NCBI GenBank assembly: GCA_002238725.1
Contig: MPMX01000003.1
Coordinates: forward strand, 1 to 64,000
DNA length: 64,000 nucleotides
Direction of reading: 5' to 3'
Source: Rhodospirillaceae bacterium bin65
GTDB taxonomy: Bacteria > Pseudomonadota > Alphaproteobacteria > Bin65
Shown: one piece after another, positions 1 through 64,000 of the stretch
Position numbering within the stretch: position 1 is the first letter of the stretch
Layout of the letters: each line of letters begins with the position of its first letter
The notes under the pieces: model-generated
The model's database searches: none
Seen by the model: only the letters and a program-made list of their open reading frames with translations
Told to the model about the DNA's origin: nothing
Made by a program: the position numbers and the translations under genes

Positions 1-680
1 ACATGGTGGTCGCGACCCTGAGCCACATGTACGTGCTCGCCGGCGACTGGGAGCTGGTCCCCGACGACTTCGACAATCCCTGCCAGGCCATCCCGACGAA
101 CCCCGAACGCAAGCGGGAGCGGTTCCTGACCGACGCGGAGTTCACCCGCCTCGGGCAGGTGCTGGACGAGGTCTCCGGCAATGGCAGCCAGATATCCGCC
201 GGGGCGGTGACGACTATCCGCCTGCTGATGCTGACGGGCTGCCGCAAGAACGAGATCATGACCCTGCCCTGGGAGAGCGTCGATCTCGGCAAGGCCGAAA
301 TGCGCATCGTCGACGGCAAGACGGGGTCGCGCACTGTCCACCTCTCGCCGTCGGCGGTGAACGTGCTCGCGGCCCTGCCGCGCGTTCCCGGCAATCCCTG
401 GGTCGTGCCGGGCACGAAGCCGGGCATGCACATGACCGACATCGACACGGCCTGGCGGACCATCCGCGCGAAGGCCGGACTCCACGACGTGCGCATCCAC
501 GACATCCGCCACTCTTTCGCCTCGCGGGCGCTCGCGCTCGGCGAGGGCCTGCCGATCATCGGCCGGCTGCTCGGCCACCGCCAGGCGGAAACGACCGCGC
601 GTTATGCGCATCTCGATCGCGACTCGGTCCGAGAATCCGCAGAGCGGGTCGCCGTCAGGATCGCCGGGTACATCCTGTAG
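1..680 (+). CDS. Tyrosine recombinase (phage/island integrase), 5'-truncated by window edge
   Basis: Site-specific DNA recombinase; about 225 C-terminal residues are visible and the gene probably starts upstream of the window. The catalytic set is present: Arg in TGCRKNEI, Lys in VDGKTGS, HxxR in HDIRHSF, the second His in LGHRQAE and the nucleophile Tyr in TTARYAHL. The first Met (position 3) need not be the real start, because the core-binding domain of this family normally precedes this part. It sits at the left edge of an accessory island, the usual place for the integrase that mobilised it. No tRNA or att repeat is visible nearby, so its integration site is unknown. Confidence 0.85.
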   Translation, partial: MVVATLSHMYVLAGDWELVPDDFDNPCQAIPTNPERKRERFLTDAEFTRLGQVLDEVSGNGSQISAGAVTTIRLLMLTGCRKNEIMTLPWESVDLGKAEMRIVDGKTGSRTVHLSPSAVNVLAALPRVPGNPWVVPGTKPGMHMTDIDTAWRTIRAKAGLHDVRIHDIRHSFASRALALGEGLPIIGRLLGHRQAETTARYAHLDRDSVRESAERVAVRIAGYIL

Positions 681-689
681 ACGGCTCGA

Positions 690-905
690 TTGACAGATGC
701 ACACATTCACGACTTACGGCACCGCTTTGCGTCCCGCGCCCTGGCCCTCGGCGAGAGCCCTCCCATGATCGGGAAGCTGCTCGGTCACACCCTGGTCCAG
801 ACGACCGCACGATATGCCCATCTGGCGAACGAATCCGTCAAGGCCTCGGGTTCGCGCGTTGGGGACACCATCGGTGCTCACATCGCGCCCACGGAGCCGA
901 CATAG
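690..905 (+). pseudogene. Second tyrosine recombinase, C-terminal stub
   Basis: A 71-residue open frame beginning just before the HDLRH box and running through GKLLGHTLVQ to TTARYAHLAN. It has the HxxR, His and Tyr parts of a tyrosine recombinase but lacks the catalytic Arg I and the whole N-terminal half. It starts 10 bases after the stop of the larger integrase and resembles it (FASRALALGE is identical in both), so it looks like a remnant of a related integrase left by tandem integration or recombination. The TTG at 690 is only the edge of the open frame; expression is doubtful. Confidence 0.7.
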
Positions 906-1103
906 GCTGTTGTCGGAAAAACTGTTTCGCTGGCTCTTGGCTTCCAGCGAATACCTCGCACCCTTTGCTTCGCCGGAAGCGGTGGCCAAGCCCGTCCAGA
1001 ATCCAAAAGCAACAGCCCCGGATTTGCGGCCAACCGGCCATGGCCGCACACCAGTCCGTCAAACACCCGGGCCGGCACCGCCACGGGCCACTGTCTGCCA
1101 ACC

Positions 1104-1420
1104 GATTTCTTCGACAACCGCTAGTCGAACTCGCTGTGCTACATGAACCACCTGCTGATGGAGAACCCTAACGCGCCGATTGTCGAGGCGGCACTGCCCA
1201 TGCTGGGGCTCCATTCTGGCGGGTCATTGGCGTTATGCGCACATCACGGCGTGGCGCGGTAACGCGGTGAACCCGGCCTTGTTGGGGATGAGCCGTGTTG
1301 TGACCGAGGACGCGGTTCGTCGCGGTCTGGAGCGGATCGGGTTGGAAGCGGGCGTCCGCTGGCTGCAGGGCCATCGCGACGACACGGTGCGGCCTTTGCT
1401 GAGCGCGTCTTGGGTTCAGT
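1104..1420 (+). pseudogene. Decayed DDE transposase N-terminal remnant
   Basis: Pieces of one transposase in two frames. DFFDNR, then a TAG at 1122-1124, then MNHLLMENPNAPIVEAALPM in the same frame. Near 1213 the frame shifts, and HWRYAHITAWRGNAVNPALL plus SEDA-like residues (VVTEDAVRRGLERI) follow. This order matches the N-terminus of IS4-type DDE transposases, as recalled rather than searched. The similarity stops at about 1420, exactly where the convergent JAB-E1 gene ends, so catalytic residues are missing. It marks the left junction of the cargo module. Confidence 0.6.
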
Positions 1421-2899
1421 TCATCTCGCCAACACTGACGACCAGTGTGACGGGGCAGAAACCAATGAATCCGCTCCTGCCTGGTCCGCCCATCCCCTGA
1501 ATTTTGTGCATGAGCACTCCGTCCGCTGCCTTTGCGGCAAATCCGTGACATCCAAAAGAGGGGCGACAAAATTCATCTGCAATCGCTCGAAAGGAGGATC
1601 GAATCTCCCTGTCAGCCATCCTATCGCGTATCCCGCAAGCATCGATCCCACAGCTGTCGTCAGATATCCAACCGTATTTATCTGACGCTCTCGCAGCCAA
1701 TACGGATCTGGATCGTCACCCCGACTCCGCGCTTCCGCCGCCGCCGTCGAGCGGGCTGCTCGTTCCTCGTCGGACATTAGCTCCTGTGCTACCCGCCTAG
1801 AATCAATCATATTTCTGCAAAGCACGCATGGATCTGCCGCCAGAAGGCGCACAAATTGCGCAACCTGCCCTGAAATTACCCCATCCTCTCCTTCGAGCAC
1901 AACACCGCAATCCATTGCCGGCACTAGATATCGGAAGGCTAGATCGCTAAGCGCTAGTCGGCTGTGTTGCCTATCCGTACAGCCTAGGGCAATGTCAGAA
2001 GGCACAACGGCGTCGACCACTTCAGGTTGAGGAAGTCGTCCTTGCAACGCCACCACTTCAATTGACGGATCGATTTGGTGCACCAACTCCCGCGCAACTA
2101 CTACCTTTGGTGTCTTTCGTTCGGAATGGATAGGAATACTTCCGTGAATCCTGTCTAAATTCGATTGCTCGACCACATCCGGATCGACAAGTACTAGGCG
2201 ACCAACGCCAGCCCTCGCCAAAACCTCGACGGCAGCAGATCCGGTACCACCTGTACCAATAACTGCAACACAAGAGTCTCGAAGCCTAGACAGCGCTTCC
2301 TCTCCGAACGCACTAACAAATCTGGCAACACGCTCTACCTCGAAATTTGATTGTTGCTTGGATTGTCTCTTGGGCCAATTTCCTACAAAATTGCCTTCTG
2401 CCAGTGTACGGTCAAGTACTAACCAACTTCCGTTCCAGAATACGCGCCCTGAAACAAGTAGCTGATGGTCGACAACAGAGAAAATTAGACTGACATAGGG
2501 GCGATTTGGTGCAAAGTCGGCAAAGTACCGCGAGTAATAGTAATCCATGTCATCATCTATTGGACTTGGTCGTGGCGCACAGTTCTCCGGATGCGAGTGA
2601 ATAACACCAACGGACAAGGCATGATTTTCCGCAGATAATGCTACCCGTAGTGTATATTTTTCGTCAAAAGCCACATGGTCGACATTCTCGTCTAGGTCAC
2701 CAACTTCTGGCGAATCTATACCCGCAAGAGTAATGATAAGGGTGTGCCCGATGTCTCTCCACCCAAATCGAGCAAACGTCGCCCATTCCTTGTCAGGGTA
2801 TCGTCTAAATACCAGTTCCTTTAGCGCTTGGAATTCAGGTTCGGCGGCGCGAAGAACGAACTTCTTGCAATCGGACGGTTGAAGAGTCGGTATTGTCAT
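1421..2899 (-). CDS. JAB (MPN) peptidase-E1 (ThiF/UBA) activating enzyme fusion
   Basis: About 492 residues joining two activities of a ubiquitin-like pathway. The N-terminal third is a JAB/JAMM metalloprotease domain with HSHPENCAPRPSPIDDD (zinc-binding HxH, then SxxD). The rest is an E1-like adenylating domain: nucleotide loop IGTGGTGSAAVEVL, acidic VDPDVVEQSNLDR, RKTPK lysine and GCTDRQHSR. Cysteine pairs PCVLC and ECSC probably bind zinc. In such systems JAB trims the ubiquitin-like protein and E1 activates its C-terminal glycine. The ATG at 2899 overlaps the upstream E2-like stop as ATGA; an alternative ATG lies at 2914. GC is clearly lower than in the chromosome. No CD-NTase is nearby, so it is not CBASS. 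Confidence 0.85.
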   Translation of the reverse strand: MTIPTLQPSDCKKFVLRAAEPEFQALKELVFRRYPDKEWATFARFGWRDIGHTLIITLAGIDSPEVGDLDENVDHVAFDEKYTLRVALSAENHALSVGVIHSHPENCAPRPSPIDDDMDYYYSRYFADFAPNRPYVSLIFSVVDHQLLVSGRVFWNGSWLVLDRTLAEGNFVGNWPKRQSKQQSNFEVERVARFVSAFGEEALSRLRDSCVAVIGTGGTGSAAVEVLARAGVGRLVLVDPDVVEQSNLDRIHGSIPIHSERKTPKVVVARELVHQIDPSIEVVALQGRLPQPEVVDAVVPSDIALGCTDRQHSRLALSDLAFRYLVPAMDCGVVLEGEDGVISGQVAQFVRLLAADPCVLCRNMIDSRRVAQELMSDEERAARSTAAAEARSRGDDPDPYWLRERQINTVGYLTTAVGSMLAGYAIGWLTGRFDPPFERLQMNFVAPLLDVTDLPQRQRTECSCTKFRGWADQAGADSLVSAPSHWSSVLAR

Positions 2900-3309
2900 A
2901 GGCTGTCCAACCAAGAGATTAGGTGGTCAAAGTAAGTGTGGAATCCATACTGGATTTGGTCCCACGGCGGGCCGCCACCTCCGTTGTGCGGATGATAGCT
3001 AGCCAATTGCCATTGGGAGCCGTTGACTGACCGAAGTCCTTGGCTATTCTGTCCACCCTTGACCCGATCCAAGAACGGTGACCCAACAGGCAAGCCAGCC
3101 AGATCGATTGCGGCCCCAGGGTAACCCGAAGGAACTGGAACGACCACGTCGGTTTTGGACGGCAGCCCATATGGCCTCCCTCCTGTCGCAACATCTCGGT
3201 AGAGAACAAATCCTTGATTGCCCTCTATGATCAGTTCGGCGCGTTGACCGCCTTCCGAGAGGATGGAAAGTTCTCGCTCAATCCGTTCCGAGTTCACAGC
3301 CACCCTCAA
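2896..3309 (-). CDS. Prokaryotic E2-like protein (family E type), cysteine-free
   Basis: A 137-residue protein between the ubiquitin-like gene and the JAB-E1 gene. The region VPVPSGYPGAAIDLAGLPVG, then QWQLASYHPHN and FHTYFDHLISWL, resembles the Prok-E2_E group of bacterial UBC-fold proteins, recognised from motif memory. The whole protein has no cysteine, so the thioester chemistry of a normal E2 is impossible. It may be a scaffold or may use another residue. The start at 3309 overlaps the upstream gene by 32 bases and the stop overlaps the next start (ATGA), so the three genes are likely translated together. Confidence 0.75.
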   Translation of the reverse strand: MRVAVNSERIERELSILSEGGQRAELIIEGNQGFVLYRDVATGGRPYGLPSKTDVVVPVPSGYPGAAIDLAGLPVGSPFLDRVKGGQNSQGLRSVNGSQWQLASYHPHNGGGGPPWDQIQYGFHTYFDHLISWLDSL

Positions 3310-3547
3310 CCGTTTTTCGGGTCACAAGGAATTGGAACCCATCTTTGATTTCGATTTTTTGTTCGATTCCGATTTCCATGGGTTCCTCCCGGGTCTCGAG
3401 TCGGACCACAGCGTTGTCCGCGGGGACCCCGACCAGCGCAGCAATCTGTGCGCCGGTCATTTCGGGTTCAACACCATCACCTTCGTCGAATTTGCGACGG
3501 TTCACGTAGATCTCCAGTCGCTTCGGATCGTATCCTCTTTCGGCCAT
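3278..3547 (-). CDS. Ubiquitin-like protein (multi-ubiquitin family, single domain)
   Basis: An 89-residue protein with a beta-grasp pattern: LEIYVNRRKF, then MTGAQIAALVGVPADNAVV, then KIEIKDGFQFLVTRKTVEGG. The Gly-Gly at residues 82-83 is followed by six residues (CELGTD), so the conjugatable diglycine would be exposed by a protease, fitting the JAB domain encoded downstream. It is the first gene of the three-gene minus-strand operon. The ATG at 3547 has AGGAG about 8 bases upstream. The frame continues open to 3733, but that stretch overlaps the divergent promoter and regulator and is rejected. Family: Multi_ubiq-like, by motif. Confidence 0.8.
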   Translation of the reverse strand: MAERGYDPKRLEIYVNRRKFDEGDGVEPEMTGAQIAALVGVPADNAVVRLETREEPMEIGIEQKIEIKDGFQFLVTRKTVEGGCELGTD

Positions 3548-3579
3548 GTCGGTTTCTCCTTGCATCCTGCGCCGTAGGA

Positions 3580-3628
3580 CTATACATTGGGTATAGGCTA
3601 CTACGACATCGTATAGTGAATATATACG
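3580..3628. promoter_or_regulatory. Divergent operator region with two TATAC/GTATA dyads
   Basis: Between the ubiquitin-like operon and the XRE regulator lie two inverted repeats: CTATAC-N5-GTATAG at 3580-3596 and CGTATA-N7-TATACG at 3610-3628. Both use the same half-site. The second ends at the ribosome-binding site of the regulator (GGAGG at 3628-3632). This is the usual layout for an XRE repressor controlling itself and the divergent operon. Confidence 0.6.
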
Positions 3629-3639
3629 GAGGAGCATGG

Positions 3640-3984
3640 ATGTCAAGAAAAAAGGGCGAGGGTGGCACCCTACCGGAGAATCTGCGGAAATTCCGGGATC
3701 TTCGGGGCCTGACGCAGGCTCAGATGGGCGCACGGTCGGCTATCGGAGCCGCGTCGATTTCCCACTTCGAAACCGGACAGCGCACACCGACGCTGCATAC
3801 GATTGTCAAGCTCGCAGATGCTCTTGATGTCACTGTGGATGCACTGCTGGGTCGCGCGCCCGTCGAGAGCTCCGCGCATGTTGACCCCGTCTTTCTTCAA
3901 GCATCAAAGGCGGATGCGCAAACACTCGAGACGGTCCGACGTGTCGCGGAAGCGATATTGGAAGATGCAAACAAGCGCACCTAG
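3640..3984 (+). CDS. XRE-family helix-turn-helix regulator
   Basis: A 114-residue DNA-binding protein. The HTH covers roughly residues 11-68: ENLRKFRDLRGLTQAQMG, then SISHFETGQRTPTLHTIVKL and ADALDVTVDALLGR, a standard Cro/CI fold. The C-terminal ~40 residues are probably helical (dimerisation). The ATG at 3640 is preferred over the 3636 ATG, which is out of frame; GGAGGA lies 6-7 bases upstream. It is divergent from the ubiquitin-like operon and separated by paired TATAC/GTATA dyads, so it most likely represses that operon and itself. Similar small regulators often accompany defence genes. Confidence 0.85.
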   Translation: MSRKKGEGGTLPENLRKFRDLRGLTQAQMGARSAIGAASISHFETGQRTPTLHTIVKLADALDVTVDALLGRAPVESSAHVDPVFLQASKADAQTLETVRRVAEAILEDANKRT

Positions 3985-4492
3985 CGGCTTATCATATGAG
4001 ACCCTTGCGTCGTGCCGGCCGATTTCTCGGGCATTCGCCGATGCGAATGGAGAAGCGGAGTATGGTCTCGGGGAACCAGTCGTGTGATTGGGTTCGCACC
4101 GACGCGATCGGCGTGACCCGCTGGACGCACGGTGGATCCCTAAGATCACCACTCACGGACAATGCGGGATCCGACCAGAATGACAAACCCAACGACGCCG
4201 GATGTCGAGCATCCGGAAGCACGGGGCAAGCAAGCGATTCTCGGTCACCTGGACCATGCGCTGACTGGGAATCAGCAGCGTACTGTAGTAGACGCACCAG
4301 CAGGCAAATCCGCCGCCTGGGCGGAACGCCCGGGCGGCGCGATCATGCACATATCACAGCATGGTTGAGATGACGCGGCGACGACCGGTGGTGACGGGGC
4401 CTATGACGCGGCCGATGTCCGAAAGGGCGGACCCGCCTAGGACCAACATCCCGATCTAGCTCAACCGAAATCCCGAGGGAGGATTAGACATT
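3985..4492. other. 508-base gap with no recognisable gene
   Basis: Short open frames exist on both strands (for example 4162-4368 plus), but none shows a familiar motif, ribosome-binding site or codon bias. Composition is mixed, higher in GC than the genes on either side. It may be decayed mobile DNA joining the XRE gene to the next cargo pair. Confidence 0.5.
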
Positions 4493-4720
4493 ATGCCAAG
4501 CAAGCCAACTGGCGCGGGCCACAAGCATGGCTCATCAACCAAGAACGTGACACATACCGCTAACCAACAGGACCCATCCGATCCAACAACCGAAGAGATG
4601 TCTATCGAACAAATACAAGAAATTCTCCGACAAGCTCACCAAACAGTGAAACCGATCGTAAAGCGCGAAGCATTGAATGAGCTTGTCGATGAAGACATTC
4701 TCGGTTTCAAAATGCTGTGA
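4493..4720 (+). CDS. Small hypothetical protein
   Basis: A 75-residue protein, not recognised. The N-terminal half is polar and disordered-looking (MPSKPTGAGHKHGSSTKN); the C-terminal half (MSIEQIQEILRQAHQTVKPI) is probably helical. GGAGGA lies about 8 bases before the ATG, supporting translation. It stops 16 bases before the truncated protease-like gene and shares its low GC, so the two probably formed one operon on the imported cargo. It could be a partner or regulator of the downstream protein, but this is only inferred from position. Confidence 0.55.
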   Translation: MPSKPTGAGHKHGSSTKNVTHTANQQDPSDPTTEEMSIEQIQEILRQAHQTVKPIVKREALNELVDEDILGFKML

Positions 4721-4736
4721 ACTCGGATATAGGTAA

Positions 4737-5411
4737 ATGCAGAAAATGAAACGCTTCGATTATCCAACCTACAATATTGAAGTCTTGTCTATTGATGACG
4801 GTTTTGCTGCTCTATACGCTTGTCCGCCGGGTTTTGTCGAGCATTCATGGTCCTTAACACAAGCTGAGTATTTGCAGGTCTATCTCACGCAAATTGGCTG
4901 CAAAACTATGGTCATAGAAGATCACTATATTGATCGCGTGTTTATGCGTGACAGCGAAATCTATTATGTTCGCAGCCTGCGATCATACCCTAATTTCACA
5001 AAACGCGTACATTTCTTTGACAAACAATTCGACAATACCGAATGGAAGAATATGATACAGCAAGCGGGACACGGCAAGTTACCTGAAATTCAAGATATTC
5101 TACAAGCAAGCTATCTTGGGTTTACCGTCATAAGGCCATTACCAGAATCTCCTGTTGGTAGAACCATACTGCCCGCCCGGTTTCCCCACGCCCCAGCAGA
5201 GGAAGAGTCATATTTTGGAACCATTCGCCGCCATAATGTACATTTAGCCGGCATTTCTTTATTTGTCGACGGCGTGCCCTTCCAAAGTCAGGATCAGGGT
5301 GTAAGTGCATGCGCCACTACTGCACTTTGGAGCGCGTTAGATAGCGTCGCATCCAGAGAAGAAATTACAGTGTCTTCGCCGGCGAGTATCACAGAGTCAG
5401 CCACCCGTTAC
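4737..5411 (+). pseudogene. Predicted papain/C39-like cysteine protease, 3'-truncated by mobile DNA
   Basis: About 225 residues are coherent, beginning at MQKMKRFDYPTYNIEVL. Near residues 185-200, PFQSQDQGVSACATTALW has the Q..D..V..CA..AL pattern of papain-fold cysteine proteases (oxyanion Gln plus nucleophile Cys). The segment holding the catalytic His and Asp should follow but is lost: after about 5411 composition and codon use change and the frame runs on through IS110 antisense DNA to 6548. Low GC marks it as imported cargo. The remaining frame probably makes no active enzyme. The protease family call rests on this one motif. Confidence 0.5.
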
Positions 5412-5876
5412 CCTTGTATGGGGCATTTCCGGTCAATCCCTCGGGTGACACCCTCAGGCCTTCTATTCCCCACCCCTCTCAAAGCCCTACTCGACCTCTT
5501 TCATGGAGGCCGGCTGGATGAGAGAGGAACGAATGATGGGTGCCGAACCGCGCTGCAGTTCAGAATGAGCGTGGGCCGCGATCGGCAGATGTTGGAAGCA
5601 ATGCGTCGGTTGTTGGCCTTCGTTCTGGACTACTTGAATCCGAGGAGGAGCTCTACCGCGGGCGCCTACCGCGCCACACCCTTGTATTCGGTAGGCCGAT
5701 TTTCGGCCTGGACCATGATGCAGTCATTCGCATCGTCGGCTGAGCTCCGAGGCGGCGGGCCCATTCTCTTCAGCGGCACGAAAGCCATGAGTGAACACGG
5801 GTTGCCGCCACCTCGGATCCGTCACGTCCGGGCCCGGAAGTTCGTTCCGAGCCGGGTCGCTACTCCAGTGCGCCGA
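5412..5876. other. Non-coding stretch downstream of the IS110 remnant
   Basis: About 465 bases between the broken protease gene and the stop of the IS110 transposase. No convincing gene is present on either strand. It may be the 3' non-coding part of the IS110 element; some IS110-family (IS1111 group) elements carry their bridge RNA on this side. The left IS end could not be located exactly. Confidence 0.4.
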
Positions 5877-6643
5877 TCATGCCGGCGCCTTGAAGACAAA
5901 GCCCTCGGGGATCTCGCCCAGGGTAACGAACCGCCACAAGGCGATCAGGAGCTTGCGAGCGAGCGCCACAATCATCGTCTTTCGCACGCTGCTGCGGCCA
6001 TCGGCGGTACGTTCGCGATACCAGCGCGCAAGGGCGCTGTCCTTGTGGAAGATCAGGAAGCGCCAGGCGAGCTGGATCATCCCGGCGCGTACACGGCTAT
6101 TACCGGCCCGGGCCAATCCTTTCTCACGGCGTCGCTTGCCGCTCTCGTCTGGCGATCCGGTCAGCCCGCCGTAGCGTGCCAGTGCGCGGCGGTGAGGTAT
6201 GTCACGCGAGAAGATTTCGCCAACAAGCATGTCGGCCGTCTCCAGGCCAAGCCCGTGAATCTGAGACAGCAGTCGGACCATGCTGTGATGTTTGTCGTCC
6301 GGGTCAGCTGCCAGGCGTTCCTCGCGGGCGACCTCGATCTCCTTGATCTGCTCGTTGACGTAACGCAGACGCGCCATGTCCCGCCGCAGTTCAGCCAATG
6401 TGTTGGGCGGGATCGGCGCCCCTTCCGGCGTGCGGAGGTCCTTCAGGCGGTCTGCCGCGCGGCGCAGCTTCGGATTGAAATCCCGGATGCCAAGGCGCAC
6501 AAACGTCGACTTCAACCGGTTGACGATCCGTGTACGTTCCGAGACTAGGTTGTCCCGTTCTCGGTGCGCGCGGCGGGCGTCTTCCTCCTCAAGGGATGGG
6601 ACCGGAACCATCCGGCAGTGTTCTATCTCGCCGCGAAGCCAGC
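5877..6643 (-). pseudogene. IS110-family transposase, N-terminal part missing
   Basis: C-terminal ~255 residues of an IS110 (DEDD plus Transposase_20) recombinase. WLRGEIEHCRMVPVPSLEEE and VNRLKSTFVRLGIRDF come from the linker region; LSQIHGLGLETADMLVGEI and RYGGLTGSPDESGKRRRE belong to the serine-containing C-terminal domain. The N-terminal DEDD domain is absent: homology stops at 6643, exactly where the TGTTGTC end of the next element begins. The frame continues to 6881, but those residues are read through the neighbouring transposon and are not IS110. The element is therefore dead. Confidence 0.8.
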
Positions 6644-6769
6644 TGTTGTCTCGCAGATTATTTGACCATGGGTTTCCCGGATTATTTCGCGCGACAGGTG
6701 AGAGGGCGCAGGCTTTTGGCGGGGACCGGGGGGTGATCCGCTCGGAATAATCGAGGTTTTGGGGTGGGT

Positions 6770-6806
6770 GCCCCCCGAAGAGCTTGCAAGAAGCGCTCCG
6801 GGGGGC
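6770..6806 (+). other. Strong GC hairpin upstream of the first transposon gene
   Basis: GCCCCCCG (6770-6777) pairs with CGGGGGGC (6799-6806), and inner GAGC (6780-6783) pairs with GCTC (6795-6798) around an 11-base loop. It ends 38 bases before the first transposon gene. It could attenuate read-in transcription or block translation from outside promoters. Confidence 0.5.
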
Positions 6807-6843
6807 TTGTCTCGGTGACGGTGAAATCTCCAGAGACGCCCCA

Positions 6844-7458
6844 ATGTCGCACAAGCTGTTCCGCCATTCCATGCTTTCCAACGCCCGGGTCTGGGCTTTC
6901 CTGAAGCGGGTCGACGCGGCGGAGGCGGAGGCCTCCCGTGCAGCGGGCTGTCCGCGCTGCGGCGGAGACCTTCACAGCGCGAGCTACCTGCGCAAGCCGT
7001 ACGGCCTGTCGGCCGATCTTCGTGACGATGCCCGGCGCTTCAGCTTGTGCTGTTCGGTGTGCCGGCGCCGCGTGAAGCCGCCATCGGTGCGTTTCTTCGG
7101 GCGCCGGTTCTATGTCGGGGGGTTGTTCCTCCTGGTGAGCGCGCTGGCTCTGGCCGGCGGCGTGCGCCTGCAGACGATCGCACGCAGGTGTGGGGTTCCG
7201 GCCTCGACCCTGAAGCGCTGGCGGCGCTGGTGGCGGGAGACCTTCCCGCTGACCCGGGAGTGGCGGGCGAAGCGGGGCGCGCTGGCGCCGCCGCCCGGGG
7301 TGGCGCCGCTGCGCTGGCTGCTGCGTTCCATCCGGGGCCTCGGCTTCCGCTCGCGGCTGTTGCGCAGCCTGGTCTGGCTGATGCCGTGGACGGGTTTTTG
7401 CGCACTCGGCGCCGGGTCGGCGGCGCCCGCAGAGAGCGTTTCTGTCATGAACGGATAG
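6844..7458 (+). CDS. Zinc-ribbon/HTH transposon protein (DUF6431-like)
   Basis: About 204 residues. A zinc ribbon is visible as CPRCGG near residue 38 and CCSVCRRRVK near residue 70, followed by RFFGRRFYVGG. A likely helix-turn-helix follows at residues 100-130 (LQTIARRCGVPASTLKRWRRWW). The layout matches proteins I recall as DUF6431, found beside rve transposases. It probably binds transposon DNA. It is the first gene of the element, 49 bases before the transposase gene. The start at 6844 is chosen because the Met is followed by coherent sequence; a TTG at 6784 falls inside the GC hairpin. Confidence 0.6.
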   Translation: MSHKLFRHSMLSNARVWAFLKRVDAAEAEASRAAGCPRCGGDLHSASYLRKPYGLSADLRDDARRFSLCCSVCRRRVKPPSVRFFGRRFYVGGLFLLVSALALAGGVRLQTIARRCGVPASTLKRWRRWWRETFPLTREWRAKRGALAPPPGVAPLRWLLRSIRGLGFRSRLLRSLVWLMPWTGFCALGAGSAAPAESVSVMNG

Positions 7459-7507
7459 GGCGTTCTACATCGGCATCTCTCCGACACGGCCAGGGAGGGA
7501 TGCGGGG

Positions 7508-8989
7508 ATGGGCAGCAACGACGGAGGCGGCGGCCGCGACCGGTGGGCGCGGCTGCGCTTTGCGGTGATCGGGCCGCTTCTGGCCTCGCCGCCGCCGGCG
7601 GGGCAGCTGCGGGCCGAGCTCGAACGGCTTGCGGAACGCGACTGGGAGCACCCGTCGGGCAGGGGCCCGGTGCGCTTCGCGGCCTCCACGATCGAACGCT
7701 GGTACTACCAGGCGCGGGCGGCCGAGCACGATCCGGTCAAGGCGCTGCAGCGGCGGCCGCGCGCCGATGCCGGGCGCGAGCGGGCGATGTCGCCGGCGCT
7801 GATCGAGGCGCTGCGCGAGCAGTACCGGGCGCATCCGTCGTGGTCGGCGCAGCTGCACTACGAGAACCTCGGCGCGCTGGTCGAGGCCGACCCCGCGCTC
7901 GGCCCGATGCCGTCCTACGCGACGCTGACCCGGGCGATGCGCAGCCGCGGCCTGGTTCGCAAGCGCCGGCGGCGGCGCTTCGAGCCCGAGCCCGCGCCGG
8001 TCGCGCAGACGCGCGAGGTGCTGAGCTACGAGGTGGAGCGCAGCCACGGCCTCTGGCACTGCGACTTCCACCACGGCAAGCGCCGCGTGCTGACCGCATC
8101 GGGCGAGTGGAAGACGCCGATCCTGCTCGGCTTCCTCGACGACCGCTCGCGGCTCGGCTGCCACCTGCAGTGGTATCTGGCGGAGACCGCCGAGGTCTTC
8201 GTCCACGGGCTCTGCCAGGCCTTCATGAAGCGCGGCCTGCCGCGCGCCCTGATGAGCGACAACGGCTCGCCGATGATCGCCGGCGAGGTCGAGGAGGGGC
8301 TGCACCGGCTCGGCATCGTCCACTCCACGACCCTCGCGGGAGCCCCTTATCAGAACGGCAAGATGGAGGTCCTGTGGGCCTCGGTCGAGGGCCGCCTGAT
8401 GGCCATGCTCGAAGGGGTCGAGGCGCTCACCCTGAAGACGCTCAACGATGCCACCGTCGCCTGGGTCGAGCAGGACTACCACCGCCGCGTTCACCGCGAG
8501 CTCGGCACGACGCCGATGAGGCGACTGCTCGACAGCGTCGATGCGTCGAGGCCCTGCCCCGGCGTCGACACGCTCAGGGCGGCGTTCCGGATCACCCGGA
8601 AGCGCACGCTGAGGCGCTCGGACGGAACCGTCTCGGTCGAGGGCGTGCGCTACCAGATGCCCGCGCCATGGCGCCACCTGAACAAGCTCTGGATCCGCTA
8701 CGCGCGCTGGGACCTGTCCAGCGTCGATCTGGTCGACAGCCCGGATGGCGAGCGGCTGTGCACCCTCTATCCGCTGGACAAGCGCGGCAATGCCGGCGGC
8801 GTGCGCCGCCCCACCGCCCCCGGCGATGACGATGGCGGCGGCAGCCCCGGCGCCGCCGGGGGCGAAGCCGCGCCGCTGCTCAGGCGCATCCTCGACAACC
8901 AGGCCGCCACGGGCCTGCCGCCGGCCTGGCTGCCCCATGCCGCAAGCCCCCGTCCCGACAAGGACGACCAACAGGGAGACCCCTCATGA
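7508..8989 (+). CDS. DDE transposase with integrase (rve) core, TniA/IS481-like
   Basis: 493 residues. An N-terminal winged/HTH region is followed by an RNase H-like integrase core. The catalytic triad is visible: Asp in LWHCDFHH, Asp in LMSDNGSP and Glu in YQNGKMEVLW. A beta-barrel region (SVEGVRYQMPAPW) resembles the Mu/TnsB C-terminal domain. The last ~60 residues are Pro/Ala-rich and end with LLRRILDNQAATGLPPAWLP, perhaps the contact for the ATPase encoded next. AGGGAGGGA precedes the ATG. The stop overlaps the ATPase start as ATGA. It catalyses strand transfer of the element; all key residues are present. Confidence 0.85.
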   Translation: MGSNDGGGGRDRWARLRFAVIGPLLASPPPAGQLRAELERLAERDWEHPSGRGPVRFAASTIERWYYQARAAEHDPVKALQRRPRADAGRERAMSPALIEALREQYRAHPSWSAQLHYENLGALVEADPALGPMPSYATLTRAMRSRGLVRKRRRRRFEPEPAPVAQTREVLSYEVERSHGLWHCDFHHGKRRVLTASGEWKTPILLGFLDDRSRLGCHLQWYLAETAEVFVHGLCQAFMKRGLPRALMSDNGSPMIAGEVEEGLHRLGIVHSTTLAGAPYQNGKMEVLWASVEGRLMAMLEGVEALTLKTLNDATVAWVEQDYHRRVHRELGTTPMRRLLDSVDASRPCPGVDTLRAAFRITRKRTLRRSDGTVSVEGVRYQMPAPWRHLNKLWIRYARWDLSSVDLVDSPDGERLCTLYPLDKRGNAGGVRRPTAPGDDDGGGSPGAAGGEAAPLLRRILDNQAATGLPPAWLPHAASPRPDKDDQQGDPS

Positions 8990-9819
8990 ACCGCGAACTG
9001 CTCACCTTCTTCGGCCTCAAGTGGAACCCGTTCAGCAGCGAGCTGCCGTTCGACGGCCTCATGGCGACCCCCGCCGTCGACAGCTTCTGCCACCGGGTGG
9101 AGCACCACCTGGTGCGCCAGGGCGGCTTCGCGCTGATCACCGGCGAGCCCGGCACCGGAAAGAGCGTCGCGCTTCGCCTGCTCGCCGACCGGCTCGCCCG
9201 CACCGACGGATTGCGCGTCGCCGCTCTCTCCCACCCGTCCTCGCGTCTCGGCGACTTCTACCGCGAGATGGGCGAGCTGTTCGGCATCACCCTGGTCACC
9301 GGCAGCCGATGGACCAGCTTCAAGGGGCTGCGCGAGCGCTGGCTCGCCCATCTCGACGACACCCGCTTGCGGCCCCTGCTGCTGATCGACGAAGCCCAGG
9401 AGCTGCACGTCACGGTCCTGTCCGAGATCCGCCTGCTCGGCTCCATCGACTTCGACTCGCGCGCCATCCTCTCGGTCGTCCTGGCCGGCGACAACCGCCT
9501 GCTCGACAGGCTCGGCCAACCCGACCTGCGGCCGCTCGCCTCGCGCATCCGACAGCGCCTCGTCATGGCGCCCGCCGAAACCGAAGAACTCGCCCGGTTG
9601 CTCGACCACCTGCTGCAGGAGGCCGGCAACCCGGCGCTGATGACCGCCGACCTCAAGGACGCGCTCTGCGCCCATGCCTCGGGCAACCCCAGGACGCTCA
9701 CCGTCATGGCCGATACCCTGCTCGCCATCGCCGCAGAACAGGATCGCGAGGTGCTCGACGAGAAGCTCTTCCTGGAGACCTGGGGCGAGGCCCCGCCGCG
9801 CAGGGCAAATCGGCGATGA
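8986..9819 (+). CDS. AAA+ transposition regulator (TniB/ExeA-like ATPase)
   Basis: 277 residues starting MNRELLTFFGLKWNPFSSEL, the typical opening of ExeA/TniB-type ATPases. Walker A is GEPGTGKS (residues ~49-56), Walker B is LLLIDEAQE, and sensor/arginine-finger residues occur in LASRIRQRL. In Mu, Tn7 and Tn5053 such ATPases (MuB, TnsC, TniB) select target DNA and activate the transposase. The gene overlaps the transposase by ATGA and the next gene by ATGA, showing tight co-translation. A general secretion ATPase role (ExeA) is unlikely in this context. Confidence 0.85.
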   Translation: MNRELLTFFGLKWNPFSSELPFDGLMATPAVDSFCHRVEHHLVRQGGFALITGEPGTGKSVALRLLADRLARTDGLRVAALSHPSSRLGDFYREMGELFGITLVTGSRWTSFKGLRERWLAHLDDTRLRPLLLIDEAQELHVTVLSEIRLLGSIDFDSRAILSVVLAGDNRLLDRLGQPDLRPLASRIRQRLVMAPAETEELARLLDHLLQEAGNPALMTADLKDALCAHASGNPRTLTVMADTLLAIAAEQDREVLDEKLFLETWGEAPPRRANRR

Positions 9820-10841
9820 AGGGCTTCCCGACACGAAGCCCGGCCGACCTCGAGGACCGGCCGCGCCGGCAGCAGTGGCTGGTCGACGGGCTCTGGGCGC
9901 GCCAGGCGGTCGGCATCGTCGGCGGCGAACCCAAGTGCGGCAAGTCCTTCCTCGCGCTGGACCTCGCCGTCGCCGTGGCCGCCGGCGTGCCCTGCCTGCG
10001 CTGCTTCGCCGCCGAACAGCCCGGACCGGTCCTGCTGTTCGCCGCCGAGGATGCCGCCCACATCGTGCGAGCCCGCCTCGAGGGCATCGCCCGCGCCGCC
10101 GGCGCCCGGTTCGAGACCCTCGACATCGCCGTCATCGACGTCCCGATCCTCCGCCTCGACCACCGCAACGACCGACAGCGCCTGCTGGAGACCGTGGAGC
10201 GCGTCGGGCCACGCCTCGTGGTCCTCGACCCCCTGGTTCGCCTCCACGGTGTCGACGAGAACGCCGTCGCCGAGGTCGCCCCCATCCTCGGCTTCCTGCG
10301 CGACATACAGCGACGCTTCGAGACCGCAATCCTGCTCGTCCACCATGCCCGGAAGAGCGGCGCCGCCCGGCCGGGCCAGGCGCTCAGGGGATCATCCGAG
10401 CTGCACGCATGGGGCGACAGCAATCTGTATCTGCGCCGGAGGGACAAGCAGATCGTCATGACCGTCGAGCATCGCGCCGCCCCGGGCATCAACGATGTCG
10501 AAATCGAACTCGCCGATGACGGCGAGGGACCCGCCTTGCGCCTCCGGCGCCCGGCGCCGGCCGAAGCCGCGCCGGAGCCGGAAACCCCCGAACGGCGTAT
10601 CCTCCAGGCACTCGCCGACGCCGACGCGCCGCTCTCCCAGCGCCAGATCCGCGAGCGCGCCGCAACCCGGCCGGCAACCGTCGCCGAGGCGCTGCACAAG
10701 CTCGTCCGCGAAGGACGCGTCGAGCGCGCTGCCGAAGGCGGATACCGCCTCGCCGCCGACAACGCCACGCCCCCGGCCGCCGTTAATGGTCGGGGCCGCA
10801 AGGACGCGTTACCGAAAACCGTTACCGCCTCGAACCCCTAG
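9816..10841 (+). CDS. RepA-like (RecA-fold) ATPase carried by the transposon
   Basis: 341 residues. The RecA-like core has Walker A GGEPKCGKS (residues ~36-44), Walker B LVVLDPLVRL and a HHARKSG motif, as in hexameric RepA/AAA_25 helicase-type ATPases. A C-terminal winged-helix (residues ~255-310: LSQRQIRERAATRPATVAEA) should bind DNA. It starts inside the stop of the AAA+ gene (ATGA). Plasmid RepA helicases open iteron origins, and iteron-like GGTAAC repeats overlap and follow the 3' end here, so it may act in replication or remodelling of transposition intermediates. Its exact role is unknown. Confidence 0.75.
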   Translation: MKGFPTRSPADLEDRPRRQQWLVDGLWARQAVGIVGGEPKCGKSFLALDLAVAVAAGVPCLRCFAAEQPGPVLLFAAEDAAHIVRARLEGIARAAGARFETLDIAVIDVPILRLDHRNDRQRLLETVERVGPRLVVLDPLVRLHGVDENAVAEVAPILGFLRDIQRRFETAILLVHHARKSGAARPGQALRGSSELHAWGDSNLYLRRRDKQIVMTVEHRAAPGINDVEIELADDGEGPALRLRRPAPAEAAPEPETPERRILQALADADAPLSQRQIRERAATRPATVAEALHKLVREGRVERAAEGGYRLAADNATPPAAVNGRGRKDALPKTVTASNP

Positions 10842-10868
10842 GGAGGCAGGGTAACGGTAACGGGTAAC
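10808..10868. repeat. GTTACC/GGTAAC repeat cluster with hairpin
   Basis: GTTACC occurs at 10808 and 10821; GGTAAC occurs at 10850, 10856 and 10863. CCGTTACC-GCCTC (10819-10831) can pair with GAGGC-AG-GGTAACGG (10843-10857), enclosing the stop codon of the RepA-like gene. It may be a terminator, an iteron set for the RepA-like protein, or both. Confidence 0.6.
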
Positions 10869-11105
10869 ACCCCCCGCCAGCCTCCATCGCCCCACCGCGT
10901 CGAGCGATCGGCTCATGGCCGAAAGCTTTGCTTACGGCCATGGATGCACTCCGTCGGATGGACGGCGGCGGGTCACCCGAAGGGGCCGGAGCGAAGCGAA
11001 GGAGCCGCGCAGCGGCTTGACGCGTCGACGGCCGTCCGACACCCCGACAGCGTTCCTCAGAACCTGACCCGGCAACCATCGAATAACCCGATCACCACGC
11101 CATCA

Positions 11106-11288
11106 GATACCGGAAGCGCGCTCACCTGGCTGATGGAGCAGAACACGGCGCTGGAAGTGGGCGGCCGCTTCGAGTACGACGATGTGATCGACCCCGCGGA
11201 TACCCGCGACATCCTCACGAAAACCCTCCGCGCCCTGCCCGCGCCGCCGCCCCGCGCCGGCCGCAAGCGCACCGTCGACGCTTGGTGA
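11106..11288 (+). pseudogene. Acyl-CoA carboxyltransferase, C-terminal remnant
   Basis: The last ~55 codons of a biotin-dependent carboxylase beta (carboxyltransferase) subunit. ALEVGGRFEYDDVIDPADTR is the family's conserved C-terminal motif, followed by RKRTVDAW at the end. The frame stays open back to 10944, but those residues lie in transposon flank. The body of the gene (about 500 codons in the family) is missing, so the island or its transposon displaced it. The small remnant directly precedes the PLP-enzyme gene, which it may once have shared an operon with. Confidence 0.7.
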
Positions 11289-11295
11289 TTGCCAT

Positions 11296-12441
11296 ATGAG
11301 CCGAACCAACCACGATATCCGCTCGCTGCTTGCCCAGGCGGGTCATTACCTCGACCCGGCGACCGGCGCCGTGGCGCCACCGATCCACGCGGCGGTCACC
11401 TTCGCGCGGGACAGCAACTACGAGCCGGTCGGCGAATATTTCTATACCCGCTACGGCAACCCGAGCTTCACCCCGGTCGAAGACCTGCTGGCGAAGCTGG
11501 ACGGCGGCGCCGATGCCCTGCTGTTCGCTTCCGGCCTCGCCGGCGTGGCGGCGCTGGTCGAGCTGGTCGAGACCGGCCGCCATATCGTCGCGCCGCAGAT
11601 GATGTATTTCGGCGCCCAGGTCTGGATGCAGCGCATCGCCCGGACCCGCGGCGTCGGCCTCACCCTGTTCGACCAGACGCAGCCCGGCGCGCTGGAAGCC
11701 GCCGTCCGTCCCGGCGAGACCGCACTGGTCTGGATCGAGACGCCGGCCAACCCGACCTGGGACGTGATCGACATCGCGGCGGCGGCCGAGGTTGCACACG
11801 GCGCGGGCGCCCTGCTCGCCGTCGACAGCACTGTCGCGCCGGGCCTGAGCCAGCGGCCGCTCGATCTCGGCGCCGACTATGTCTTCCACTCGTCGACCAA
11901 ATATCTGAACGGCCATTCCGACGCGACCGGCGGCGTGGTGGTGACGCGGGAGAAGAACGACCGCTGGGACGAGCTGGACACCGTGCGCAAATACTCCGGC
12001 GGCGTGCCGGGGCCGTTCGAAGCCTGGCTGCTGCTGCGCGGCCTGCGCACGCTCGCCCTGCGCTGGGACAGGTCGTGCGAGAACGCCATGGCCGTCTCCG
12101 GGCATTTCGTCGGCCATCCGAAGATCGAGCAGGTCGCCTATCCGGGGCTGGAAGACCATCCCGGCCACGCCATTGCGAAAAAGCAGATGACCGGCGGGTT
12201 CAGCGGCATGCTCTCGCTGCTCGTCGCCGGCGGCTACGAGGGCGCCAACACGCTCGCCCGCTCGACCCGCCTGTTCATCCCGGCGACCTCACTGGGCGGC
12301 GTCGAGAGCCTGATCGAGCACCGCGCCGTGGTCGAAACGCCGGAATCGCCGACGCCGAAAAACCTGGTCCGCCTGTCCTGCGGCATCGAGACCGCCGCCG
12401 ACCTGATCGCCGATCTGGAGCAGGCGTTGGAAAAGGTCTGA
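11296..12441 (+). CDS. Cys/Met metabolism PLP-dependent enzyme (cystathionine gamma-synthase/lyase type)
   Basis: 381 residues of fold-type I PLP enzyme. The PLP lysine is in HSSTKYLNGHSDATGG (residue ~199), with YTRYGNPS near residue 54 and FASGLAGVAA for phosphate binding. The family makes or breaks cystathionine, or handles methionine or O-acylhomoserine; substrate cannot be read from the sequence. MSRTNHDIRSLLAQAG is a reasonable start, 7 bases after the remnant carboxyltransferase stop. Length is normal. It is the first intact chromosomal gene to the right of the accessory island. Confidence 0.85.
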   Translation: MSRTNHDIRSLLAQAGHYLDPATGAVAPPIHAAVTFARDSNYEPVGEYFYTRYGNPSFTPVEDLLAKLDGGADALLFASGLAGVAALVELVETGRHIVAPQMMYFGAQVWMQRIARTRGVGLTLFDQTQPGALEAAVRPGETALVWIETPANPTWDVIDIAAAAEVAHGAGALLAVDSTVAPGLSQRPLDLGADYVFHSSTKYLNGHSDATGGVVVTREKNDRWDELDTVRKYSGGVPGPFEAWLLLRGLRTLALRWDRSCENAMAVSGHFVGHPKIEQVAYPGLEDHPGHAIAKKQMTGGFSGMLSLLVAGGYEGANTLARSTRLFIPATSLGGVESLIEHRAVVETPESPTPKNLVRLSCGIETAADLIADLEQALEKV

Positions 12442-12475
12442 CGGCCGGACGCCGAAGCGGGGCAAAGGGAAAAGC

Positions 12476-12919
12476 ATGGCGCAAAGATTGTCCGCGCAAC
12501 GGGTTACGCTGATCTCGCTCGGCGTTGCCGATCTCGAACGGTCCGGTGCCTTTTACAAGGCTCTCGGCTGGCAGCCGGCGGAAGAACTGCCTGAGGTGAC
12601 GTTCTTCCGCTTGAAGGGCCTGATGCTCGGCCTGATCGGTAAGGAAGCGCTGGCGGCGGACCAAGGACGGGATGGGGCGGAGTTCGGCGCCGGGGCCACA
12701 GCGCTGGCGCAGAATTTCGGTTCTCCGGCAGATGTCGATACGGCGTTCGTCGCTGCGGTTTCAGCCGGCGCGACCGCGCTCAAACAACCGCAGAAGACCG
12801 AGTGGGGCGGCTATTCCGGCTACTACGCCGATCCGGACGGCCATGTCTGGGAAATCGCGCACAACCCCTTCTGGCCGCTCGACGCCGAGGGATACCTCGC
12901 GGAAGCGGAAGATCGGTAG
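12476..12919 (+). CDS. VOC (glyoxalase/bleomycin resistance) family protein
   Basis: 147 residues with the paired beta-alpha-beta modules of the vicinal-oxygen-chelate fold: ISLGVADLERSGAFYKALGW at the N-terminus and YSGYYADPDGHVWEIAHNPF near the end, the latter carrying the usual Glu metal ligand. Substrate unknown; many such proteins are uncharacterised lyases or binding proteins. It starts 35 bases after the PLP-enzyme gene on the same strand, so co-transcription is possible. Confidence 0.8.
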   Translation: MAQRLSAQRVTLISLGVADLERSGAFYKALGWQPAEELPEVTFFRLKGLMLGLIGKEALAADQGRDGAEFGAGATALAQNFGSPADVDTAFVAAVSAGATALKQPQKTEWGGYSGYYADPDGHVWEIAHNPFWPLDAEGYLAEAEDR

Positions 12920-12934
12920 ACTGCGCCGGCGCCC

Positions 12935-13804
12935 CTAGTTCAGCTTGCGGCGCAAGCTCTGCATCAGCTGCGCAACCTGGCGCTGCCAGACGCCGGTCTC
13001 GTCCAGCCGGGCGACCCTTCCCAAGGCGTCGAGAGCGGCCCTGGGGCGGCCGGTCTCGGCGTTCAGCACGCCCAGCGCATGCCACAGCGCAGCGCGGTCC
13101 GGCGCGTAGAGCAACATCCGCTCCACCGTCGTGCGGGCGTCGTCCAGCCGGCCGGCCTGGATCTGACGGAGCTTGATGTTGTTCTGCAGGCGCAGAAGGA
13201 TGTCGCGGTTTTTCGCCGGAGCATGGTGATGCGGTTTCAATTCCGCGTCCTCGCCTTCGACCAGTTTCAGCAGGGCGCGCAGGGAGCCGGTACCGATCGT
13301 CCGCCCGCCATCGAACGGGTCGACCATGAGCCGTACCGGCCCGTCGCTGAGACGGACCAGGAAATGACCTGGGAAATTGACGCCTTCGGCTGGCCAGTCC
13401 ATGGCACGCGCCAGATGGAGATAGAGGATGCTCAAGGCAATCGGCAGCCCGCGGCGGCGCTCGATCACCGCGAGCAGGTTGGCGTTACGCAGGTCGTCGT
13501 AGGTCTCGGTATCGCCGCGATAGTCGTGCTTGCCGAACAGGACGGCGGCGATGGCATCGGCGCGTACCGGCAGCGCCGGTTCCGGGCCGGGCGCCGCGCC
13601 GCGCAGGTCTTCGGCCAGGCGGGCGAGATGGTCGACCTCCCGGCCCAGCTTCTGCCACGGCCGCTCCAGCGCGCCGAGCGCCAGGCAGGCCCCGGTGAGG
13701 TCGATGGAGTCGTCCGGTACGCCGGCCAGCGCCGCCAGCCATGCTTCCGCAGCGTCGGGATCGGCGAAGGCGCGATAGCGCAGCGCATCGTTCGAACCGG
13801 TCAT
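12935..13804 (-). CDS. SirB1/transglutaminase-like family protein with TPR tail
   Basis: 289 residues. The middle segment (RRRGLPIALSILYLHLARAM, then VNFPGHFLVRL and VDPFDGG) is characteristic of the SirB1/Transglut_core2 family, a cysteine-protease-like fold without the usual catalytic Cys here. The C-terminal ~80 residues look like TPR helices (IQAGRLDDARTTVERMLLYA). Function is unknown; homologues are widespread in proteobacteria. Start MTGSNDALRYRAF at 13804 fits the family. It follows yraN and rsmI on the same strand, probably as one operon. Confidence 0.8.
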   Translation of the reverse strand: MTGSNDALRYRAFADPDAAEAWLAALAGVPDDSIDLTGACLALGALERPWQKLGREVDHLARLAEDLRGAAPGPEPALPVRADAIAAVLFGKHDYRGDTETYDDLRNANLLAVIERRRGLPIALSILYLHLARAMDWPAEGVNFPGHFLVRLSDGPVRLMVDPFDGGRTIGTGSLRALLKLVEGEDAELKPHHHAPAKNRDILLRLQNNIKLRQIQAGRLDDARTTVERMLLYAPDRAALWHALGVLNAETGRPRAALDALGRVARLDETGVWQRQVAQLMQSLRRKLN

Positions 13805-13814
13805 CCTTGTCCCG

Positions 13815-14174
13815 TCAGGCCTGCCAAGCATTGGGCAAATGTAGCGGCAGGCGACGCGGCGTGACCAGCACGACATCGAATCGGACCGTGAGCCCCGCCA
13901 GCCCCGGCCGGGCCGAGAGCAGCCAGTTGGCGGCGTTGACCAGGCGGCGTTGCTGGGCCGGCGGGACCGCGCTGCCGAGCTCGCCCGCGTCCGGCCGGCG
14001 CTTGACTTCGACGATAACGAGCGTGCTGCCGCGCCGCGCCACGATGTCGATCTCGCCGAGCGGCGTGCGCAGATTCTGCACTTCGATCCCGTAGCCCTTG
14101 CAGCGCAGGTACCACGCGGCGACCGCCTCGGCGCGCAATCCTGCACGGCGCGCGCGCCGACGTTTCTCCGTCAT
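13815..14174 (-). CDS. yraN: YraN/UPF0102 family endonuclease-like protein
   Basis: 119 residues with the conserved restriction-endonuclease-like core: GIEVQNLRTPLGEIDIVARR, then LVIVEVKRRP, where GEID...EVK holds the predicted metal-binding residues. Family function remains poorly defined. Its ATG overlaps the rsmI stop (ATGA at 14171-14174). The rsmI-yraN pairing is a classic proteobacterial arrangement, which supports the call. Confidence 0.88.
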   Translation of the reverse strand: MTEKRRRARRAGLRAEAVAAWYLRCKGYGIEVQNLRTPLGEIDIVARRGSTLVIVEVKRRPDAGELGSAVPPAQQRRLVNAANWLLSARPGLAGLTVRFDVVLVTPRRLPLHLPNAWQA

Positions 14175-15085
14175 GCGGGCGGGTTGCGGCGGCGCGACAG
14201 GGCAAGCGCGCGCTGGTAGACGGTGCGCCGCGGCGTCCCGGTCTGCCCGGCGACGGCGGCGGCTACCGAACTGAGGCTCCCGCCCGCCTCGATCCTGGCG
14301 CGGATCATGGCATCGAGATCTTCTCCGAACGCCGCGTCGGCGTCCGGATCGCGGGCCGCCTCGTCAGGCCGGCCGGCCACCACGACGACAATCTCGCCCT
14401 TTGGCGCGGCGGATTCCCAGGCCGCCGCCAGGTCCGGCAGCGCACCGCGCCGGACTTCTTCGTAGCGCTTGGTCAGTTCGCGCGCGACCGCGGCCGGCCG
14501 GTCGCCGAATATATTCGCCATCGCACGCAGGCTTGCCGCGAGCCGCGGCCCGCTTTCGTAGAAAATCAGGGTGCCCGGTTCGCCGGCCAGCGCCTCGATC
14601 TGCCGGCGGCGTTTCGCGTCTTTCGGCGCGAGGAAACCGACAAAGCGGAACCGGTCGGTCGGCAGGCCAGAGACCTGCAGGGCGGCGATCGCCGCAGTCG
14701 GGCCCGGCACCGCCTCGACCCGGTGGCCCGCTGCGATGGCGGCCCGGACCAGCCGGTAGCCGGGATCGGAAACCAGTGGCGAGCCGGCGTCGCTGACTAG
14801 CGCCACACTATTGCCCGCATTCAGCGCTTCAATAATCGCCGGGCGCTGCCGGGCGGCGTTGTGGTCGTTGTAGGCCCTCAGCCGGGCCTCGATACCGAAA
14901 TGGGCGAGCAGCCGGCCGGTCACCCGCGTGTCCTCGCAGGCAACGATGTCCGCCTGCGCCAGCGTGTCGAGTGCGCGCAGGGTGATGTCGCGCAGGTTGC
15001 CGATCGGCGTCGCCACCAGATGCAGGCCCGGTGCGAGAGGCACGGCAGGCGGAGGATGAGCGGCTTCGTGCGACGGTTCGGTCAT
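14171..15085 (-). CDS. rsmI: 16S rRNA (cytidine(1402)-2'-O)-methyltransferase
   Basis: 304 residues. RsmI methylates the ribose of C1402 in the 16S rRNA decoding centre using SAM. The tetrapyrrole-methylase fold is shown by LVATPIGNLRDITLRALDTL, VACEDTR, LVSDAGSPLVSDPG and AVPGPTAAIAALQVSGLP. The C-terminal HTH-like tail (SLSSVAAAVAGQTGTPRRTV) is also typical. Start MTEPSHEAA at 15085 is preferred to 15124 because the first 13 codons are non-homologous. It heads the minus-strand operon with yraN. Confidence 0.93.
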   Translation of the reverse strand: MTEPSHEAAHPPPAVPLAPGLHLVATPIGNLRDITLRALDTLAQADIVACEDTRVTGRLLAHFGIEARLRAYNDHNAARQRPAIIEALNAGNSVALVSDAGSPLVSDPGYRLVRAAIAAGHRVEAVPGPTAAIAALQVSGLPTDRFRFVGFLAPKDAKRRRQIEALAGEPGTLIFYESGPRLAASLRAMANIFGDRPAAVARELTKRYEEVRRGALPDLAAAWESAAPKGEIVVVVAGRPDEAARDPDADAAFGEDLDAMIRARIEAGGSLSSVAAAVAGQTGTPRRTVYQRALALSRRRNPPA

Positions 15086-15242
15086 CGGCCGTAACCTAGC
15101 GTTTACAACAAATCCGGCAGTCACTACCTTGACCCGAAGGCGTCGGATACATGGCTTCGAACTATCTCGTCAGGGCCGGGAGAAACGGGAGCGACTGGTG
15201 ACGGTAGCCTATGCAGGTCCGCCCATAAAGCCGGAGACCGGA

Positions 15243-16430
15243 ATGGGCCGCGCAGCCGGCTTCGCGACGAGGGTGCCGTACCGGCCGGTCGCAACGCTGC
15301 TGGTGGTGCTGACCCTCGCTTTCGCCGTAGCCGCCTGCGTCCCCAAGGGCAAGACCGGATCGGCCGGCCGGCAGCCGGACCAGGTTGCGAGCGGGACGGC
15401 CCAAGTCAAGGTAGCACTGCTCCTGCCGTTTTCGGGCCGCTACGCCGAGGTTGGCAAGTCCATGGAAAACGCCGCGCATATGGCGGTAATGGAATCGGGC
15501 AGCAAGCGGCTGACTGTCCTGTCCTTCGATACCGCGGGTACGGCGAAAGGCGCGTCGGAGGCGGCGCGCAAGGCGATTGCCGCCGGCGCCCGGTTGATTG
15601 TCGGCCCCCTGTTCCGCGCCGCGGTCGCCGCCGCGAAGCGAAGCGCCGCCCGCGCGAAGATTAATGTAATCGCCTTCTCGAACAGCGAGAGCGTCGCCGG
15701 CGGCAATGTGTTTCTGCTGAGTTTCCCGCTGCGCGAGCAGGTCGACCGCATCGTCCGGCATGCTGCTGCAAACGGCTTTTCGGAAATCGGCGTTCTGGCG
15801 CCGGCTTCGGCAACCGGAGAGCGTATCGTCATGTATGCCGAGACGGCCGCCCAGCGCCATGGCGCGGAGATCCGCCGCACGGCCTTCTATTCCGACCACC
15901 GTGCAAAGACGCGAAAGCGGATCGAAGCCTTCGCCGAGGAGCCGCCCTACCGGGCCGTGCTCATCCACGCCGGCAGCGACAGTTTGCGCACCGTTGCCGG
16001 ACTGCTGGCGCTGAACGATGTGTTGCCGCCTGACTACCAGTTCCTCGGCATTTCGAACTGGAACGATCCCAGCCTGCGTTCGGAAAATATCCTGCGCGGG
16101 GGCTGGTTCGTGGCGCCGGAGCCGGCAATCAGCGCCCGCTTCGCCGGACGCTACGAGAAGACGTTCAAGGCGAAACCCGACCGGTTCGCCAGCATGGCCT
16201 ACGACGCCATCGCGCTGGCCGCCGCGCTGGCCGAGCAAGGCCGCCCGAAAGGCAATCCCTTCACCCGGCGGGCGCTCACCGATCCGGATGGCTTCCTCGG
16301 CGCCGACGGCATTTTCCGTTTCGGCGAAAACGGCCTGATCGAACGCGGCCTCGCGGTCCTGGAAGTGACGCGCCGGGGTTTCCGCGTCATCGACCCGCCG
16401 CGCACCAGCTTCGCCATCGGCACGAACTGA
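15243..16430 (+). CDS. Penicillin-binding protein activator (LpoA-like) lipoprotein
   Basis: 395 residues. An N-terminal signal peptide ends in lipobox AVAAC, so it is a lipoprotein, probably in the periplasm-facing outer membrane. The body is a type I periplasmic binding fold (VKVALLLPFSGRYAEVGKSM, IVGPLFRAAVAA, VIAFSNSESVAG), as in the LpoA C-terminal domain and amino-acid-binding proteins. By family it would stimulate a PBP1-type peptidoglycan synthase. It is divergent from rsmI, as lpoA-like genes are in many proteobacteria. The open frame extends to 15129, but 15243 places the signal peptide correctly. Confidence 0.82.
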   Translation: MGRAAGFATRVPYRPVATLLVVLTLAFAVAACVPKGKTGSAGRQPDQVASGTAQVKVALLLPFSGRYAEVGKSMENAAHMAVMESGSKRLTVLSFDTAGTAKGASEAARKAIAAGARLIVGPLFRAAVAAAKRSAARAKINVIAFSNSESVAGGNVFLLSFPLREQVDRIVRHAAANGFSEIGVLAPASATGERIVMYAETAAQRHGAEIRRTAFYSDHRAKTRKRIEAFAEEPPYRAVLIHAGSDSLRTVAGLLALNDVLPPDYQFLGISNWNDPSLRSENILRGGWFVAPEPAISARFAGRYEKTFKAKPDRFASMAYDAIALAAALAEQGRPKGNPFTRRALTDPDGFLGADGIFRFGENGLIERGLAVLEVTRRGFRVIDPPRTSFAIGTN

Positions 16431-16453
16431 ACAGCCGGCGGCGCGACGGCGAC

Positions 16454-17689
16454 TCAATTCAGGATCGCGGCGAGCACGGCGTTGAGGCGCTGGCGGCCGG
16501 CCGCGGTCGCGCGCAGCCGGTCCGGATCGTCCGCCAGCAGGCCGGCTTCGGCGAGCCGGGCAATTTCGCTGCGATCCAGCGCGGCCTCGACATTTTCCGG
16601 GGCATCGCCCAGCGCGGCCAGCCGGGCCAAAGGCACGCCTTCCGCCGTGCGCATACCCATCATGACCGCCTCGACCACGGCCTCAGCATCGGAAACGACC
16701 GCGGAACCCCTTTCCGCCGCCATGGGATCGCAGGCTTGCGAAGCGCGCTCCAGCCACACTTCGGGTGCGCGGTGGTGCCGGGTGGCGTGGCGCACCCCGC
16801 CGATCGCGAGGCGGCCGTGGGCGCCCGGGCCGATCCCGGCATAGTCGCCATAGCGCCAGTAGGTCAGGTTGTGGCGCGATTCATCGCCGGGCCGGGCATG
16901 GTTGGAAATCTCGTAGGCCGGCAGGCCGGCGCCCTCCAGCACCTCCTGCGTGGTCTCGTAGAGATTGCCGGCGGCGTCTTCGTCCGGAGTTGCAAGGTCG
17001 CCGCGCTCCCACTGCGCGTGGAAGGCCGTGCCCGGTTCGATAGTCAGCTGGTAGAGCGACAAGTGCCCACCGGCCTCGGCCAGCGCGTCCCGAAGCTGCC
17101 CGCGCCAGTCCCGGTCCGTCTGCTCCGGCAGCGCGTAGATCAGGTCGAAGCTGGAACGGTCGAAATAGCGCCCGGCCAGCCGGATTGCCGTTCGCGCATC
17201 GTCGGCCGAGTGGCGGCGGCCGAGAAACCGCAGCGCCCGATCATCGAAGGACTGCACCCCGATGGAGACTCGGTTGACCCCGGCCGCGGCGAACCCGGCG
17301 AATCGCTCCCTGTCGACCGCCGCCGGGTTGGCCTCCAGGGTGATTTCTGCCGCGCCGTCAAGACTCCAGGCCGCTGCGGTCGCATCGACGATAGCGCCCG
17401 CGGTTTCCGGCGGCATCAGGCTGGGCGTGCCGCCGCCGAAAAAGATGCTGGTGATCCGTCGCGGCCCGATACGCGCCGCATAGGCCCGGATCTGGCGCAG
17501 ATAGGTCGCCTGCCACGCCGCCGGATCGACGCTCTCGCGGACGTGGGAATTGAAATCGCAATAGGGGCATTTCGACAGGCAGAACGGCCAGTGGATGTAA
17601 ACCGCCAGATCGGCCGGGCCGCTCTCCTTCTCCCCCTCTCCTTGAGGGAGGGGAAATCGGGGTTGCGGCGGCGGCACAGGCGCCGTCAT
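16454..17689 (-). CDS. hemW: HemW-type radical SAM protein (CPO3-like)
   Basis: 411 residues. Radical SAM cluster motif [10 protein letters not shown] near residue 45, then [18 protein letters not shown] and the HemW C-terminal domain. HemW binds heme and is thought to deliver it; older annotations call it oxygen-independent coproporphyrinogen oxidase. The conserved domain opens at [14 protein letters not shown]; before it is a Pro/Gly/Glu-rich stretch ([12 protein letters not shown]) derived from a palindromic repeat. Start at 17689 overlaps the rdgB stop by ATGA. It is the last gene of rph-rdgB-hemW. Confidence 0.9.
17628..17667 (-). repeat. Palindromic repeat inserted in the 5' end of hemW
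   Basis: The segment CCCCCTCTCCTTGAGGGAGG (17632-17651) is a near-perfect inverted repeat of the common bacterial interspersed type that translates as PLPQGEGE. Here it is in frame inside the hemW coding region, ahead of the radical SAM domain. Confidence 0.65.
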
Positions 17690-18297
17690 GCCGCAGCGCC
17701 CCACGCAGCCAGCAGCTTCGCAAAGGCGTCCGCCCGGTGGCTCATCGCGTGTTTGGCCACGGGCGCCATTTCGCCGAAGGTCAGCGTATGGCCGTCCGGC
17801 ACGAAAATCGGGTCATAGCCGAAGCCGCGACCCCCGCGCGGCGGCCAGGTCAGATGGCCGGCTACCGTGCCTTCGAACACAGCCTCGGCGCCGTCCGGTC
17901 GCGCCACAGCAAGCGCGCAAACGAAGGCGGCGCGCCGGTCGGCGGCATCGCCGAGCGCCCGGTTCACCTTTGTCATCGCCACAGCGAAGTCTCGCTTCGG
18001 CCCGGCCCAGCGCGCCGAATTTATGCCCGGTTCGCCATCAAGCGCGCGCACCGTCAGGCCGGAATCGTCCGCCAGGGCCGGCATGTCCGCCGCCTCGGCC
18101 GCTGCCCGCGCTTTCAGAAGCGCGTTGCCGGCAAAGCTTTCCTCCGTCTCCTCCGGCTCGGGCAGGCCGAGTTCCGCAGCGGAAACGGCCTTCACGCCCA
18201 TCGGCGCAAGCAGTTCGCCGATCTCGCGCACCTTGCCGGCATTGTGGCTGGCGATGACGATCGCGCCGGCAATCGGAAATGGCGAGGGCGGCGTCAC
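17686..18297 (-). CDS. rdgB: Non-canonical purine NTP pyrophosphatase (ITPase)
   Basis: 203 residues. Hydrolyses dITP, ITP and XTP to monophosphates, cleaning the nucleotide pool. Signature segments: [17 protein letters not shown] (substrate-binding SHNxGK), [18 protein letters not shown] (catalytic Asp) and [13 protein letters not shown]. Length is normal. It lies 19 bases after rph and overlaps hemW by ATGA; rph-rdgB-hemW is a conserved alphaproteobacterial order. Confidence 0.94.
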
Positions 18298-18316
18298 GGC
18301 GGCACCGAGCCGGAGG

Positions 18317-19042
18317 CTAACCGACCGCGGCGCGCTGCAGGGCGCACAGCTCGCCGATGCCTTTCTTCGCCAGCGCCAGCATCTCGGCGAACCGGTCTTC
18401 GCCGAACGGTTTATCCTCCGCCGTCGCCTGCACCTCGATCAGGCCGCCGTCGCCGGACAGCACGAAGTTGGCATCGGCCTGACAGGCGCTGTCCTCGGCA
18501 TAATCCAGGTCCAGCACGGTCTCGCCCTCGTAGAGGCCGCAGGAGACCGCCGCCACCTGGCCGGTCAAAGGGCTGGCATCGATCTCGCCCTGCCCGATCA
18601 GCCACTGGAAAGCGTGGAAGAGCGCCACCCACGCGCCGGTGATGGCGGCCGTCCGCGTCCCGCCGTCGGCTTTCAGCACGTCGCAGTCCACGGTGACCTG
18701 GCGCTCGCCGAAGCCCTCAAGATCGGTCACCGCACGCAGGGAGCGGCCGATCAGGCGCTGGATTTCCTGGGTCCGCCCGCTCTGCTTGCCGCGCGCCGCC
18801 TCCCGGTCGGTGCGTGTGTGGGTCGAGCGCGGCAGCATGCCATACTCGGCGGTCACCCAACCGCGTCCGGTCTTGCGCAGGAACGGCGGCACCCGCTCGA
18901 TGACGGAGGCCGCGCACAGCACCTGTGTCTCGCCGAACCGGACGAGGCAGGAACCCTCGGCATGGCCGGCAAAGCCAGGTTCGAGCGTGACCGCGCGCAT
19001 CGCGTCACGCGCGCGGCCGGACGGTCTGCCGGAGGGTTTCAT
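18317..19042 (-). CDS. rph: Ribonuclease PH
   Basis: 241 residues. Phosphorolytic 3'-5' exoribonuclease that trims tRNA 3' ends, normally a hexamer. Conserved blocks: [20 protein letters not shown] (phosphate-site region), [15 protein letters not shown] and [20 protein letters not shown]. Length matches the family. It is the first gene of rph-rdgB-hemW and diverges from hrcA with 164 bases between the starts. Confidence 0.95.
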
Positions 19043-19135
19043 GAAGCCGCTTTCGACGAGTGTTCGGGAGCCGGCAATCTAGCGGAAGCGCGCTTCGATT
19101 CCCATGACGTGCAAGCGGCTGGCGGGCGCGCCAGA

Positions 19136-19164
19136 TTGACCGCATTTTCCCCAGCGCCTAAATA
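19136..19164 (+). promoter_or_regulatory. Sigma70-type promoter of hrcA-grpE
   Basis: TTGACC (19136-19141), 17-base spacer, then TAAATA (19159-19164), about 42 bases before the hrcA start. Spacing is ideal. No CIRCE palindrome was found in this interval. Confidence 0.6.
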
Positions 19165-19206
19165 ATCGGCGCCGCTCCCCGTTCGATCCGACGCCGCGAT
19201 ACCGCC

Positions 19207-20316
19207 ATGACGACTCCGGACACAGGCAGCATCGTCACCTCCCCGCCCGCAGAGGCGGCCGGCCGCGCGCCGGTGCAGGCGCTGAACGACCGGGCGCGCG
19301 ATATTCTGCGCCACATCGTCGAGACTTATGTCAGTTCCGGCGAGGCCGTCGGCTCGCGCACCCTGTCGCGCATTGACGATGTCAGCCTGTCGCCGGCGAC
19401 GATCCGCAACGTCATGGCAGACCTCGAGGATGCCGGCCTGCTCTATGCCCGCCACACTTCGGCCGGCCGCCTGCCGACCGATGCCGGCCTGCGCATGTTC
19501 GTCGACGGCTTGCTCGAGGTCGGCCGCCTCAGCGAGGACGAGCGCGAGCGGATCGAGGCGCAATGCGCCGCCAACGGCCGCAGTGTGGAACAGGTCCTGA
19601 CCCAGGCCAGCCAGTCGCTGGCCGGCCTGTCACATCAGGTCGGGCTCGTGGTGGCGCCGCAATCGGAAAGCGCGCTGCAGCATATCGAATTCGTCGGCCT
19701 CGGTCCGGGCCGCGCCCTGGTGGTCATGGTGTTGAAGAACGGCGTTATCGAGAACCGGATTATCGACGTGCCGGTCGGCATGCCGACCTCCGCGCTGGTC
19801 GAGGCGTCGAACTATCTGACCGCCCGGCTGATCGGCAAGACGCTGGCCGAGGCGCAGCGGGCAGTGACCTCGGAGCTGGCGCGCGACCGGGCCCAGCTCG
19901 ACGCCCTCACCGGCGATCTCGTCGAGCGCGGTCTGGCGGTCTGGTCGGGTACGGAAGGCGCGGCGGCGGAACGGGGTGCGCTAATTGTCCGCGGCCAGTC
20001 CAAGCTTCTTGAAGATGTCAACGCGATTGACGATCTGGAGCGGGTACGGCGGCTGTTCTCGGCGCTGGAGCGGAAGGAAACCCTGTTGCGATTGCTCGAT
20101 CTGTCGAGCGACGCCCAGGGAATCCGGATCTTCATCGGTGCGGAGAACGAGCTGTTCCGCAACGCCGGTTGCTCTCTGATCATTTCGCCCTACAAGAATA
20201 CGGACGAAATGGTTGTCGGCGCGATCGGCGTGATCGGACCGACACGCATGAATTATGCCCGGATCATTCCGATGGTGGACTATACGGCGACCGTCGTCGG
20301 CCGGCTGATCGGCTGA
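19207..20316 (+). CDS. hrcA: Heat-inducible transcription repressor HrcA
   Basis: 369 residues. HrcA represses chaperone genes by binding CIRCE, its activity tuned by GroEL. The N-terminal winged helix shows DILRHIVETYVSSGEAVGSR and SPATIRNVMADLEDAGLLY; the C-terminal GAF-like domain ends in ISPYKNTDEMVVGAIGVIGP and MNYARIIPMVDYTA, both family hallmarks. It precedes grpE by 43 bases. No CIRCE element is visible in this window, so its targets (groESL, usually) lie elsewhere. Confidence 0.95.
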   Translation: MTTPDTGSIVTSPPAEAAGRAPVQALNDRARDILRHIVETYVSSGEAVGSRTLSRIDDVSLSPATIRNVMADLEDAGLLYARHTSAGRLPTDAGLRMFVDGLLEVGRLSEDERERIEAQCAANGRSVEQVLTQASQSLAGLSHQVGLVVAPQSESALQHIEFVGLGPGRALVVMVLKNGVIENRIIDVPVGMPTSALVEASNYLTARLIGKTLAEAQRAVTSELARDRAQLDALTGDLVERGLAVWSGTEGAAAERGALIVRGQSKLLEDVNAIDDLERVRRLFSALERKETLLRLLDLSSDAQGIRIFIGAENELFRNAGCSLIISPYKNTDEMVVGAIGVIGPTRMNYARIIPMVDYTATVVGRLIG

Positions 20317-20359
20317 TCGGTGAAGCTGCCGCGCGACCGCGACCCATGAATTGCACGAT

Positions 20360-21175
20360 ATGACCGACGAACCGCGCAAGACTGAACACTACGAGGAAAC
20401 CCCGGCAGGCGACCCTGCAGCCGGCAGTGCCGCAGACGCGGAAGAACTGCCGCAGGCGGAATCGAAACCGGACATCGATTCCGCCGTTCCGCCCGAAGCG
20501 GCGAACGATCGCGACGTTCCCGAAGAGGAAGTTACGGAAGCCGGTATTTCCGAGACTGGCGAGAGCCCGGGCAGCGGCGAACCGGAAGCCCCGGCGCTGA
20601 CCGAGGATCAGCAGCGCATCGTCGATCTGGAAACGGAGATCGCCGAACTGAGGGACCGCGCCTTGCGCGCGATGGCCGAGGCCGACAACACCCGGAAGCG
20701 GGCCTCTCGCGACGTCGCCGAAAGCCGAAAATACGGCGCTACGCCGCTGGCTCGGGACGTGCTGACGGTCGCCGACAATCTCGGCCGCGCCCTCCAGGCG
20801 GTGCCGGAAGTCTCGCCCGAAGACGACGAGAATCTGTTCAACCTGCGCACCGGCGTGGACATGACGCTGAAGGAATTGCTGCAGGGCTTGGAACGGCACG
20901 GCGTGAAGAAGGTGACGCCGGAGGCGGGAGAACGCTTCGACCACAACCGGCATCAGGCCATGTTTGAGGTGCCGACCGGCGATCTGGCGCCCGGCGCAGT
21001 CGCCCAGGTCGTGCAGGACGGCTATGTCATCCACGACCGGCTGTTACGTCCGGCCCTGGTCGGCGTCGCCCGGAAACCGGCCGAAGATGCCGCGCCGGAG
21101 CCCGAAGACGCCGCCGAAACGCCCGAAGAAGCCCCGCCGCCTGCAGAAAGCGCCGAAGAGAGCGACGCGGCGTAG
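20360..21175 (+). CDS. grpE: Nucleotide exchange factor GrpE
   Basis: 271 residues, longer than the usual ~200 because of an acidic, low-complexity N-terminal ~85 residues and a Pro/Glu-rich tail. The core is clear: long helix LETEIAELRDRALRAMAEAD, TRKRASRDVAESRKY, then the beta domain with FDHNRHQAMFEVPT and VVQDGYVIHDRLLRPALV. GrpE releases ADP from DnaK. Start ATG 20360 is favoured over TTG 20351. It is co-transcribed with hrcA; dnaK-dnaJ are 25 kb away. Confidence 0.94.
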   Translation: MTDEPRKTEHYEETPAGDPAAGSAADAEELPQAESKPDIDSAVPPEAANDRDVPEEEVTEAGISETGESPGSGEPEAPALTEDQQRIVDLETEIAELRDRALRAMAEADNTRKRASRDVAESRKYGATPLARDVLTVADNLGRALQAVPEVSPEDDENLFNLRTGVDMTLKELLQGLERHGVKKVTPEAGERFDHNRHQAMFEVPTGDLAPGAVAQVVQDGYVIHDRLLRPALVGVARKPAEDAAPEPEDAAETPEEAPPPAESAEESDAA

Positions 21176-21210
21176 CGAAGAGTCCGGGCCGAAACGCCGG
21201 CCGCCTCCCC

Positions 21211-22098
21211 CTACCGCTCCCCCAGCATCGCTGCGCCGTCATCGCGTCTGATGTGGGCCGCCTTCGCCCGGCTACGGTCGGCGACCGCATAGCAATAGAC
21301 GCAACCGTGCGGGCAGGTGTCGTAGGCGCCGATGTCGCGGGATTGGGCGCATAGGCAGCCGGGCCGGTTGCCCCTTGTGGGCGTGGCGATGGGGCGGCCG
21401 GCGACATCGCCCAGCCGCAGGGCATCGATGCAGCGCGCCGGAGCGGCGACCCCGGCCACCGTCTCCGCTAGCGCCGGCTGCGTGCACAAGGTGAGCGCCA
21501 TGCCGGCGTCGCCTGCGATCCCGGCAAGATCGTGCACCAATTCAGCCTTTTCGTCCGCCTCCGGCAGGCGCCATTCCAGCCCGGTGTCCCGCGCCAGGCG
21601 GTCCAGGTTCCGCCGTGTCTTACGGTAGGGTTCGACGAAGGAGAGGACGGCTTCGTCGACATGGCCGCGCAGCAGGCTTGCAAGGCGGGCGAAGGTTTCG
21701 CGGTGCCACTCGGCCCCGGTGGCCGAACTCAGCAAGATCGGATCGTAGCGCCAGACCGCGGCGCGCGGCCCGAAGCGCCGGGCGACCAGCGCGATCTGGG
21801 CCGCAGCGTCGACCGCGCGGATCACTGAGGGCTCCAGAAGCCGCGGATAGCCAGTGACCGTGAACTGCACGACAAAGGGCCAGCCCCGGTCGGTGACGGG
21901 CGTTAGCCGATCCACGAGCGGCGCAAAATTCCGCGTCCAGAATACGATACCGCCGACATCCGCCCGCCGCAGCGAAACGCTCACCGTGCCGCCGCCGAAC
22001 GGATTGCGGAAGCGGACCTCGCCCACCGCGATCCGATTCAGGAACCAGTCGCTGTAGAAGGCCGGAACATCCGTGCGGTAGGAGGCGGAAATAATCAT
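21211..22098 (-). CDS. DUF1848 family protein
   Basis: 295 residues starting MIISASYRTDVPAFYSDWF, the diagnostic opening of DUF1848. The middle has VVQFTVTGYPRLLEP and WRYDPILLS; the C-terminal end carries CLCAQSRDIGAYDTCPHG and CVYCYA, a cysteine set suggesting a metal or Fe-S centre reminiscent of radical SAM proteins, though the CxxxCxxC spacing differs. The reaction is unknown. It converges on grpE and diverges from coaBC. Confidence 0.85.
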   Translation of the reverse strand: MIISASYRTDVPAFYSDWFLNRIAVGEVRFRNPFGGGTVSVSLRRADVGGIVFWTRNFAPLVDRLTPVTDRGWPFVVQFTVTGYPRLLEPSVIRAVDAAAQIALVARRFGPRAAVWRYDPILLSSATGAEWHRETFARLASLLRGHVDEAVLSFVEPYRKTRRNLDRLARDTGLEWRLPEADEKAELVHDLAGIAGDAGMALTLCTQPALAETVAGVAAPARCIDALRLGDVAGRPIATPTRGNRPGCLCAQSRDIGAYDTCPHGCVYCYAVADRSRAKAAHIRRDDGAAMLGER

Positions 22099-22297
22099 GA
22101 TCGCAGGCTAGCCCGGATTTCTCATCACAGTCATGGTCTGCGGGTCGCTGTCGGACCGGCAGGGCAGGAATGACAGGCGCCGCCATGGACCGTTTACAGG
22201 GGTGACGGTGTATACTGTTTGTCTGGCTTCCGCGCCGGCAGGCCCGGTTCATCGGCCCGTTCTTGCTCCCCCGCATCGCGCGCCATAAGTTCTTGCC

Positions 22298-23551
22298 ATG
22301 CTGAACGGCAAGACCATCCTGTTGATCGTCACCGGCGGGATCGCGGCCTACAAGAGCCTGATCCTGATCCGCCGCCTGCGGGAAGGCGGCGCGACGGTCC
22401 GCACCGTACTGACCGCGGCCGGCGAAAAGTTCGTCACGCCTCTCAGCGTCTCAGCGCTCAGCCACGAACAGGTCTACACCGACATGTTCTCGCTCACCGA
22501 CGAGGCCGAGATGGGCCATCTGCGCCTGTCGCAGGAGGCCGACATGGTCGTCGTCGCCCCGGCCACCGCCGATATCCTGGCAAAAATGGCGGCCGGTCTG
22601 GCAGACGATCTGGCGAGCACCCTCCTGCTCGCAGCCGATGCGCCGATCCTGGTCGCACCGGCGATGAACCATCGCATGTGGCTGCATCCAGCGACTTCGG
22701 CGAACATGGCGGCGCTGGAAGCCCGCGGGGTGCTGAGCATCGGGCCCAACGACGGGTCGCTCGCCGAAGACGAAAGCGGGCCCGGCCGGATGGCCGAGCC
22801 GGAGGAAATCCTCGCCGCCATCGAAGCGGCTCTCGGTTCCGCTGCGCACCGGCCGCTCGCCGGCCGCCGCGCGCTCGTGACCAGCGGCCCGACCTACGAG
22901 GCGATCGACCCGGTCCGCTTCCTCGGCAACCGCTCGTCCGGGAAACAAGGCCACGCCATTGCCGCGGCATTGACGGCGCTGGGCGCAGAGACGGTGCTGG
23001 TGAGCGGGCCGGTGGCGATGGCCGATCCCGCCGGGGTCGAGACAGTCCATGTCGAGAGTGCACGGGACATGCTGGCGGCCTGCGAAGCGGCCCTGCCAGC
23101 GGATATCCTGGTCTGCGCCGCCGCGGTTTCGGACTGGCGGGCCGAACAGGTCGCCGACCGGAAAATGAAGAAGGAAGGCCAGGGACCGCCGGACCTTCCG
23201 CTGACCGATAACCCGGATATTCTGGCGACCCTCGCCCGATCGGCCCGGCGTCCGGCCCTCGTCGTCGGCTTCGCGGCAGAAACCGAGAATGTCATTGCCA
23301 ATGCGCAGGCGAAACGCGCGCGCAAGGGCTGCGACTGGATCGTCGCCAACGACGTCTCGCCCGCCACCGGAACCTTCGGCGGCGACGCCAACCGGGTCCA
23401 TCTGATCCGTCAGGACGGAGTCGAGGACTGGCCGCGTCTGGCAAAAAAAGATGTCGCGCGCCGGCTTGCCGAGCGGATTGCCGGGGCGGTCGTATCCGGA
23501 TTCGACGGGCCGCAAGATCGGAAGTCCTTGCGGGCCGAAGCGGCGGAATGA
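22298..23551 (+). CDS. coaBC: Bifunctional phosphopantothenoylcysteine decarboxylase/phosphopantothenate-cysteine ligase
   Basis: 417 residues carrying two steps of coenzyme A synthesis. The N-terminal flavin-dependent CoaC half has [20 protein letters not shown], catalytic His in AEMGHLRLS and the PAMNHRMW loop. The C-terminal CoaB half (from ~residue 185) has [29 protein letters not shown] and [10 protein letters not shown]. Length is normal. The stop overlaps dut as ATGA. Confidence 0.95.
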
Positions 23552-24039
23552 CGGGCCCGGGCCCGGGTACCATGCCGGAGAGGATAACGGTCGCGATCCG
23601 CCGGCTGCCCCATGGCGCCGGTCTGCCCCTGCCCGACTATGCCACCGCCGGCAGCGCCGGCGTCGATCTCATGGCCGCGATCGGAACCCCTCGCCTGCTT
23701 GCGCCCGGTGCGCGCGGTGCGGTGCCGACCGGCATCGCCATTGCCCTGCCGCCCGGCTTCGAGGCGCAGATTCGGCCCCGGTCCGGCCTCGCCCGGCAAC
23801 ACGGGATCGGCATCGTCAACGCACCCGGCACGGTCGATTCCGACTATCGCGGCGAAATCGAAGTGCTGCTTATCAACCTGGGCGACGCGGCCTTCACCGT
23901 CGAGCCCGCCATGCGCATCGCCCAGATGGTGATTGCGCCGGTCGCGCGGGCGGACTGGCGGGAGGCCGCAGCCCTTGACCCGAGCGGACGCGGCGCCGGC
24001 GGTTTCGGCTCCACGGGCACAGCGGCGAGGCCGGCTTGA
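23548..24039 (+). CDS. dut: dUTP diphosphatase
   Basis: 163 residues. Converts dUTP to dUMP plus pyrophosphate, keeping uracil out of DNA. Trimeric dUTPase motifs are present: [11 protein letters not shown] (I), [10 protein letters not shown] (II), [14 protein letters not shown] (III), [10 protein letters not shown] (IV) and [11 protein letters not shown] (V). The ATG at 23548 overlaps the coaBC stop; 23572 ([12 protein letters not shown]) may be the actual start since the homology begins there. The coaBC-dut-moeB order is common in alphaproteobacteria. Confidence 0.95.
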
Positions 24040-24046
24040 CCGCGCC

Positions 24047-24844
24047 ATGACTATCTCGGACGCCCAGCTCGAGCGGTATGCCCGCCATATCATTCTCGAC
24101 GAGGTCGGCGAGGAGGGGCAGGAGGCGCTGCTCGCGGCGCGGGTGCTGGTCGTCGGCGCCGGCGGCCTTGGTGCGCCGGTGCTCCAGTATCTCGCCGCCG
24201 CGGGCGTCGGCACGCTCGGCGTGGTCGACGACGACACGGTCGACCTGTCTAACCTGCAGCGCCAGATCGTCCACGCCACCGACCGGGTAGGGCAGCCCAA
24301 GGTGGAAAGCGCGGCGGCCAGTCTGGCCGCCATCAATCCGGAGGTTGCGGTCGTCCGGATCGCGGAACGGCTCACCACCGCCAACGCCGGGCGCCTGGTT
24401 GCGGCGCACGACATCGTCGTCGACGGTTCGGACAATTTCGCGACCCGTTATCTACTCAACGACGCGTGCTTTTTCGCGCGCAAGCCGCTGGTCTCGGGCG
24501 CCCTGCTGCGCTTCGAGGGACAGATCGCGACCTTCAGGGCGTGGCGCGAGGGCGACGACAATCCCTGCTACCGCTGCCTGTTCCCCGAGTCACCGCCAGC
24601 CGGCCTGGTGCCGCGCTGCGAGGAGGTTGGCATCTTCGGCGCCGTCGCCGGCGTGATCGGCACGCTGCAGGCCGCCGAAGTGCTGAAGCTCCTCCTCGGC
24701 CTCGGCGAACCGCTGACCGGCCGGATGCTGCTCTACGATGCCCTTGGCACCGGCTTTCAGGAACTGAAGGCCCGCCGCGACCCGGACTGCGCCCTGTGCG
24801 GCAGCGTTCCGACGATAACGGATTTGTCCGGGCACGTAGGATAG
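24047..24844 (+). CDS. moeB: MoeB/ThiF-type sulfur-carrier adenylyltransferase
   Basis: 265 residues. Activates the C-terminal glycine of MoaD or ThiS by adenylation. Motifs: YARHIILDEVGEEGQ at the start, VVGAGGLGAPVLQYL, VDLSNLQRQIVH, and VDGSDNFATRYLLNDACF. Zinc cysteines are CYRC and CALC. There is no C-terminal rhodanese domain, so it is the short MoeB form. It starts 7 bases after dut. Compare the JAB-E1 at 1421-2899, a distant paralogue with a different role. Confidence 0.9.
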   Translation: MTISDAQLERYARHIILDEVGEEGQEALLAARVLVVGAGGLGAPVLQYLAAAGVGTLGVVDDDTVDLSNLQRQIVHATDRVGQPKVESAAASLAAINPEVAVVRIAERLTTANAGRLVAAHDIVVDGSDNFATRYLLNDACFFARKPLVSGALLRFEGQIATFRAWREGDDNPCYRCLFPESPPAGLVPRCEEVGIFGAVAGVIGTLQAAEVLKLLLGLGEPLTGRMLLYDALGTGFQELKARRDPDCALCGSVPTITDLSGHVG

Positions 24845-24859
24845 CTTCCATCGGCCGGC

Positions 24860-25858
24860 CTACTCCTCCCGGAACCGGCGGGCGATCAGGGCGTCAACCA
24901 GGGCGTGGACGGTCTCGCCCCGGTGCAGGACGGCGTTCACGCCCCGGCAGATCGGCATTTCGACATTCAGGCTTTGCGCCATCGCCGTAACGGCGGCAGC
25001 GGTCCAGAAGCCCTCGGCGAGCGTGTCGCGCCCGGTCAGGATTTCTTCCGGCGTCCGGCTCCGCTCCGGTTCCGCGCCCAGGTCGGCGCCGAGCGACATG
25101 TTCCGGCTCTGAAAGGAATTGCAGGTCAGCATCATGTCGCCGATGCCCGACAGGCCCGACAGGGTCTGCGCCTTGCCGCCCCTCGCGACCGCGAGCCGGA
25201 CAGTCTCGGCAAGGCCGCGGGTGACGACGGCGGCGCGCGCATTCTCGCCCAGCCCAGCGCCGACGACGACGCCGCAGGCGATCGCGATGACATTCTTGAC
25301 CGCCCCGCCGATCTCGACCCCGACCGGGTCGTTGGAGAGGTAGATCCGGAAACGCGGCGCTCCGAGCAGGTCGGCAGCCTTCTCCGCCACCGAACGCTCG
25401 GTGCTGCCGACGGTCACCGCGGCCGGCAACCCCTGCGCCACCTCGCCTGCGAAGGTCGGGCCGCTCAGCACCGCGAACGGGTGACCAGGCAGGGCTTCGG
25501 CGACGACATCGGTCAGCAGGCGCCCGCTCGCCCGGTCGATCCCCTTGGCGCAGATGACCAGCGGCGGGCAATCCGGCAGGGCGGCTAACTGCACGGCCAT
25601 TGCGCCGAGATGCTGGGCCGGTGTCACCAGCAGGGCCAGTTCCGCGCCCGCGACGGCTTCGGCCAGATCGCCGGTCGGGAGGACGTTCCCGTCGACCGGA
25701 TGGTCGGGCAGGTACAGGGCGTTGCGCCGGTTGCGCCGGATTGTTTCGACCACTTCCGGCTCGCGCGCCCACAGGTTGACCGTGCATCCGCTGCGCGCGC
25801 CGACCATGGCAAGCGCCGTGCCCCAGGCGCCGGCGCCGATGACAGCGATCTTGCTCAT
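24860..25858 (-). CDS. gpsA: NAD(P)-dependent glycerol-3-phosphate dehydrogenase
   Basis: 332 residues. Reduces dihydroxyacetone phosphate to sn-glycerol-3-phosphate for phospholipid synthesis. IAVIGAGAWGTALAMVGARS is the nucleotide fold; VICAKGID, LSGPTFAGEVAQGLPAA, GGAVKNVIAIACGVVVGAGL (catalytic Lys) and GLSGIGDMMLTCNS are family hallmarks. It lies 10 bases downstream of tsaD, so the two are cotranscribed. Confidence 0.95.
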   Translation of the reverse strand: MSKIAVIGAGAWGTALAMVGARSGCTVNLWAREPEVVETIRRNRRNALYLPDHPVDGNVLPTGDLAEAVAGAELALLVTPAQHLGAMAVQLAALPDCPPLVICAKGIDRASGRLLTDVVAEALPGHPFAVLSGPTFAGEVAQGLPAAVTVGSTERSVAEKAADLLGAPRFRIYLSNDPVGVEIGGAVKNVIAIACGVVVGAGLGENARAAVVTRGLAETVRLAVARGGKAQTLSGLSGIGDMMLTCNSFQSRNMSLGADLGAEPERSRTPEEILTGRDTLAEGFWTAAAVTAMAQSLNVEMPICRGVNAVLHRGETVHALVDALIARRFREE

Positions 25859-25868
25859 GAGGTCCGGC

Positions 25869-26969
25869 TCATGCAGCGTTTCCGCTTGATGCGTCGCCGG
25901 CCGTTCCGTCCAGCGAGTCGAGCGGCCAGCGCGGGCGCGGCGCGAAATCCAGCGGCGAGGTCAGGCCGAGCGCGAGCCGCTCGACGCCGGCCCAGGCGAT
26001 CATGGCGGCATTGTCCGTGCAATGGCGCTGGGGCGGTACAAACAGTGTCAGCTTTTCCTCAGCACACAGATGTTCAAATGCATACCGCAGACGCCGATTG
26101 GCGGCGACGCCACCGGCGACCACGAGACGTCGTAACGCCGGTTCCTCCTCCTGTATCATCGACAGGCCGTTGCGGGTCCGCTCGATCAGGACATCGGCGA
26201 CCGCCTCCTGGAAGGCAGCCGCCATATCGGCTGCGTCGGCCGGCGCTGGGTCAGCTTCCAGGGCACGTAACCGGTTGTAGACGGCGGTCTTCAGGCCGGA
26301 AAAGGAGAAGTCGCAGCCCGGCCGGCCGCGCATCGGCCGTGGCAGAGCGAAGCGTGCCGGGTCCTTCGCCCCGGCGGCGGCCGATTCGATTGCCGGTCCA
26401 CCCGGATAGCCGAGATCCAACAGCTTGGCGACCTTGTCGAAAGCTTCGCCGACGGCGTCGTCGACGGTCGTGCCGAGCCGGCGGTATCGGCCGACCCCGC
26501 GCACCAGCAGCAATTGACAGTGCCCGCCCGAGACAAGCAGGAGCAAGAAAGGAAAATCCACAGGGCCGGTCAGGCTCGCGCTCAACGCGTGGCCTTCCAG
26601 GTGGTTGACGGCGAGGAACGGCTTGCCGGCCGCCGCCGCGATCGCCTTGGCCATGGTCGCGCCGACCATGACGCCGCCGATCAGGCCCGGACCTGCCGTC
26701 GCCGCAACGCCATCGAGATCGCCGAAGCCCAGGCCGGTTGCCGCCATGGCCCGGCCGATCAGGCCGTCCAGATGGTCGAGATGGGCGCGCGCGGCAATCT
26801 CGGGCACGACGCCTTCATAGGGCCGGTGATCCTCGATCTGGGACAGCAGAGTTTCCGCCAGAATTTCCGGTGCGCCGTCCGCCCCGCGGCGCACGACCGC
26901 CGCGGCGGTTTCGTCGCAACTGGTTTCGATGCCCAGAACCGTCAGCGGTTCAGCCGGTTCACCCGTCAT
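25869..26969 (-). CDS. tsaD: tRNA N6-threonylcarbamoyladenosine transferase (TsaD/Gcp)
   Basis: 366 residues. Transfers the threonylcarbamoyl group to A37 of ANN-decoding tRNAs. Motifs: [16 protein letters not shown], the metal-binding [23 protein letters not shown] and the nucleotide site [12 protein letters not shown]; the [15 protein letters not shown] motif is also present. Start [10 protein letters not shown] at 26969 is preferred over 27074, whose extra 35 codons are non-homologous. It is followed by gpsA, a frequent alphaproteobacterial neighbour. Confidence 0.95.
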
Positions 26970-27126
26970 CGATCTCCTTCCGGGCCGCGCTGCGAGCCGA
27001 AGGCCGCCGGTAGGCCCGGCCGCTTTCCACCCGGCCACCGCCCAGGGCACGGCGCAGCCGCCAGAACGGGTCACGCGACCGCACGGCCTTCCTGACCCGT
27101 TTCTTGCGCTTTCGTTTCACCGTCAT
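26959..27126 (-). CDS. Small, very basic hypothetical protein upstream of tsaD
   Basis: 55 residues: [20 protein letters not shown], then [20 protein letters not shown], about one third Arg/Lys. Its last 11 bases overlap the tsaD start, suggesting coupling. The pattern DP..R.LR..G.RV....Y.R recalls small ArfA-like or ribosome-associated proteins in alphaproteobacteria, but this is a faint resemblance. It could also be a chance open frame in a GC-rich region. Confidence 0.35.
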
Positions 27127-27275
27127 GGGTAGGATTTGCGTTGTTTTCGTCGTTGCGGCGGCAGGCACCCCCAGCCGCCGGGACCGGGAAATCGGAGGCT
27201 AAAAGATAATAGCCCCGCTGCGATGCGCCACCCCGCCGCCTTGCCCCTGCCGGGCGGGCCGCTACCTCGGCTGCC

Positions 27276-28217
27276 ATGTCCGGGTCGTTGTTGCTGCCGC
27301 TGGAAGAACGCCCCCTGCGCATCGGCACGCGGGGCAGTCCGCTGGCGCTGGCCCAGGCCCATCTGGTGTCCGGTGCGCTGGCAGCCGCACATCCGGAAGC
27401 GCCGCCTGCCGACATTGTCCCCATCGTGACGACGGGCGACCGCATCGCCGACCGGCCGCTGGCGGACGTCGGCGGAAAGGGCCTGTTCGCCAAGGAGATC
27501 GAGGCGGCGTTGCTGGCCGGCGCGATCGACTGCGCGGCGCATTCCGCAAAGGATCTCGAAACGGTTCTGCCCGACGGGCTGACCGTTGCTGCGGTTCTGC
27601 CGCGCGAAGATCCGCGCGACGCCCTGATCGCCCCGGCGGCTCGGACGCTGGCCGAACTCCCCCGCGGCGCCCGCCTGGGGACGGCCTCGGCCCGGCGCCG
27701 GGCGCTGGTGCGCGCAGTGCGCCCGGACCTGCGGATCGACCTTATCCGCGGCAATGTCGACACCAGGCTCGGCAAAGTCGCGAGCGGCGAGTTCGACGCC
27801 ACCCTGCTCGCCATGGCCGGCCTGATTCGCGCCGGCTGCGCCGGCGGCGCGGCCCCACTTGCCATCGACGACTTTCTCCCGTCGGCAGGTCAGGGCATCG
27901 TCGCGATCCAGTGCCGGACCGGCGATGCCACGGTGCTCAGCCATATCGCGCCGATCGATCATCCGGCAACGATGGCGGCGCTTCGGGCGGAACGGGCGGT
28001 GCTCGCGATCCTCGACGGCTCGTGCCGCACGCCGATTGCCGCTCATGCCGATATCGGCAATGGCCGGATGACGGTGCGCGCCCTCGTGGCCGACCCCGAA
28101 GGCGGCGATGTCTGGCGCCACAGCGAGAGCGCCCCGGTAGGCGATACCGCCGGGCTGGGGCAGGCCGTCGGGCGGGCGCTCCGCGCCATCGCGCCTCCGG
28201 CAATCCTGGCCGCGTGA
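27276..28217 (+). CDS. hemC: Hydroxymethylbilane synthase (porphobilinogen deaminase)
   Basis: 313 residues. Joins four porphobilinogens into hydroxymethylbilane for heme and other tetrapyrroles. RIGTRGSPLALAQAHLV opens the domain; GGKGLFAKEIEAALL, AHSAKDLETVLPDGL, RRRALVRAVRPDL and the cofactor-binding Cys in LDGSCRTPIAAHA are intact. It is divergent from tsaD and abuts hemD with no gap (TGA then ATG). Confidence 0.95.
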   Translation: MSGSLLLPLEERPLRIGTRGSPLALAQAHLVSGALAAAHPEAPPADIVPIVTTGDRIADRPLADVGGKGLFAKEIEAALLAGAIDCAAHSAKDLETVLPDGLTVAAVLPREDPRDALIAPAARTLAELPRGARLGTASARRRALVRAVRPDLRIDLIRGNVDTRLGKVASGEFDATLLAMAGLIRAGCAGGAAPLAIDDFLPSAGQGIVAIQCRTGDATVLSHIAPIDHPATMAALRAERAVLAILDGSCRTPIAAHADIGNGRMTVRALVADPEGGDVWRHSESAPVGDTAGLGQAVGRALRAIAPPAILAA

Positions 28218-28946
28218 ATGACGGCGCTGATCGTCCGCACAGAGCCGGGCGCCGGCGATTTCGTGCAGCGGCTCGCCGCGGACGGGATCCAGGCCGTCGC
28301 CTGCCCCGTCACGACGATCCGTCCGCTCGACACGCCGTTCAGCGTCCCGGCAACGGCGCAAGCCGTGGTGTTCACGAGCGCCAATGCGGTTCGCTGCTAT
28401 GCCGATTGCAACGCGCGGACCGATCTACCGGCATTTGCCGTTGGCGCTTCAACCGCCGGAGCCGCAGCGGCCGCGGGATTCGCGATCGTACATAGTGCCG
28501 ATTCGGATGTACGCAGGCTGGCGGCGCTGGTTGCGGCGCGGTGCCGCCCGGCGCAGGGCGAAGTGATCTATCCGGCTGCGCGCGATGCTTCGGGCGAGCT
28601 GGGAAGCACGCTCGAAGCCTGCGGGATTTCGGTCTCGCAGACCGCCCTGTACGAAGCATGCGGTGCAGGGACGCTACCGGAAGCCGTGGAAAACGCGTTT
28701 CGTACGCGTACGGTTACTGCTGCGGCCTTGTTTTCGGCGCGAAATGCGGTAGAATTCGGTCGTTTGGTCGTTTCGGCCGGTCATACGGGTGCGGTTACCG
28801 GCATGTACGCCTGTTGCATCAGCAATGCGGTTGCGGCGGCCTTCGACGACGTGGCCGGGTTGCCGGCGGCGCGGCGAATGATCGTCGCCGCCTCGCCCGA
28901 TGGCGATGCCATGGCCGCGCTCCTCGGGACGCTGCACGGCCGCTAA
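28218..28946 (+). CDS. hemD: Uroporphyrinogen-III synthase
   Basis: 242 residues. Cyclises hydroxymethylbilane with inversion of ring D. HemD is poorly conserved, but VVFTSANAVRCYAD, FAVGASTAGAAAAAGF, VIYPAARDASGELGSTL and ALFSARNAVEFGRLV are the expected segments. It begins immediately after the hemC stop and is followed by the mitofilin gene. Confidence 0.9.
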   Translation: MTALIVRTEPGAGDFVQRLAADGIQAVACPVTTIRPLDTPFSVPATAQAVVFTSANAVRCYADCNARTDLPAFAVGASTAGAAAAAGFAIVHSADSDVRRLAALVAARCRPAQGEVIYPAARDASGELGSTLEACGISVSQTALYEACGAGTLPEAVENAFRTRTVTAAALFSARNAVEFGRLVVSAGHTGAVTGMYACCISNAVAAAFDDVAGLPAARRMIVAASPDGDAMAALLGTLHGR

Positions 28947-29014
28947 CCGGCGGACGACGCCGACGACGCCGGGAACCGGACCGGCGGGAGGCAGAACATG
29001 GTGGAACGCCAACG

Positions 29015-30616
29015 ATGAGCGAGCCGGTCCCGAACGACGCCGCGCGGGTGATCGAAGCCTTCGGCGGCATCCGGCCCATGGCGAAGAAACTCGGCGTGGC
29101 GGTGACGACGATCCAGGGCTGGAAAGAACGCAATGCCATTCCCATCCGGCGGCTCGACGAAATCCGCGCCGCGGCTGCGCGAGAGGGAATCGACCTCGGC
29201 GCACTTGCCGTCCCGGCGGAAGAACCGATAGAAGCCGGGGGCGCTGCGCCGCCTGCCCGAGAGGCGCCGCGCGAAGATGCACCGACCGGCGACGGCCCGG
29301 TCGAAGCCGAACCGCTGCGGGTCGAAAAAGTCGTGAATACTCCCTCGGGAGTAAAGGAAGCGGAAAGCGTGGCCGCCGGACCGACCGTGGATGCGGCACC
29401 GGCGAAACCGGCCGGCTGGAACTGGGCTTTGGCATTTGGCGCGGGATTTGCAGGGATGCTGGCGATCGGCGCCCTGATCGGCTGGGCAGTCGCGGACCGA
29501 TCCGCCGACCAGGGCCTGGATCGGGAGACGGTAGCGACCCTGGAAAAGCGGCTTGCCGCCGCCGAGAAATCCGCAACCGACGCCCGCTCGGCAGCGACCG
29601 CTGCTGCCGGGCAGGCCGGTGCGCTGGCGCAACGCCTGGAAACGGCGGAGGCAAGCGCCGCAGCATTGAACGAAAAGCTTGCTGCGCAAGACGAAAGCGC
29701 AGCGGTAAAGACGCTGGGCGCGGCGGTAGAGGCGCTGCAGGCGAAACTGGAGGATCTGAGCCAGACAGTTGCTTCGTCCCGGGCGGGTGAAAGATTGTCG
29801 AGGGTCTCTGCCGATCTGGACCGTCTGAAGGCGAACGTCGCCGCGCTTCGGCAAGCAGTCGCCGAAGCTGCCGAACGGCCTGACGCCCGCAATGGGGAGA
29901 ATGCGGCAACTCAAGCGGCGCTGAGCGAACTGTCGCAGGGGCTCGCGGCCTTGTCGGACAAGGTTGCAGCCTTCGACCGTAACCGGTTGGCAGCGGCAGA
30001 AAGCTCTCTATCCGGCCTGGCCGCACGCGTTGGCGCTGCGGAAGCGCGCCTGAAGTCGATACAATCGAGCGGCGGGGCGACCGGCATCGTCGTGGCCTTG
30101 AGCCAGTTGCGCGCCGCCGCCGCCTCCGGCCGGCCCTACGAGGCAGCGCTCGCCGTGGCTCAGAATCTGGCCGGCGCCGATGCGGCGGCGGCGGCCGTCC
30201 TCGAAGCTCTGGCGCCGGCGGCGGCAAGCGGGGCGCCGATCCTGCCGGCGTTGCGGCGCGAGTTCGACACGCTGTCGGGACGCCTGGCGGTCGCTGCGGC
30301 GCCGGCACAAGGCACAGGCTGGATCGACCGGGCCTGGAATAAGCTGAAATCGACCGTCATCGTGCGCCGCACCGGCCGCGGCGTCACGGGCGACTCGACT
30401 TCGGCGCTGGTTGCACAGGCCGAAGTCGAACTGACGGACGGCGATCTGGCCGGCGCGATCACCCTGGTGCGCAGGATGCCGGCGGCGGTGCGGGAAAGCG
30501 CGTCCGGCTGGCTCGCCCGGGCCGAACGGCGCGCCGGCGTCGACGCCGCGCTCGCCAGGCTGGACGCCCTGCTGCCGACGCTGTCCGGCGCAGCGCCGGA
30601 CAGCAAGACGCGATAG
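29015..30616 (+). CDS. Mitofilin/Mic60-family membrane protein with N-terminal HTH
   Basis: 533 residues. The N-terminal ~55 residues form a helix-turn-helix (ARVIEAFGGIRPMAKKLG, TTIQGWKERNAIPIRRLDEI), recalled as the carph-isopro type. A disordered acidic stretch follows, then one membrane helix (NWALAFGAGFAGMLAIGALI, ~residues 130-153), a long coiled coil (~170-350) and the C-terminal mitofilin domain. Alphaproteobacterial Mic60 shapes intracytoplasmic membranes, and its gene sits between hemD and hemY as here. The HTH is on the cytosolic side, so it may touch DNA or another protein. Confidence 0.85.
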   Translation: MSEPVPNDAARVIEAFGGIRPMAKKLGVAVTTIQGWKERNAIPIRRLDEIRAAAAREGIDLGALAVPAEEPIEAGGAAPPAREAPREDAPTGDGPVEAEPLRVEKVVNTPSGVKEAESVAAGPTVDAAPAKPAGWNWALAFGAGFAGMLAIGALIGWAVADRSADQGLDRETVATLEKRLAAAEKSATDARSAATAAAGQAGALAQRLETAEASAAALNEKLAAQDESAAVKTLGAAVEALQAKLEDLSQTVASSRAGERLSRVSADLDRLKANVAALRQAVAEAAERPDARNGENAATQAALSELSQGLAALSDKVAAFDRNRLAAAESSLSGLAARVGAAEARLKSIQSSGGATGIVVALSQLRAAAASGRPYEAALAVAQNLAGADAAAAAVLEALAPAAASGAPILPALRREFDTLSGRLAVAAAPAQGTGWIDRAWNKLKSTVIVRRTGRGVTGDSTSALVAQAEVELTDGDLAGAITLVRRMPAAVRESASGWLARAERRAGVDAALARLDALLPTLSGAAPDSKTR

Positions 30617-30634
30617 GCGAGATCGGGCGTCGCC

Positions 30635-32056
30635 ATGACCCTGTTCGTCCGTGTTTTCCTGGCGTTGGTCGCGCTTGCCGCGGTCGCGACAGCCGCGGCA
30701 TGGCTGACCGAAACGCCAGGCACGGTCACCCTCGCCTGGCGCGACTGGCGGGTCGACACGTCCGTCGCGATGCTGGTCCTGTTCATCGCCCTGTTCTTCC
30801 TGTCGGGCGCCGGCGTCTATTGGCTCTTGCGGCTGTTCCTGCGCGCACCGCGAGCCATGATGGAAAATCGCGCGGCCCGGCGGCGCGAGAACGGGTATCT
30901 GGCATTGACCCGGGGCATGGTTGCAGTCGCAGCCGGCGACGCGGCAGAAGCCCGCCGCCAGGCCCGGAGAGCGAGCGAGGTGCTCGGCCGCCCGCCGGGC
31001 GCGCTGCTCATTGGCGCGCAGGCGGCGCAAATGGAAGGCCGGCCCGACGTTGCCCGCAAATTCTACGAAGCGATGCTCGAGACGCGCGAAACCGAACTGC
31101 TGGGCCTCCGGGGTCTGTTGGCGCTGGCCGAGAAGGCCGGCGACGACGAAGCGGCGACGGAGCTGGCTGAGAAGGCGCGCCGGCTGAACCCGCAGGCGCC
31201 CTGGGCACTGACCCGCCTGTTCCAGCTCCAGATCAAGGACCGGCGCTGGGAAGAGGCCGAATCGACCCTGCGCGACGCGATGGCGGCGGAAGCCGTTTCG
31301 GCGGCCGAGGGGCAGCCGCGCGATGCGGCGCTGCTGGTCCAGCTCAGCCTGATGGCGGAACGCGCCGGCAATCGCCGACTGGCGCTGGAGCGGGCGCGCA
31401 AGGCGCAGAAAACCGCGCCGTCCTTCCTGCCCTCGACCTTGCAACTGGTCACCCTGCTCCACACAGACGGCAAGAACCGCGCCGCCCGGAAGGCGGCCGA
31501 GGAAGCCTGGCAGGCCGAACCGCATCCGGACCTTGCACGCCTGTACCTCCAGGTCGAAGGCGGTAGCGATCCGACCCGCCGGCTGAAGGCCGCCGAGGCG
31601 CTGGCCGCCCTGGCGCCGACGGCGCGGGAATCCCATCTGGCGATGGCGCGCGCGCTGCTCGAGGCCAGATTGTGGGGTCAAGCGCGCAATCACCTGAAGA
31701 CCGGCGGAGGCGAAGATCCGGACGCTGCCTTCTGCCGCCTCTTCGCCGAGTTGGAGCAGGCGGAAAACGGCGACGCCGCACTGGCGCGCGACTGGCTGTC
31801 CCGGGCATCGGATGCGCCGCGCGAGCCGGCTTGGCTGTGCAGCAACTGCGGCGCGACGGCGCAGGAATGGTCGGCCCTGTGCGGGCATTGCGGCGCCTTC
31901 GAAACCCTGCGCTGGACCACACCGCCCCGCGTTATGCCGCACAGCGAGGCAACGCAGCGGGGCGAAGCCGTCGACGCGGCATCGGACGGCGGCCTGGCGC
32001 CGGCCGCCACGGAGGACACGGTCGGCGGCGGCGTCCTGGAAGCGCCGCGGGCCTGA
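30635..32056 (+). CDS. hemY: HemY-like heme biosynthesis/TPR membrane protein
   Basis: 473 residues. Two N-terminal membrane helices (LFVRVFLALVALAAVATAAA and TSVAMLVLFIALFFLSGAG) are followed by a TPR-rich domain (YLALTRGMVAVAAGDAAEAR and onward). This is the HemY_N/TPR protein of proteobacterial heme operons, not the Bacillus protoporphyrinogen oxidase of the same name. Near the end WLCSNCGATAQEWSALCGHC is a zinc-ribbon CxxC...CxxC. It is the last gene of hemC-hemD-mic60-hemY. Confidence 0.88.
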   Translation: MTLFVRVFLALVALAAVATAAAWLTETPGTVTLAWRDWRVDTSVAMLVLFIALFFLSGAGVYWLLRLFLRAPRAMMENRAARRRENGYLALTRGMVAVAAGDAAEARRQARRASEVLGRPPGALLIGAQAAQMEGRPDVARKFYEAMLETRETELLGLRGLLALAEKAGDDEAATELAEKARRLNPQAPWALTRLFQLQIKDRRWEEAESTLRDAMAAEAVSAAEGQPRDAALLVQLSLMAERAGNRRLALERARKAQKTAPSFLPSTLQLVTLLHTDGKNRAARKAAEEAWQAEPHPDLARLYLQVEGGSDPTRRLKAAEALAALAPTARESHLAMARALLEARLWGQARNHLKTGGGEDPDAAFCRLFAELEQAENGDAALARDWLSRASDAPREPAWLCSNCGATAQEWSALCGHCGAFETLRWTTPPRVMPHSEATQRGEAVDAASDGGLAPAATEDTVGGGVLEAPRA

Positions 32057-32135
32057 GCCGCGCATCGCCGCCGAGATTCGACCCGGCCTGGCAACCGGTG
32101 CGGCGGCGCAACGGACGGTTTCGGCCGGCGATTCA

Positions 32136-32164
32136 TTGACCGTTGCCGTCCGGGCGGCTAAATG
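32136..32164 (+). promoter_or_regulatory. Promoter of tRNA-Thr
   Basis: TTGACC (32136-32141), 17-base spacer, TAAATG (32159-32164), 49 bases before the tRNA. It is nearly identical in form to the hrcA promoter at 19136. Confidence 0.6.
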
Positions 32165-32213
32165 CCTGCCGTCCGAAGTCGCTGCGCGCCGGGTCCGCAG
32201 ACGCCGGAACGAT

Positions 32214-32289
32214 GCCGATGTAGCTCAGCCGGTAGAGCAACGCATTCGTAATGCGTGGGTCGGGGGTTCGAGTCCCTCCATCGGCACCA
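32214..32289 (+). tRNA. tRNA-Thr (anticodon CGT)
   Basis: 76 bases including an encoded CCA. Acceptor arms GCCGATG and CATCGGC pair fully. D stem GCTC/GAGC; anticodon stem ACGCA/TGCGT around loop TTCGTAA, giving anticodon CGT, which reads ACG. The T arm is GGGGG-TTCGAGT-CCCTC with one G-T pair. Confidence 0.95.
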
Positions 32290-32365
32290 TTCTCCCGAAT
32301 GTCCGGGCGGCCGGTGGCCGTTTCCGGCCGGACGAAACCGGCCGGCCATCAGGAACGAGACCGCC

Positions 32366-33127
32366 ATGCGCATCTGGTATCAGAGCTTCACCCACGAAGA
32401 TGAATCCGCGGCCTATCTGGAGCGTCTGCGCGCGCATCTCCGATCGGTCGCGGATCCGGATACGGAAATCGTGGTCCACACCCTGTATCCCTCGGCCACC
32501 AATGTGCATCCGATCACGGAAATGCGCCTGGGGGTTCAGGTAGTCAAAAACGCTGTCCGGGCCGGCGAAGAAGGCTATGACGCCTTTGCCGTCGGCCATT
32601 TCCAGGACTCCGGCCTGATGGAATCGAAGTCGGTGGCCGACATCCCGGTGCTCGGACTGGGCGAGACCACGATGCTCCACGCCTGCACCTTGGCGCGCAA
32701 GACCGGGCTGGTGACGATCCACCCGGTGTTCATCCCGTGGCACGAAGAGCAGATCGCGGCCTACGGGCTGAACGGCCGGATGACCGGCGTGCGGGCCATG
32801 ACGACCTCGCCGCTGGACTACGTGGCGGCGATCTCCGACCGGTCGGTGTACGAAAGCATCCGCGATCAGTTCGTCGCCCAGGCCCAACCCTTCGTCGAGG
32901 AAGGCGTCGACGCCCTTATCCCGGCCGGCGGCCTGCCGATGCTGCTTCTGGCGTCCGAGCACGGCTTCAATGTTGGCGGAGCGCCGGTGCTCAACGGAAT
33001 CAATATTCTTGTGAAGCAGATCGAAGCGGCGGTGAAACTGAAGGCGATCGACGGCACGGCAGTGAGCCGCCGGTCCAACTTCGCCCGGCCGAGCGACGGG
33101 GCGATGCGAGACTTTCTCGGGCAATGA
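32366..33127 (+). CDS. Aspartate/glutamate/hydantoin racemase-family protein
   Basis: 253 residues. MRIWYQSFTHEDES opens the fold, followed by AVGHFQDSGLME and VDALIPAGGLPMLLL. Family racemases and maleate isomerases use two cysteines; here the first expected position reads GHFQDSG, with no Cys, while HACTLA is the only Cys in this protein, so classical two-base racemase chemistry is doubtful. It overlaps the downstream acyl-CoA ligase by ATGA, which implies a common, unidentified pathway. Confidence 0.7.
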   Translation: MRIWYQSFTHEDESAAYLERLRAHLRSVADPDTEIVVHTLYPSATNVHPITEMRLGVQVVKNAVRAGEEGYDAFAVGHFQDSGLMESKSVADIPVLGLGETTMLHACTLARKTGLVTIHPVFIPWHEEQIAAYGLNGRMTGVRAMTTSPLDYVAAISDRSVYESIRDQFVAQAQPFVEEGVDALIPAGGLPMLLLASEHGFNVGGAPVLNGINILVKQIEAAVKLKAIDGTAVSRRSNFARPSDGAMRDFLGQ

Positions 33128-34755
33128 CCGACGCGACGGTCTTCGGCATTTTCCGGGCCGCTGCCGCCGAAGCGCCGGCGCGCGAATTTCTGGTCATTCC
33201 GCCCTCGGCGTCCCGGCCCTATGCGCCGGACGGCATCGCGCTGAGCTATGCCGAGGGGCTGGCGCGCATCGAAGAAAAGCGTGCCGCCTATGCGGCGGCG
33301 GGCTACGGCCACGGCCAGCGCGTCGCGATCCTGCTGGAGAACCGGCCGGATTTCCTTGTCCACTGGCTGGCGCTGAACGCGCTGGGCGTATCGGTCGTCC
33401 CGGTCAATCCCTATTACCGCAGCGCGGAGCTGACCTACCTGCTGGACCACAGCGATTGCATCCTGGCCGTGGCTGTGCCGGAACGCGTCGGCGACATCGA
33501 AGCGGCGGTCCCGGCGGTCGGCCGCTCGCTGCCGGTCGTCGGCGCGGACGATCCGCTGCCCGAAGCGCCCGTGCCGGCGCAGCGCGACGCCCCCGGACCG
33601 GCGAGCGAATGCGCCCTCATGTACACCTCCGGGACGACCGGCTGGCCCAAGGGCTGCATACTGTCCAACGAATATTATGCCGGGGTCGGTCGCTGGTATG
33701 TCGACCAGGGCGGGTTGGCGGCGGTCGAACACGGGCAGGAACGGCTGCTGACGCCGCTGCCGCTGTTTCACATGAACGCGATGGCCTGCTCCTTCGTTGC
33801 GATGCTGATCGCGCGCGGCACGCTGATCCAGCTCGACCGTTTCCATCCGTCGACCTGGTGGTCGGACGTGCGCGATACCGGCGCGACCATATTCCACTAT
33901 CTTGGCGTCATGCCGGCCATCCTGCTCAACCTGCCCAATGATCCGACGGAACGGGACAACAAGATCAAGTTCGGCTTCGGCGCCAATGTCGATCCGGCCC
34001 AGCACGTTCCGTTCGAGGCGCGCTTCGGCTTCCCTCTGATCGAAGGCTGGGCGATGACCGAAACCGGCGCCGGCGCGACCATCGCCGCCAACCGGCCGCC
34101 CCATGAGCCGGGCAAGCGCTGCATCGGCCGGCCCGCGGGGTGCGAGGCCCGAATCGTCGACGACGGGGACAACGACGTGCCGGACGGGACGCCCGGCAGC
34201 CTGATCGTCCGCAAATCGGCCGACGACCCTCGGTGCCTGTTCTTCTCCGGCTACTACAAAGACGAGGCGACGACCGAGCGCGACTGGCGCGGCGGCTGGT
34301 TTCACACCGGCGATGTCGCTATGCGCGCGCCGGACGGCCGCTTCTATTTCGTCGACCGGGACAAGAACATCATCCGGCGCTCGGGCGAGAATATCGCAGC
34401 GCTGGAAATCGATACGGTGCTGGTGAAGCACCCGGCCGTCGCGCAGGTCGCGGTCATCGCGGCGCCGGACCCGGTGCGCGGCGAAGAGGTCATGGCCTGC
34501 GTCGTGCCGGCCGCCGGCATTGTCCGCGACCCGGCGCGCGACGAAGCGACAGCGCGCAGCCTGGTCGAGTGGTGCCTCGCCCGGCTGGCCTACTACAAGG
34601 CGCCGGGATGGGTTCTGTTCCAGGACGAACTGCCGGTCACCGCGACCAACAAGATCAAGAAGGCCGATCTCAAGGATCTGGGCGGCGATCCGGCGGAAAA
34701 CCCGGCCGCCATCGACCTGCGCAGTATGAAGAAGGCGCCGCGGCCGGCGAACTGA
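33124..34755 (+). CDS. AMP-dependent acyl-CoA synthetase/ligase (CaiC-like)
   Basis: 543 residues. Adenylates a carboxylic acid and transfers it to CoA. P-loop MYTSGTTGWPKGC (~residue 170), WAMTETGAG, GGWFHTGDVAMRAPDGRFYF and the hinge DRDKNIIRRSGENIAALEI, plus the C-terminal catalytic Lys in TATNKIKKADL, are all present. It looks like the crotonobetaine/carnitine-CoA ligase group, but the substrate cannot be read. It overlaps the racemase-like gene (ATGA), suggesting an acid made or isomerised there is the substrate. Confidence 0.85.
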   Translation: MTDATVFGIFRAAAAEAPAREFLVIPPSASRPYAPDGIALSYAEGLARIEEKRAAYAAAGYGHGQRVAILLENRPDFLVHWLALNALGVSVVPVNPYYRSAELTYLLDHSDCILAVAVPERVGDIEAAVPAVGRSLPVVGADDPLPEAPVPAQRDAPGPASECALMYTSGTTGWPKGCILSNEYYAGVGRWYVDQGGLAAVEHGQERLLTPLPLFHMNAMACSFVAMLIARGTLIQLDRFHPSTWWSDVRDTGATIFHYLGVMPAILLNLPNDPTERDNKIKFGFGANVDPAQHVPFEARFGFPLIEGWAMTETGAGATIAANRPPHEPGKRCIGRPAGCEARIVDDGDNDVPDGTPGSLIVRKSADDPRCLFFSGYYKDEATTERDWRGGWFHTGDVAMRAPDGRFYFVDRDKNIIRRSGENIAALEIDTVLVKHPAVAQVAVIAAPDPVRGEEVMACVVPAAGIVRDPARDEATARSLVEWCLARLAYYKAPGWVLFQDELPVTATNKIKKADLKDLGGDPAENPAAIDLRSMKKAPRPAN

Positions 34756-34784
34756 AGCAACGCTTTGCCGGCATTTGAGCCGAG

Positions 34785-35438
34785 CTAAATCGGCGCCAGA
34801 TCAAGCAGCGATTTGCCCAGGCGCGTCACGCTCACCAGCACGACGATGCCGAAACAGACGATCGCCACGCCGGAGATGCGGTTAATGCGCTGCATCCGCG
34901 CCTCGTTCAGGCCGGTCCGGAACAGGCTGGTGAGGGCGGCGAGAGTCAGCCACCACAGGGTCGATCCGGCAAAAACGCCGAGGATAAGCGTCCAGGCGCG
35001 CGGCAGATCGCCTTCCGGCACGATCGCCCCCAGGGCCGGAAACACGACGACGAGGCTGGCGATCGTTGCCGGATTGGTGATCGTGAGCATGAATGTGGTC
35101 GCAAAATCGCCGAAGCTGCGGGTGAAGGACAGGCGCCGGTTCCCCTCCGTCCTGACCTGCTTGAGTGCGGTCAGCACGCCGAGCAGGATCAGCAGGATGC
35201 CGCCGCCCAGACGCAGGCTCGGTTCGATCTCGTGGAGAAACGCGGCGACGAAGGTGATGCCGAAGGCAGCGATGGCGCCGAAGACCGTATCGGCCAGCGC
35301 GCCGCCCGCGCCGGCGATCAAGCCGGCGGGAATCCCCTTCGCCAGAGTGCGCTGGGCGACCATGATCCCGACCGGGCCGACCGGCGCCGCGATGACGAAG
35401 CCGGCGATCACCCCCTTGGCCAAGAGCACAAAATCCAC
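34785..35438 (-). CDS. LysE-family amino-acid exporter
   Basis: 217 residues, about six membrane helices. Opening LLAKGVIAGFVIAAPVGPVG and IPAGLIAGAGGALADTVFGA are typical of LysE/RhtB exporters, which export amino acids by proton exchange. The substrate is not predictable. It is convergent with the ligase gene and just downstream of pdxY on the minus strand. Confidence 0.85.
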   Translation of the reverse strand: MDFVLLAKGVIAGFVIAAPVGPVGIMVAQRTLAKGIPAGLIAGAGGALADTVFGAIAAFGITFVAAFLHEIEPSLRLGGGILLILLGVLTALKQVRTEGNRRLSFTRSFGDFATTFMLTITNPATIASLVVVFPALGAIVPEGDLPRAWTLILGVFAGSTLWWLTLAALTSLFRTGLNEARMQRINRISGVAIVCFGIVVLVSVTRLGKSLLDLAPI

Positions 35439-35459
35439 GGTCGGCCGCCGCAGTTCGGG

Positions 35460-36305
35460 TTATCCGGCCCACACGGGTACGGCGTCAAACCGCGCGGTCG
35501 GATTGACGATTTCCCGCTGTGCCGGGATCAGCGCCAGGGAATCCCGGTTCAGTTTCTCGGTCGCCAGAAACACGCCGTAAATCGAAGCGACCGCCCTGCA
35601 GAGCGCGGCGTGGGGGTCCTGCAGATCGAATCGGGCGCCCAGGAACAGGGCGGCAAAGGCGTCGCCTGCCCCATGGGATGCGATATCGACCAGCGGCGTC
35701 GTCACCTGCCAGGCCTGCCCGCCAGTGACCAGCAGCACGCTGATTTGGGATTCGTGCCGCAACCCGGTGACCACGACCGTCGTCGGGCCCTGGTTCAGCA
35801 GGGATGCCGCAGCGCTCGCCGCTGTGTCGACATCGTCGATCTTCCGGCCCGAAAGCTTCTCCAGTTCGAACAGGTTCGGCACGACGATATCGGCGCGTTG
35901 AAGGGCTTCGTCCCGAAAGAACTCGGCAATGCCGTCGGCGACATAGGCGCCGCGCTCGGCATCGCCGATCACCGGATCCAGAACATACAGCGCGCCGGGG
36001 TTGGCGCGCTTGATCCGGTCGACGGCGTTGAGCAGGACCGGCCCGGTCGCAGGCGCGCCGAGGAAACCGCTCAGCACGGCGTCGCAACGGTGGAAAGCGC
36101 CGCGCCGTTCTATCTCGTCCAGGGTTTCCGCGATATCCATGGCGTGAAAGACACCGCCCCGATAGCTGCCGTAACCAGGATGGTTGCTGTAATTCACCGT
36201 GTCCACCGGCCACACTTCGTGGCCCAGCAACTGCAACGGAAAGGTCGCTGCCGCGTTGCCGACATGACCGTAGGCTACCGAGGATTGGACCGACAGAATC
36301 TGCAT
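35460..36305 (-). CDS. pdxY: Pyridoxal kinase (PdxY-type)
   Basis: 281 residues of the ribokinase-like fold. MQILSVQSSVAYGHVGNAAA is the canonical PdxY/PdxK start; YPGYGSYRGGVF, VLDPVIGDAERGAYV and SHGAGDAFAALFLG (anion hole and catalytic Asp in GAGD) follow. It phosphorylates pyridoxal in the PLP salvage pathway. It lies 21 bases upstream of the lysE-like gene on the same strand. Confidence 0.9.
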   Translation of the reverse strand: MQILSVQSSVAYGHVGNAAATFPLQLLGHEVWPVDTVNYSNHPGYGSYRGGVFHAMDIAETLDEIERRGAFHRCDAVLSGFLGAPATGPVLLNAVDRIKRANPGALYVLDPVIGDAERGAYVADGIAEFFRDEALQRADIVVPNLFELEKLSGRKIDDVDTAASAAASLLNQGPTTVVVTGLRHESQISVLLVTGGQAWQVTTPLVDIASHGAGDAFAALFLGARFDLQDPHAALCRAVASIYGVFLATEKLNRDSLALIPAQREIVNPTARFDAVPVWAG

Positions 36306-36441
36306 TGCGCCCCGTTTGCTTGAGCCGTGTCCGTATCGCCAGACCCGTCGTGCGGCCGGCCGGGCGCGACGCAGGCCGTGACAATGGCGAAACTTCCGGG
36401 CTAGATGGGCGCACCATTTCTTCGGGACCTTGCTGTCGTCA

Positions 36442-37341
36442 ATGGATAATTCGCGCGCTCGCCGCGATGTGAAAGGAGGCCGGCCGCGCCGCTCGGCGCT
36501 CTACATGCCGGGCGCCAACGCCCGTGCGCTCGAAAAGGCCCGTGGCATTCCCGCCGACGTGCTGCTCCTGGACCTGGAAGACGCGGTTGCGCCGGACGCC
36601 AAGGAAACGGCGCGTGCCCAGGTCTGCGCGGCGGCGGCGGCCGGGCAATACGGCCGGCGGGAGGTCGTTGTCCGGATCAACGGACTCGACACGGGCTGGG
36701 GCCACGCCGATCTGCCGTCGGTCGCGGCCTGCGGCGCCAACGCGATTCTGCTGCCCAAGGTGGAGAGTGCGGATCAGGTCCGTCATCTCGAAGCGCTGAT
36801 GGCGGACTGCGGCGCACCGGACGACATGGCGATCATGTGCATGATCGAAACGCCAATGGGCGTGCTCCACGCCGGGGAGATCGCCGCGTCCAGCCCCCGC
36901 CTCACCTGCCTCGTGATGGGCACCTCGGACCTGGCAAAGGACCTGCAGGCCCGCGATGTGCCCGGCCGCGAGCCGCTGCTGACCGCTCTCAGCCTCAGCC
37001 TTCTTGCGGCGCGGGCGCACCGGCTGGCGATCCTCGACGGCGTTTCGCTCGACCTGGACGACGACGACGCCCATGCCGCCGCCTGCCGGCAGGGCCGGGA
37101 GCTCGGATTCGACGGCAAGACGCTGATCCACCCGAAGCAAGTAGCCGCCGCCAACGAAGCCTTCGCACCAGACGCGGCCGAGGTCGACTGGTCGCGCCGG
37201 ATTATCGCCGCCCACGCCGAAGCGGAAGGGCAGGGCGCCGGCATCGTGCTGGTCGACGGCAGGCTGATCGAGAATCTTCACGTCGAGGAAGCGCACCGGC
37301 TGGTCGCGCTCGCCGAGGCGATCGAGCGGCTGTCCGGATAG
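36442..37341 (+). CDS. CitE-like HpcH/HpaI aldolase-family lyase
   Basis: 299 residues. RRSALYMPGANARALEKAR, LLLDLEDAVAPDAK (metal-binding region), VVVRINGLDTGW, LPKVESADQV and IMCMIETPMGVLHA place it in the CitE/malyl-CoA lyase family. Members cleave acyl-CoA thioesters such as citramalyl-, malyl- or methylmalyl-CoA; which one applies cannot be told. The ATG at 36442 is favoured over TTG 36430. It is divergent from pdxY and followed by pyrD. Confidence 0.85.
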   Translation: MDNSRARRDVKGGRPRRSALYMPGANARALEKARGIPADVLLLDLEDAVAPDAKETARAQVCAAAAAGQYGRREVVVRINGLDTGWGHADLPSVAACGANAILLPKVESADQVRHLEALMADCGAPDDMAIMCMIETPMGVLHAGEIAASSPRLTCLVMGTSDLAKDLQARDVPGREPLLTALSLSLLAARAHRLAILDGVSLDLDDDDAHAAACRQGRELGFDGKTLIHPKQVAAANEAFAPDAAEVDWSRRIIAAHAEAEGQGAGIVLVDGRLIENLHVEEAHRLVALAEAIERLSG

Positions 37342-37382
37342 CGGCGCAGCCGATTACTGCATTGGCGGGAAAGGGGGCTGCC

Positions 37383-38390
37383 ATGGCCCTGTCTGAGCAG
37401 ACCGCCCGCCTGCTTGGCCGGCTGCCGCCGGAAGCGGCGCACCGCTGGTCGGTCTGGCTGCTGCGCGGCGCACAGGCGTTGAGACTGCCGCTGGAAAGCG
37501 GGCCGCACCGCCTTGCGCCCCGGCAGGTTCTTGGCCTCGACTTTCCCAATCCGATCGGCCTTGCCGCCGGCTTCGACAAGGATGCCGAAGCGGTGCGCGC
37601 CGCCTTCAGCCTCGGTTTTGGTTTTGTCGAGGTCGGATCGATCGTGCCGCAGCCCCAGCCGGGCAATCCACGACCGCGGGTCTTCCGCCTGCCGGAGGAC
37701 GGCGCGGTCATCAACCGCTACGGCTTCAACAGCAAGGGGCTGGACCATGCCGAGCGGCGGCTCGACCGGTTGCTGCGGCGCCCGCTGCCGGGCCCGCTCG
37801 GGATCAACCTGGGCGCGAACAAGCTGAGCGAAGATCGGCCCGCCGACTACGCCATCGGCGCGCGCCGGCTTGCGCCCTATGCCGACTACCTCGTCGTCAA
37901 CGTGTCCTCGCCCAACACGCCCGGCTTGCGCACCCTGCAGGATGCAGCGGCGCTGGACCGGCTGCTGGAGCCCGTCCGCGCGGCCATGGCGACGGCGCGG
38001 CCGCTGCTGTTGAAGGTCGCACCGGATCTGGAACCGGCGGATATCGACGATATTGCGGGGGTCGCGCAGGGGCCGCTGCTCGATGGCCTGATCGTCGGCA
38101 ACACAACTGCCGCCCGGCCTGCATCGCTGCGCTCGGCGCTGGCGAGCGAGGCCGGCGGCCTGTCCGGCCGGCCCCTCCTGGCGCCTTCGACCGCCGTGCT
38201 GAGAGCCTTTCGGGAACGCCTCGCCCCGGACCTGCCGATCATCGGCGTCGGCGGCATCGCGAGCGGTGCGGACGCTGCCGCCAAACGGGCAGCCGGGGCG
38301 ACGCTGGTCCAGCTCTACACCGGTCTGATATACGAAGGCCCAGCCCTGATCCACGCCGCCGCCCAAGCCTTCGGTGCAGAGGCGGATTGA
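37383..38390 (+). CDS. pyrD: Dihydroorotate dehydrogenase (quinone), class 2
   Basis: 335 residues. Oxidises dihydroorotate to orotate with FMN and quinone. VLGLDFPNPIGLAAGFDKDA, FVEVGSIVPQPQPGNPRPR, INRYGFNSKGLDHA, VVNVSSPNTPGLRTLQ (catalytic Ser) and IIGVGGIASGADAA are present. The N-terminal helical extension needed for membrane and quinone contact is included. Length is typical. Its ATG has AAAGGGGG upstream. Confidence 0.95.
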   Translation: MALSEQTARLLGRLPPEAAHRWSVWLLRGAQALRLPLESGPHRLAPRQVLGLDFPNPIGLAAGFDKDAEAVRAAFSLGFGFVEVGSIVPQPQPGNPRPRVFRLPEDGAVINRYGFNSKGLDHAERRLDRLLRRPLPGPLGINLGANKLSEDRPADYAIGARRLAPYADYLVVNVSSPNTPGLRTLQDAAALDRLLEPVRAAMATARPLLLKVAPDLEPADIDDIAGVAQGPLLDGLIVGNTTAARPASLRSALASEAGGLSGRPLLAPSTAVLRAFRERLAPDLPIIGVGGIASGADAAAKRAAGATLVQLYTGLIYEGPALIHAAAQAFGAEAD

Positions 38391-38417
38391 CGGGCCGGGG
38401 ATCGCGGGAAATCCGGG

Positions 38418-39680
38418 CTAAGGCGGCCCAAAGGCGGATATCTCGGGAATTCCTTTCCGGTATCGAACGGGCAGCCGCCCGCCGTTAAGCCAATCCACGG
38501 CCTCGTTGCGGACATTTTGCGCTTCGGCAGAGGGCAGTTTCCGTTCATCGTCGATCAGATCAGATCGGAGATGGGCACGAACGCCGGCAATTTCGGCTCG
38601 CCGATAGGCCGCATAGCGCCAGAAATAGGCCGCTGGGGGGTCCGAATCCCAGAAATTGCCCTTCTCATCGTACAAATTGCCGAGGTTGCGCATCGCCGTA
38701 ACATTCCGCCTGTCTGCCGCGGCGCCTAGGAAATAGGCAGCGGCGCGCCGCTTGTTCCTTACGACGCCCCAGCCGTTCAGATACATGACGGCCAGATTGT
38801 TGACGGCCCCTTTAATTCCGGCCGCGTAGGATTTCCGATACCAGTAGAGCGCCTTGCCGTAGTTGCGTTTCACGCCTTTACCATGGCGATACATCCAGCC
38901 CAGGTTGAGCATTCCGTCGCCGTTGCCGAGGCTGGCGCTGCGGCGGTACCAGTAGATTGCCCGGTCCGTGTTGCGCAGTTCGCGGGGGCCTTCGTCGTAA
39001 ACGTAGCCGGCCCTGAACATCGCGTAGGCATCCCAAGCCTCGGCGGCCCGGAGATACCATGTCAAGGCTCTTGCCCAGTTCTGCGCCACATGCGTGCCGA
39101 ACTGATAATACATGCCGGCTTTCACCATGCCTTCCGCGCATCCGGCGCGCGCTGCTTTCAGGTAGAGGGAAAAGGCGGCGCCTTCGTTTCGCGACCAGAC
39201 GATATCCTGCTCATAGGCGTATCCGAGCAACACGACGGCATCGAGGCTGCCGGAAGCGACCGCCCGTTCGGCCAGCCGCACCATTTCGGGGAGCTTGTCG
39301 CGGCCGTTCCACGACCTGTAGAGGAAGTTCGCCCGCATGTAGAGGGCGAGCGGGTCGTTCTCCAGATCCGGCGCGGAGAGCAACCGGGTTGCATCTTCCC
39401 TTTTTCCGGCGTTGAACAAGACTGTGGCGACCGCCACCCGCAGCGACGTGTTATTCGGGTTGCGCCGGACCGCCGCCGCACAGTTTTCCACCACCGCCCG
39501 GTATCGTCCCGGCTCGTATCGCTTCAGCCTGTGGATCTGGCGCCAATGCCGCGGCGCCAGCGGTTCGAGGCAGCGGTCCGGCAACGGGCGCGGCGTACAC
39601 AGATGCGCCGCCGCCCCGAAGGTTGACGAGAGCCAGACGATGCAGATCATCGGTACGCAGGCGAGAGTCCGGAGTTGCAT
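38418..39680 (-). CDS. Secreted Sel1-repeat (TPR-like) protein
   Basis: 420 residues. N-terminal signal peptide (LACVPMICIVWLSSTFGAAA), so it is periplasmic or exported. From about residue 190, four or five Sel1-like repeats appear, e.g. GMLNLGWMYRHGKGVKRNYG, AVNNLAVMYLNGWGVVRNKR and AMRNLGNLYDEKGNF. Such repeats bind protein partners; no specific role can be stated. GC is lower than nearby genes, and a long gene-poor stretch follows upstream of it, hinting at acquisition. Confidence 0.8.
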   Translation of the reverse strand: MQLRTLACVPMICIVWLSSTFGAAAHLCTPRPLPDRCLEPLAPRHWRQIHRLKRYEPGRYRAVVENCAAAVRRNPNNTSLRVAVATVLFNAGKREDATRLLSAPDLENDPLALYMRANFLYRSWNGRDKLPEMVRLAERAVASGSLDAVVLLGYAYEQDIVWSRNEGAAFSLYLKAARAGCAEGMVKAGMYYQFGTHVAQNWARALTWYLRAAEAWDAYAMFRAGYVYDEGPRELRNTDRAIYWYRRSASLGNGDGMLNLGWMYRHGKGVKRNYGKALYWYRKSYAAGIKGAVNNLAVMYLNGWGVVRNKRRAAAYFLGAAADRRNVTAMRNLGNLYDEKGNFWDSDPPAAYFWRYAAYRRAEIAGVRAHLRSDLIDDERKLPSAEAQNVRNEAVDWLNGGRLPVRYRKGIPEISAFGPP

Positions 39681-40414
39681 GGCTATGCGCCGTCCGGTGG
39701 CTTCCTGAGCAGACCGGAAATCGATAAGATATCAATCGATTGACTTCAAGATCAAAAATTGCCGTTCCAGAGGAGCCTTCTCCCCTGCCGGGAAGTTTCG
39801 GCTGTGATGCCCCGTACATGGTCGTCGGCCGGCCGTTCGGTGCGCTGCAAGAAGGCCGGATGGCAGATATTATTGCCTGCGGCGCAATGTCTCCACCGCG
39901 AATCTGAATTATTTCCCGGCGCATCAGCAGGCCCGAAGGATATTTCGGCTTTCGGCGGAAACTCGCATTATTTTTCATGTTTACGCAAAAAAATCCCGAA
40001 TTTATGGCTCCGCCGGTATGCGTAACTTACGTTGCCTGCCGGACGTATAGGAATTTTTTATGAATGTCTTGTTCGGGTTTGCCCCGGTGCGCTTCGAAGG
40101 GTGAGAATTCCCGATCTGACCCGGCGTGGCCGCGTGCCGGATCGCCGGCTTCGTCCTGCGGATCGTCTCACGATGGGGTATGCGCGGCTTGACAGACATA
40201 TCGATTTAGTAAAGCATCCGCTCCGTGATCGCTCGCAGGCCCTGCTAGGTCGGGTCACCCGCTGAATAGAAGAGCCTGATGCCCGACGTGGGATAGCTTC
40301 CTGCGTTCAGGCGAATAGGCGGGACATCTCTGCATTCTCTGCGAGTTGGTCACAATGGCCCGGCGCCCCCGGCCGGGCCCAGTCGGTTTGTGGCCTGACT
40401 GGAGGGAATCGGAA
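39681..40414. other. 734-base gap with no recognised gene
   Basis: AT-richer than the flanks, with runs such as AAAAAAATCC (about 39986) and GAATTTTTTATG (about 40052). A 14-codon open frame begins at the ATG near 40060. No longer frame has convincing codon bias, and no tRNA, IS end or repeat was seen. It may hold control sites for the Sel1 gene or the nuclease, or decayed DNA. Confidence 0.4.
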
Positions 40415-40930
40415 TTGACCTGTGTCAAGCGGGCGACGCATTTCCGCTTGAATTTGTGGGCGACACCGGCGGTCGGCGCTATTGCGCTGACCGTCGCGTT
40501 TTGCGCTGTGCCCGCCGGGGCCGCGGACTATACTTGGCCGGTAACCCGGGTGATCGACGGCGATACGGTGGTCGTCAATGCTTCGGCCGATTTGCCGCCG
40601 GAACTTTCCAGGCTGGCGGTGCGGCTGGACGGCGTCGACACGCCCGAAAAAGGCTGGCGCGCGAAATGCGCGGAAGAAAAGAAGATGGGCCGCGAGGCGA
40701 GAGCCTTTACGAAGAGGCAAATCGACAAGGCCAAGCGAATCGTCGTGCGCGATCCGAAATGGGGAACGTATGGGGGGCGCGTGATTGCCGATCTCGTATT
40801 GGATGGAAGATCGCTCTCGGACGCGCTAATCGAGAAGGGTTACGGCATTCCCGATCGCGGTAGGAAGACGAATAAAAAGGAAAGGGAAGAGAATAGGCGG
40901 AAGAGATGGTGTTCCGATTTGGGCAAGTAG
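40415..40930 (+). CDS. Secreted thermonuclease-like (SNase) protein
   Basis: 171 residues. A signal peptide (PAVGAIALTVAFCAVPAGAA) leads into a staphylococcal-nuclease fold: VTRVIDGDTVVVNAS, VRLDGVDTPEKGWR (active-site Arg and Asp region), GGRVIADLVLDGRSLSDALI. The tail is Lys/Arg-rich. The start is TTG at 40415 with GGAGGGA 8 bases upstream; an in-frame ATG at 40346 has no such site. It probably degrades nucleic acid outside the cytoplasm. Confidence 0.75.
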   Translation: MTCVKRATHFRLNLWATPAVGAIALTVAFCAVPAGAADYTWPVTRVIDGDTVVVNASADLPPELSRLAVRLDGVDTPEKGWRAKCAEEKKMGREARAFTKRQIDKAKRIVVRDPKWGTYGGRVIADLVLDGRSLSDALIEKGYGIPDRGRKTNKKEREENRRKRWCSDLGK

Positions 40931-40966
40931 CGTCCGGCGGCGGGTCCACTCAGGTATCCGGTCACT

Positions 40967-41746
40967 CTATTCCGCCAGTTCCATCCATCCCAGCGTCTCT
41001 TCCGTAACCCGGCTCGGGACATATTCCGCGGCGGCCCAGCCGTCGTAGCCCAGCCGGTCGAGCGCGGCGAAGACAGCGGGATAGTCGATGGCCCCGGTGC
41101 CGGGCTCGTGCCGGCCGGGATGGTCGGCGAACTGGATATGGCCGATGCGCGGCAGGATTTCCTCGAGCCGGGCGATCAGTCGGCCCTCCATGATCTCCAT
41201 GTGATACAGGTCGTGCTCCAGCGACAGGTTCGGGCGATCCGCCCGGTCGATGGCTTCGAGCGCCTGCCGGCTGGTCGACAGCAGGAAGCCCGGCCGGTCC
41301 ACGGTGTTGACTGCTTCGACCACCACGCCGAGACCGATGTTACCCATCAGGTCCGCCGCGACGCGCAGATTCTCCGCCAGCGTCGCCAGACAGCGCTCCC
41401 GCGCATATCCATGCAGTTCGGGAAATCCTGACAGCACATTGACGTTGCGCGGCCGGAGCGCCGCCGCCACGCCCCGCGCAGTTTCGGCCGCCCGCCGGAA
41501 GGCGGCCTGCCGGCCCGGCGTCGCGGCGAGGCCCGGCCCGCCGTCCAGCATGTCGCCGACCGGGATGTTGATGACCGAGACCGCGAGTTCCGCCGCCTCG
41601 ATGGCCCCCTGCCACTCGGCGGCCGACCGGTCGTAGGGAAACTGGATCTCGACGGCCCCGAACCCGGCTGCCGCGGCGGCAGCCGGCCGGTCCAGCCAGT
41701 CGCGCTCGGCGAACAGCATCGAGATGTTGGCGGAAAAGCGCGGCAT
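40967..41746 (-). CDS. Hydroxypyruvate isomerase-like TIM-barrel protein
   Basis: 259 residues. MPRFSANISMLFAERDWLDR is the typical Hyi/OtnI opening. Metal and catalytic residues lie in GVVVEAVNTVDRPGFLL (Glu), NLSLEHDLYHMEIMEG, HIQFADHPGRHEPGTG and AAEYVPS (Glu). Family members isomerise hydroxypyruvate and related 2-oxo-sugars. Start 41746 is preferred over 41779 because the extra 11 codons are not homologous. It is divergent from the TauE-like gene. Confidence 0.85.
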   Translation of the reverse strand: MPRFSANISMLFAERDWLDRPAAAAAAGFGAVEIQFPYDRSAAEWQGAIEAAELAVSVINIPVGDMLDGGPGLAATPGRQAAFRRAAETARGVAAALRPRNVNVLSGFPELHGYARERCLATLAENLRVAADLMGNIGLGVVVEAVNTVDRPGFLLSTSRQALEAIDRADRPNLSLEHDLYHMEIMEGRLIARLEEILPRIGHIQFADHPGRHEPGTGAIDYPAVFAALDRLGYDGWAAAEYVPSRVTEETLGWMELAE

Positions 41747-41903
41747 GGCGGCGGCTCGGCATGGCGTGACGGTACGCATCGTATCCTGATGGTTCCGGAC
41801 CGCCCGGTCGAGGGGACCTGAGCGCCCGCTGCCCGCCCGCCTGCAGGGCAGGCCTGCAGCGAACGCCCTTCCCGCGCGGGCGCCGGGCGGCTATGCCCCC
41901 GCC

Positions 41904-42668
41904 ATGCTTATCGAGAATCCCTGGTTCTGGGCGGCGGCCATCCCGGCGGTGCTGATCGTCGGCATCTCGAAGGGCGGGGTCGGCGGCGGACTGGGCACCG
42001 TCGGCGTGCCGATCCTCTCCCTGGTGGTCGATCCGCGCATGGCCGCCGCGGTGCTGCTGCCGGTGCTCTGCCTGATCGACCTGATGTCGCTGAAGGCCTA
42101 TTGGGGCCGGTGGCACCGGCGCAACATGCGCATCCTGATCGCTGCCGCGATGATCGGAATTCTTGCCGGCGCGCTGACCTTCCGGCACCTGGACGCTGAC
42201 GCCATCCGGGTGCTGATCGGCGTCATCGCCATCCTGTTCGCTCTGCGCACTTGGCTCGGCGCCCGGCGGATCGACCGGCCGGCGAGCGCGCCGAACGCCG
42301 TGCGCGGCGGCCTGTGGGGCGCGATCGCCGGCTTCACCAGCTTCGTTTCCCACAACGGCGGGCCTCCGGTGGCGGTCTACCTGCTGCCGCAGAAGCTGGA
42401 CAAGACGCTGTACCAGGCAACGACGGTCGTGTTCTTCGCCTCGATCAACTATGTCAAGCTGGTGCCCTACTGGCTGCTCGGGCAGTTTCCGGCGACCAAC
42501 CTGACCGTATCGGCGGCCCTGTTTCCGCTCGCCGTGGCAGGGACCCTGCTCGGCGTGTGGCTGCACACCAGGATCTCCGACCGCCTCTTCTTCATTGCGG
42601 CCTATGTCCTGCTGTTCGGCATCGGCATCAAGCTGGTATATGACGGCATGACCGGCCTGCTGGCCTGA
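41904..42668 (+). CDS. TauE/SafE-family sulfite exporter-like membrane protein
   Basis: 254 residues, about eight membrane helices. WAAAIPAVLIVGISKGGVGG opens the first repeat and FVSHNGGPPVAVYLLPQKLD the second; both are hallmarks of TauE/SafE. These proteins export sulfite or related anions formed from organosulfur compounds. The two following genes oxidise and carry sulfur, which supports an actual sulfite-export job here. It lies 16 bases before the cysteine dioxygenase-like gene. Confidence 0.88.
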   Translation: MLIENPWFWAAAIPAVLIVGISKGGVGGGLGTVGVPILSLVVDPRMAAAVLLPVLCLIDLMSLKAYWGRWHRRNMRILIAAAMIGILAGALTFRHLDADAIRVLIGVIAILFALRTWLGARRIDRPASAPNAVRGGLWGAIAGFTSFVSHNGGPPVAVYLLPQKLDKTLYQATTVVFFASINYVKLVPYWLLGQFPATNLTVSAALFPLAVAGTLLGVWLHTRISDRLFFIAAYVLLFGIGIKLVYDGMTGLLA

Positions 42669-42684
42669 CCGGAGGAGGAGTACG

Positions 42685-43287
42685 ATGACGGAAAACGAAG
42701 CGGCGCGGCGCGAGGCGCGTTGCCGGGCGGTAAAAGCGGCGGTTTCGGATATCCGCGCCATCGAACGCGACCACGGGGTGACGCCGGACGGCCTCGCCCG
42801 GATCAAGCAGTGCCTGCTCGATCTTGCCGCACAGGCGGACCTGTTCCCGGCGGAAGATTTCCCGCCGCCGGAAGGGGATGTCGACTTTCCCGCCAACATC
42901 TACCGGATCGCGGAGGACGACGACCATCGCTTCGCCCTCTATGTCCAGTCGGCGCGCGGCGCGCTGGATACGCCGGCGCACAACCACACCACCTGGGCGG
43001 TCATCGCCGGCATCCGGGGCGACGAGTTGAACCGCTTCTACGAGCGCACGGCGGACGGCGGCGTGGCCGAGACCGGCCGGCATGTCGTGCGGCAGGGCTC
43101 GGCCGTCGCCTTTCTGCCGGACGAGTTGCATTCCATCCACGTGGCGGGCGACGACCGGGTCGTCAACTTCCACATGTACGGCCTGGCGCTCGACCATCTG
43201 CACACGCGGGAATATTACCGGGCCGACGACCACAGCTGGCGCAACTTCCCGGCCCAGCAGGACATTATCGACGCGCGCGGCGCCTGA
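42685..43287 (+). CDS. Cysteine dioxygenase type I-like protein
   Basis: 200 residues. Cupin with metal ligands in TPAHNHTTWAVIAG (HxH) and ELHSIHVAG (third His), the CDO pattern, plus RFYERTADG. CDO oxidises cysteine to cysteine sulfinate; bacterial relatives may act on 3-mercaptopropionate. GGAGGAG precedes the ATG. It is cotranscribed with the TauE-like exporter and the rhodanese gene. Confidence 0.85.
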   Translation: MTENEAARREARCRAVKAAVSDIRAIERDHGVTPDGLARIKQCLLDLAAQADLFPAEDFPPPEGDVDFPANIYRIAEDDDHRFALYVQSARGALDTPAHNHTTWAVIAGIRGDELNRFYERTADGGVAETGRHVVRQGSAVAFLPDELHSIHVAGDDRVVNFHMYGLALDHLHTREYYRADDHSWRNFPAQQDIIDARGA

Positions 43288-43319
43288 AACATCCCCCGGC
43301 AAATCTCCCGGAACAAACC

Positions 43320-44900
43320 ATGAGCCTCTATATTTCCCCGGCGGACCTGCACGCCACCCTGCAGGACGGCGACGAGATCGCCCTGATCGATGTCCGCGAA
43401 CAGGGCGTTTTCTACCATTCGCACCTGTTCTGGGCGGTCTGCATTCCGCTGTCGCGCCTGGAGCTTCAGGTTCTGAACCTCGTGCCGCGCATGAGCGTGC
43501 GGATCGTGCTGTGCGACGACGGTCCGTCCGGCATCGCCGGCGCGGCGATGGAGGTGCTTGGAGCCCTCGGCTACGGCGACGTCCGCATCCTCGACGGCGG
43601 CACGGCCGCCTGGTCCGAAGCCGGCTACGAGCTCTATTCCGGCGTCAACGTGCCGTCCAAGGCGTTCGGCGAGTTCGTTGAGCACGCCTACGACACGCCG
43701 CGCCTGCCGCCGGAGAAACTCGACGAAACCATACGCTCGGGCCGGGACATGGTGATCCTGGACAGCCGGCCCGTCGAGGAATACCGGCGCATGAACATCC
43801 CGGGCGGCGTCGACGTGCCGGGCGCCGAACTGGTCTACCGGGTCCACGAGATCGCGCCCGATCCGGAGACGCTGGTGGTCGTCAACTGCGCCGGCCGCAC
43901 GCGCAGCATCATCGGCGCCCAGAGCCTGATCAATGCCGGCATTCCGAATGAGGTCGCCGCGCTCAAGGACGGGACCATGGGCTGGGAACTGGCCGGCTTC
44001 TCCTGCGAGCACGGCGCCGACCGCTTCGGTCCGGATCCGTCGCCGGACGCTGTGACGGTTGCGCAGGAAAGAGCGGCCACCGTCGCACGGCGTTTCGAAG
44101 TGTCCTTCGCCGACAAGGCGACGGTCGAGCGCTGGCAGACCGAAGCCGCCGTACGTACGCTCTATCTTCTGGACGTACGTACACCCGAGGAATACGAGGC
44201 CGGCCATGTCGCCGGTTCGCGCCACGCGCCGGGCGGGCAGCTGGTCCAGGCGACCGACGAGTATGTCGCGACCCGGCACGGCCGGATCGTCCTGTTCGAC
44301 AACGAACGGGTGCGCGCCGTCATGACCGCTTCCTGGCTGATCCAGCTCGGCTGGCGCGATGTCCATGTCTACGGCGGCGCGATCGCTGACTGGCCGATCG
44401 AGACCGGGCCGCGCACGCCGGCGGCGCCGGAGATCGAGCGGTGGGACACGATCGGGCCCGGCGCTGTCGAGCCGGACGATTTCATCCTCGACCTGTCCGA
44501 CAGCCTGACCTACCGGCGCGGCCATATCCCCGGCGCCTGGTGGGGCCTGCGCACGCGCCTCGACGAGGCGCTGCTGCCGGACGACGCGCGCATCGTCCTC
44601 TACGCCGACGACGACCGGATGGCCCATCTGGCGGCTGCGGAAATGTCCGGCCTGGAGATCGAGGACGATTTCGTCGTGCTGGCCGGCGGCCTCAAAGCCT
44701 GGCGCGCCGCCGGTAAGCCGGTCGAGCCCGATAGCGGCAGGATGACCCTGGCGACCACGGAGCCGAACGACGTCTGGTACAAGCCCTACGATACCGACGA
44801 AGAGGTCCGGGCGAAAATGGAGGAATATCTGGTGTGGGAAGTTGCGCTGGTGGAGCAGATCGCGCGGGACGGCACGGTCAGCTTCCGGAAATACGCATGA
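43320..44900 (+). CDS. Four-domain rhodanese (thiosulfate sulfurtransferase-like)
   Basis: 526 residues with four rhodanese domains in tandem. Active loops: domain 1 LCDDGPSG (Cys, non-standard loop), domain 2 VNCAGRTRS (standard CxxxxR loop), domain 3 LFDNERVR (no Cys), domain 4 LYADDDRM (no Cys). So domain 2 is the likely catalytic one; the others seem structural or regulatory. CDO and exporter genes lie upstream. It probably carries sulfane sulfur made during cysteine breakdown. Confidence 0.88.
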   Translation: MSLYISPADLHATLQDGDEIALIDVREQGVFYHSHLFWAVCIPLSRLELQVLNLVPRMSVRIVLCDDGPSGIAGAAMEVLGALGYGDVRILDGGTAAWSEAGYELYSGVNVPSKAFGEFVEHAYDTPRLPPEKLDETIRSGRDMVILDSRPVEEYRRMNIPGGVDVPGAELVYRVHEIAPDPETLVVVNCAGRTRSIIGAQSLINAGIPNEVAALKDGTMGWELAGFSCEHGADRFGPDPSPDAVTVAQERAATVARRFEVSFADKATVERWQTEAAVRTLYLLDVRTPEEYEAGHVAGSRHAPGGQLVQATDEYVATRHGRIVLFDNERVRAVMTASWLIQLGWRDVHVYGGAIADWPIETGPRTPAAPEIERWDTIGPGAVEPDDFILDLSDSLTYRRGHIPGAWWGLRTRLDEALLPDDARIVLYADDDRMAHLAAAEMSGLEIEDDFVVLAGGLKAWRAAGKPVEPDSGRMTLATTEPNDVWYKPYDTDEEVRAKMEEYLVWEVALVEQIARDGTVSFRKYA

Positions 44901-44910
44901 CACTTTCGCA

Positions 44911-45774
44911 ATGACCGCCGCACGGATCAGGGTCATGGAAGCCCGCGGCATTGATGCGGGCATGGACCCGGCCGAAATTTCCGCACCGCTGCTGTCCGCC
45001 ACCGTACTGCTGCTGCGCGACGGCGCGGACGGGCTGGAAGTGTTCATGGTGGAGCGCAGCGGCCGGGTCGGCGCCTTCGCCGGCGCGATGGTGTTCCCCG
45101 GCGGCAAGGTCGCGCCCGAGGATTCCTCCGCCGAGCTGCGCGCTCTGGCCGACAATGGCGACAGCCTGGACGACGAGGCCTTCGGTTTCGCCGTCTCCTC
45201 GGTGCGCGAAGCCTTCGAGGAATGCGGCGTATTGCTGGCCCATCGCGACGGCGCCACGCTGACTGACGCCGAACTGGCGCCGCTTGCCGGGTTCCGCGAA
45301 GCGATCGGCCGCAACCGGCTTCCGTTCGCGCGCTTCCTCGCCGACCACGGCCTGCGCCTCGATCTGGCCGGTCTGGCGCCCTTTTCGCGCTGGGTGACGC
45401 CGACGTTCCGGCCGAAACGGTTCGATACCCTGTTCTTCCTCGCCGCCGTGCCGCCCGACCAGACGCTGAGTCACGACGGCAGCGAGACGGTGCACGGCCT
45501 GTGGACCCGGCCGCAGCAGGTCATAGACGCGGCCGACCGGCACCGGAAATATTCGCTCTATTTCGCCACCCGGCTGAACCTGATGGACCTGGCGCAGAGC
45601 AGCACGGTCGCGGAGGCGCTTTCCCGGGCCGCCGGCCGAGAACCGCCGCAGGCCATGCCGTGGCGCGAAAAGACGCCGGACGGTCCGCGGCTGCGGATCG
45701 ATCCCGACTCCGGCTATGCCCTCGTGCAGGCGACCCTGGAAGTCGCCGGCGGCATCGCGCCCTTGCCGAACTGA
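44911..45774 (+). CDS. Nudix hydrolase (NUDT19-like, split Nudix box)
   Basis: 287 residues. FAGAMVFPGGKVAPED starts the Nudix box, but about 27 residues separate it from the REAFEECGVLL half, as in NUDT19/CoA-pyrophosphatase-like enzymes whose box carries an insertion. Likely substrates are CoA or acyl-CoA diphosphates, by family only. The start at 44911 follows the rhodanese stop by 10 bases. Confidence 0.8.
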   Translation: MTAARIRVMEARGIDAGMDPAEISAPLLSATVLLLRDGADGLEVFMVERSGRVGAFAGAMVFPGGKVAPEDSSAELRALADNGDSLDDEAFGFAVSSVREAFEECGVLLAHRDGATLTDAELAPLAGFREAIGRNRLPFARFLADHGLRLDLAGLAPFSRWVTPTFRPKRFDTLFFLAAVPPDQTLSHDGSETVHGLWTRPQQVIDAADRHRKYSLYFATRLNLMDLAQSSTVAEALSRAAGREPPQAMPWREKTPDGPRLRIDPDSGYALVQATLEVAGGIAPLPN

Positions 45775-45787
45775 TGCACGGTTCTAT

Positions 45788-45804
45788 ATTAGAATTACTC
45801 TAAT
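45788..45804 (+). promoter_or_regulatory. Iron-box-like palindrome (ICE/Irr type)
   Basis: ATTAGA-ATTAC-TCTAAT, a perfect 6-5-6 inverted repeat, 22 bases before the DUF3501 start. It closely resembles the alphaproteobacterial iron control element TTTAGAA-N3-TTCTAAA bound by Irr. Confidence 0.55.
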
Positions 45805-45825
45805 CTAAAACGGAGTAGGCTGGAG

Positions 45826-46407
45826 ATGAACGTGCTGACGCGCGCCGACATCATGGCGATGGCGGACTATGAGGCGGTGCGCCGGGAAAAACGCCGCGAG
45901 ATCGCGCAGATCAAGAAGAACCGGCGGGTCGAGGTCGGCCCCTTTGCGACCTTCTATTTCGAGAGCCGCGCGACCATGTGGCACCAGGTCCACGAGATGC
46001 TGTTCATCGAGAAGGGCGGTGAAGCGCAGATCGCCGACGAATTGGCGGCCTACAACCCGCTGATCCCGAACGGCCGCGAACTGATCGCGACGGTGATGAT
46101 CGAGATCGACGACGACAGGCGGCGGCGCACGGTTCTGGGCCGGCTCGGCGGCTTCGAGGAGACCATGTTCCTCCGCTTCGGCGGCGAGGAGATTGCCGGA
46201 GTTCCCGAAGACGATATCGACCGCACCACGGCGGACGGCAAAGCCTCCTCCGTCCAGTTCGTGCATTTCCCTTTCACCGATGCCCAGGCGGCGGCGTTCA
46301 AGGCCGGCGGCGGCGAGGCCATCGTCGGCGTCGGCCATCCGAACTATGCCCATATGGCGGTGATGTCCGGGCCCGTGCAGGCAGCCCTGGCGGGGGATTT
46401 GAAATAA
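45826..46407 (+). CDS. DUF3501 family protein
   Basis: 193 residues. RADIMAMADYEAVRREKRRE, FYFESRATMWHQVHEMLFIE and NPLIPNGRELIATVMIEIDD are DUF3501 signatures. Function unknown; the gene is often next to rubrerythrin and Fe-S oxidoreductase genes elsewhere, suggesting a redox role. Here it stands alone behind an iron-box-like palindrome, 340 bases before dnaK. Confidence 0.85.
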   Translation: MNVLTRADIMAMADYEAVRREKRREIAQIKKNRRVEVGPFATFYFESRATMWHQVHEMLFIEKGGEAQIADELAAYNPLIPNGRELIATVMIEIDDDRRRRTVLGRLGGFEETMFLRFGGEEIAGVPEDDIDRTTADGKASSVQFVHFPFTDAQAAAFKAGGGEAIVGVGHPNYAHMAVMSGPVQAALAGDLK

Positions 46408-46747
46408 AGTTTCGGCGGAGGGGGCCGAATCGGCACGAATGGACTGCGTAACCGGAACATCGGGTAACGCCACGGACCGGTTACATGGGTGACACTGTTT
46501 TCGTTTCGTTTTGCTTCGGGGCGTCCGGGCCGGGCGGATTTGTCCGCCGTGGCGGCTTCTTGCGGCGCTCCCGCCCTCTCCCTATATGCAGCAACGAAGC
46601 GGGCAAGGCCCCGCAATCCTGTCATTTGCGGCCGGTATACCCCGCCCCGTCGGGCGGACAGCCGGCCCGGAAACGGTCGCAGCGGGGGTTCGCACCGGCG
46701 CCTGAAAGGGCTTGTGCGGGCCTGCTGCCGTAAGGAGAGACCTGACC
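46408..46747 (+). promoter_or_regulatory. dnaK leader with sigma32-like promoter
   Basis: A gene-free interval. CTTGCG at 46558-46563 and CCCTATAT at 46579-46586, 15 bases apart, match the heat-shock (sigma32) consensus. About 160 bases of leader follow. AAGGAGAGA lies just before the dnaK ATG. No CIRCE repeat was seen. Confidence 0.6.
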
Positions 46748-48691
46748 ATGGCCAAGATTATCGGCATCGATCTCGGTACCACCAATTCCTGCATCGCTGT
46801 AATGGACGGCGGGAGCGCCAAGGTAATTGAGAATTCGGAAGGCGGCCGCACGACGCCTTCGATGGTGGCGTTCACCGAAGACGGCGAGCGGCTGGTCGGC
46901 CAATCCGCCAAGCGCCAGGCGGTCACGAACCCGGAAAGCACGATCTTCGCGGTCAAGCGGCTGATCGGCCGGCGCTTCGACGATCCGATGACCCGCAAGG
47001 ACATCGAGCTTGTCCCGTACCAGATCGTCAAATCCGACGGCGGCGACGCTTGGGTCGGCGCGCGCGACGAAAAATACAGCCCGAGCCAGATCAGCGCCTT
47101 CATCCTGCAGAAGATGAAGGAGACCGCCGAAGCCTATCTGGGCGAGCCGGTCGAGCACGCCGTCATCACCGTCCCGGCCTATTTCGACGATTCCCAGCGC
47201 CAGGCGACCAAGGATGCCGGCAGGATCGCCGGCCTCGAGGTCAGGCGCATCATCAACGAGCCGACCGCCGCCGCGTTGGCTTACGGGCTGGAGAAGAACG
47301 AGAGCGGCACCATCGCCGTCTACGATCTGGGCGGCGGCACCTTCGACGTCTCGATCCTCGAGATCGGCGACGGCCTGTTTCAGGTGAAATCGACCAACGG
47401 CGACACCTTCCTCGGCGGCGAGGATTTCGACGCCAAGATCATCGACTATCTGGCCGCCGAGTTCAAAAAGGACCAGGGCATCGACCTGCGCAACGACCGT
47501 CTGGCGCTTCAGCGCCTCAAGGAAGCCGCGGAAAAAGCCAAGATCGAACTGTCGAGCGCGACCCAGACGGACATCAACCTGCCGTTCATCACCGCCGACG
47601 CCAGTGGGCCGAAGCATCTGAACGTCAAGCTGACCCGCGCCAAGCTGGAAACCCTGGTCGAGGAGTTGATCCAGCGCACGGTCGGGCCGTGTCGCGCTGC
47701 GCTCAAGGACGCCGGGCTCAAGGCCAGCGAGATCGATGAGGTGATCCTGGTCGGCGGCATGACCCGCATGCCGAGGGTGCAGGAGACGGTGCAGCAAATC
47801 TTCGGCCGCGAGCCGCACAAGGGCGTCAACCCGGACGAGGTCGTCGCGCTCGGCGCCGCGATCCAGGGTGGCGTTCTGAACAAGGACGTCAAGGATGTCC
47901 TGCTGCTCGATGTTACGCCGCTGTCGCTCGGTATCGAGACCCTGGGCGGCGTGTTCACCCGCCTGATCGACCGCAACACCACGATCCCGACCAAGAAGAG
48001 CCAGGTCTTCTCGACCGCCGAGGACAATCAGGGCGCGGTCACCATCCGGGTCGGCCAGGGCGAGCGCGAAATGGCGGCGGACAACAAGATGCTTGGCCAG
48101 TTCGATCTGGTCGGCATTCCGCCGGCGCCGCGCGGCGTGCCGCAGATCGAGGTCGCTTTCGATATCGACGCCAACGGCATCGTCAGCGTTACCGCGACGG
48201 ACAAAGCAACCGGCAAGGAGCAGCAGATCCGCATCCAGGCGTCCGGCGGCCTGAGCGACGACGAGATCGAGCGGATGGTCGGGGAGGCCGAAGCCAACGC
48301 CGAGGAGGACCGGAAACGCCGCGAACTGGCCGATGCCCGAAACGCCGCCGACGCGATGATCCATCAGACCGGCAAGTCCCTTTCCGAGCATGGCGACAAG
48401 ATCGAGGCCGCCGAGAAAGACGCCATCGAAAAGGCGATGGAAGACCTGAAAGCGGTCAAGGACGAGGACGATCTCGGCGCGATCCAGGAAAAGACCCAGG
48501 CGCTGATGCAGGTGTCGATGAAGCTGGGCGAAGCCATGTACGCCGCCCAACAGGCCGAGGCCGAGGCTGCATCCGCCCAGGACGCGGGTGGCGCCGAGGG
48601 TGCGGACGCCACCGACGCGCAGGCCGAAGACAGCGTCGTCGATGCCGACTTCGAAGAAGTCGACGACGACGAGCAGAAAAAAGCCTCCTGA
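46748..48691 (+). CDS. dnaK: Chaperone DnaK (Hsp70)
   Basis: 647 residues. ATP-driven folding chaperone. [19 protein letters not shown] opens the nucleotide domain; [35 protein letters not shown] and [13 protein letters not shown] follow. The substrate domain begins at [14 protein letters not shown], and the disordered acidic tail ends the protein with EEVDD. Typical length. dnaJ follows by 233 bases, the standard pairing. Confidence 0.97.
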
Positions 48692-48924
48692 CGGTCACGG
48701 CATTTCCGCCGGCTGCCCCGGGAGGCCAGGGCATGGCGATCGGCATCGCGCATTCTTTGCGGAACCGGACGGCGGGGAGGACTGCTCCGCCTCACTTGCC
48801 GGATCCCAAGGACTGCAAATCCCGGAATACTCTCTTGGGAGAGCGGGACTTGCGGTTCGGGCGGGTTTGCCTGCGCGAGCCGGCGGCTTTCATGACGGCC
48901 TCGGCCTGACGGGCGGAGTCGGCG

Positions 48925-50079
48925 ATGGCGCAACGGGACTTTTACGATGTGCTTGGCGTTGGCCGCGACGCCGACGAATCCCAGATCAAATCCGCCTTCC
49001 GCAAGAAGGCGATGCAGTATCATCCCGACCGCAATCCGGGTGACGGCGAGGCCGAGCGCAATTTCAAGCAGGTCAACGAAGCCTACGAAATCCTGAAGGA
49101 CGGCGAGAAGCGCGCCGCTTACGATCGCTTCGGGCATGCCGCTTTCGAACAGAGCAGCAGCCCCGGAGCTGGCGGCTTCGGCTCCGGCGGGTTCGAGTTC
49201 AATTTCGGCGGCGGCAGCTTCGGCGACATTTTCGAAGACATTTTCGGCGACATCTCCGGCATGAACCAGGGCGGCCGACAGCGGCGTCCGACCCGCGGCC
49301 AGGATTTGCGCTACAACATGGAAGTCAGCCTGGAAGACGCCTTTACCGGCAAGCAGACGACCATCCGCGTGCCCAGCGCCGACCAGTGCGCGTCGTGCGG
49401 CGGCAGCGGCTCGGAAGGCGGCGCCGCCAGGGTAACCTGCGGCCATTGCGGCGGCCGCGGCCGGGTGCGCGCCAGCCAGGGCTTTTTCACGGTCGAGCGC
49501 ACCTGCGTCCAGTGCCAGGGCGAAGGCGAGGTCATCGAGAACCCCTGCCGGGTGTGCAAGGGCGCCGGCCGGGTGCGGCGCGAGAAGACCCTGTCGGTCA
49601 ACATTCCGGCCGGCGTCGACGACGGCACCCGGATCCGCCTCGCCGGCGAGGGCGAACCGGGCATGCGCGGCGCGCCGGCAGGCGACCTTTACATTTTCGT
49701 GTCGGTGGCGCCGCACGAGGTGTTCCACCGCGACGGCGCCAACATCTATTGCCAGGTACCCTTGCCCATGACGACGGCCGCGCTCGGCGGCAATCTGGAA
49801 GTGCCGACGGTCGATGGCGTGCGCGCCCGGGTCGCCATCCCGGACGGCGCGCAGAGCGGCGACCAGTTCCGACTGCGCGGCAAGGGCATGACTCAGCTCC
49901 GCTCGCGGGCGCGCGGCGACATGTATATCGAGATCGAGGTTGAGACACCGCGAAACCTGAGCGCCCGGCAGCGCGAAATCCTGGAGGAATTCCGCAATGC
50001 CGGCGGCAACGCCAACAGCCCGAAATCGGCCGATTTCTTCGACAAGGTGAAGAACCTGTGGGAGGGGCTGAAGAACTGA
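48925..50079 (+). CDS. dnaJ: Chaperone DnaJ (Hsp40)
   Basis: 384 residues. Stimulates the DnaK ATPase and delivers substrates. J-domain with the HPD tripeptide ([18 protein letters not shown]), a Gly/Phe-rich linker (residues ~75-110), four zinc CxxCxGxG motifs ([32 protein letters not shown]) and the C-terminal substrate domain. Full type I DnaJ; all motifs are intact. Confidence 0.97.
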
Positions 50080-50128
50080 CCGCCGCTTCAGGCCGTGCCC
50101 GTGTATCGAGGCAGCGGAGGGTTTAAAG

Positions 50129-50148
50129 CCGTGCGGCCTTCCGCACGG
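50129..50148. terminator. Stem-loop after dnaJ
   Basis: CCGTGCGG-CCTT-CCGCACGG, a perfect 8-bp stem with tetraloop, 50 bases after the dnaJ stop. It lacks a T-run on the plus strand, so it may be a weak or Rho-assisted terminator. Confidence 0.4.
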
Positions 50149-50228
50149 ATCGCGGCCGTGGCAATAATTTCCGGCCGGCGGGCGCATTCCATAACTCCGG
50201 CGCGAATCATGACATATCCTGACACGCC

Positions 50229-50915
50229 ATGACCGTCGCCGACCACATCCTCTATGCACTGGCGTGGCTCAGTTTCGGGCTGGTGCACAGCCTGCTGGCG
50301 CGGCAGAAGGCCAACCGGGCGTTCGATGGCGCACTCGGCAGCTTCGCGCGCATTGCCTACAACCTGATCGCCGCGGTCCAACTGGGCGCGATCCTAGTTC
50401 TGGAGTGGCGCGGTTTTCCGGACAAGGTTGCGTTCGAAACGCCGCTGTGGCTGCACGCCCCGATGGTGGCGGTGCAGGTCGCCGGCTGGGTCCTGCTGTT
50501 CGTCGCCCTGGTGCAGTACGATCTCGGCCGGTTCGGAGGACTGACCCAGGCGCGGGTGATCGTCCACCGGCGCGGCCGGGGGCGAGGCGCCGGGTACGGA
50601 CCGATGGCGAACACGCCGTCCGAACTGCCGGACCCGCCGCTGGACATTCCCCAGGCAAGGCTGGAGCCACTGGTTACGCGCGGCATCCACCGCTATGTCC
50701 GTCACCCGCTTTATTCCGCCATGTTTCTCATGTTCTGGGGCCGCGCGTTCGACGAAGCGGCGCTGATGACCGCGCTCTGGGCGACGCTCTACCTGGTGAT
50801 CGGCACGCGCTTCGAGGAACGCAAGCTGCTGCAGATCTACGGCGAGGACTATGCCCGCTACAGCGCCGCCGTGCCCCGCTTCCTGCCCCTGCGCGGCAAA
50901 GCCTGGGACGGGTAG
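50229..50915 (+). CDS. NnrU/isoprenylcysteine methyltransferase-like membrane protein
   Basis: 228 residues, four to five membrane helices. The C-terminal GIHRYVRHPLYSAMFLMFWG and TRFEERKLLQIYGEDYARY form the SAM-binding pattern of ICMT/PEMT-type membrane methyltransferases (NnrU family). NnrU itself is tied to nitric oxide reduction, but no nitrogen genes are nearby, so the substrate is unknown. Confidence 0.75.
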   Translation: MTVADHILYALAWLSFGLVHSLLARQKANRAFDGALGSFARIAYNLIAAVQLGAILVLEWRGFPDKVAFETPLWLHAPMVAVQVAGWVLLFVALVQYDLGRFGGLTQARVIVHRRGRGRGAGYGPMANTPSELPDPPLDIPQARLEPLVTRGIHRYVRHPLYSAMFLMFWGRAFDEAALMTALWATLYLVIGTRFEERKLLQIYGEDYARYSAAVPRFLPLRGKAWDG

Positions 50916-50916
50916 G

Positions 50917-51441
50917 TTACGAGCGCGTACCCCAGCGTTCGGCGGGGCCGGGGTCGAGGGTCTGTTGCAGCCGCTGCCCCGCGGCGAGCGCGAATTTCAG
51001 GATCTGGGTCCGCCGGCGGGTCGCATTCATGGGCCGGACCGGCGCTTCGCGGATGATGGCGGCGTCGAAGGCGTCGGCCGCCAGAAGGCCTTGGTCTTCC
51101 GGCAGGATATCGGCGGGAAAGCCGTCCGGCACGGCAAAATAATAGGTGTCGCACCAGAGCAGATAGTCCGGCCATTTCGAGTCGCTGCGGAAATCGGCCA
51201 GCGTGGTCTTGATCTCAACGATGACGAAACGCTGCTCACGGTTCAGGCCGATCGCATCGACCCGCCGGCCCTTGCCGACGGGAAACTCGGTCAGGGTGCT
51301 GTAACCCCGGGCCGCCAGAAAACGGCAGACTCCGCGCGCCATCCGCAGCGCCCTTCCGCCGGGCGCGCCGTTGTCACCGGCATCCGCCGCCGCGGGCTGC
51401 GCCGCGCGGGCAAGGCCGGATTCGGGGGTGCGGGAGTCCAC
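50917..51441 (-). CDS. mmcB: MmcB-family DNA repair protein
   Basis: 174 residues. A predicted endonuclease-like fold: YSTLTEFPVGKGRRVDAIGL, FVIVEIKTTLADFRSDSKWP (D...E.K metal site), DTYYFAVPDGFP and LLAADAFDAAIIREA. Caulobacter MmcB belongs to the SOS regulon and helps survive mitomycin C. The promoter upstream carries a LexA-like site. It converges with the NnrU-like gene, ends 2 bases apart. Confidence 0.85.
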   Translation of the reverse strand: MDSRTPESGLARAAQPAAADAGDNGAPGGRALRMARGVCRFLAARGYSTLTEFPVGKGRRVDAIGLNREQRFVIVEIKTTLADFRSDSKWPDYLLWCDTYYFAVPDGFPADILPEDQGLLAADAFDAAIIREAPVRPMNATRRRTQILKFALAAGQRLQQTLDPGPAERWGTRS

Positions 51442-51479
51442 GGTGCCGCTGTCGCCGCTCGGTCTGAAACCGCCACCAG

Positions 51480-51508
51480 ATTACAGGTATTGAACAATAA
51501 GTGTACAA
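51480..51508 (-). promoter_or_regulatory. mmcB promoter with candidate LexA box
   Basis: On the minus strand TTGTAC (51503-51508) and TGTAAT (51480-51485) are 17 bases apart. GTAC-N7-GTTC (51492-51506) is one mismatch from the alphaproteobacterial LexA site GTTC-N7-GTTC and overlaps the -35. Confidence 0.55.
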
Positions 51509-51629
51509 ATAATCGATGGCCCCGGAACCGGTACCGTCTTCCCTCCGCCGTTCCGTCCGATCGCGGCGCAGCTGGCATTGGGGCGTTGCCCGCGCATCCA
51601 ATGCCCGCCATCGAAAGCGGGAGACACAG

Positions 51630-52109
51630 TCAGCGCTCGGCCGGTTCGGCGTCGATCGTTTCAGGCGGCGTTGTGCAGATCTTGCCGCCGGTCGTGTTCT
51701 TGCCGGGCCGGATCGGCACGCTGCGCACGGCTTCCTCGACCGCCGGGCGCGCGAGATCGATGCCAAGCAGGCCGTTTTCCAGCACAGCGCCTTCGACCTC
51801 GATGCCTTCGGCAAGCATGAATGTGCGCTGGAACTGGCGAGCCGCGATGCCGCGATGCAGGAACACCCGGTCTTCGCGCTCGGACTGCCGTCCACGAACG
51901 ATGAGCTGGCGGCCTTCGACTGTGACTGTGAGATCGTCCATCGTGAAGCCAGCGACGGCGAGCGTAATGCGCAGCGCATTCGCGCCGGTCTGCTCGATAT
52001 TGTAGGGTGGATAGCCGTCGGCCGAAGCTTTGGCGATCCGGTCGACGGTCTGCTCGAATTCGTCGAAGCCGAGCAGAAACGGGCTGTTGAACAGGGACAG
52101 GCGGGCCAT
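51630..52109 (-). CDS. Small heat-shock protein (Hsp20/IbpA-type)
   Basis: 159 residues. The alpha-crystallin domain is visible: YPPYNIEQTGANALRITLAV, then LTVTVEGRQLIVRGRQ, RVFLHRGIAARQFQRTFMLA and ENGLLGIDLAR. Start MARLSLFNSPFLLGFDEFEQ at 52109 is the standard IbpA-like opening, so the frame's extension to 52169 is rejected. It holds unfolding proteins for DnaK; it sits near dnaK-dnaJ and diverges from a methyltransferase gene. Confidence 0.9.
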   Translation of the reverse strand: MARLSLFNSPFLLGFDEFEQTVDRIAKASADGYPPYNIEQTGANALRITLAVAGFTMDDLTVTVEGRQLIVRGRQSEREDRVFLHRGIAARQFQRTFMLAEGIEVEGAVLENGLLGIDLARPAVEEAVRSVPIRPGKNTTGGKICTTPPETIDAEPAER

Positions 52110-52166
52110 GCGCGCGCTCCTGCTTGGCGAACTACCGGGAAGCGATGACCCCGGCGGACAATCTTG

Positions 52167-52203
52167 CACTATGGCAGATAGTGATCGTTTCCGCCTCCAT
52201 CAA
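52167..52203 (-). promoter_or_regulatory. hsp20 promoter with overlapping dyad
   Basis: Minus-strand TTGATG (52198-52203) and TATCTG (52175-52180) with a 17-base spacer. CACTAT-GGCAG-ATAGTG (52167-52183), a perfect 6-5-6 dyad, overlaps the -10 and could be an operator. Confidence 0.5.
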
Positions 52204-52335
52204 TCGCGGCCCGGCTTTCCGGAGCGCTGCAACGCAAAGTCGACAAAATGTTGACCTCGCCGCAGCCGACGCCAAATTACGCGAGTCAAGGCCGCCAGCG
52301 CGGTCTGGGGTGCCAATTGCGGCGGGAAGAAAGCG

Positions 52336-53292
52336 ATGACGTGGGCGCTTGGCCGCGAAGGCATGCTCGAGGTGGTCTCGGAGACCGACCGCAGTGGCCG
52401 GCCGCTGCGCACCGTGATCTGCGTGGATACCGGGCTGGTGCGCAACGATCCGATCCCCAGCGATGCGGAACTGGAACAGTTTTACGGCCACGAATACCGC
52501 GTCGCGTACAAGGGCAGCGTCAAACCGCGCCGCCGGCAGATCCTGCGCAATTTCCGGCGGGCAGCGAACCATGTGCGGACCAACCGGGACGTGTTGAAGT
52601 CTGCGGCGCGGGTCCTGGAGATCGGCGCGGGTTCCGGCGAAATTGCTTTCCTGCTGGCGCAGCTGGGCAAGCGCGTCACCGGTATCGAACCCAATTTCCA
52701 CTATGCTGCCTATTGCCGCGACGAGCTGGGGCTGGACATTCGCACCACCCACCTCGCGCCGGACCTTTTCCCGCCCGGCGAGTTCGACCTGATCCGGCTG
52801 AGCCACGTTCTGGAGCATCTGAACGACCCGGTGAAATATCTCGGCCAGATCGCGAAGTGGCTGACGCCGGACGGAACGCTTTATGTCGAAGTGCCGAATA
52901 TCGAAGCCTATTGCCGGACGAAGTCGCGCGGCGGCATGTTCCATTACGCCCATATCTTCAACTTCAATCCGTGGACGCTGCGCGCCTGCGCCGGCTTGGC
53001 CGGCCTCTCGGAAGCGCCTGAGACGGCGCAGCGTTCGGCAGGCACCACCGGCGTCTTCTTTCGCTGCGATGCCGCAACAGCATCGCGTATCGAGATCGAA
53101 AACCGAGATAACGCCTGTCATGTGCGCGAACTGATCCGCCTGCACTATGCCGGCGCATTCTCGAAGGGAAAGGCTGCCAAACCCGTCAAGAAGATTTTCG
53201 CGCGGATCGAGGAAACCATCGCGGGGCTGGCCGCAGGCACCCCAAACCAAATCGGGGAACGGGCGATGCGCAGCCTCCGGCCGGTCGATTGA
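52336..53292 (+). CDS. Class I SAM-dependent methyltransferase
   Basis: 318 residues. VLEIGAGSGEIAFLLAQLGK is the SAM-binding motif I; FDLIRLSHVLEHLNDP and DGTLYVEVPNIEAYC follow, as in methyltransferase domain 23-type proteins. An N-terminal ~90-residue region (LEQFYGHEYRVAYKGS) is also typical. The acceptor, perhaps a sugar or small metabolite, is not identifiable. It is probably cotranscribed with the phosphatase gene downstream. Confidence 0.85.
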   Translation: MTWALGREGMLEVVSETDRSGRPLRTVICVDTGLVRNDPIPSDAELEQFYGHEYRVAYKGSVKPRRRQILRNFRRAANHVRTNRDVLKSAARVLEIGAGSGEIAFLLAQLGKRVTGIEPNFHYAAYCRDELGLDIRTTHLAPDLFPPGEFDLIRLSHVLEHLNDPVKYLGQIAKWLTPDGTLYVEVPNIEAYCRTKSRGGMFHYAHIFNFNPWTLRACAGLAGLSEAPETAQRSAGTTGVFFRCDAATASRIEIENRDNACHVRELIRLHYAGAFSKGKAAKPVKKIFARIEETIAGLAAGTPNQIGERAMRSLRPVD

Positions 53293-53375
53293 CGCGGCCT
53301 GCTTGCCCGGCGGCCGGAGTTGACGCCCCGGAATCGCGGGTTGCCGAGCGGACGGGTCAGGCCGATGAAACGCCG

Positions 53376-54107
53376 ATGATCCCGGACAGTCCGACAGACC
53401 GCCCGCCTGACCGATCGGCCGGTTCCGCCCCGGACGCCTTGAGGGAATCTTTTACCGGACTGTCGCATCGGTCGTTCAGCCGGCTGGGCGCCTGGCTGGA
53501 AATGCTGATCGTGGACCACGGTTTCCTGCGCCTCGCCTACCGGCACTGGCACGAGGTTGCGCCCGGCCTTTACCGTTCGAACCAGCCGGCGCCTTTCCAG
53601 ATTCGCCGCGCCGCGCGATCGGGCATTCGCACCGTCGTCAACCTGCGCCGCGCCAACCAGAGCGGACACTATCTCCTTGAGCGGGAAGCCACTGCGAAAG
53701 CCGGGATCTCCCAAGTCGATTTCTTTATTTCGTCGCGGAACGCGCCGCGGCGCCGACAGCTCTTGGACGCCGCCGAAATGTTCGACCAGATCGACTATCC
53801 GGCCATGATCCACTGTAAATCCGGCGTCGACCGGACCGGCCTGATGGGCGCGCTGTATATCCTGATGCGCGGCGGCACGGCCGACGACGCGCTCAAACAG
53901 TTCGGATGGCGCTATGGCTATATCGGCGCCGGGCCGACCGGCATCGGCAAGGCCCTGGTGCTGGCCTACCGCGAGGCGCATGCCGCAACGGGGGCGGATT
54001 TCCTGTCATGGGCCGCGGAGCAATATGATCCGGCGGGTCTCGAAGCCGGGTTCCGGCCGCGGCCCCTCGCGACCGCCCTGGTCGATTTCTTCCTGCGCCG
54101 GGAATGA
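53376..54107 (+). CDS. Dual-specificity/tyrosine phosphatase-like protein
   Basis: 243 residues. The active-site loop is AMIHCKSGVDRTGLMG, the CxxxxxR signature with following Thr; the general acid region is IRTVVNLRRAN. APGLYRSNQPAPF is the usual opening. Such proteins include lipid and tyrosine phosphatases; near lipid A genes a lipid substrate is plausible. The start at 53376 (MIPDSPTDRPPD) is preferred; a TTG at 53289 overlaps the methyltransferase stop. Confidence 0.8.
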   Translation: MIPDSPTDRPPDRSAGSAPDALRESFTGLSHRSFSRLGAWLEMLIVDHGFLRLAYRHWHEVAPGLYRSNQPAPFQIRRAARSGIRTVVNLRRANQSGHYLLEREATAKAGISQVDFFISSRNAPRRRQLLDAAEMFDQIDYPAMIHCKSGVDRTGLMGALYILMRGGTADDALKQFGWRYGYIGAGPTGIGKALVLAYREAHAATGADFLSWAAEQYDPAGLEAGFRPRPLATALVDFFLRRE

Positions 54108-54243
54108 CGCCGGCCTTTCGGGCTTGCGACGGCTGCCTTCCGCCGCTTTGGGACATAGGGACGCGCGTTCGCCGGCGATTCTGCGCCGGAAAGCGCCGGC
54201 GTGATAAAGAAGGCACCTGACTGAGACCGTTCGGAGCCGCCGT

Positions 54244-56130
54244 TTGGCCGCCAGACCGAAACCCTCTAAAGGCCTGCCGCTGGACTCACGCACGCTGCCC
54301 ATGGTGATGCGGATCGTCCGCGACTACTTGGTGCGGCAATGGCTGCGCATCGCGCTCGCCTTCGCTCTGCTGAGTGTCGTCTCGGCCTGCACGGCGACGG
54401 TGCCGTTCATCCTGAAGGAATTGCTGGACAGCGCTTTCAGCGGCAACGCGGCGCCCGAGAATGCGTGGCTGACCCGCGCCATCGCCGGGATGTTCTCGGC
54501 AGATCCGCGCTTCAACCAGCTTTATTTCATTTCGCTGGCGACGGCCGCAGTCTTCCTCGTCAAGGGCAGCGCGGCCTACGGGGCGGTGACCATGATGGCC
54601 TATGTCGGCCATCGTTCGATCGCGGACATCCAGGACGCCATGTTCGCCCGCCTGATGCGTGCCGACCTTGGATTCTTTCACAACACGCCGACCGGGCAGT
54701 TGATCTCCGCCTTCACCAACGACGCCGCCAAGATGCGGAGCCTGTTCTCGAACACGATCACCGGCATCGGCCGCGACATCGTCACGGTGATCGCGCTGGT
54801 CGCCGCCATGTTCTGGATCGACTGGATCCTCTCCTGTGTCACCTTCTTCGTGTTTCCACTGGTCGCCTACCCGGTCTTCCGGATCGGCCAACGCATGCGC
54901 AGAGTGTCCGCCAATACCCAGATCGAGATGGCGCAGTTCACCACGCTGCAGGATGAGAGCTTCCAGGGCATCCGCCATGTCAAGGCCTACGGGATGGAGG
55001 ATTACGAGACCGGCCGCGCATCGTTCCTCGTCAGCCGGATTTTCCGGCTGAACTACAAGGCGGAGAAAATCCGGGCGATCACGGAGCCGCTGCTCGAAGT
55101 CATCGCCGGTTTGGCGATCGCCGGTGTGCTGCTGTATGGCGGCTATCAGGTGATCGTGGGCGCCCGCACGCCGGGCGATTTCGGCGGTTTCATCGCCGCG
55201 CTGCTGCTGGCCTACGATCCCGTGCGCCGGCTGGCGCGTCTCAACGCCCACCTGCAGGAAGGCCTGGCGGCGGCGGAGCGGGTTTTCGCCAAGCTCGACA
55301 TCGAGCCCGAGATCGTCGACCGGCCCGGCGCGCAAGCGCTGGCTCTCAAGTCCGGCGGCCTGAAACTGGACGATGTGGTGTTTGCCTACGACCGGAAGAT
55401 CGGCATGGCGGCGCCCGCCCTGGGGCGCGACGGGGGCGGCGTTACCCTCGACATTCCGGCCGGCAAGACGGTTGCGCTGGTCGGACCGTCCGGCGCCGGT
55501 AAGACGACGGTGCTGAACCTGATCCCGCGCTTTTACGATGTCGACAGCGGCGCGGTACTGGTCGACGGGCAGGATGTGCGCGATGTGACCCTGGCCTCGC
55601 TGCGTGCCCGGATCGGGCTGGTCAGCCAGGAGACCGCCCTGTTCGACGATACGATCCGCGCCAACATCGCTTATGGCAGGCAGGGTGCAACGGAAGCGGA
55701 TATCGTCGCCGCCGCCCGGGCCGCAGCCGCCCACGACTTCATCATGGAACTGCCGCAGCAATACGACACCTATGTCGGCGGCCTCGGGGCCAAGGTGAGC
55801 GGCGGCCAGCGCCAGCGCATCTCGATCGCCCGCGCCATTCTTAAGGATGCGCCGATCCTGCTGCTCGACGAGGCGACGTCGGCCCTCGACACGGAATCGG
55901 AGCGCCAGGTGCAGGCCGCGCTGGATTCCCTGCGCAAGGGCCGGACGACCATTGTCATTGCCCACCGGCTGTCCACTATTGTCGACGCCGACATCGTTTA
56001 CGTGCTGGACGAGGGCCGGGTGGTGGAGTTCGGCAGCCACGGCGATCTCGTGGCGGCCGGCGGCCCCTTCGCCCGCCTGCATGCCGAACAGTCGAGCGGG
56101 GGGCAGATGAGCGGCGCCGGGCAGGCTTGA
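54244..56130 (+). CDS. msbA: ABC exporter, MsbA-like lipid A flippase
   Basis: 628 residues: six-helix membrane domain fused to one ATPase. Walker A GPSGAGKTT, signature VSGGQRQRISIARA, Walker B PILLLDEATSALD, and the H-loop in VIAHRLSTI. Placement directly before waaA and lpxK indicates lipid A or LPS core transport. The TTG start at 54244 has GGAG about 7 bases upstream; an in-frame ATG at 54301 is a possible alternative. Confidence 0.85.
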   Translation: MAARPKPSKGLPLDSRTLPMVMRIVRDYLVRQWLRIALAFALLSVVSACTATVPFILKELLDSAFSGNAAPENAWLTRAIAGMFSADPRFNQLYFISLATAAVFLVKGSAAYGAVTMMAYVGHRSIADIQDAMFARLMRADLGFFHNTPTGQLISAFTNDAAKMRSLFSNTITGIGRDIVTVIALVAAMFWIDWILSCVTFFVFPLVAYPVFRIGQRMRRVSANTQIEMAQFTTLQDESFQGIRHVKAYGMEDYETGRASFLVSRIFRLNYKAEKIRAITEPLLEVIAGLAIAGVLLYGGYQVIVGARTPGDFGGFIAALLLAYDPVRRLARLNAHLQEGLAAAERVFAKLDIEPEIVDRPGAQALALKSGGLKLDDVVFAYDRKIGMAAPALGRDGGGVTLDIPAGKTVALVGPSGAGKTTVLNLIPRFYDVDSGAVLVDGQDVRDVTLASLRARIGLVSQETALFDDTIRANIAYGRQGATEADIVAAARAAAAHDFIMELPQQYDTYVGGLGAKVSGGQRQRISIARAILKDAPILLLDEATSALDTESERQVQAALDSLRKGRTTIVIAHRLSTIVDADIVYVLDEGRVVEFGSHGDLVAAGGPFARLHAEQSSGGQMSGAGQA

Positions 56131-56133
56131 ATC

Positions 56134-57432
56134 ATGCTGCTCGGTCTGTATCGCGGCGTGGGCTGGCTTGCGCCGCCGGTGGCGCGGCTTTTGCTTCTGC
56201 AGCGCCGGCTGAATGGCAAGGAGCATCCGGACCGGTTTCGCGAGCGGATGGGCCAGCCGCGCCGGAGCCGGCCGGACGGCGCGCTCATCTGGATCCACGC
56301 CGCCAGCGTCGGCGAGGCGCAATCCGTCCTGCCGCTGATCGAACGGCTGCTGGCGCGCCTGCCCGCGGCCCATGTCATGGTCACGTCGGGCACCGTCACT
56401 TCGGCGCAACTGATGGAGGAGCGCCTGCCCCCGCGCGCGTTTCACCAGTTCATTCCGGTCGATTGTCCGGCCTGGGTGCAGCGCTTCCTGGACCGATTCC
56501 GGCCGAACCTGGCCCTGTGGGTGGAAAGCGAATTGTGGCCGACTCTCCTGAGCGAGACGGCGCGGCGCGGCATCCCGGCGGTGCTGCTTAACGGGCGGAT
56601 GTCGCAACGGTCGTTCCGGCGCTGGCGGCGATTTCCGGGCGCGGCGCAGCAACTCGTGCGACCGTTCGATCTTGTCATGGCCCAGTCGGCCGACGACGGA
56701 GAACGGTTCCGGCGGCTGGCCGCCGGACGGGTCGAAACGCCCGGCAATCTCAAGATGGCGGCCGCGCCGTTGCCCGCCGATCCGGAAGCGCTCGGCGCGG
56801 TCGTGCGTACCATCGGCGATCGGCCGGTCTGGCTCGCCGCCAGCACCCATCCGGGCGAAGAAGAGGCGGTTGCCGAAGCGCACCGGGTGGTGCGCCGGCA
56901 GTTCGGCGACGCCTTGCTGATCCTCGTCCCACGCCATCCTGAGCGCGGCCCCGTGCTCGCCGGAGACCTGCGCAGCGCTGGCCACAAGGTCGGGCTGCGC
57001 AGCGCAGGCGACGCGCCGGTGCACGAAAAGGAAATCTATATTGCCGATACGCTGGGCGAACTGGGCCTGTTCTACCGCGCGGCGCCGGTCGCCTTCGTGG
57101 GCGGCTCGCTGACGCCCCATGGCGGCCAGAACCCGGCTGAGCCGGCCCGGCTCGATTGCGCCATTCTCCACGGGCCCCATATCGGCAACTTCGCCGTTAT
57201 CGGCGAAACCCTGCGGGCGGGCGGCGCCAGCCAGACCGTCGCCTCAGCCGATGCGCTGGCGCACGCGGTATGCCGTCTGCTGGCCGATCCGGCGGAATGC
57301 AGGGCCAGGGCGTCTCGGGCGGCCCGCGCGGTGCAGGACAGCATCGGCATCCTGGACCGGGCCATGGCCCTGCTGGAGCCTTATACGGCCGCGCTGCCCC
57401 AGGCGCAGCCGGACAGACGGGACAGCGCCTGA
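56134..57432 (+). CDS. waaA: 3-deoxy-D-manno-octulosonic acid (Kdo) transferase
   Basis: 432 residues. Adds Kdo to lipid A precursors. One N-terminal membrane helix, then WIHAASVGEAQSVLPLI (catalytic Glu region), MVTSGTVTSAQLMEER, WVESELWPTLLSETAR and the GT-B C-terminal domain with VPRHPER, VAFVGGSLTPHGGQNPAEPA. Length is normal. It starts 3 bases after the exporter and its stop overlaps lpxK by one base. Confidence 0.95.
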   Translation: MLLGLYRGVGWLAPPVARLLLLQRRLNGKEHPDRFRERMGQPRRSRPDGALIWIHAASVGEAQSVLPLIERLLARLPAAHVMVTSGTVTSAQLMEERLPPRAFHQFIPVDCPAWVQRFLDRFRPNLALWVESELWPTLLSETARRGIPAVLLNGRMSQRSFRRWRRFPGAAQQLVRPFDLVMAQSADDGERFRRLAAGRVETPGNLKMAAAPLPADPEALGAVVRTIGDRPVWLAASTHPGEEEAVAEAHRVVRRQFGDALLILVPRHPERGPVLAGDLRSAGHKVGLRSAGDAPVHEKEIYIADTLGELGLFYRAAPVAFVGGSLTPHGGQNPAEPARLDCAILHGPHIGNFAVIGETLRAGGASQTVASADALAHAVCRLLADPAECRARASRAARAVQDSIGILDRAMALLEPYTAALPQAQPDRRDSA

Positions 57433-58433
57433 TGCGCACGCCGGACGCCTGGTCGCGCAAGGGGGCGGTTTCGACCATGCTGCTGCCGGTGTCGTGGCTG
57501 TACGCGCTGAGCACGGGCATGCGGGTGCAACGCGCGCCGCGCTACGCGCCGCCCGCGCCGGCGATCTGCATCGGCAACCTCACCGCCGGCGGCGCGGGCA
57601 AGACGCCGGTCGTGTTGTCGCTCGCCCTTTGGTTTCAGGAACGGGGCCGGCGGCCTTTCGCCGTCAGCCGCGGCTATGGCGGGCGTCTGGCCGGACCGGT
57701 GCGGGTCGACCCGGCTGTGCATACCGCCCGGGAGGTCGGCGACGAGCCGCTGCTGCTGGCCGGGACGCTGCCGACGGTCGTGGCCCGGGACCGCGCTGCC
57801 GGCGCGCAGGCCGCCGTCGAAGGCGGCGCCGATATCCTGCTGCTCGATGATGGCCACCAGAACCCGGCCGTCGAAAAAGCCCTGTCGCTGGTCGTCGTCG
57901 ACGGCGGCTTCGGCTTCGGCAACGGCCGGACCATTCCTTCCGGCCCGCTGCGCGAAACGGTCGGCCGCGGCCTCGCGCGGGCGAACGCGGCCGTCATCGT
58001 CGGCGCAGACAGCGCGGGCGCGATGCATCGCTGCCGACGGGAAGCCAGCGGCCTACCGCTGCTCGATGCGCACTTCCTCCCGACCGAGGCGGCGCTGGCG
58101 TTGCAAGGCCGCAAGGTCGTCGCCTTCGCAGGCATCGGCCGCCCGGACAAATTCTTCGAGACGGTGAAGGATATCGGCGCCGACCTGACCGAGGCGATGG
58201 CCTATCCGGACCATTACCCCTTCCCGGAGACCGAGATCATGTTCATCTGCGAAGTGGCGCAGGAGCGCGGCGCGATCCCGGTCTGCACCGAAAAGGACTA
58301 TATGCGCCTGCCGGCCGATGCCCGCCTCATGGTGACGCCCGTCCCCGTCACTCTCGAATGGCGGGACCCGGACGCGCTGGACCGGCTGCTGGAGGCGGTG
58401 TTGAAGGGTCGAGAATCAGCGGAGTCGAATTAG
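57432..58433 (+). CDS. lpxK: Tetraacyldisaccharide 4'-kinase
   Basis: 333 residues. Phosphorylates the lipid A precursor at the 4' position. Walker A-like P-loop in GNLTAGGAGKTPVVLSLAL; SRGYGG, VGDEPLLLA, LLDDGHQNP and TEKDYMRLP are family motifs (LpxK). It shares one base with the waaA stop (TGATG), so it is the third gene of a lipid A operon. Confidence 0.95.
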   Translation: MRTPDAWSRKGAVSTMLLPVSWLYALSTGMRVQRAPRYAPPAPAICIGNLTAGGAGKTPVVLSLALWFQERGRRPFAVSRGYGGRLAGPVRVDPAVHTAREVGDEPLLLAGTLPTVVARDRAAGAQAAVEGGADILLLDDGHQNPAVEKALSLVVVDGGFGFGNGRTIPSGPLRETVGRGLARANAAVIVGADSAGAMHRCRREASGLPLLDAHFLPTEAALALQGRKVVAFAGIGRPDKFFETVKDIGADLTEAMAYPDHYPFPETEIMFICEVAQERGAIPVCTEKDYMRLPADARLMVTPVPVTLEWRDPDALDRLLEAVLKGRESAESN

Positions 58434-58452
58434 CGGCGTGTAGACAATGACC

Positions 58453-59538
58453 CTAAAAAATACGCCCTCCCTTCACCTCCACCGCAAACTCGAACAAGGC
58501 ATCCGCCGTCGGGCCAATGCCGGCAATGCGGGGATCGGCGGTGGTGCCGCGGCAATAGCGGGCGTAGATCTGCAGGAAGACGACCGCCAGCTTGAAGGCG
58601 GTCAGCACCCGGTGGAAATGGATGGCAGAGACGTCGAAACCGGTCGCCCGGGCGTAAAAGTCGACAATCTCCCGCCGGCTCATCCACAGGCCCTGAGTCG
58701 AAGGCATCTGGCCGAGATCGCGGATTTCCGGCGGGTGGGCCGGCTCCGCCCAGTAGCTGAGCAGCGTGGCGAGATCGAACAGAGGGTCGCCGCGGGTGCA
58801 CATGTCCCAGTCGAGCAGCGCCAGCGGTTCGGTCGGCGTCGCCGGGTCGAGAATGATGTTGTTCAGCTTGAAATCGTTGTGCAGCAGGGTCGTCCGGCCC
58901 TCGGGCACGGGCTGCGCCTGCAGCCAGCCGATCAGGTCGGCCGCGGCGGCCGGGACTGGGCGCTCGGCGTAGGCGTCCTGCGCCGCGACGTGGAACCGTT
59001 TGATCCAGCCGGCGACCGCGCGGCCGAGGAAGCCCTCGGGCCGGCCGAGGCCGTCGAGGCCGACCGCCGCCGGATCGACCCGCTGGAATTTCGCCAGCAC
59101 GTCGATCAGCATGCCCGACAGGGCGACGCCCTTGCCGGCGAGCGCCGGCGGCAGAACATCGCGGACCACGAGGCCGGGGCGGTATTCCATGATGAAAAAT
59201 GGTGCGCCCAGCACGGCAGGATCGCTGCAGAATACATGGGCTTTCGGCGCTAGGGGGAAGGCGCGCCACAGGCCGGACAGCACCCGGTATTCCCGGGCCA
59301 TATCGTTGGCGCCCGGCGGCAGGAGGCCGAGCGGCGACCGGCGCAGCACACAGGCTGCGCCATCCATCCGGATCAGGAAGTTCAGGTTGCCGAAGCCGCC
59401 GGCGAACTGGCGCGGCGGCGGGTCGGGCGCGAAGACATGGCCGCGCCCGTCCAGCCAGGAGGCCAGCCGATCCTAATCCTGCGGCTGCTGGTGCTCGGAC
59501 CCGAAGAATTCGCCGTCCTGCTCGCGAATCGCGCTCAT
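58453..59538 (-). pseudogene. Phosphotransferase (APH/choline kinase-like), split by an in-frame amber codon
   Basis: An ATG at 59538 begins MSAIREQDGEFFGSEHQQPQ, then Asp and TAG (59473-59475), after which the same frame continues DRLASWLDGRGHVFAPD and RQFAGGFGNLNFLIRMDGAA to a normal C-terminus. The APH-type core is intact: FFIMEYRPG, TTLLHNDFKLNNIILD (catalytic HNDFKxxN) and LALLDWDMCTRGDP. Family members act on small alcohols or acyl-CoA metabolites. Unless TAG is read through, only a protein from Met 59367 could be made, lacking the first ~57 residues. Confidence 0.75.
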
Positions 59539-59611
59539 GGCGCCGGTCTACGGTGGCGGCTACCGCGACGCAAGCGGCGGGCTGCAAGGCAGGCGATACT
59601 TCGGGTCGGGT

Positions 59612-59647
59612 GCCGGACTATGCGCCGGACTATGCGCCGGACTACGC
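59612..59647 (+). repeat. 12-bp tandem repeat, three copies
   Basis: GCCGGACTATGC repeated at 59612, 59624 and 59636 (last copy with one change, T to C). It covers the stop codon of the DUF1178 gene and its 3' flank. Confidence 0.8.
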
Positions 59648-60175
59648 GTCGGTCTTGGACACCCAGGGGATACGGCCGAACTCGATGCCCTCGTCGCGTA
59701 GAGCCTCCGATTCGTCATCCGTGGCCTCGCCGTAGATGCTGCGCTGCCCGGTTTCGCCATAGTGGATCTTGCGCGCTTCGTCGGCGAATTTCGGCCCGAC
59801 GTAATCGGCATTCTTCTCGACATGGCGGCGCATTTCGACCATCGCCTCGCGGATCTTGCCCATGACGTGGATGCGCTTGGCGTCTTCGGCCGAGACTGGC
59901 GCCGGCGGGACGGCGGCCGGCGCGGAAGCCGGTTCCGGGACCGGCCCGGAAGAGGCTCCATCGCCGTCATCGCGGTCGACAGGCAGGGGCTCGTCCCGCC
60001 GGGTCGCCTTGGTGCCGGAGAGCGCCGGCGCCATCGGGGCGCGGCGCACTTCGTCCGAGCCGCAATCCGGGCAGGAAATAGCACCGGCGGCCTGCAGGCT
60101 TTCGTAGGTTTTCGAATCCCTGTACCAGCCTTCGAATTCGTGGCCGGCCCGGCAGCGGACGGCGTAGCGGATCAT
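59642..60175 (-). CDS. DUF1178 family protein
   Basis: 177 residues. MIRYAVRCRAGHEFEGWYRD opens the DUF1178 pattern, followed by CPDCGSDEVRRAPMAP, a likely zinc ribbon. The middle is Pro/Ala-rich; the end has VGPKFADEARKIHYGE and SEALRDEGIEFGRIPW. Function unknown; conserved across alphaproteobacteria. It diverges from the downstream methyltransferase. Confidence 0.88.
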   Translation of the reverse strand: MIRYAVRCRAGHEFEGWYRDSKTYESLQAAGAISCPDCGSDEVRRAPMAPALSGTKATRRDEPLPVDRDDGDGASSGPVPEPASAPAAVPPAPVSAEDAKRIHVMGKIREAMVEMRRHVEKNADYVGPKFADEARKIHYGETGQRSIYGEATDDESEALRDEGIEFGRIPWVSKTDA

Positions 60176-60274
60176 CGCGCACCCTGCCGGCTGCAGGGCG
60201 TATTCTGGCAGGATTCGGAAATCATAGCGGAAATTTAGGGATTATGGCGCGTCAACGGAAGGGCTTTCGGCGCG

Positions 60275-60856
60275 ATGATTGAGCCGGCGGGCGACGAGAC
60301 TGCGGCCGGGCCGAGCCGCTGGGTGGCGCGCTTCTTGCCGCCGGCGCCCCCGGCGGGGGGCGGCGTTCTCGATCTCGCGGCTGGCCGCGGACGGCATATC
60401 CGGCTTGCGCGGTCGCAAGGCTGGCGGGCAACCGGCGTCGACCGCGAGGCCGGCGCGCTGGCCGGCCTGGCCGCCGAAGACGAAGGAGTAACCGCGCTGA
60501 GGATGGACCTGGAGGCCGGAGACGCCGCCGATACGGCACGGGCCCTCAAATCGGCAGGACCGTTCGATATCGTCATCGTCTGCAACTATCTCCATCGCCC
60601 GCTGCTGCCGCACCTGCCGGCGCTGCTCAAACCGGAGGGACACCTGATCTACGAGACTTTCATGGTGGGCAACGAGGCCTGGGGCCGGCCCCGCAACCCG
60701 GATTTCCTGCTCCGTCCCGGCGAATTGCTGACGGCGTTCGGACACGACCTTGCCGTGCTCGCCTTCGAACAGGGCTACACGGCCGATCCGTCGCCGCGGG
60801 TTGTCCAGCGATTTACCGGCATCGCGGGCGACCCCGTCTTGCCGGATTCCGCCTGA
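60275..60856 (+). CDS. Class I SAM-dependent methyltransferase (TehB-like)
   Basis: 193 residues. [20 protein letters not shown] is the SAM-binding loop and [18 protein letters not shown] a later motif; [20 protein letters not shown] is typical of a small family of uncharacterised methyltransferases. The substrate is not known. It is on the same strand as hisF with a 97-base gap. Confidence 0.8.
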
Positions 60857-60953
60857 GTTCCGGCCGGACTTTTCTTTTGACCGGCGCTCGCGCATGATCG
60901 CCGCCATGCCACCGGCGCTCGCGCATGGTGCCGGAGGCCCAACCGGTGACGGC

Positions 60954-61769
60954 ATGCTGAAGACCCGCATCATCCCCTGCCTGGACGTCAAGGACGGCCG
61001 CGTCGTCAAGGGCGTGAATTTCGTTGATCTGATCGATGCCGGCGATCCGGTCGAGCAGGCGAAGCTGTACGACCGGGAAGGCGCCGACGAACTGTGCTTC
61101 CTCGACATCACCGCCAGCCACGAAAACCGCGACACAATCTACGACGTGGTCGATCGCACCGTCGCTTCCTGCTTCATGCCGGTGACCGTCGGCGGCGGCG
61201 TGCGCGAGGTCGAGGACATTCGCAAGCTGCTGCTCGCCGGGACAGACAAGGTCTCGATCAACACCGCCGCCGTACGCCGGCCGGAATTCGTGAAGGAAGC
61301 CGCCAACAAGTTCGGCAGCCAGTGCATCGTGGTCGCCATCGACGCCAAGCGGGCGACGGGCGGCCCGAACGCCGGCGGTTTCGAGATCTACACCCATGGC
61401 GGACGCACGCCGACCGGCATCGAAGCCGTCGCCTGGGCCCGGCGCATGGCGGATAGTGGCGCCGGCGAACTGCTGCTGACCTCGATGGACCGCGACGGCA
61501 CCAAGGCGGGCTTCGACCTGGAATTGACCCGAGCGATCGCCGATGCGGTGCCGGTGCCGGTAATCGCCTCGGGCGGCGTCGGCACGCTCGACCATCTCGT
61601 CGAGGGCGTGACGCAGGGCCGCGCCTCGGCGGTCCTCGCAGCCTCCATCTTCCATTTCGGCACCTATACGATCGCAGAGGCCAAGGCGCATATGGCGGCG
61701 GCCGGCGTACCGGTGCGCCCCCACTGGCCGGAACCGGCGGCGGAAACAGGGGCGGAGGCAGCGGCGTGA
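60954..61769 (+). CDS. hisF: Imidazole glycerol phosphate synthase, cyclase subunit
   Basis: 271 residues. TIM-barrel cyclase that uses ammonia from HisH to make IGP and [25 protein letters not shown] (catalytic Asp), [29 protein letters not shown] (second Asp) and [17 protein letters not shown] are present. Start ATG 60954 gives the standard [12 protein letters not shown]. The TGA overlaps the hisE GTG start. Confidence 0.96.
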
Positions 61770-62104
61770 ACCGGAACGACCCCGAAAGCCGGCATGTGCT
61801 GGACGCCCTGTTCGAGACTATCGAGAGCCGGCGTGACGCCGACACGGCATCGTCCTGGACCGCCCGGCTGCTCGCCGGCGGCGTTCCGGCCGTGGCGAAG
61901 AAGACCGGCGAGGAAGCGGTCGAGACCATCCTCGCCGCCATGGAGGAAGACCCGGAGGCGCTGGCGGCCGAGAGCGCCGACCTGCTCTATCACCTGCTGG
62001 TGCTGTGGGCAGCCTGCGGCGTGAACCCGGAGCAGGTGTGGCGCGAGCTGGAACGGCGCGAAGGCACTTCGGGCCTTGCCGAGAAAGCCGCCCGGGCCCC
62101 ATAA
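61766..62104 (+). CDS. hisE: Phosphoribosyl-ATP diphosphatase
   Basis: 112 residues. Hydrolyses PR-ATP to PR-AMP in histidine synthesis. [38 protein letters not shown] and [16 protein letters not shown] (metal-binding Glu/Asp) are the HisE pattern. GTG start overlapping the hisF stop (GTGA) shows translational coupling. hisI and the rest of the pathway are not in this window. Confidence 0.95.
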
Positions 62105-62139
62105 CGGAAAGACCGCAAAACCGGGAGACCGGCCGGCCG

Positions 62140-62508
62140 ATGAGCTACGATCCAAACAACATCTTCGCGAAGATCCTGCGCGGCGAGATTCCCTGCGACA
62201 GGGTCCACGAGAACGACCATGCACTGGCCTTCCGGGACATCAACCCGCAGACGCCGGTCCATGTCCTGGTCATTCCGAAAGGCGCCTATGCCGACCTCAC
62301 CGACTTCGCGGCCAACGCCCCGGCCGACGAGATCGAGGGCTTCGTCCGCGCTCTAGGCGAGACGGCGCAGATGCTCGGGATTACGGACGGCGGCTACCGG
62401 GCGCTGACCAACATCGGCGAGCACGGCCTGCAGGAAGTGCCGCACTTCCATGTCCACCTGTTCGGGGGCCAGCCCCTCGGCCGCATGATCAAGCCGCCGG
62501 GGAAGTAG
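62140..62508 (+). CDS. HIT-family nucleotide hydrolase
   Basis: 122 residues. MSYDPNNIFAKILRGEIPCD is the standard opening and PHFHVHLFGG the histidine triad. Members hydrolyse adenosine phosphoramidates and similar nucleotides. It is 35 bases after hisE and its neighbour order (hisF-hisE-HIT) is common in alphaproteobacteria. Confidence 0.93.
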   Translation: MSYDPNNIFAKILRGEIPCDRVHENDHALAFRDINPQTPVHVLVIPKGAYADLTDFAANAPADEIEGFVRALGETAQMLGITDGGYRALTNIGEHGLQEVPHFHVHLFGGQPLGRMIKPPGK

Positions 62509-62522
62509 GTGGGGGGCCGGCC

Positions 62523-63083
62523 TCAGTTATTCGGCGTTTCGCGCGGGGCGTATTTGTTGAGGATGCGCTGCAGCGTCCGCCGGTGCATGTTCAGCCGGCG
62601 TGCGGTTTCCGACACGTTGCGGTCGCACTGCTCGTAGACGCGCTGGATATGCTCCCAGCGCACCCGGTCGGCCGACATCGGATTTTCCGGCGGTCCGGGC
62701 AATGGCCGGTCGGTGTTGAGGAGCGCCGCCTCGATCTGGTCGGCATCGGCCGGCTTGGGCAGATAGTCCACGGCGCCGGCCTTCACGGCGGCAACGGCGG
62801 TCGCGATGTTGCCGTAGCCGGTCAGCATGATGACGCGGCAGTCCGGTTTCACCTCGTGCAAGGCGGCCACGACATCGAGGCCGCTGCCGTCGCCCAAGCG
62901 CAGATCGATCACCGCATAATCCGGCATTTCCGATTTTGCGCAGGCCACGCCCTGGGCGGCGCTCTCCGCCGCCACGACGCTGAAGCCGCGGCGCTCCATC
63001 GCCAGGATCAGGCGCTGCCGCAAGGGGCGGTCGTCGTCGACGACCAGAAGTTTTCCTTTACTGTCCTGCGTGTTCTCAGACAC
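62523..63083 (-). CDS. regA: RegA/ActR/PrrA response regulator
   Basis: 186 residues. Receiver domain with acceptor Asp in YAVIDLRLGDGSGLDVVAAL, acidic VVDDDR and Lys in VDYLPKPA; the proline hinge GPPENPMSADRVRWEHIQRV is a RegA hallmark, followed by a Fis-type HTH (VSETARRLNMHRRTLQRIL). RegA controls genes for redox balance, respiration and carbon or nitrogen fixation. Its start overlaps the regB stop by 8 bases. Confidence 0.93.
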   Translation of the reverse strand: MSENTQDSKGKLLVVDDDRPLRQRLILAMERRGFSVVAAESAAQGVACAKSEMPDYAVIDLRLGDGSGLDVVAALHEVKPDCRVIMLTGYGNIATAVAAVKAGAVDYLPKPADADQIEAALLNTDRPLPGPPENPMSADRVRWEHIQRVYEQCDRNVSETARRLNMHRRTLQRILNKYAPRETPNN

Positions 63084-64000
63084 GTCCGGTCTCCGAAGTT
63101 GCGTGTTCGAGATCCCGGCGCGGCCAGGTTATTCGAACGATGGCGCCGGCTCCCCACCAATCCCACCAATCCTGATTGGCAAACCGCAGTGTGGCACCCG
63201 TACGATTGAGCAGGTTCTGGGCGATGAACACCCCCAGCCCCATATGCTCGCCTTCGCCGTCCGCACCGGCACGAGTCGAAACATAAGGCTCGCCCAGGCG
63301 GTCTAGCAAGTGCGCAGAAAAACCTGGACCGTCGTCGATGATCTCCACGGTCACCGTCTCGGCATCCCAGCGCCCCCGCAGGATGACTTCCGCCTCGGCG
63401 AACTGGATGGCATTCTGGATCAGGGTGCCGACGGCGCGGAGAAACTCCGGGCTTCGGGTCAGCACCGGCTCGCGGCTGCCCGGGGCCTCGCCGACCGGGC
63501 GGAAGTCGCGCGTGAGATTGACGGATTCGGTCAGGTACGGCCGGGCGGCCTCATCCAGCATGGTGCTGAGGGGAAGCCGGCTGTAGGGCTCGCCGCCCTC
63601 GGTTTCGGGCTTGCGGCTCAGTTCCATCAGGATCTCGCGGCACCGGGCCGTCTGTTCCAGGATCAGCTCGACATCGTCGGTCATCGGGCTGCCGGGCTTC
63701 AGGTCGTGGCTCAGCTCCTTTGCAGTGACAGCGATGGTGGCCAGCGGCGTTCCGAGCTCGTGGGCTGCCGCCGCCGCCAGCCCGCCGAGCGACGACAGGC
63801 GTTGCTCGTGTTCGAGCGCCACCTGCGCCGCGTTCAGCGCATCCTGCATCCGCCGGCCCTCCTCGGCGACGCTGCCGACGAAGGCGGCGATGAACAGCCC
63901 GCCGATCACCAGGGCCTGCCACACGCCGAGCACGTAGAAAACCGGCAACTCAAGAAGCGGCTCCGGCCCGGGCAGCGGTTCATACCGGAAGGCAAGCACG
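63076..64000 (-). CDS. regB: RegB/ActS/PrrB redox sensor kinase, 5'-truncated by window edge
   Basis: At least 307 residues; the gene continues past the window. One membrane helix (LGVWQALVIGGLFIAAFVGS) remains of six. The H-box is AAAAAHELGTPLATIAVTAK; the redox-active Cys lies in TARCREILMEL, 40 residues after the phospho-His, the same spacing as His225 and Cys265 of Rhodobacter RegB. The ATPase has QNAIQFA (N box), DDGPGF (G1) and GLGVFIAQNLL. It pairs with regA. Confidence 0.93.
   Translation of the reverse strand, partial: VLAFRYEPLPGPEPLLELPVFYVLGVWQALVIGGLFIAAFVGSVAEEGRRMQDALNAAQVALEHEQRLSSLGGLAAAAAHELGTPLATIAVTAKELSHDLKPGSPMTDDVELILEQTARCREILMELSRKPETEGGEPYSRLPLSTMLDEAARPYLTESVNLTRDFRPVGEAPGSREPVLTRSPEFLRAVGTLIQNAIQFAEAEVILRGRWDAETVTVEIIDDGPGFSAHLLDRLGEPYVSTRAGADGEGEHMGLGVFIAQNLLNRTGATLRFANQDWWDWWGAGAIVRITWPRRDLEHATSETGRV

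What the first reader, a model, noticed from the sequence alone, without database searches (positions are those of the whole stretch)
1421..3984. Compact ubiquitin-like conjugation operon in a mobile island
Three overlapping minus-strand genes encode a ubiquitin-like protein with a processable Gly-Gly, an E2-like protein and a JAB protease fused to an E1. A divergent XRE regulator sits next to them. Bacterial operons of this kind (Multi_ubiq, Prok-E2_E, JAB-E1) were predicted by comparative genomics, and related systems such as BilABCD and CBASS Cap2/Cap3 act in phage defence. This variant has only three genes, no CD-NTase and no separate JAB. Its lower GC and its place between an integrase and IS remnants suggest imported cargo.
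Basis: partly seen in the sequence, partly recalled or inferred. Interest (0 to 1): 0.9.

Follow-up and report, generated by a model that had tools for sequence, protein, structure and literature searches.

The report
Divergent bacterial ubiquitin-like (Bub) conjugation operon
A broken mobile island in a bacterial genome carries a three-gene set resembling ubiquitin, its loading enzymes and its remover; it is a deep, unusual branch of the recently described 'Bub' pathway, probably works without the usual catalytic cysteines, and sits beside the remnant of an unnamed protease gene that recurs next to such operons.

Summary
The minus strand at 1421-3546 encodes a Multi_ubiq protein (89 aa, Gly-Gly plus six-residue tail), a Prok-E2_E protein (137 aa) and a JAB-ThiF fusion (492 aa), with a divergent XRE gene at 3640-3984.

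This is not a new kind of system. Iyer et al. 2006 predicted it ('row 6e'), and it is now called Bub. The best PDB matches are Citrobacter BubCD and BubB. The compact layout is common: 11 other loci show Ubl, E2 and JAB-E1 without DUF6527.

What is distinctive:
- The E1 belongs to a deep, fully supported four-member Bub clade; its Ubls end in Gly-Gly plus a tail.
- The E2 contains no cysteine; the only invariant residue across 22 E2s is Ser104.
- The near-invariant E1 tyrosine (BubCD Y370) is missing; a Tyr-Trp pair sits in an inserted loop instead.
- The closest E1 relative (55%) has a Ubl but no detectable E2, in a sulfur/CoA gene cluster.

Beyond the given coordinates, 4493-5411 holds the remnant of an unnamed C39-like peptidase family, cut by an insertion. 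Relatives lie beside five other Bub operons, one of them in this genome.

A defence role is plausible but untested.

The parts
1421..2899 (-). JAB-E1 fusion (BubCD-like), 492 aa: N-terminal JAMM isopeptidase domain, C-terminal ThiF adenylation domain with a zinc-type cysteine set (C358, C361, C462, C464)
   Evidence: ThiF E 5.6e-36; AF2 model pLDDT 83.7, pTM 0.87; Foldseek best hit 9ea4 BubCD E 9.1e-30
2555..2599 (-). JAMM motif residues H101-x-H103 ... S112-x-x-D115
   Evidence: invariant, with E38, in 24 aligned JAB-E1 proteins
1700..1702 (-). E1 Tyr400 of the inserted 'YW' loop, candidate replacement for the near-invariant family tyrosine (BubCD Y370)
   Evidence: column comparison of the E1 crossover loop; BubCD D104A/Y370F named in the PDB title of 9eav
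2896..3309 (-). Prok-E2_E (BubB-like) protein, 137 aa, no cysteine
   Evidence: 27.2 bits; AF2 pLDDT 87.4, pTM 0.84; best PDB fold 9eae_C BubB, VIA Z 12.8
2998..3000 (-). E2 Ser104 of the SYHPHN motif, the only invariant residue of the E2 family
   Evidence: 22-sequence alignment
3278..3546 (-). Ubiquitin-like protein (BubA-like), 89 aa, single Multi_ubiq domain
   Evidence: Multi_ubiq 27.0 bits, cut-off 24.5
3298..3303 (-). Gly82-Gly83, followed by the tail CELGTD
   Evidence: sequence; V-x-GG conserved in the two clade relatives that have a Ubl
3547..3639 (.). Divergent control region: inverted repeats CTATAC-N5-GTATAG (3580-3596) and CGTATA-N7-TATACG (3610-3628); minus-strand promoter-like TTGACA-N16-TATATT (3646-3619)
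   Evidence: two repeats sharing a half-site in 0.1% of shuffles
3640..3984 (+). XRE-family regulator, 114 aa
   Evidence: HTH_3 E 9.8e-14
4493..4720 (+). Small ORF (75 aa) just upstream of the peptidase remnant; many relatives have a small ORF in this position, though not alike in sequence
4737..5411 (+). Remnant of an unnamed C39/papain-like peptidase: keeps the Cys region (SACATTALW), lacks the His and Asp part; homology stops at about 5411
   Evidence: tblastn 30-41% to L086, L089, L090, L091, L092, L144; blastp to L075; profile E 2.5e-86
5877..6881 (-). IS110-family transposase next to the break
   Evidence: Transposase_20 E 2e-12
3..680 (+). Tyrosine integrase, cut by the contig end; second integrase fragment at 690-905
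   Evidence: Phage_integrase E 3.6e-20 and 4.9e-8

Best explanation
The operon is a compact, divergent Bub (6e) pathway that attaches a small ubiquitin-like protein to targets and removes it. Proposed order: the JAB domain trims the tail after Gly83 (inferred); the ThiF domain adenylates Gly83 with ATP (catalytic residues present, activity inferred); the Ubl is passed to the partner E2 through an oxygen nucleophile rather than a cysteine (inferred), with E2 Ser104 as the likely acceptor and E1 Tyr400 possibly assisting; the E2 then gives the Ubl to an unknown target; the JAB domain can remove it again. The divergent XRE protein probably represses the operon through paired TATAC operators and releases it under stress. 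The likeliest biological role is stress or phage defence carried as mobile cargo; that last step is inference.
For: Profiles for all three proteins. Fold matches to BubCD and BubB above all other PDB entries. Profile match of the E2 family to Citrobacter BubB, E 1.1e-22, which has WSRH where the window has SYHPH. Full JAMM motif and adenylation residues invariant in 24 E1s. No conserved cysteine in the E2; in the E1 the conserved cysteines are the zinc-type set and, in 19 of 24, one at 'CTD'; Ser104 is the only invariant E2 residue. Ubl, E2 and E1 recur side by side in most loci examined, in Pseudomonadota, Acidobacteriota and Cyanobacteriota. Divergent HTH genes sit beside other such operons, and 219 of 544 Bub operons have CapW or CapH+CapP regulators (PMC13373217). 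Operator-like repeats. Mobile context in the relative L007 too (integrase and ImmA/IrrE-type protease nearby).
Against: No activity, conjugate or protection was measured. Iyer et al. 2006 judged this E2 family catalytically inactive, so the E2 could be a scaffold. The closest E1 relative sits in a locus with no detectable E2. PMC13373217 says Bub has not been shown to protect against phage. The neighbouring peptidase gene is broken, so if it is the effector this copy may be defunct.
Confidence: 0.72

Rival explanations
1. The Ubl and JAB-E1 are a sulfur-carrier pair (thiocarboxylate at Gly-Gly, as ThiS/MoaD with ThiF/MoeB), and the E2-like protein is a non-catalytic accessory.
For: The closest E1 relative (55% identity; Terrarubrum plasmid, L008) has Ubl and JAB-E1 but no E2 detectable on the 435-kb plasmid, 33 bases downstream of a CaiB-like CoA transferase and beside SufE, acyl-CoA dehydrogenase, MoaD and MoeB genes. 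Its Ubl also ends in Gly-Gly plus a tail. Siderophore clusters with Ubl, E1, JAB and CaiB are known (Iyer row 4a).
Against: The window has an adjacent E2 whose single invariant residue is kept, and no rhodanese, SufE or metabolic gene was recognised among the flanking genes scanned. The E1 groups with Bub E1s, not with MoeB.
Confidence: 0.15
2. The module conjugates the Ubl, but to regulate a host process or the mobile element rather than to stop phages. (This rival concerns the purpose only and shares the chemistry of the best explanation.)
For: Bub regulators respond to DNA damage and the authors leave a global stress role open (PMC13373217). Residence in a mobile island fits element maintenance as well as defence.
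Against: Related operons and the linked peptidase family occur near restriction-modification, caspase-like, TrlF and prophage genes.
Confidence: 0.35
3. The locus is a decaying remnant with no function: open frames persist but the effector and integrase are broken.
For: Peptidase truncated at about 5411, integrase fragments, assembly ends at window position 1.
Against: The three frames, the catalytic motifs, the ATGA overlap, the ribosome site and the operator-like repeats are intact.
Confidence: 0.2

Closest known systems
Bub (bacterial ubiquitination-like) pathway, Citrobacter BubA, BubB and BubCD; PDB 9ea4, 9ea5, 9ea8, 9eae, 9eav; Ye et al. 2026 and Gong et al. 2025 (known here only through citations in PMC13373217 and PMC12687455)
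   Same: Ubl, E2 without a conserved cysteine, JAB fused to the N-terminus of the E1; best fold matches for both modelled proteins
   Different: Window Ubl is a single domain ending in Gly-Gly plus a tail; no DUF6527; near-invariant E1 tyrosine absent with a Tyr-Trp loop inserted; E1 only about 19% identical in the structural alignment
Iyer, Burroughs and Aravind 2006 operon type 6e (PMC1779556)
   Same: Multi-ubiquitin-like protein, Cys-less E2/RWD-like protein, JAB-E1 fusion, mobile and patchy
   Different: Most of theirs have 2-3 Ubl domains and often a metal-binding further gene (probably DUF6527); a solo Ubl was noted in one species
BilABCD
   Same: Ubl, E2, JAB and E1 encoded together
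   Different: Separate BilC and BilD; BilB has a catalytic Cys138 in a CEHH motif (PMC11354881); anti-phage action shown for Bil (recalled), not for Bub
Type II CBASS Cap2/Cap3
   Same: Ubiquitin-like conjugation chemistry with E1, E2 and JAB folds
   Different: CBASS fuses E2 to E1 and conjugates a CD-NTase; here the JAB is fused to the E1 and a separate Ubl is encoded
ThiS-ThiF and MoaD-MoeB; PDTC siderophore type
   Same: Gly-Gly Ubl and ThiF adenylation domain
   Different: No E2, no fused JAB; the adenylated Ubl receives sulfur

Membership tests
Bub / operon type 6e | Multi_ubiq Ubl next to E2 and E1 | tested here: met
Bub / operon type 6e | E2-fold protein lacking the catalytic cysteine | tested here: met
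   no Cys in 137 aa; fold Z 12.8 to BubB
Bub / operon type 6e | JAB domain fused N-terminally to the E1 | tested here: met
Bub / operon type 6e | E1 groups with Bub E1s rather than MoeB/ThiF | tested here: met
   a 100/100 branch separates all Bub E1s from two MoeB outgroups; the position inside is deep and partly unresolved
Bub / operon type 6e (trait not known to be defining) | E1 tyrosine equivalent to BubCD Y370 | tested here: not met
   the aligned position is not Tyr; Tyr400 lies in an adjacent insertion. One other member, L065, also lacks it, so it is not a requirement
Bub / operon type 6e (trait not defining) | DUF6527 gene | tested here: not met
   absent; also absent from the fetched stretch of 15 of 34 other loci with an E1
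Bub / operon type 6e | conjugation activity | not testable with these tools
   needs biochemistry
BilABCD | E2 with catalytic Cys (CEHH), and separate JAB and E1 genes | tested here: not met
   no Cys in the E2; JAB and E1 fused
Type II CBASS | E2-E1 fusion (Cap2) | tested here: not met
   separate E2; PADLOC E1-E2 models match mainly the ThiF part
Type II CBASS | adjacent CD-NTase | tested here: inconclusive
   none among the flanking genes scanned up to about 10 kb; the contig ends on the other side
ThiF/MoeB sulfur carrier system | no E2; sulfur donor or cofactor partner genes nearby | tested here: not met
   E2 present; no sulfur or cofactor gene recognised among the flanking ORFs scanned

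The most novel reading that the evidence does not exclude
The window belongs to a Gly-Gly branch of Bub at the boundary between sulfur carriers and conjugation systems: one relative uses the same kind of Ubl and JAB-E1 without an E2 in a biosynthetic cluster, and the E1 Tyr-Trp loop is present in the two members that keep an E2 and absent in the one that lacks it. In addition, an unnamed C39-like peptidase family, often preceded by a small ORF, is a previously unrecognised partner or effector of some Bub operons.
Probability: 0.3. Interest if true: 0.72.

Novelty: new variant of a known kind. Interest (0 to 1): 0.5.

Why it matters
Bub pathways have solved structures but, as far as I could check, no proven target, effector or anti-phage role. 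This branch offers a minimal Ubl, E2 and JAB-E1 set for testing Cys-free ubiquitin-like transfer, a natural E2-less comparison (Terrarubrum), and a candidate linked protease that recurs beside Bub operons in unrelated bacteria. Together these make the open questions of mechanism and effector directly testable.

Tried and rejected
Relatives in IMG/VR: none for the E1 clade; two for the peptidase. GenBank phages: only ThiF-domain hits for the E1 and none for the peptidase. Window E2 by tblastn in plasmids: no match. The genome-contig scan gave one E1 relative. Sampling 385 genomes of the window genome's class and 396 of the L007 phylum gave no further intact clade member, only the E1 fragment L058. 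Bil and CBASS membership rejected on E2 and E1 features. A unique three-gene layout rejected. The Ye 2026 and Gong 2025 papers are not held, so I could not check what they report on Bub transfer chemistry; I recall, unverified, that they describe oxyester rather than thioester intermediates, so the Ser route may already be known for Bub. One search found no paper linking such a peptidase to these operons. Exclusive pairing of peptidase and Bub rejected: most peptidase loci examined have no Bub genes in the fetched flanks.

Full report
OBSERVATION. The three minus-strand frames are real genes. The Ubl starts at ATG 3546 behind AAGGAG; its end overlaps the E2 start; the E2 stop and E1 start share ATGA at 2896-2899. 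Pfam finds Multi_ubiq, Prok-E2_E and ThiF above their cut-offs and Prok-JAB below it. The JAB call rests on the complete JAMM motif (E38, H101, H103, S112, D115), invariant in 24 family members, and on the fold match over nearly the whole protein. G+C is 53% against 68% for the bulk of the window. The window begins at a contig end, so nothing is known to its left.

FAMILY. Iyer et al. 2006 (PMC1779556) described operon type 6e: polyUbl or, in one species, a solo Ubl; an E2/RWD-like protein lacking the cysteine and thought inactive; a JAB-E1 fusion; and sometimes a metal-binding protein. PMC13373217 reports 544 Bub operons, many next to DNA-damage-responsive regulators, and says that protection against phage has not been shown. 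In the PDB the E1 profile matches Citrobacter BubCD (E 6.4e-90) and the E2 profile matches Citrobacter BubB (E 1.1e-22). AlphaFold models of the window E2 (pLDDT 87.4, pTM 0.84) and E1 (83.7, 0.87) have BubB (Z 12.8, next best 9.1) and BubCD (E 9.1e-30) as their best matches. I conclude membership in Bub/6e.

COMPARATIVE ANATOMY. I collected 35 loci with an E1 hit, the window included. Ubl, E2 and E1 genes sit together in most. DUF6527 was found in 19 and not in the fetched stretch of the other 16; 12 of those 16, the window among them, have Ubl, E2 and E1, so the compact layout is common (some contigs end close by, so absence is not always certain). The E2 has one invariant column in 22 sequences, Ser104 of the window, usually followed two residues later by His. 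There is no conserved E2 cysteine, and in the E1 no cysteine is conserved apart from the zinc-type set and a 'CTD' cysteine present in 19 of 24. From this I infer an oxygen-based transfer. A PDB title names a BubCD D104A/Y370F mutant in complex with BubB and BubA. Counting along the printed alignment, with an offset of two that also fits D104, Y370 falls on a tyrosine present in nearly all family E1s; outside the window clade the one clear exception is L065. The window clade lacks it and has Tyr-Trp (Tyr400 in the window) in an inserted stretch. What that tyrosine does is not known to me.

THE WINDOW CLADE. A maximum-likelihood tree of 34 sequences (32 Bub-type E1s and two MoeB outgroups) gives a 100/100 clade of window, L008 (Terrarubrum plasmid), L007 (Acidobacteriaceae MAG) and L058 (an E1 fragment), deep among Bub E1s. 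The three members with a Ubl end in V-x-G-G plus 2-10 residues. L007 repeats the same three genes with an integrase and an ImmA/IrrE-type protease gene nearby. L008 has Ubl and JAB-E1 but no E2 match on its plasmid (the tool warns that an empty answer without a positive control is weak; its chromosome was not searched), 33 bases after a CaiB-like CoA transferase and next to SufE, acyl-CoA dehydrogenase, MoaD and MoeB genes. Its E1 lacks the Tyr-Trp insertion, whereas window and L007, which keep an E2, have it; L058 has it too, but its operon is truncated. This is a correlation in a handful of sequences, seen after the fact, not a test.

UBL ENDS. In loci with DUF6527 and a readable stand-alone Ubl end, a Gly lies at or near the C-terminus; operons without it have Gly-Gly or Arg-Gly, or fall in two groups whose Ubls end exactly in DDNS or TPVS with no Gly. 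These groupings were read by eye from the alignment and tree labels.

CONTROL REGION. The 93-base divergent gap holds CTATAC-N5-GTATAG and CGTATA-N7-TATACG; two such repeats sharing a half-site arise in 0.1% of dinucleotide shuffles. I fixed that statistic after seeing the repeats, so it is descriptive. A promoter-like TTGACA-N16-TATATT on the minus strand overlaps the second repeat.

THE NEIGHBOUR. The ORF at 4737-5411 is the first 225 residues of an unnamed protein family with conserved Cys, His and HDD motifs and a marginal Peptidase_C39_2 match (24.7 bits against a cut-off of 24.0 in one member). Homology stops there and the rest is not in the window; an IS110-type gene lies about 470 bases on. 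Relatives lie next to the second Bub operon of this same genome (L075), and next to Bub in L086, the Mesorhizobium AR07 plasmid (L090), a Pseudomonas aeruginosa plasmid (L091) and a second locus of the L007 genome (L144). Selection matters here: L090, L091 and L144 were found by searching with the peptidase, whereas in the survey reached through other routes only 3 of 35 loci with an E1 carry it, two of them in this genome. In 349 sampled genomes of the window genome's phylum 21 have the family, and none of the loci fetched from them, apart from this genome's, shows Bub in the flanks. Other neighbours are type I restriction, a methyltransferase, TniQ, caspase-like, TrlF and prophage terminase genes. 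The family is absent from PADLOC 2023 and NCBIfam. I therefore call it a recurrent but non-exclusive neighbour of Bub, of likely defence-island character.

VERDICT. A new variant of a known kind: Bub membership is well supported, the Cys-free mechanism is inferred from conservation (and may already be described for Bub in a paper I could not read), and the defence role is untested.

Noticed in passing
window 4493-5411; L075 9227-10747; L086 580-2121; L090 4644-6482; L091 4607-7010; L144 2381-3676: Unnamed C39-like peptidase family, often preceded by a small 50-90 aa ORF, beside some Bub operons and in other defence-like neighbourhoods; not in PADLOC 2023 or NCBIfam.
   Followed up: partly
G000:C15, locus L075 6271-8497: A second, divergent Bub operon in the same genome, with its own nearby peptidase gene of the same family.
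   Followed up: partly
L075, L077, L083, L086, L090, L144: Ubls of one DUF6527-less Bub clade end exactly in DDNS with no Gly at the C-terminus; L069, L071 and L072 end in TPVS. Unusual for proteins expected to be adenylated at a terminal Gly.
   Followed up: partly
L008 4264-14532: Terrarubrum plasmid cluster: radical SAM, CaiB-like CoA transferase, Ubl, JAB-E1, SufE, acyl-CoA dehydrogenase, MoeB, MoaD; possibly a sulfur-containing natural product pathway using an E2-less Bub-like pair.
   Followed up: partly
L058 3139-3879: E1 fragment of the window clade with its N-terminal half missing, next to a Peptidase_M78 (ImmA/IrrE) gene.
   Followed up: no
L125 5890-7995: Viral contig (IMG/VR) with a peptidase-family gene near terminase genes, a position that looks like prophage cargo.
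   Followed up: no

Follow-up and report, generated by a model that had tools for sequence, protein, structure and literature searches.

A three-gene Ubl, E2-like and JAB-E1 operon

The window, a 64,000-nucleotide stretch of Rhodospirillaceae bacterium bin65, carries a minus-strand operon of three overlapping genes in the order Ubl, E2-like protein and JAB peptidase fused to an E1 domain (Table 1), the adjoining set that defines Type 6e, or Bub, operons. The Ubl ends in FLVTRKTVEGG, with CELGTD after the GG, and the tails of all seven close relatives follow the pattern FLVTRxxVxGG plus 3-11 variable residues. In the JAB-E1 protein, which matches BubCD in the PDB (3e-13), the JAB residues are intact (E38 in 19/20; H101, H103, S112 and D115 in 20/20), as are the E1 adenylation residues R250, K265 and D309 (20/20), and the only family-conserved cysteines of the E1 are that of the CTD motif and four of zinc type (CxxC...CxC). 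Typical Bub plasmid loci have a DUF6527-like zinc-finger gene after the E1; inspection of the window ORFs that lie past the E1 revealed no gene recognisable as one.

Table 1. Features of the operon and its surroundings in the window.
Feature	Position	Strand	Basis
JAMM-type (JAB) peptidase with an E1-like ThiF domain in one chain, 492 aa	1421..2899	-	ThiF, 124 bits; Prok-JAB, below threshold at 20 bits
E2-like protein, 133 aa from the likely GTG start at 3297	2896..3297	-	Pfam Prok-E2_E, alignments, start context, model and PDB match
Segment WQLASYHPHNGGGGPPWDQ, with the Ser-x-His candidate active centre	approx. 2956..3015	-	alignment A4
Ubl (Multi_ubiq, PF14452) with one beta-grasp domain, 89 aa	3278..3547	-	Pfam 25.3 bits vs cut-off 24.5
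XRE-family HTH regulator, divergent	3640..3984	+	HTH_3 49.9 bits; near-identical counterpart at same place in L022
Conserved protein, N-terminal part (~230 aa), papain/C39-like QGVSAC motif	4737..5430 (end approximate)	+	L022/L023 alignment, L024 frame

The peptidase-like gene is truncated in the window, with a full-length frame in two related loci (L023 and L024), and an IS110-family transposase gene lies just past it (5877-6881). A phage-type integrase occupies the window edge (3-680), and an rve transposase with an AAA ATPase gene after it is found at 7508-9819; on account of the edge integrase and the rve transposase/AAA ATPase genes, we place the operon in a mobile region.

Reading frame and start of the E2-like gene

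The original prediction had placed a cysteine-free, 137-residue E2-like protein at 2896-3309, with no strand given. Translation of the minus-strand frame from TTG at 3309 to 2896 indeed yields 137 aa with zero Cys, so the frame and the absence of cysteine hold; the TTG start is probably four codons early. The E2s of three related loci (L022, L023 and L024) begin at an ATG, with the sequence M(N/S)R-x-RI-x-REL, which lines up with the GTG codon at window position 3297, and a GAGGG(C/T)GGC leader precedes the E2 start in both the window and L022. Because of this alignment and common leader, GTG 3297 is likely the real start, giving a protein of 133 aa (3297-2896) in which Cys is still absent. 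Residue numbers S104, H106 and W116 follow the TTG start.

A frameshift or sequencing error restoring a cysteine had been named as one outcome that would overturn this reading. Along its full length, the window protein is 66-71% identical to those of three relatives that belong to other phyla; the alignment needs one gap, one residue long, and has no common Cys position. The stop codon of the window gene overlaps the JAB-E1 start as ATGA at 2899. Since the three relatives align end to end and the gene ends in the ATGA overlap, a frameshift or wrong frame concealing a Cys is ruled out in practice, and the Cys-less reading stands. The lack of cysteine in one such protein is, by itself, weak evidence, because the expected chance of zero Cys in 133 aa at the window Cys frequency is about 10%.

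Family membership and fold

The window protein scores 27.2 bits with Pfam Prok-E2_E (PF14462), for which the cut-off is 25; its three close relatives fall short of that cut-off (16.5-21.2). As a single phmmer query it found no PDB match; a seven-member profile (A1) finds Citrobacter BubB in the PDB with an E-value of 1e-27. An AlphaFold model built from four sequences (window and close relatives; pLDDT 65, pTM 0.64, compared with pLDDT 36 for the window sequence alone) has the topology of UBC proteins, in which a helix is followed by a strand meander and then by a helix at the C-terminus. At this pLDDT of 65, the PDB chain that it matches best is the BubB of a BubB-BubCD complex (9eae_C; Foldseek probability 1.00; Z 7.2, with an rmsd of 3.3 across 101 residues), the next row having Z 3.8, and UBC-fold proteins are common among the rows at Z 3-4 (Vps23 UEV, UFC1, Ubc1). 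The Pfam score and the BubB match support the initial description as a UBC-like protein, and the window protein is almost certainly a divergent member of the BubB-type (Prok-E2_E) family.

The window E2 as a single query found no relatives among viral contigs or PLSDB plasmids, scans of viral sequences with other subfamilies turned up nothing but a partial E2 locus (L027), profile A4 run over 384 other genomes of the class found no further member, and no model in NCBIfam, PADLOC or PHROGs names the E2. Three matches of a phylum scan (L009-L011) were not kept. Two of them, L010 and L011, run across a long coding frame located on the opposite strand or on the same DNA; L009 runs across an unrelated frame of 827 aa, and stops interrupt both L009 and L011.

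Absence of a conserved cysteine and invariance of Ser104

To place these residues in the family we aligned 20 E2s, one of them the Citrobacter BubB of the PDB. No Cys column is common to more than 3/20 members, while Ser104 is kept in all 20, and this combination, rather than the composition of any one protein, is the significant point. His106 and Trp116 are each kept in 19/20, as is Pro64, with Tyr63 in 20/20; the candidate site reads Ser-x-His in 19 members and Ser-x-Arg in one (L002), and the conserved Trp follows S-x-H at a distance of 6-12 residues. The window protein itself carries Y63, P64, D69, S104, H106 and W116, that is, the YP...D and S-x-H...W motifs without an active-site Cys. 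Canonical E2s have their Cys about 8 residues before the W of W-S-P; the catalytic Cys for a thioester, which marks a canonical E2, is absent from the window protein, in line with the earlier statement that an E2 thioester cannot form. The serine and histidine put forward there as substitute carriers are both present at the conserved site. The contrast that the original prediction had implied with Cys-containing Prok-E2_E homologues is not supported, as the corresponding position is Cys in none of the 20 sampled members.

The E2-like domain of 'polyUbl/JAB-E1' operons was described by Iyer et al. 2006 (PMC1779556) as lacking a conserved cysteine, like RWD domains, and as probably inactive. Since a Cys position is never common to more than 3/20 members and the absence was published in 2006, the alignment indicates that the missing Cys is a known trait of the BubB-type family and not peculiar to the window gene; the absence is not in itself new.

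The genome of the window holds a second Ubl-E2-JAB-E1 operon (L002; G000 contig C15, around 19667-19948), whose E2 scores under the Pfam cut-off, has the Ser-x-Arg variant and contains one Cys (HNFC) eight residues before that Ser, and whose Ubl is without a C-terminal GG. A same-genus relative carries a different Bub operon in which the Ubl is fused to a WQRWSRH-type E2 (L003; G006 contig C57), and in a Bub operon of Celeribacter plasmid pP73C an IS256 transposase lies between the E2 and JAB-E1 genes (L017, 1157-2428).

A branch in four phyla and its E2-less sister clade

A search with the JAB-E1 pair from the window and a Terrarubrum plasmid led to five more loci. Three of them, in Myxococcota, Planctomycetota and Gemmatimonadota MAGs (L022-L024), have Ubl, E2 and JAB-E1 genes, and the WQLASYHPHNGGGGPPWDQ segment (19 residues) is identical in these and the window operon, four operons from four phyla. 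All three also carry the divergent papain/C39-like protein, with the motif QGVSAC (RGVSAC in L024), which gave no Pfam match in the two tested. In both Bosea loci and on the Terrarubrum plasmid, a Ubl with the FLVTRxxVxGG-plus-tail pattern adjoins JAB-E1 with no E2 between, and two profiles found no E2 gene above noise in either Bosea genome or the Terrarubrum plasmid.

In the E1 tree the seven loci group together in a clade (100/100) well separated from other Bub E1s, within which the E2-less loci make up a clade of their own (100/99). As every other sampled operon has an E2, the simplest reading is a single loss in the Bosea/Terrarubrum clade, the clade root being poorly fixed. The existence of a sister E1 clade with no E2 gene means that a window-type E1 does not strictly need an E2.

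The E2-less Ubl/JAB-E1 pairs (L012 4001-5497, L025 and L026) lie near acyl-CoA dehydrogenase-like, TIM barrel and GntR genes. The Terrarubrum neighbours are SufE, a second ThiF, a CoA transferase, an acyl-CoA dehydrogenase and a TIM barrel protein, and those that Bosea has in common with them are GntR, TIM barrel and acyl-CoA-dehydrogenase-like genes. Such neighbourhoods have the look of clusters for sulfur transfer or biosynthesis, possibly new sulfur-carrier biosynthetic ones.

Mechanism of the E2 step

The most likely reading of these data, held with somewhat better than even confidence, is that the window gene encodes a BubB-type E2 whose action does not involve a thioester, Ser-x-His being its probable active centre; the conserved residues similarly lean towards Ser104 as the carrier of the Ubl, as an oxyester. 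The JAB domain would trim the Ubl precursor after the GG, as its tail suggests, and the E1 domain, with its intact adenylation residues, would adenylate the Ubl C-terminal glycine. The E2-like protein may then dock on JAB-E1, as Citrobacter BubB does on BubCD in PDB 9eae. Ser104, aided by His106, would accept the Ubl in a transient oxyester linkage and hand it on to a target amine, from which the JAB domain could later remove it, so that the E2 step would run without a cysteine thioester. The Bub mechanism paper reportedly argues for such non-Cys (Ser-type) chemistry. Against a Ser-oxyester E2 stand the E2-less sister clade with the same E1 type, the L002 protein, which keeps the Ser and has Arg for the His, and the structural model, which falls to a pLDDT of about 40 at residues 102-132, after the SYH segment, so that the geometry of S104 and H106 is of low confidence.

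The first of these objections also counts in favour of a less probable alternative, which accounts for these data as well. In it the E2-like protein would never carry the Ubl; much like the eukaryotic UEV/RWD pseudo-E2s, it would bind to the E1 and hold the Ubl adenylate and the target in place, or else set the orientation of the Ubl tail. Ser-x-His would then be structural or a general base. UEV domains do appear among the fold matches; a catalytically inactive, RWD-like domain was also what Iyer et al. 2006 (PMC1779556) proposed. A Ser kept in 20/20 members, a His in 19/20 and an identical 19-residue segment over four phyla are unexpected for a pseudo-enzyme, although a binding role could conserve them too.

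Somewhat more speculatively, the window operon may be an uncharacterised branch linking sulfur carriers and conjugation, its cascade thioester-free throughout. The E2 step would be optional here, since one E1/Ubl lineage would work either with a Cys-less Ser-His E2, for conjugation, or with none, for sulfur transfer.

A sulfur-carrier role for the window Ubl itself, as a JAB-matured, E1-activated thiocarboxylate carrier for biosynthesis like QbsE/CysO, with the E2-like protein a non-conjugating accessory, appears unlikely. A GG with a short tail trimmed by a JAMM protein is known from sulfur-carrier systems, and the closest E2-less relatives have the SufE, ThiF and other neighbours listed above for Terrarubrum and Bosea; the E2-bearing clade, however, retains a BubB-fold protein in the operon and has as neighbours a regulator and a peptidase-like gene, with no sulfur or biosynthetic genes. 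Transfer through His106 as an acyl-imidazole, with Ser104 as helper, is very improbable: the His occupies the same site in 19/20 members, yet the Ser is invariant, the L002 operon persists without the His, and we know of no precedent for acyl-His E2 intermediates.

If the Ser-based reading holds, Cys-less E2s would mean that ubiquitin-like transfer need not go through thioesters. The window branch is a compact case, with a single Ubl, a 133-aa E2 and one JAB-E1, near an E2-less sister group; therefore, in vitro reactions with and without the E2 could directly test the contribution of a Cys-less E2. The branch and its E2-less sister look less known than the absence of cysteine, and look to be the parts worth following.

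Comparison with known systems

The closest known system is the Bub pathway, whose BubB E2 has been studied structurally (PDB 9eae, 9eav and 9ea8; Gong et al. 2025 and Ye et al. 2026, as cited in PMC13373217). The study by Ye et al. 2026 (NSMB 33:71-83) reportedly covers 544 Bub operons. Bub operons are a putative immune pathway, with phage protection not yet shown (PMC13373217). The window operon resembles that of Citrobacter (BubA, BubB, BubCD) in its three functions, Ubl, E2-like protein and JAB fused to E1, in the family and fold of the E2, and in the S-x-H-x(n)-W motif, at which Cys is absent in both. It differs in its single-domain Ubl with a GG tail and separate E2 gene, in having ASYHPHNGGGGPP in place of QRWSRH, in its very divergent E1 (a branch of 2.37 changes per site) and in that no DUF6527 gene was recognised beside it. 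The Type 6e polyUbl operons have exactly the gene order of the window, and the portion of Iyer et al. 2006 (PMC1779556) considered here states the absence of the E2 cysteine and gives Ser-x-His no proposed role; most of its examples carry 2-3 Ubl domains, against one here, along with a zinc-finger gene.

Bil (BilABCD) and CBASS Cap2 share the bacterial E1-E2-Ubl/JAB logic, and no match of the window E2 to their E2 domains was found in Pfam, NCBIfam or PADLOC. Those E2 domains carry a catalytic Cys. The sulfur-carrier systems QbsE/QbsD and CysO/Mec+ combine a Ubl that has a tail after its GG with a JAMM protein and an E1, and have no E2-like protein; they resemble the E2-less sister clade, and the window operon differs from them by having one.
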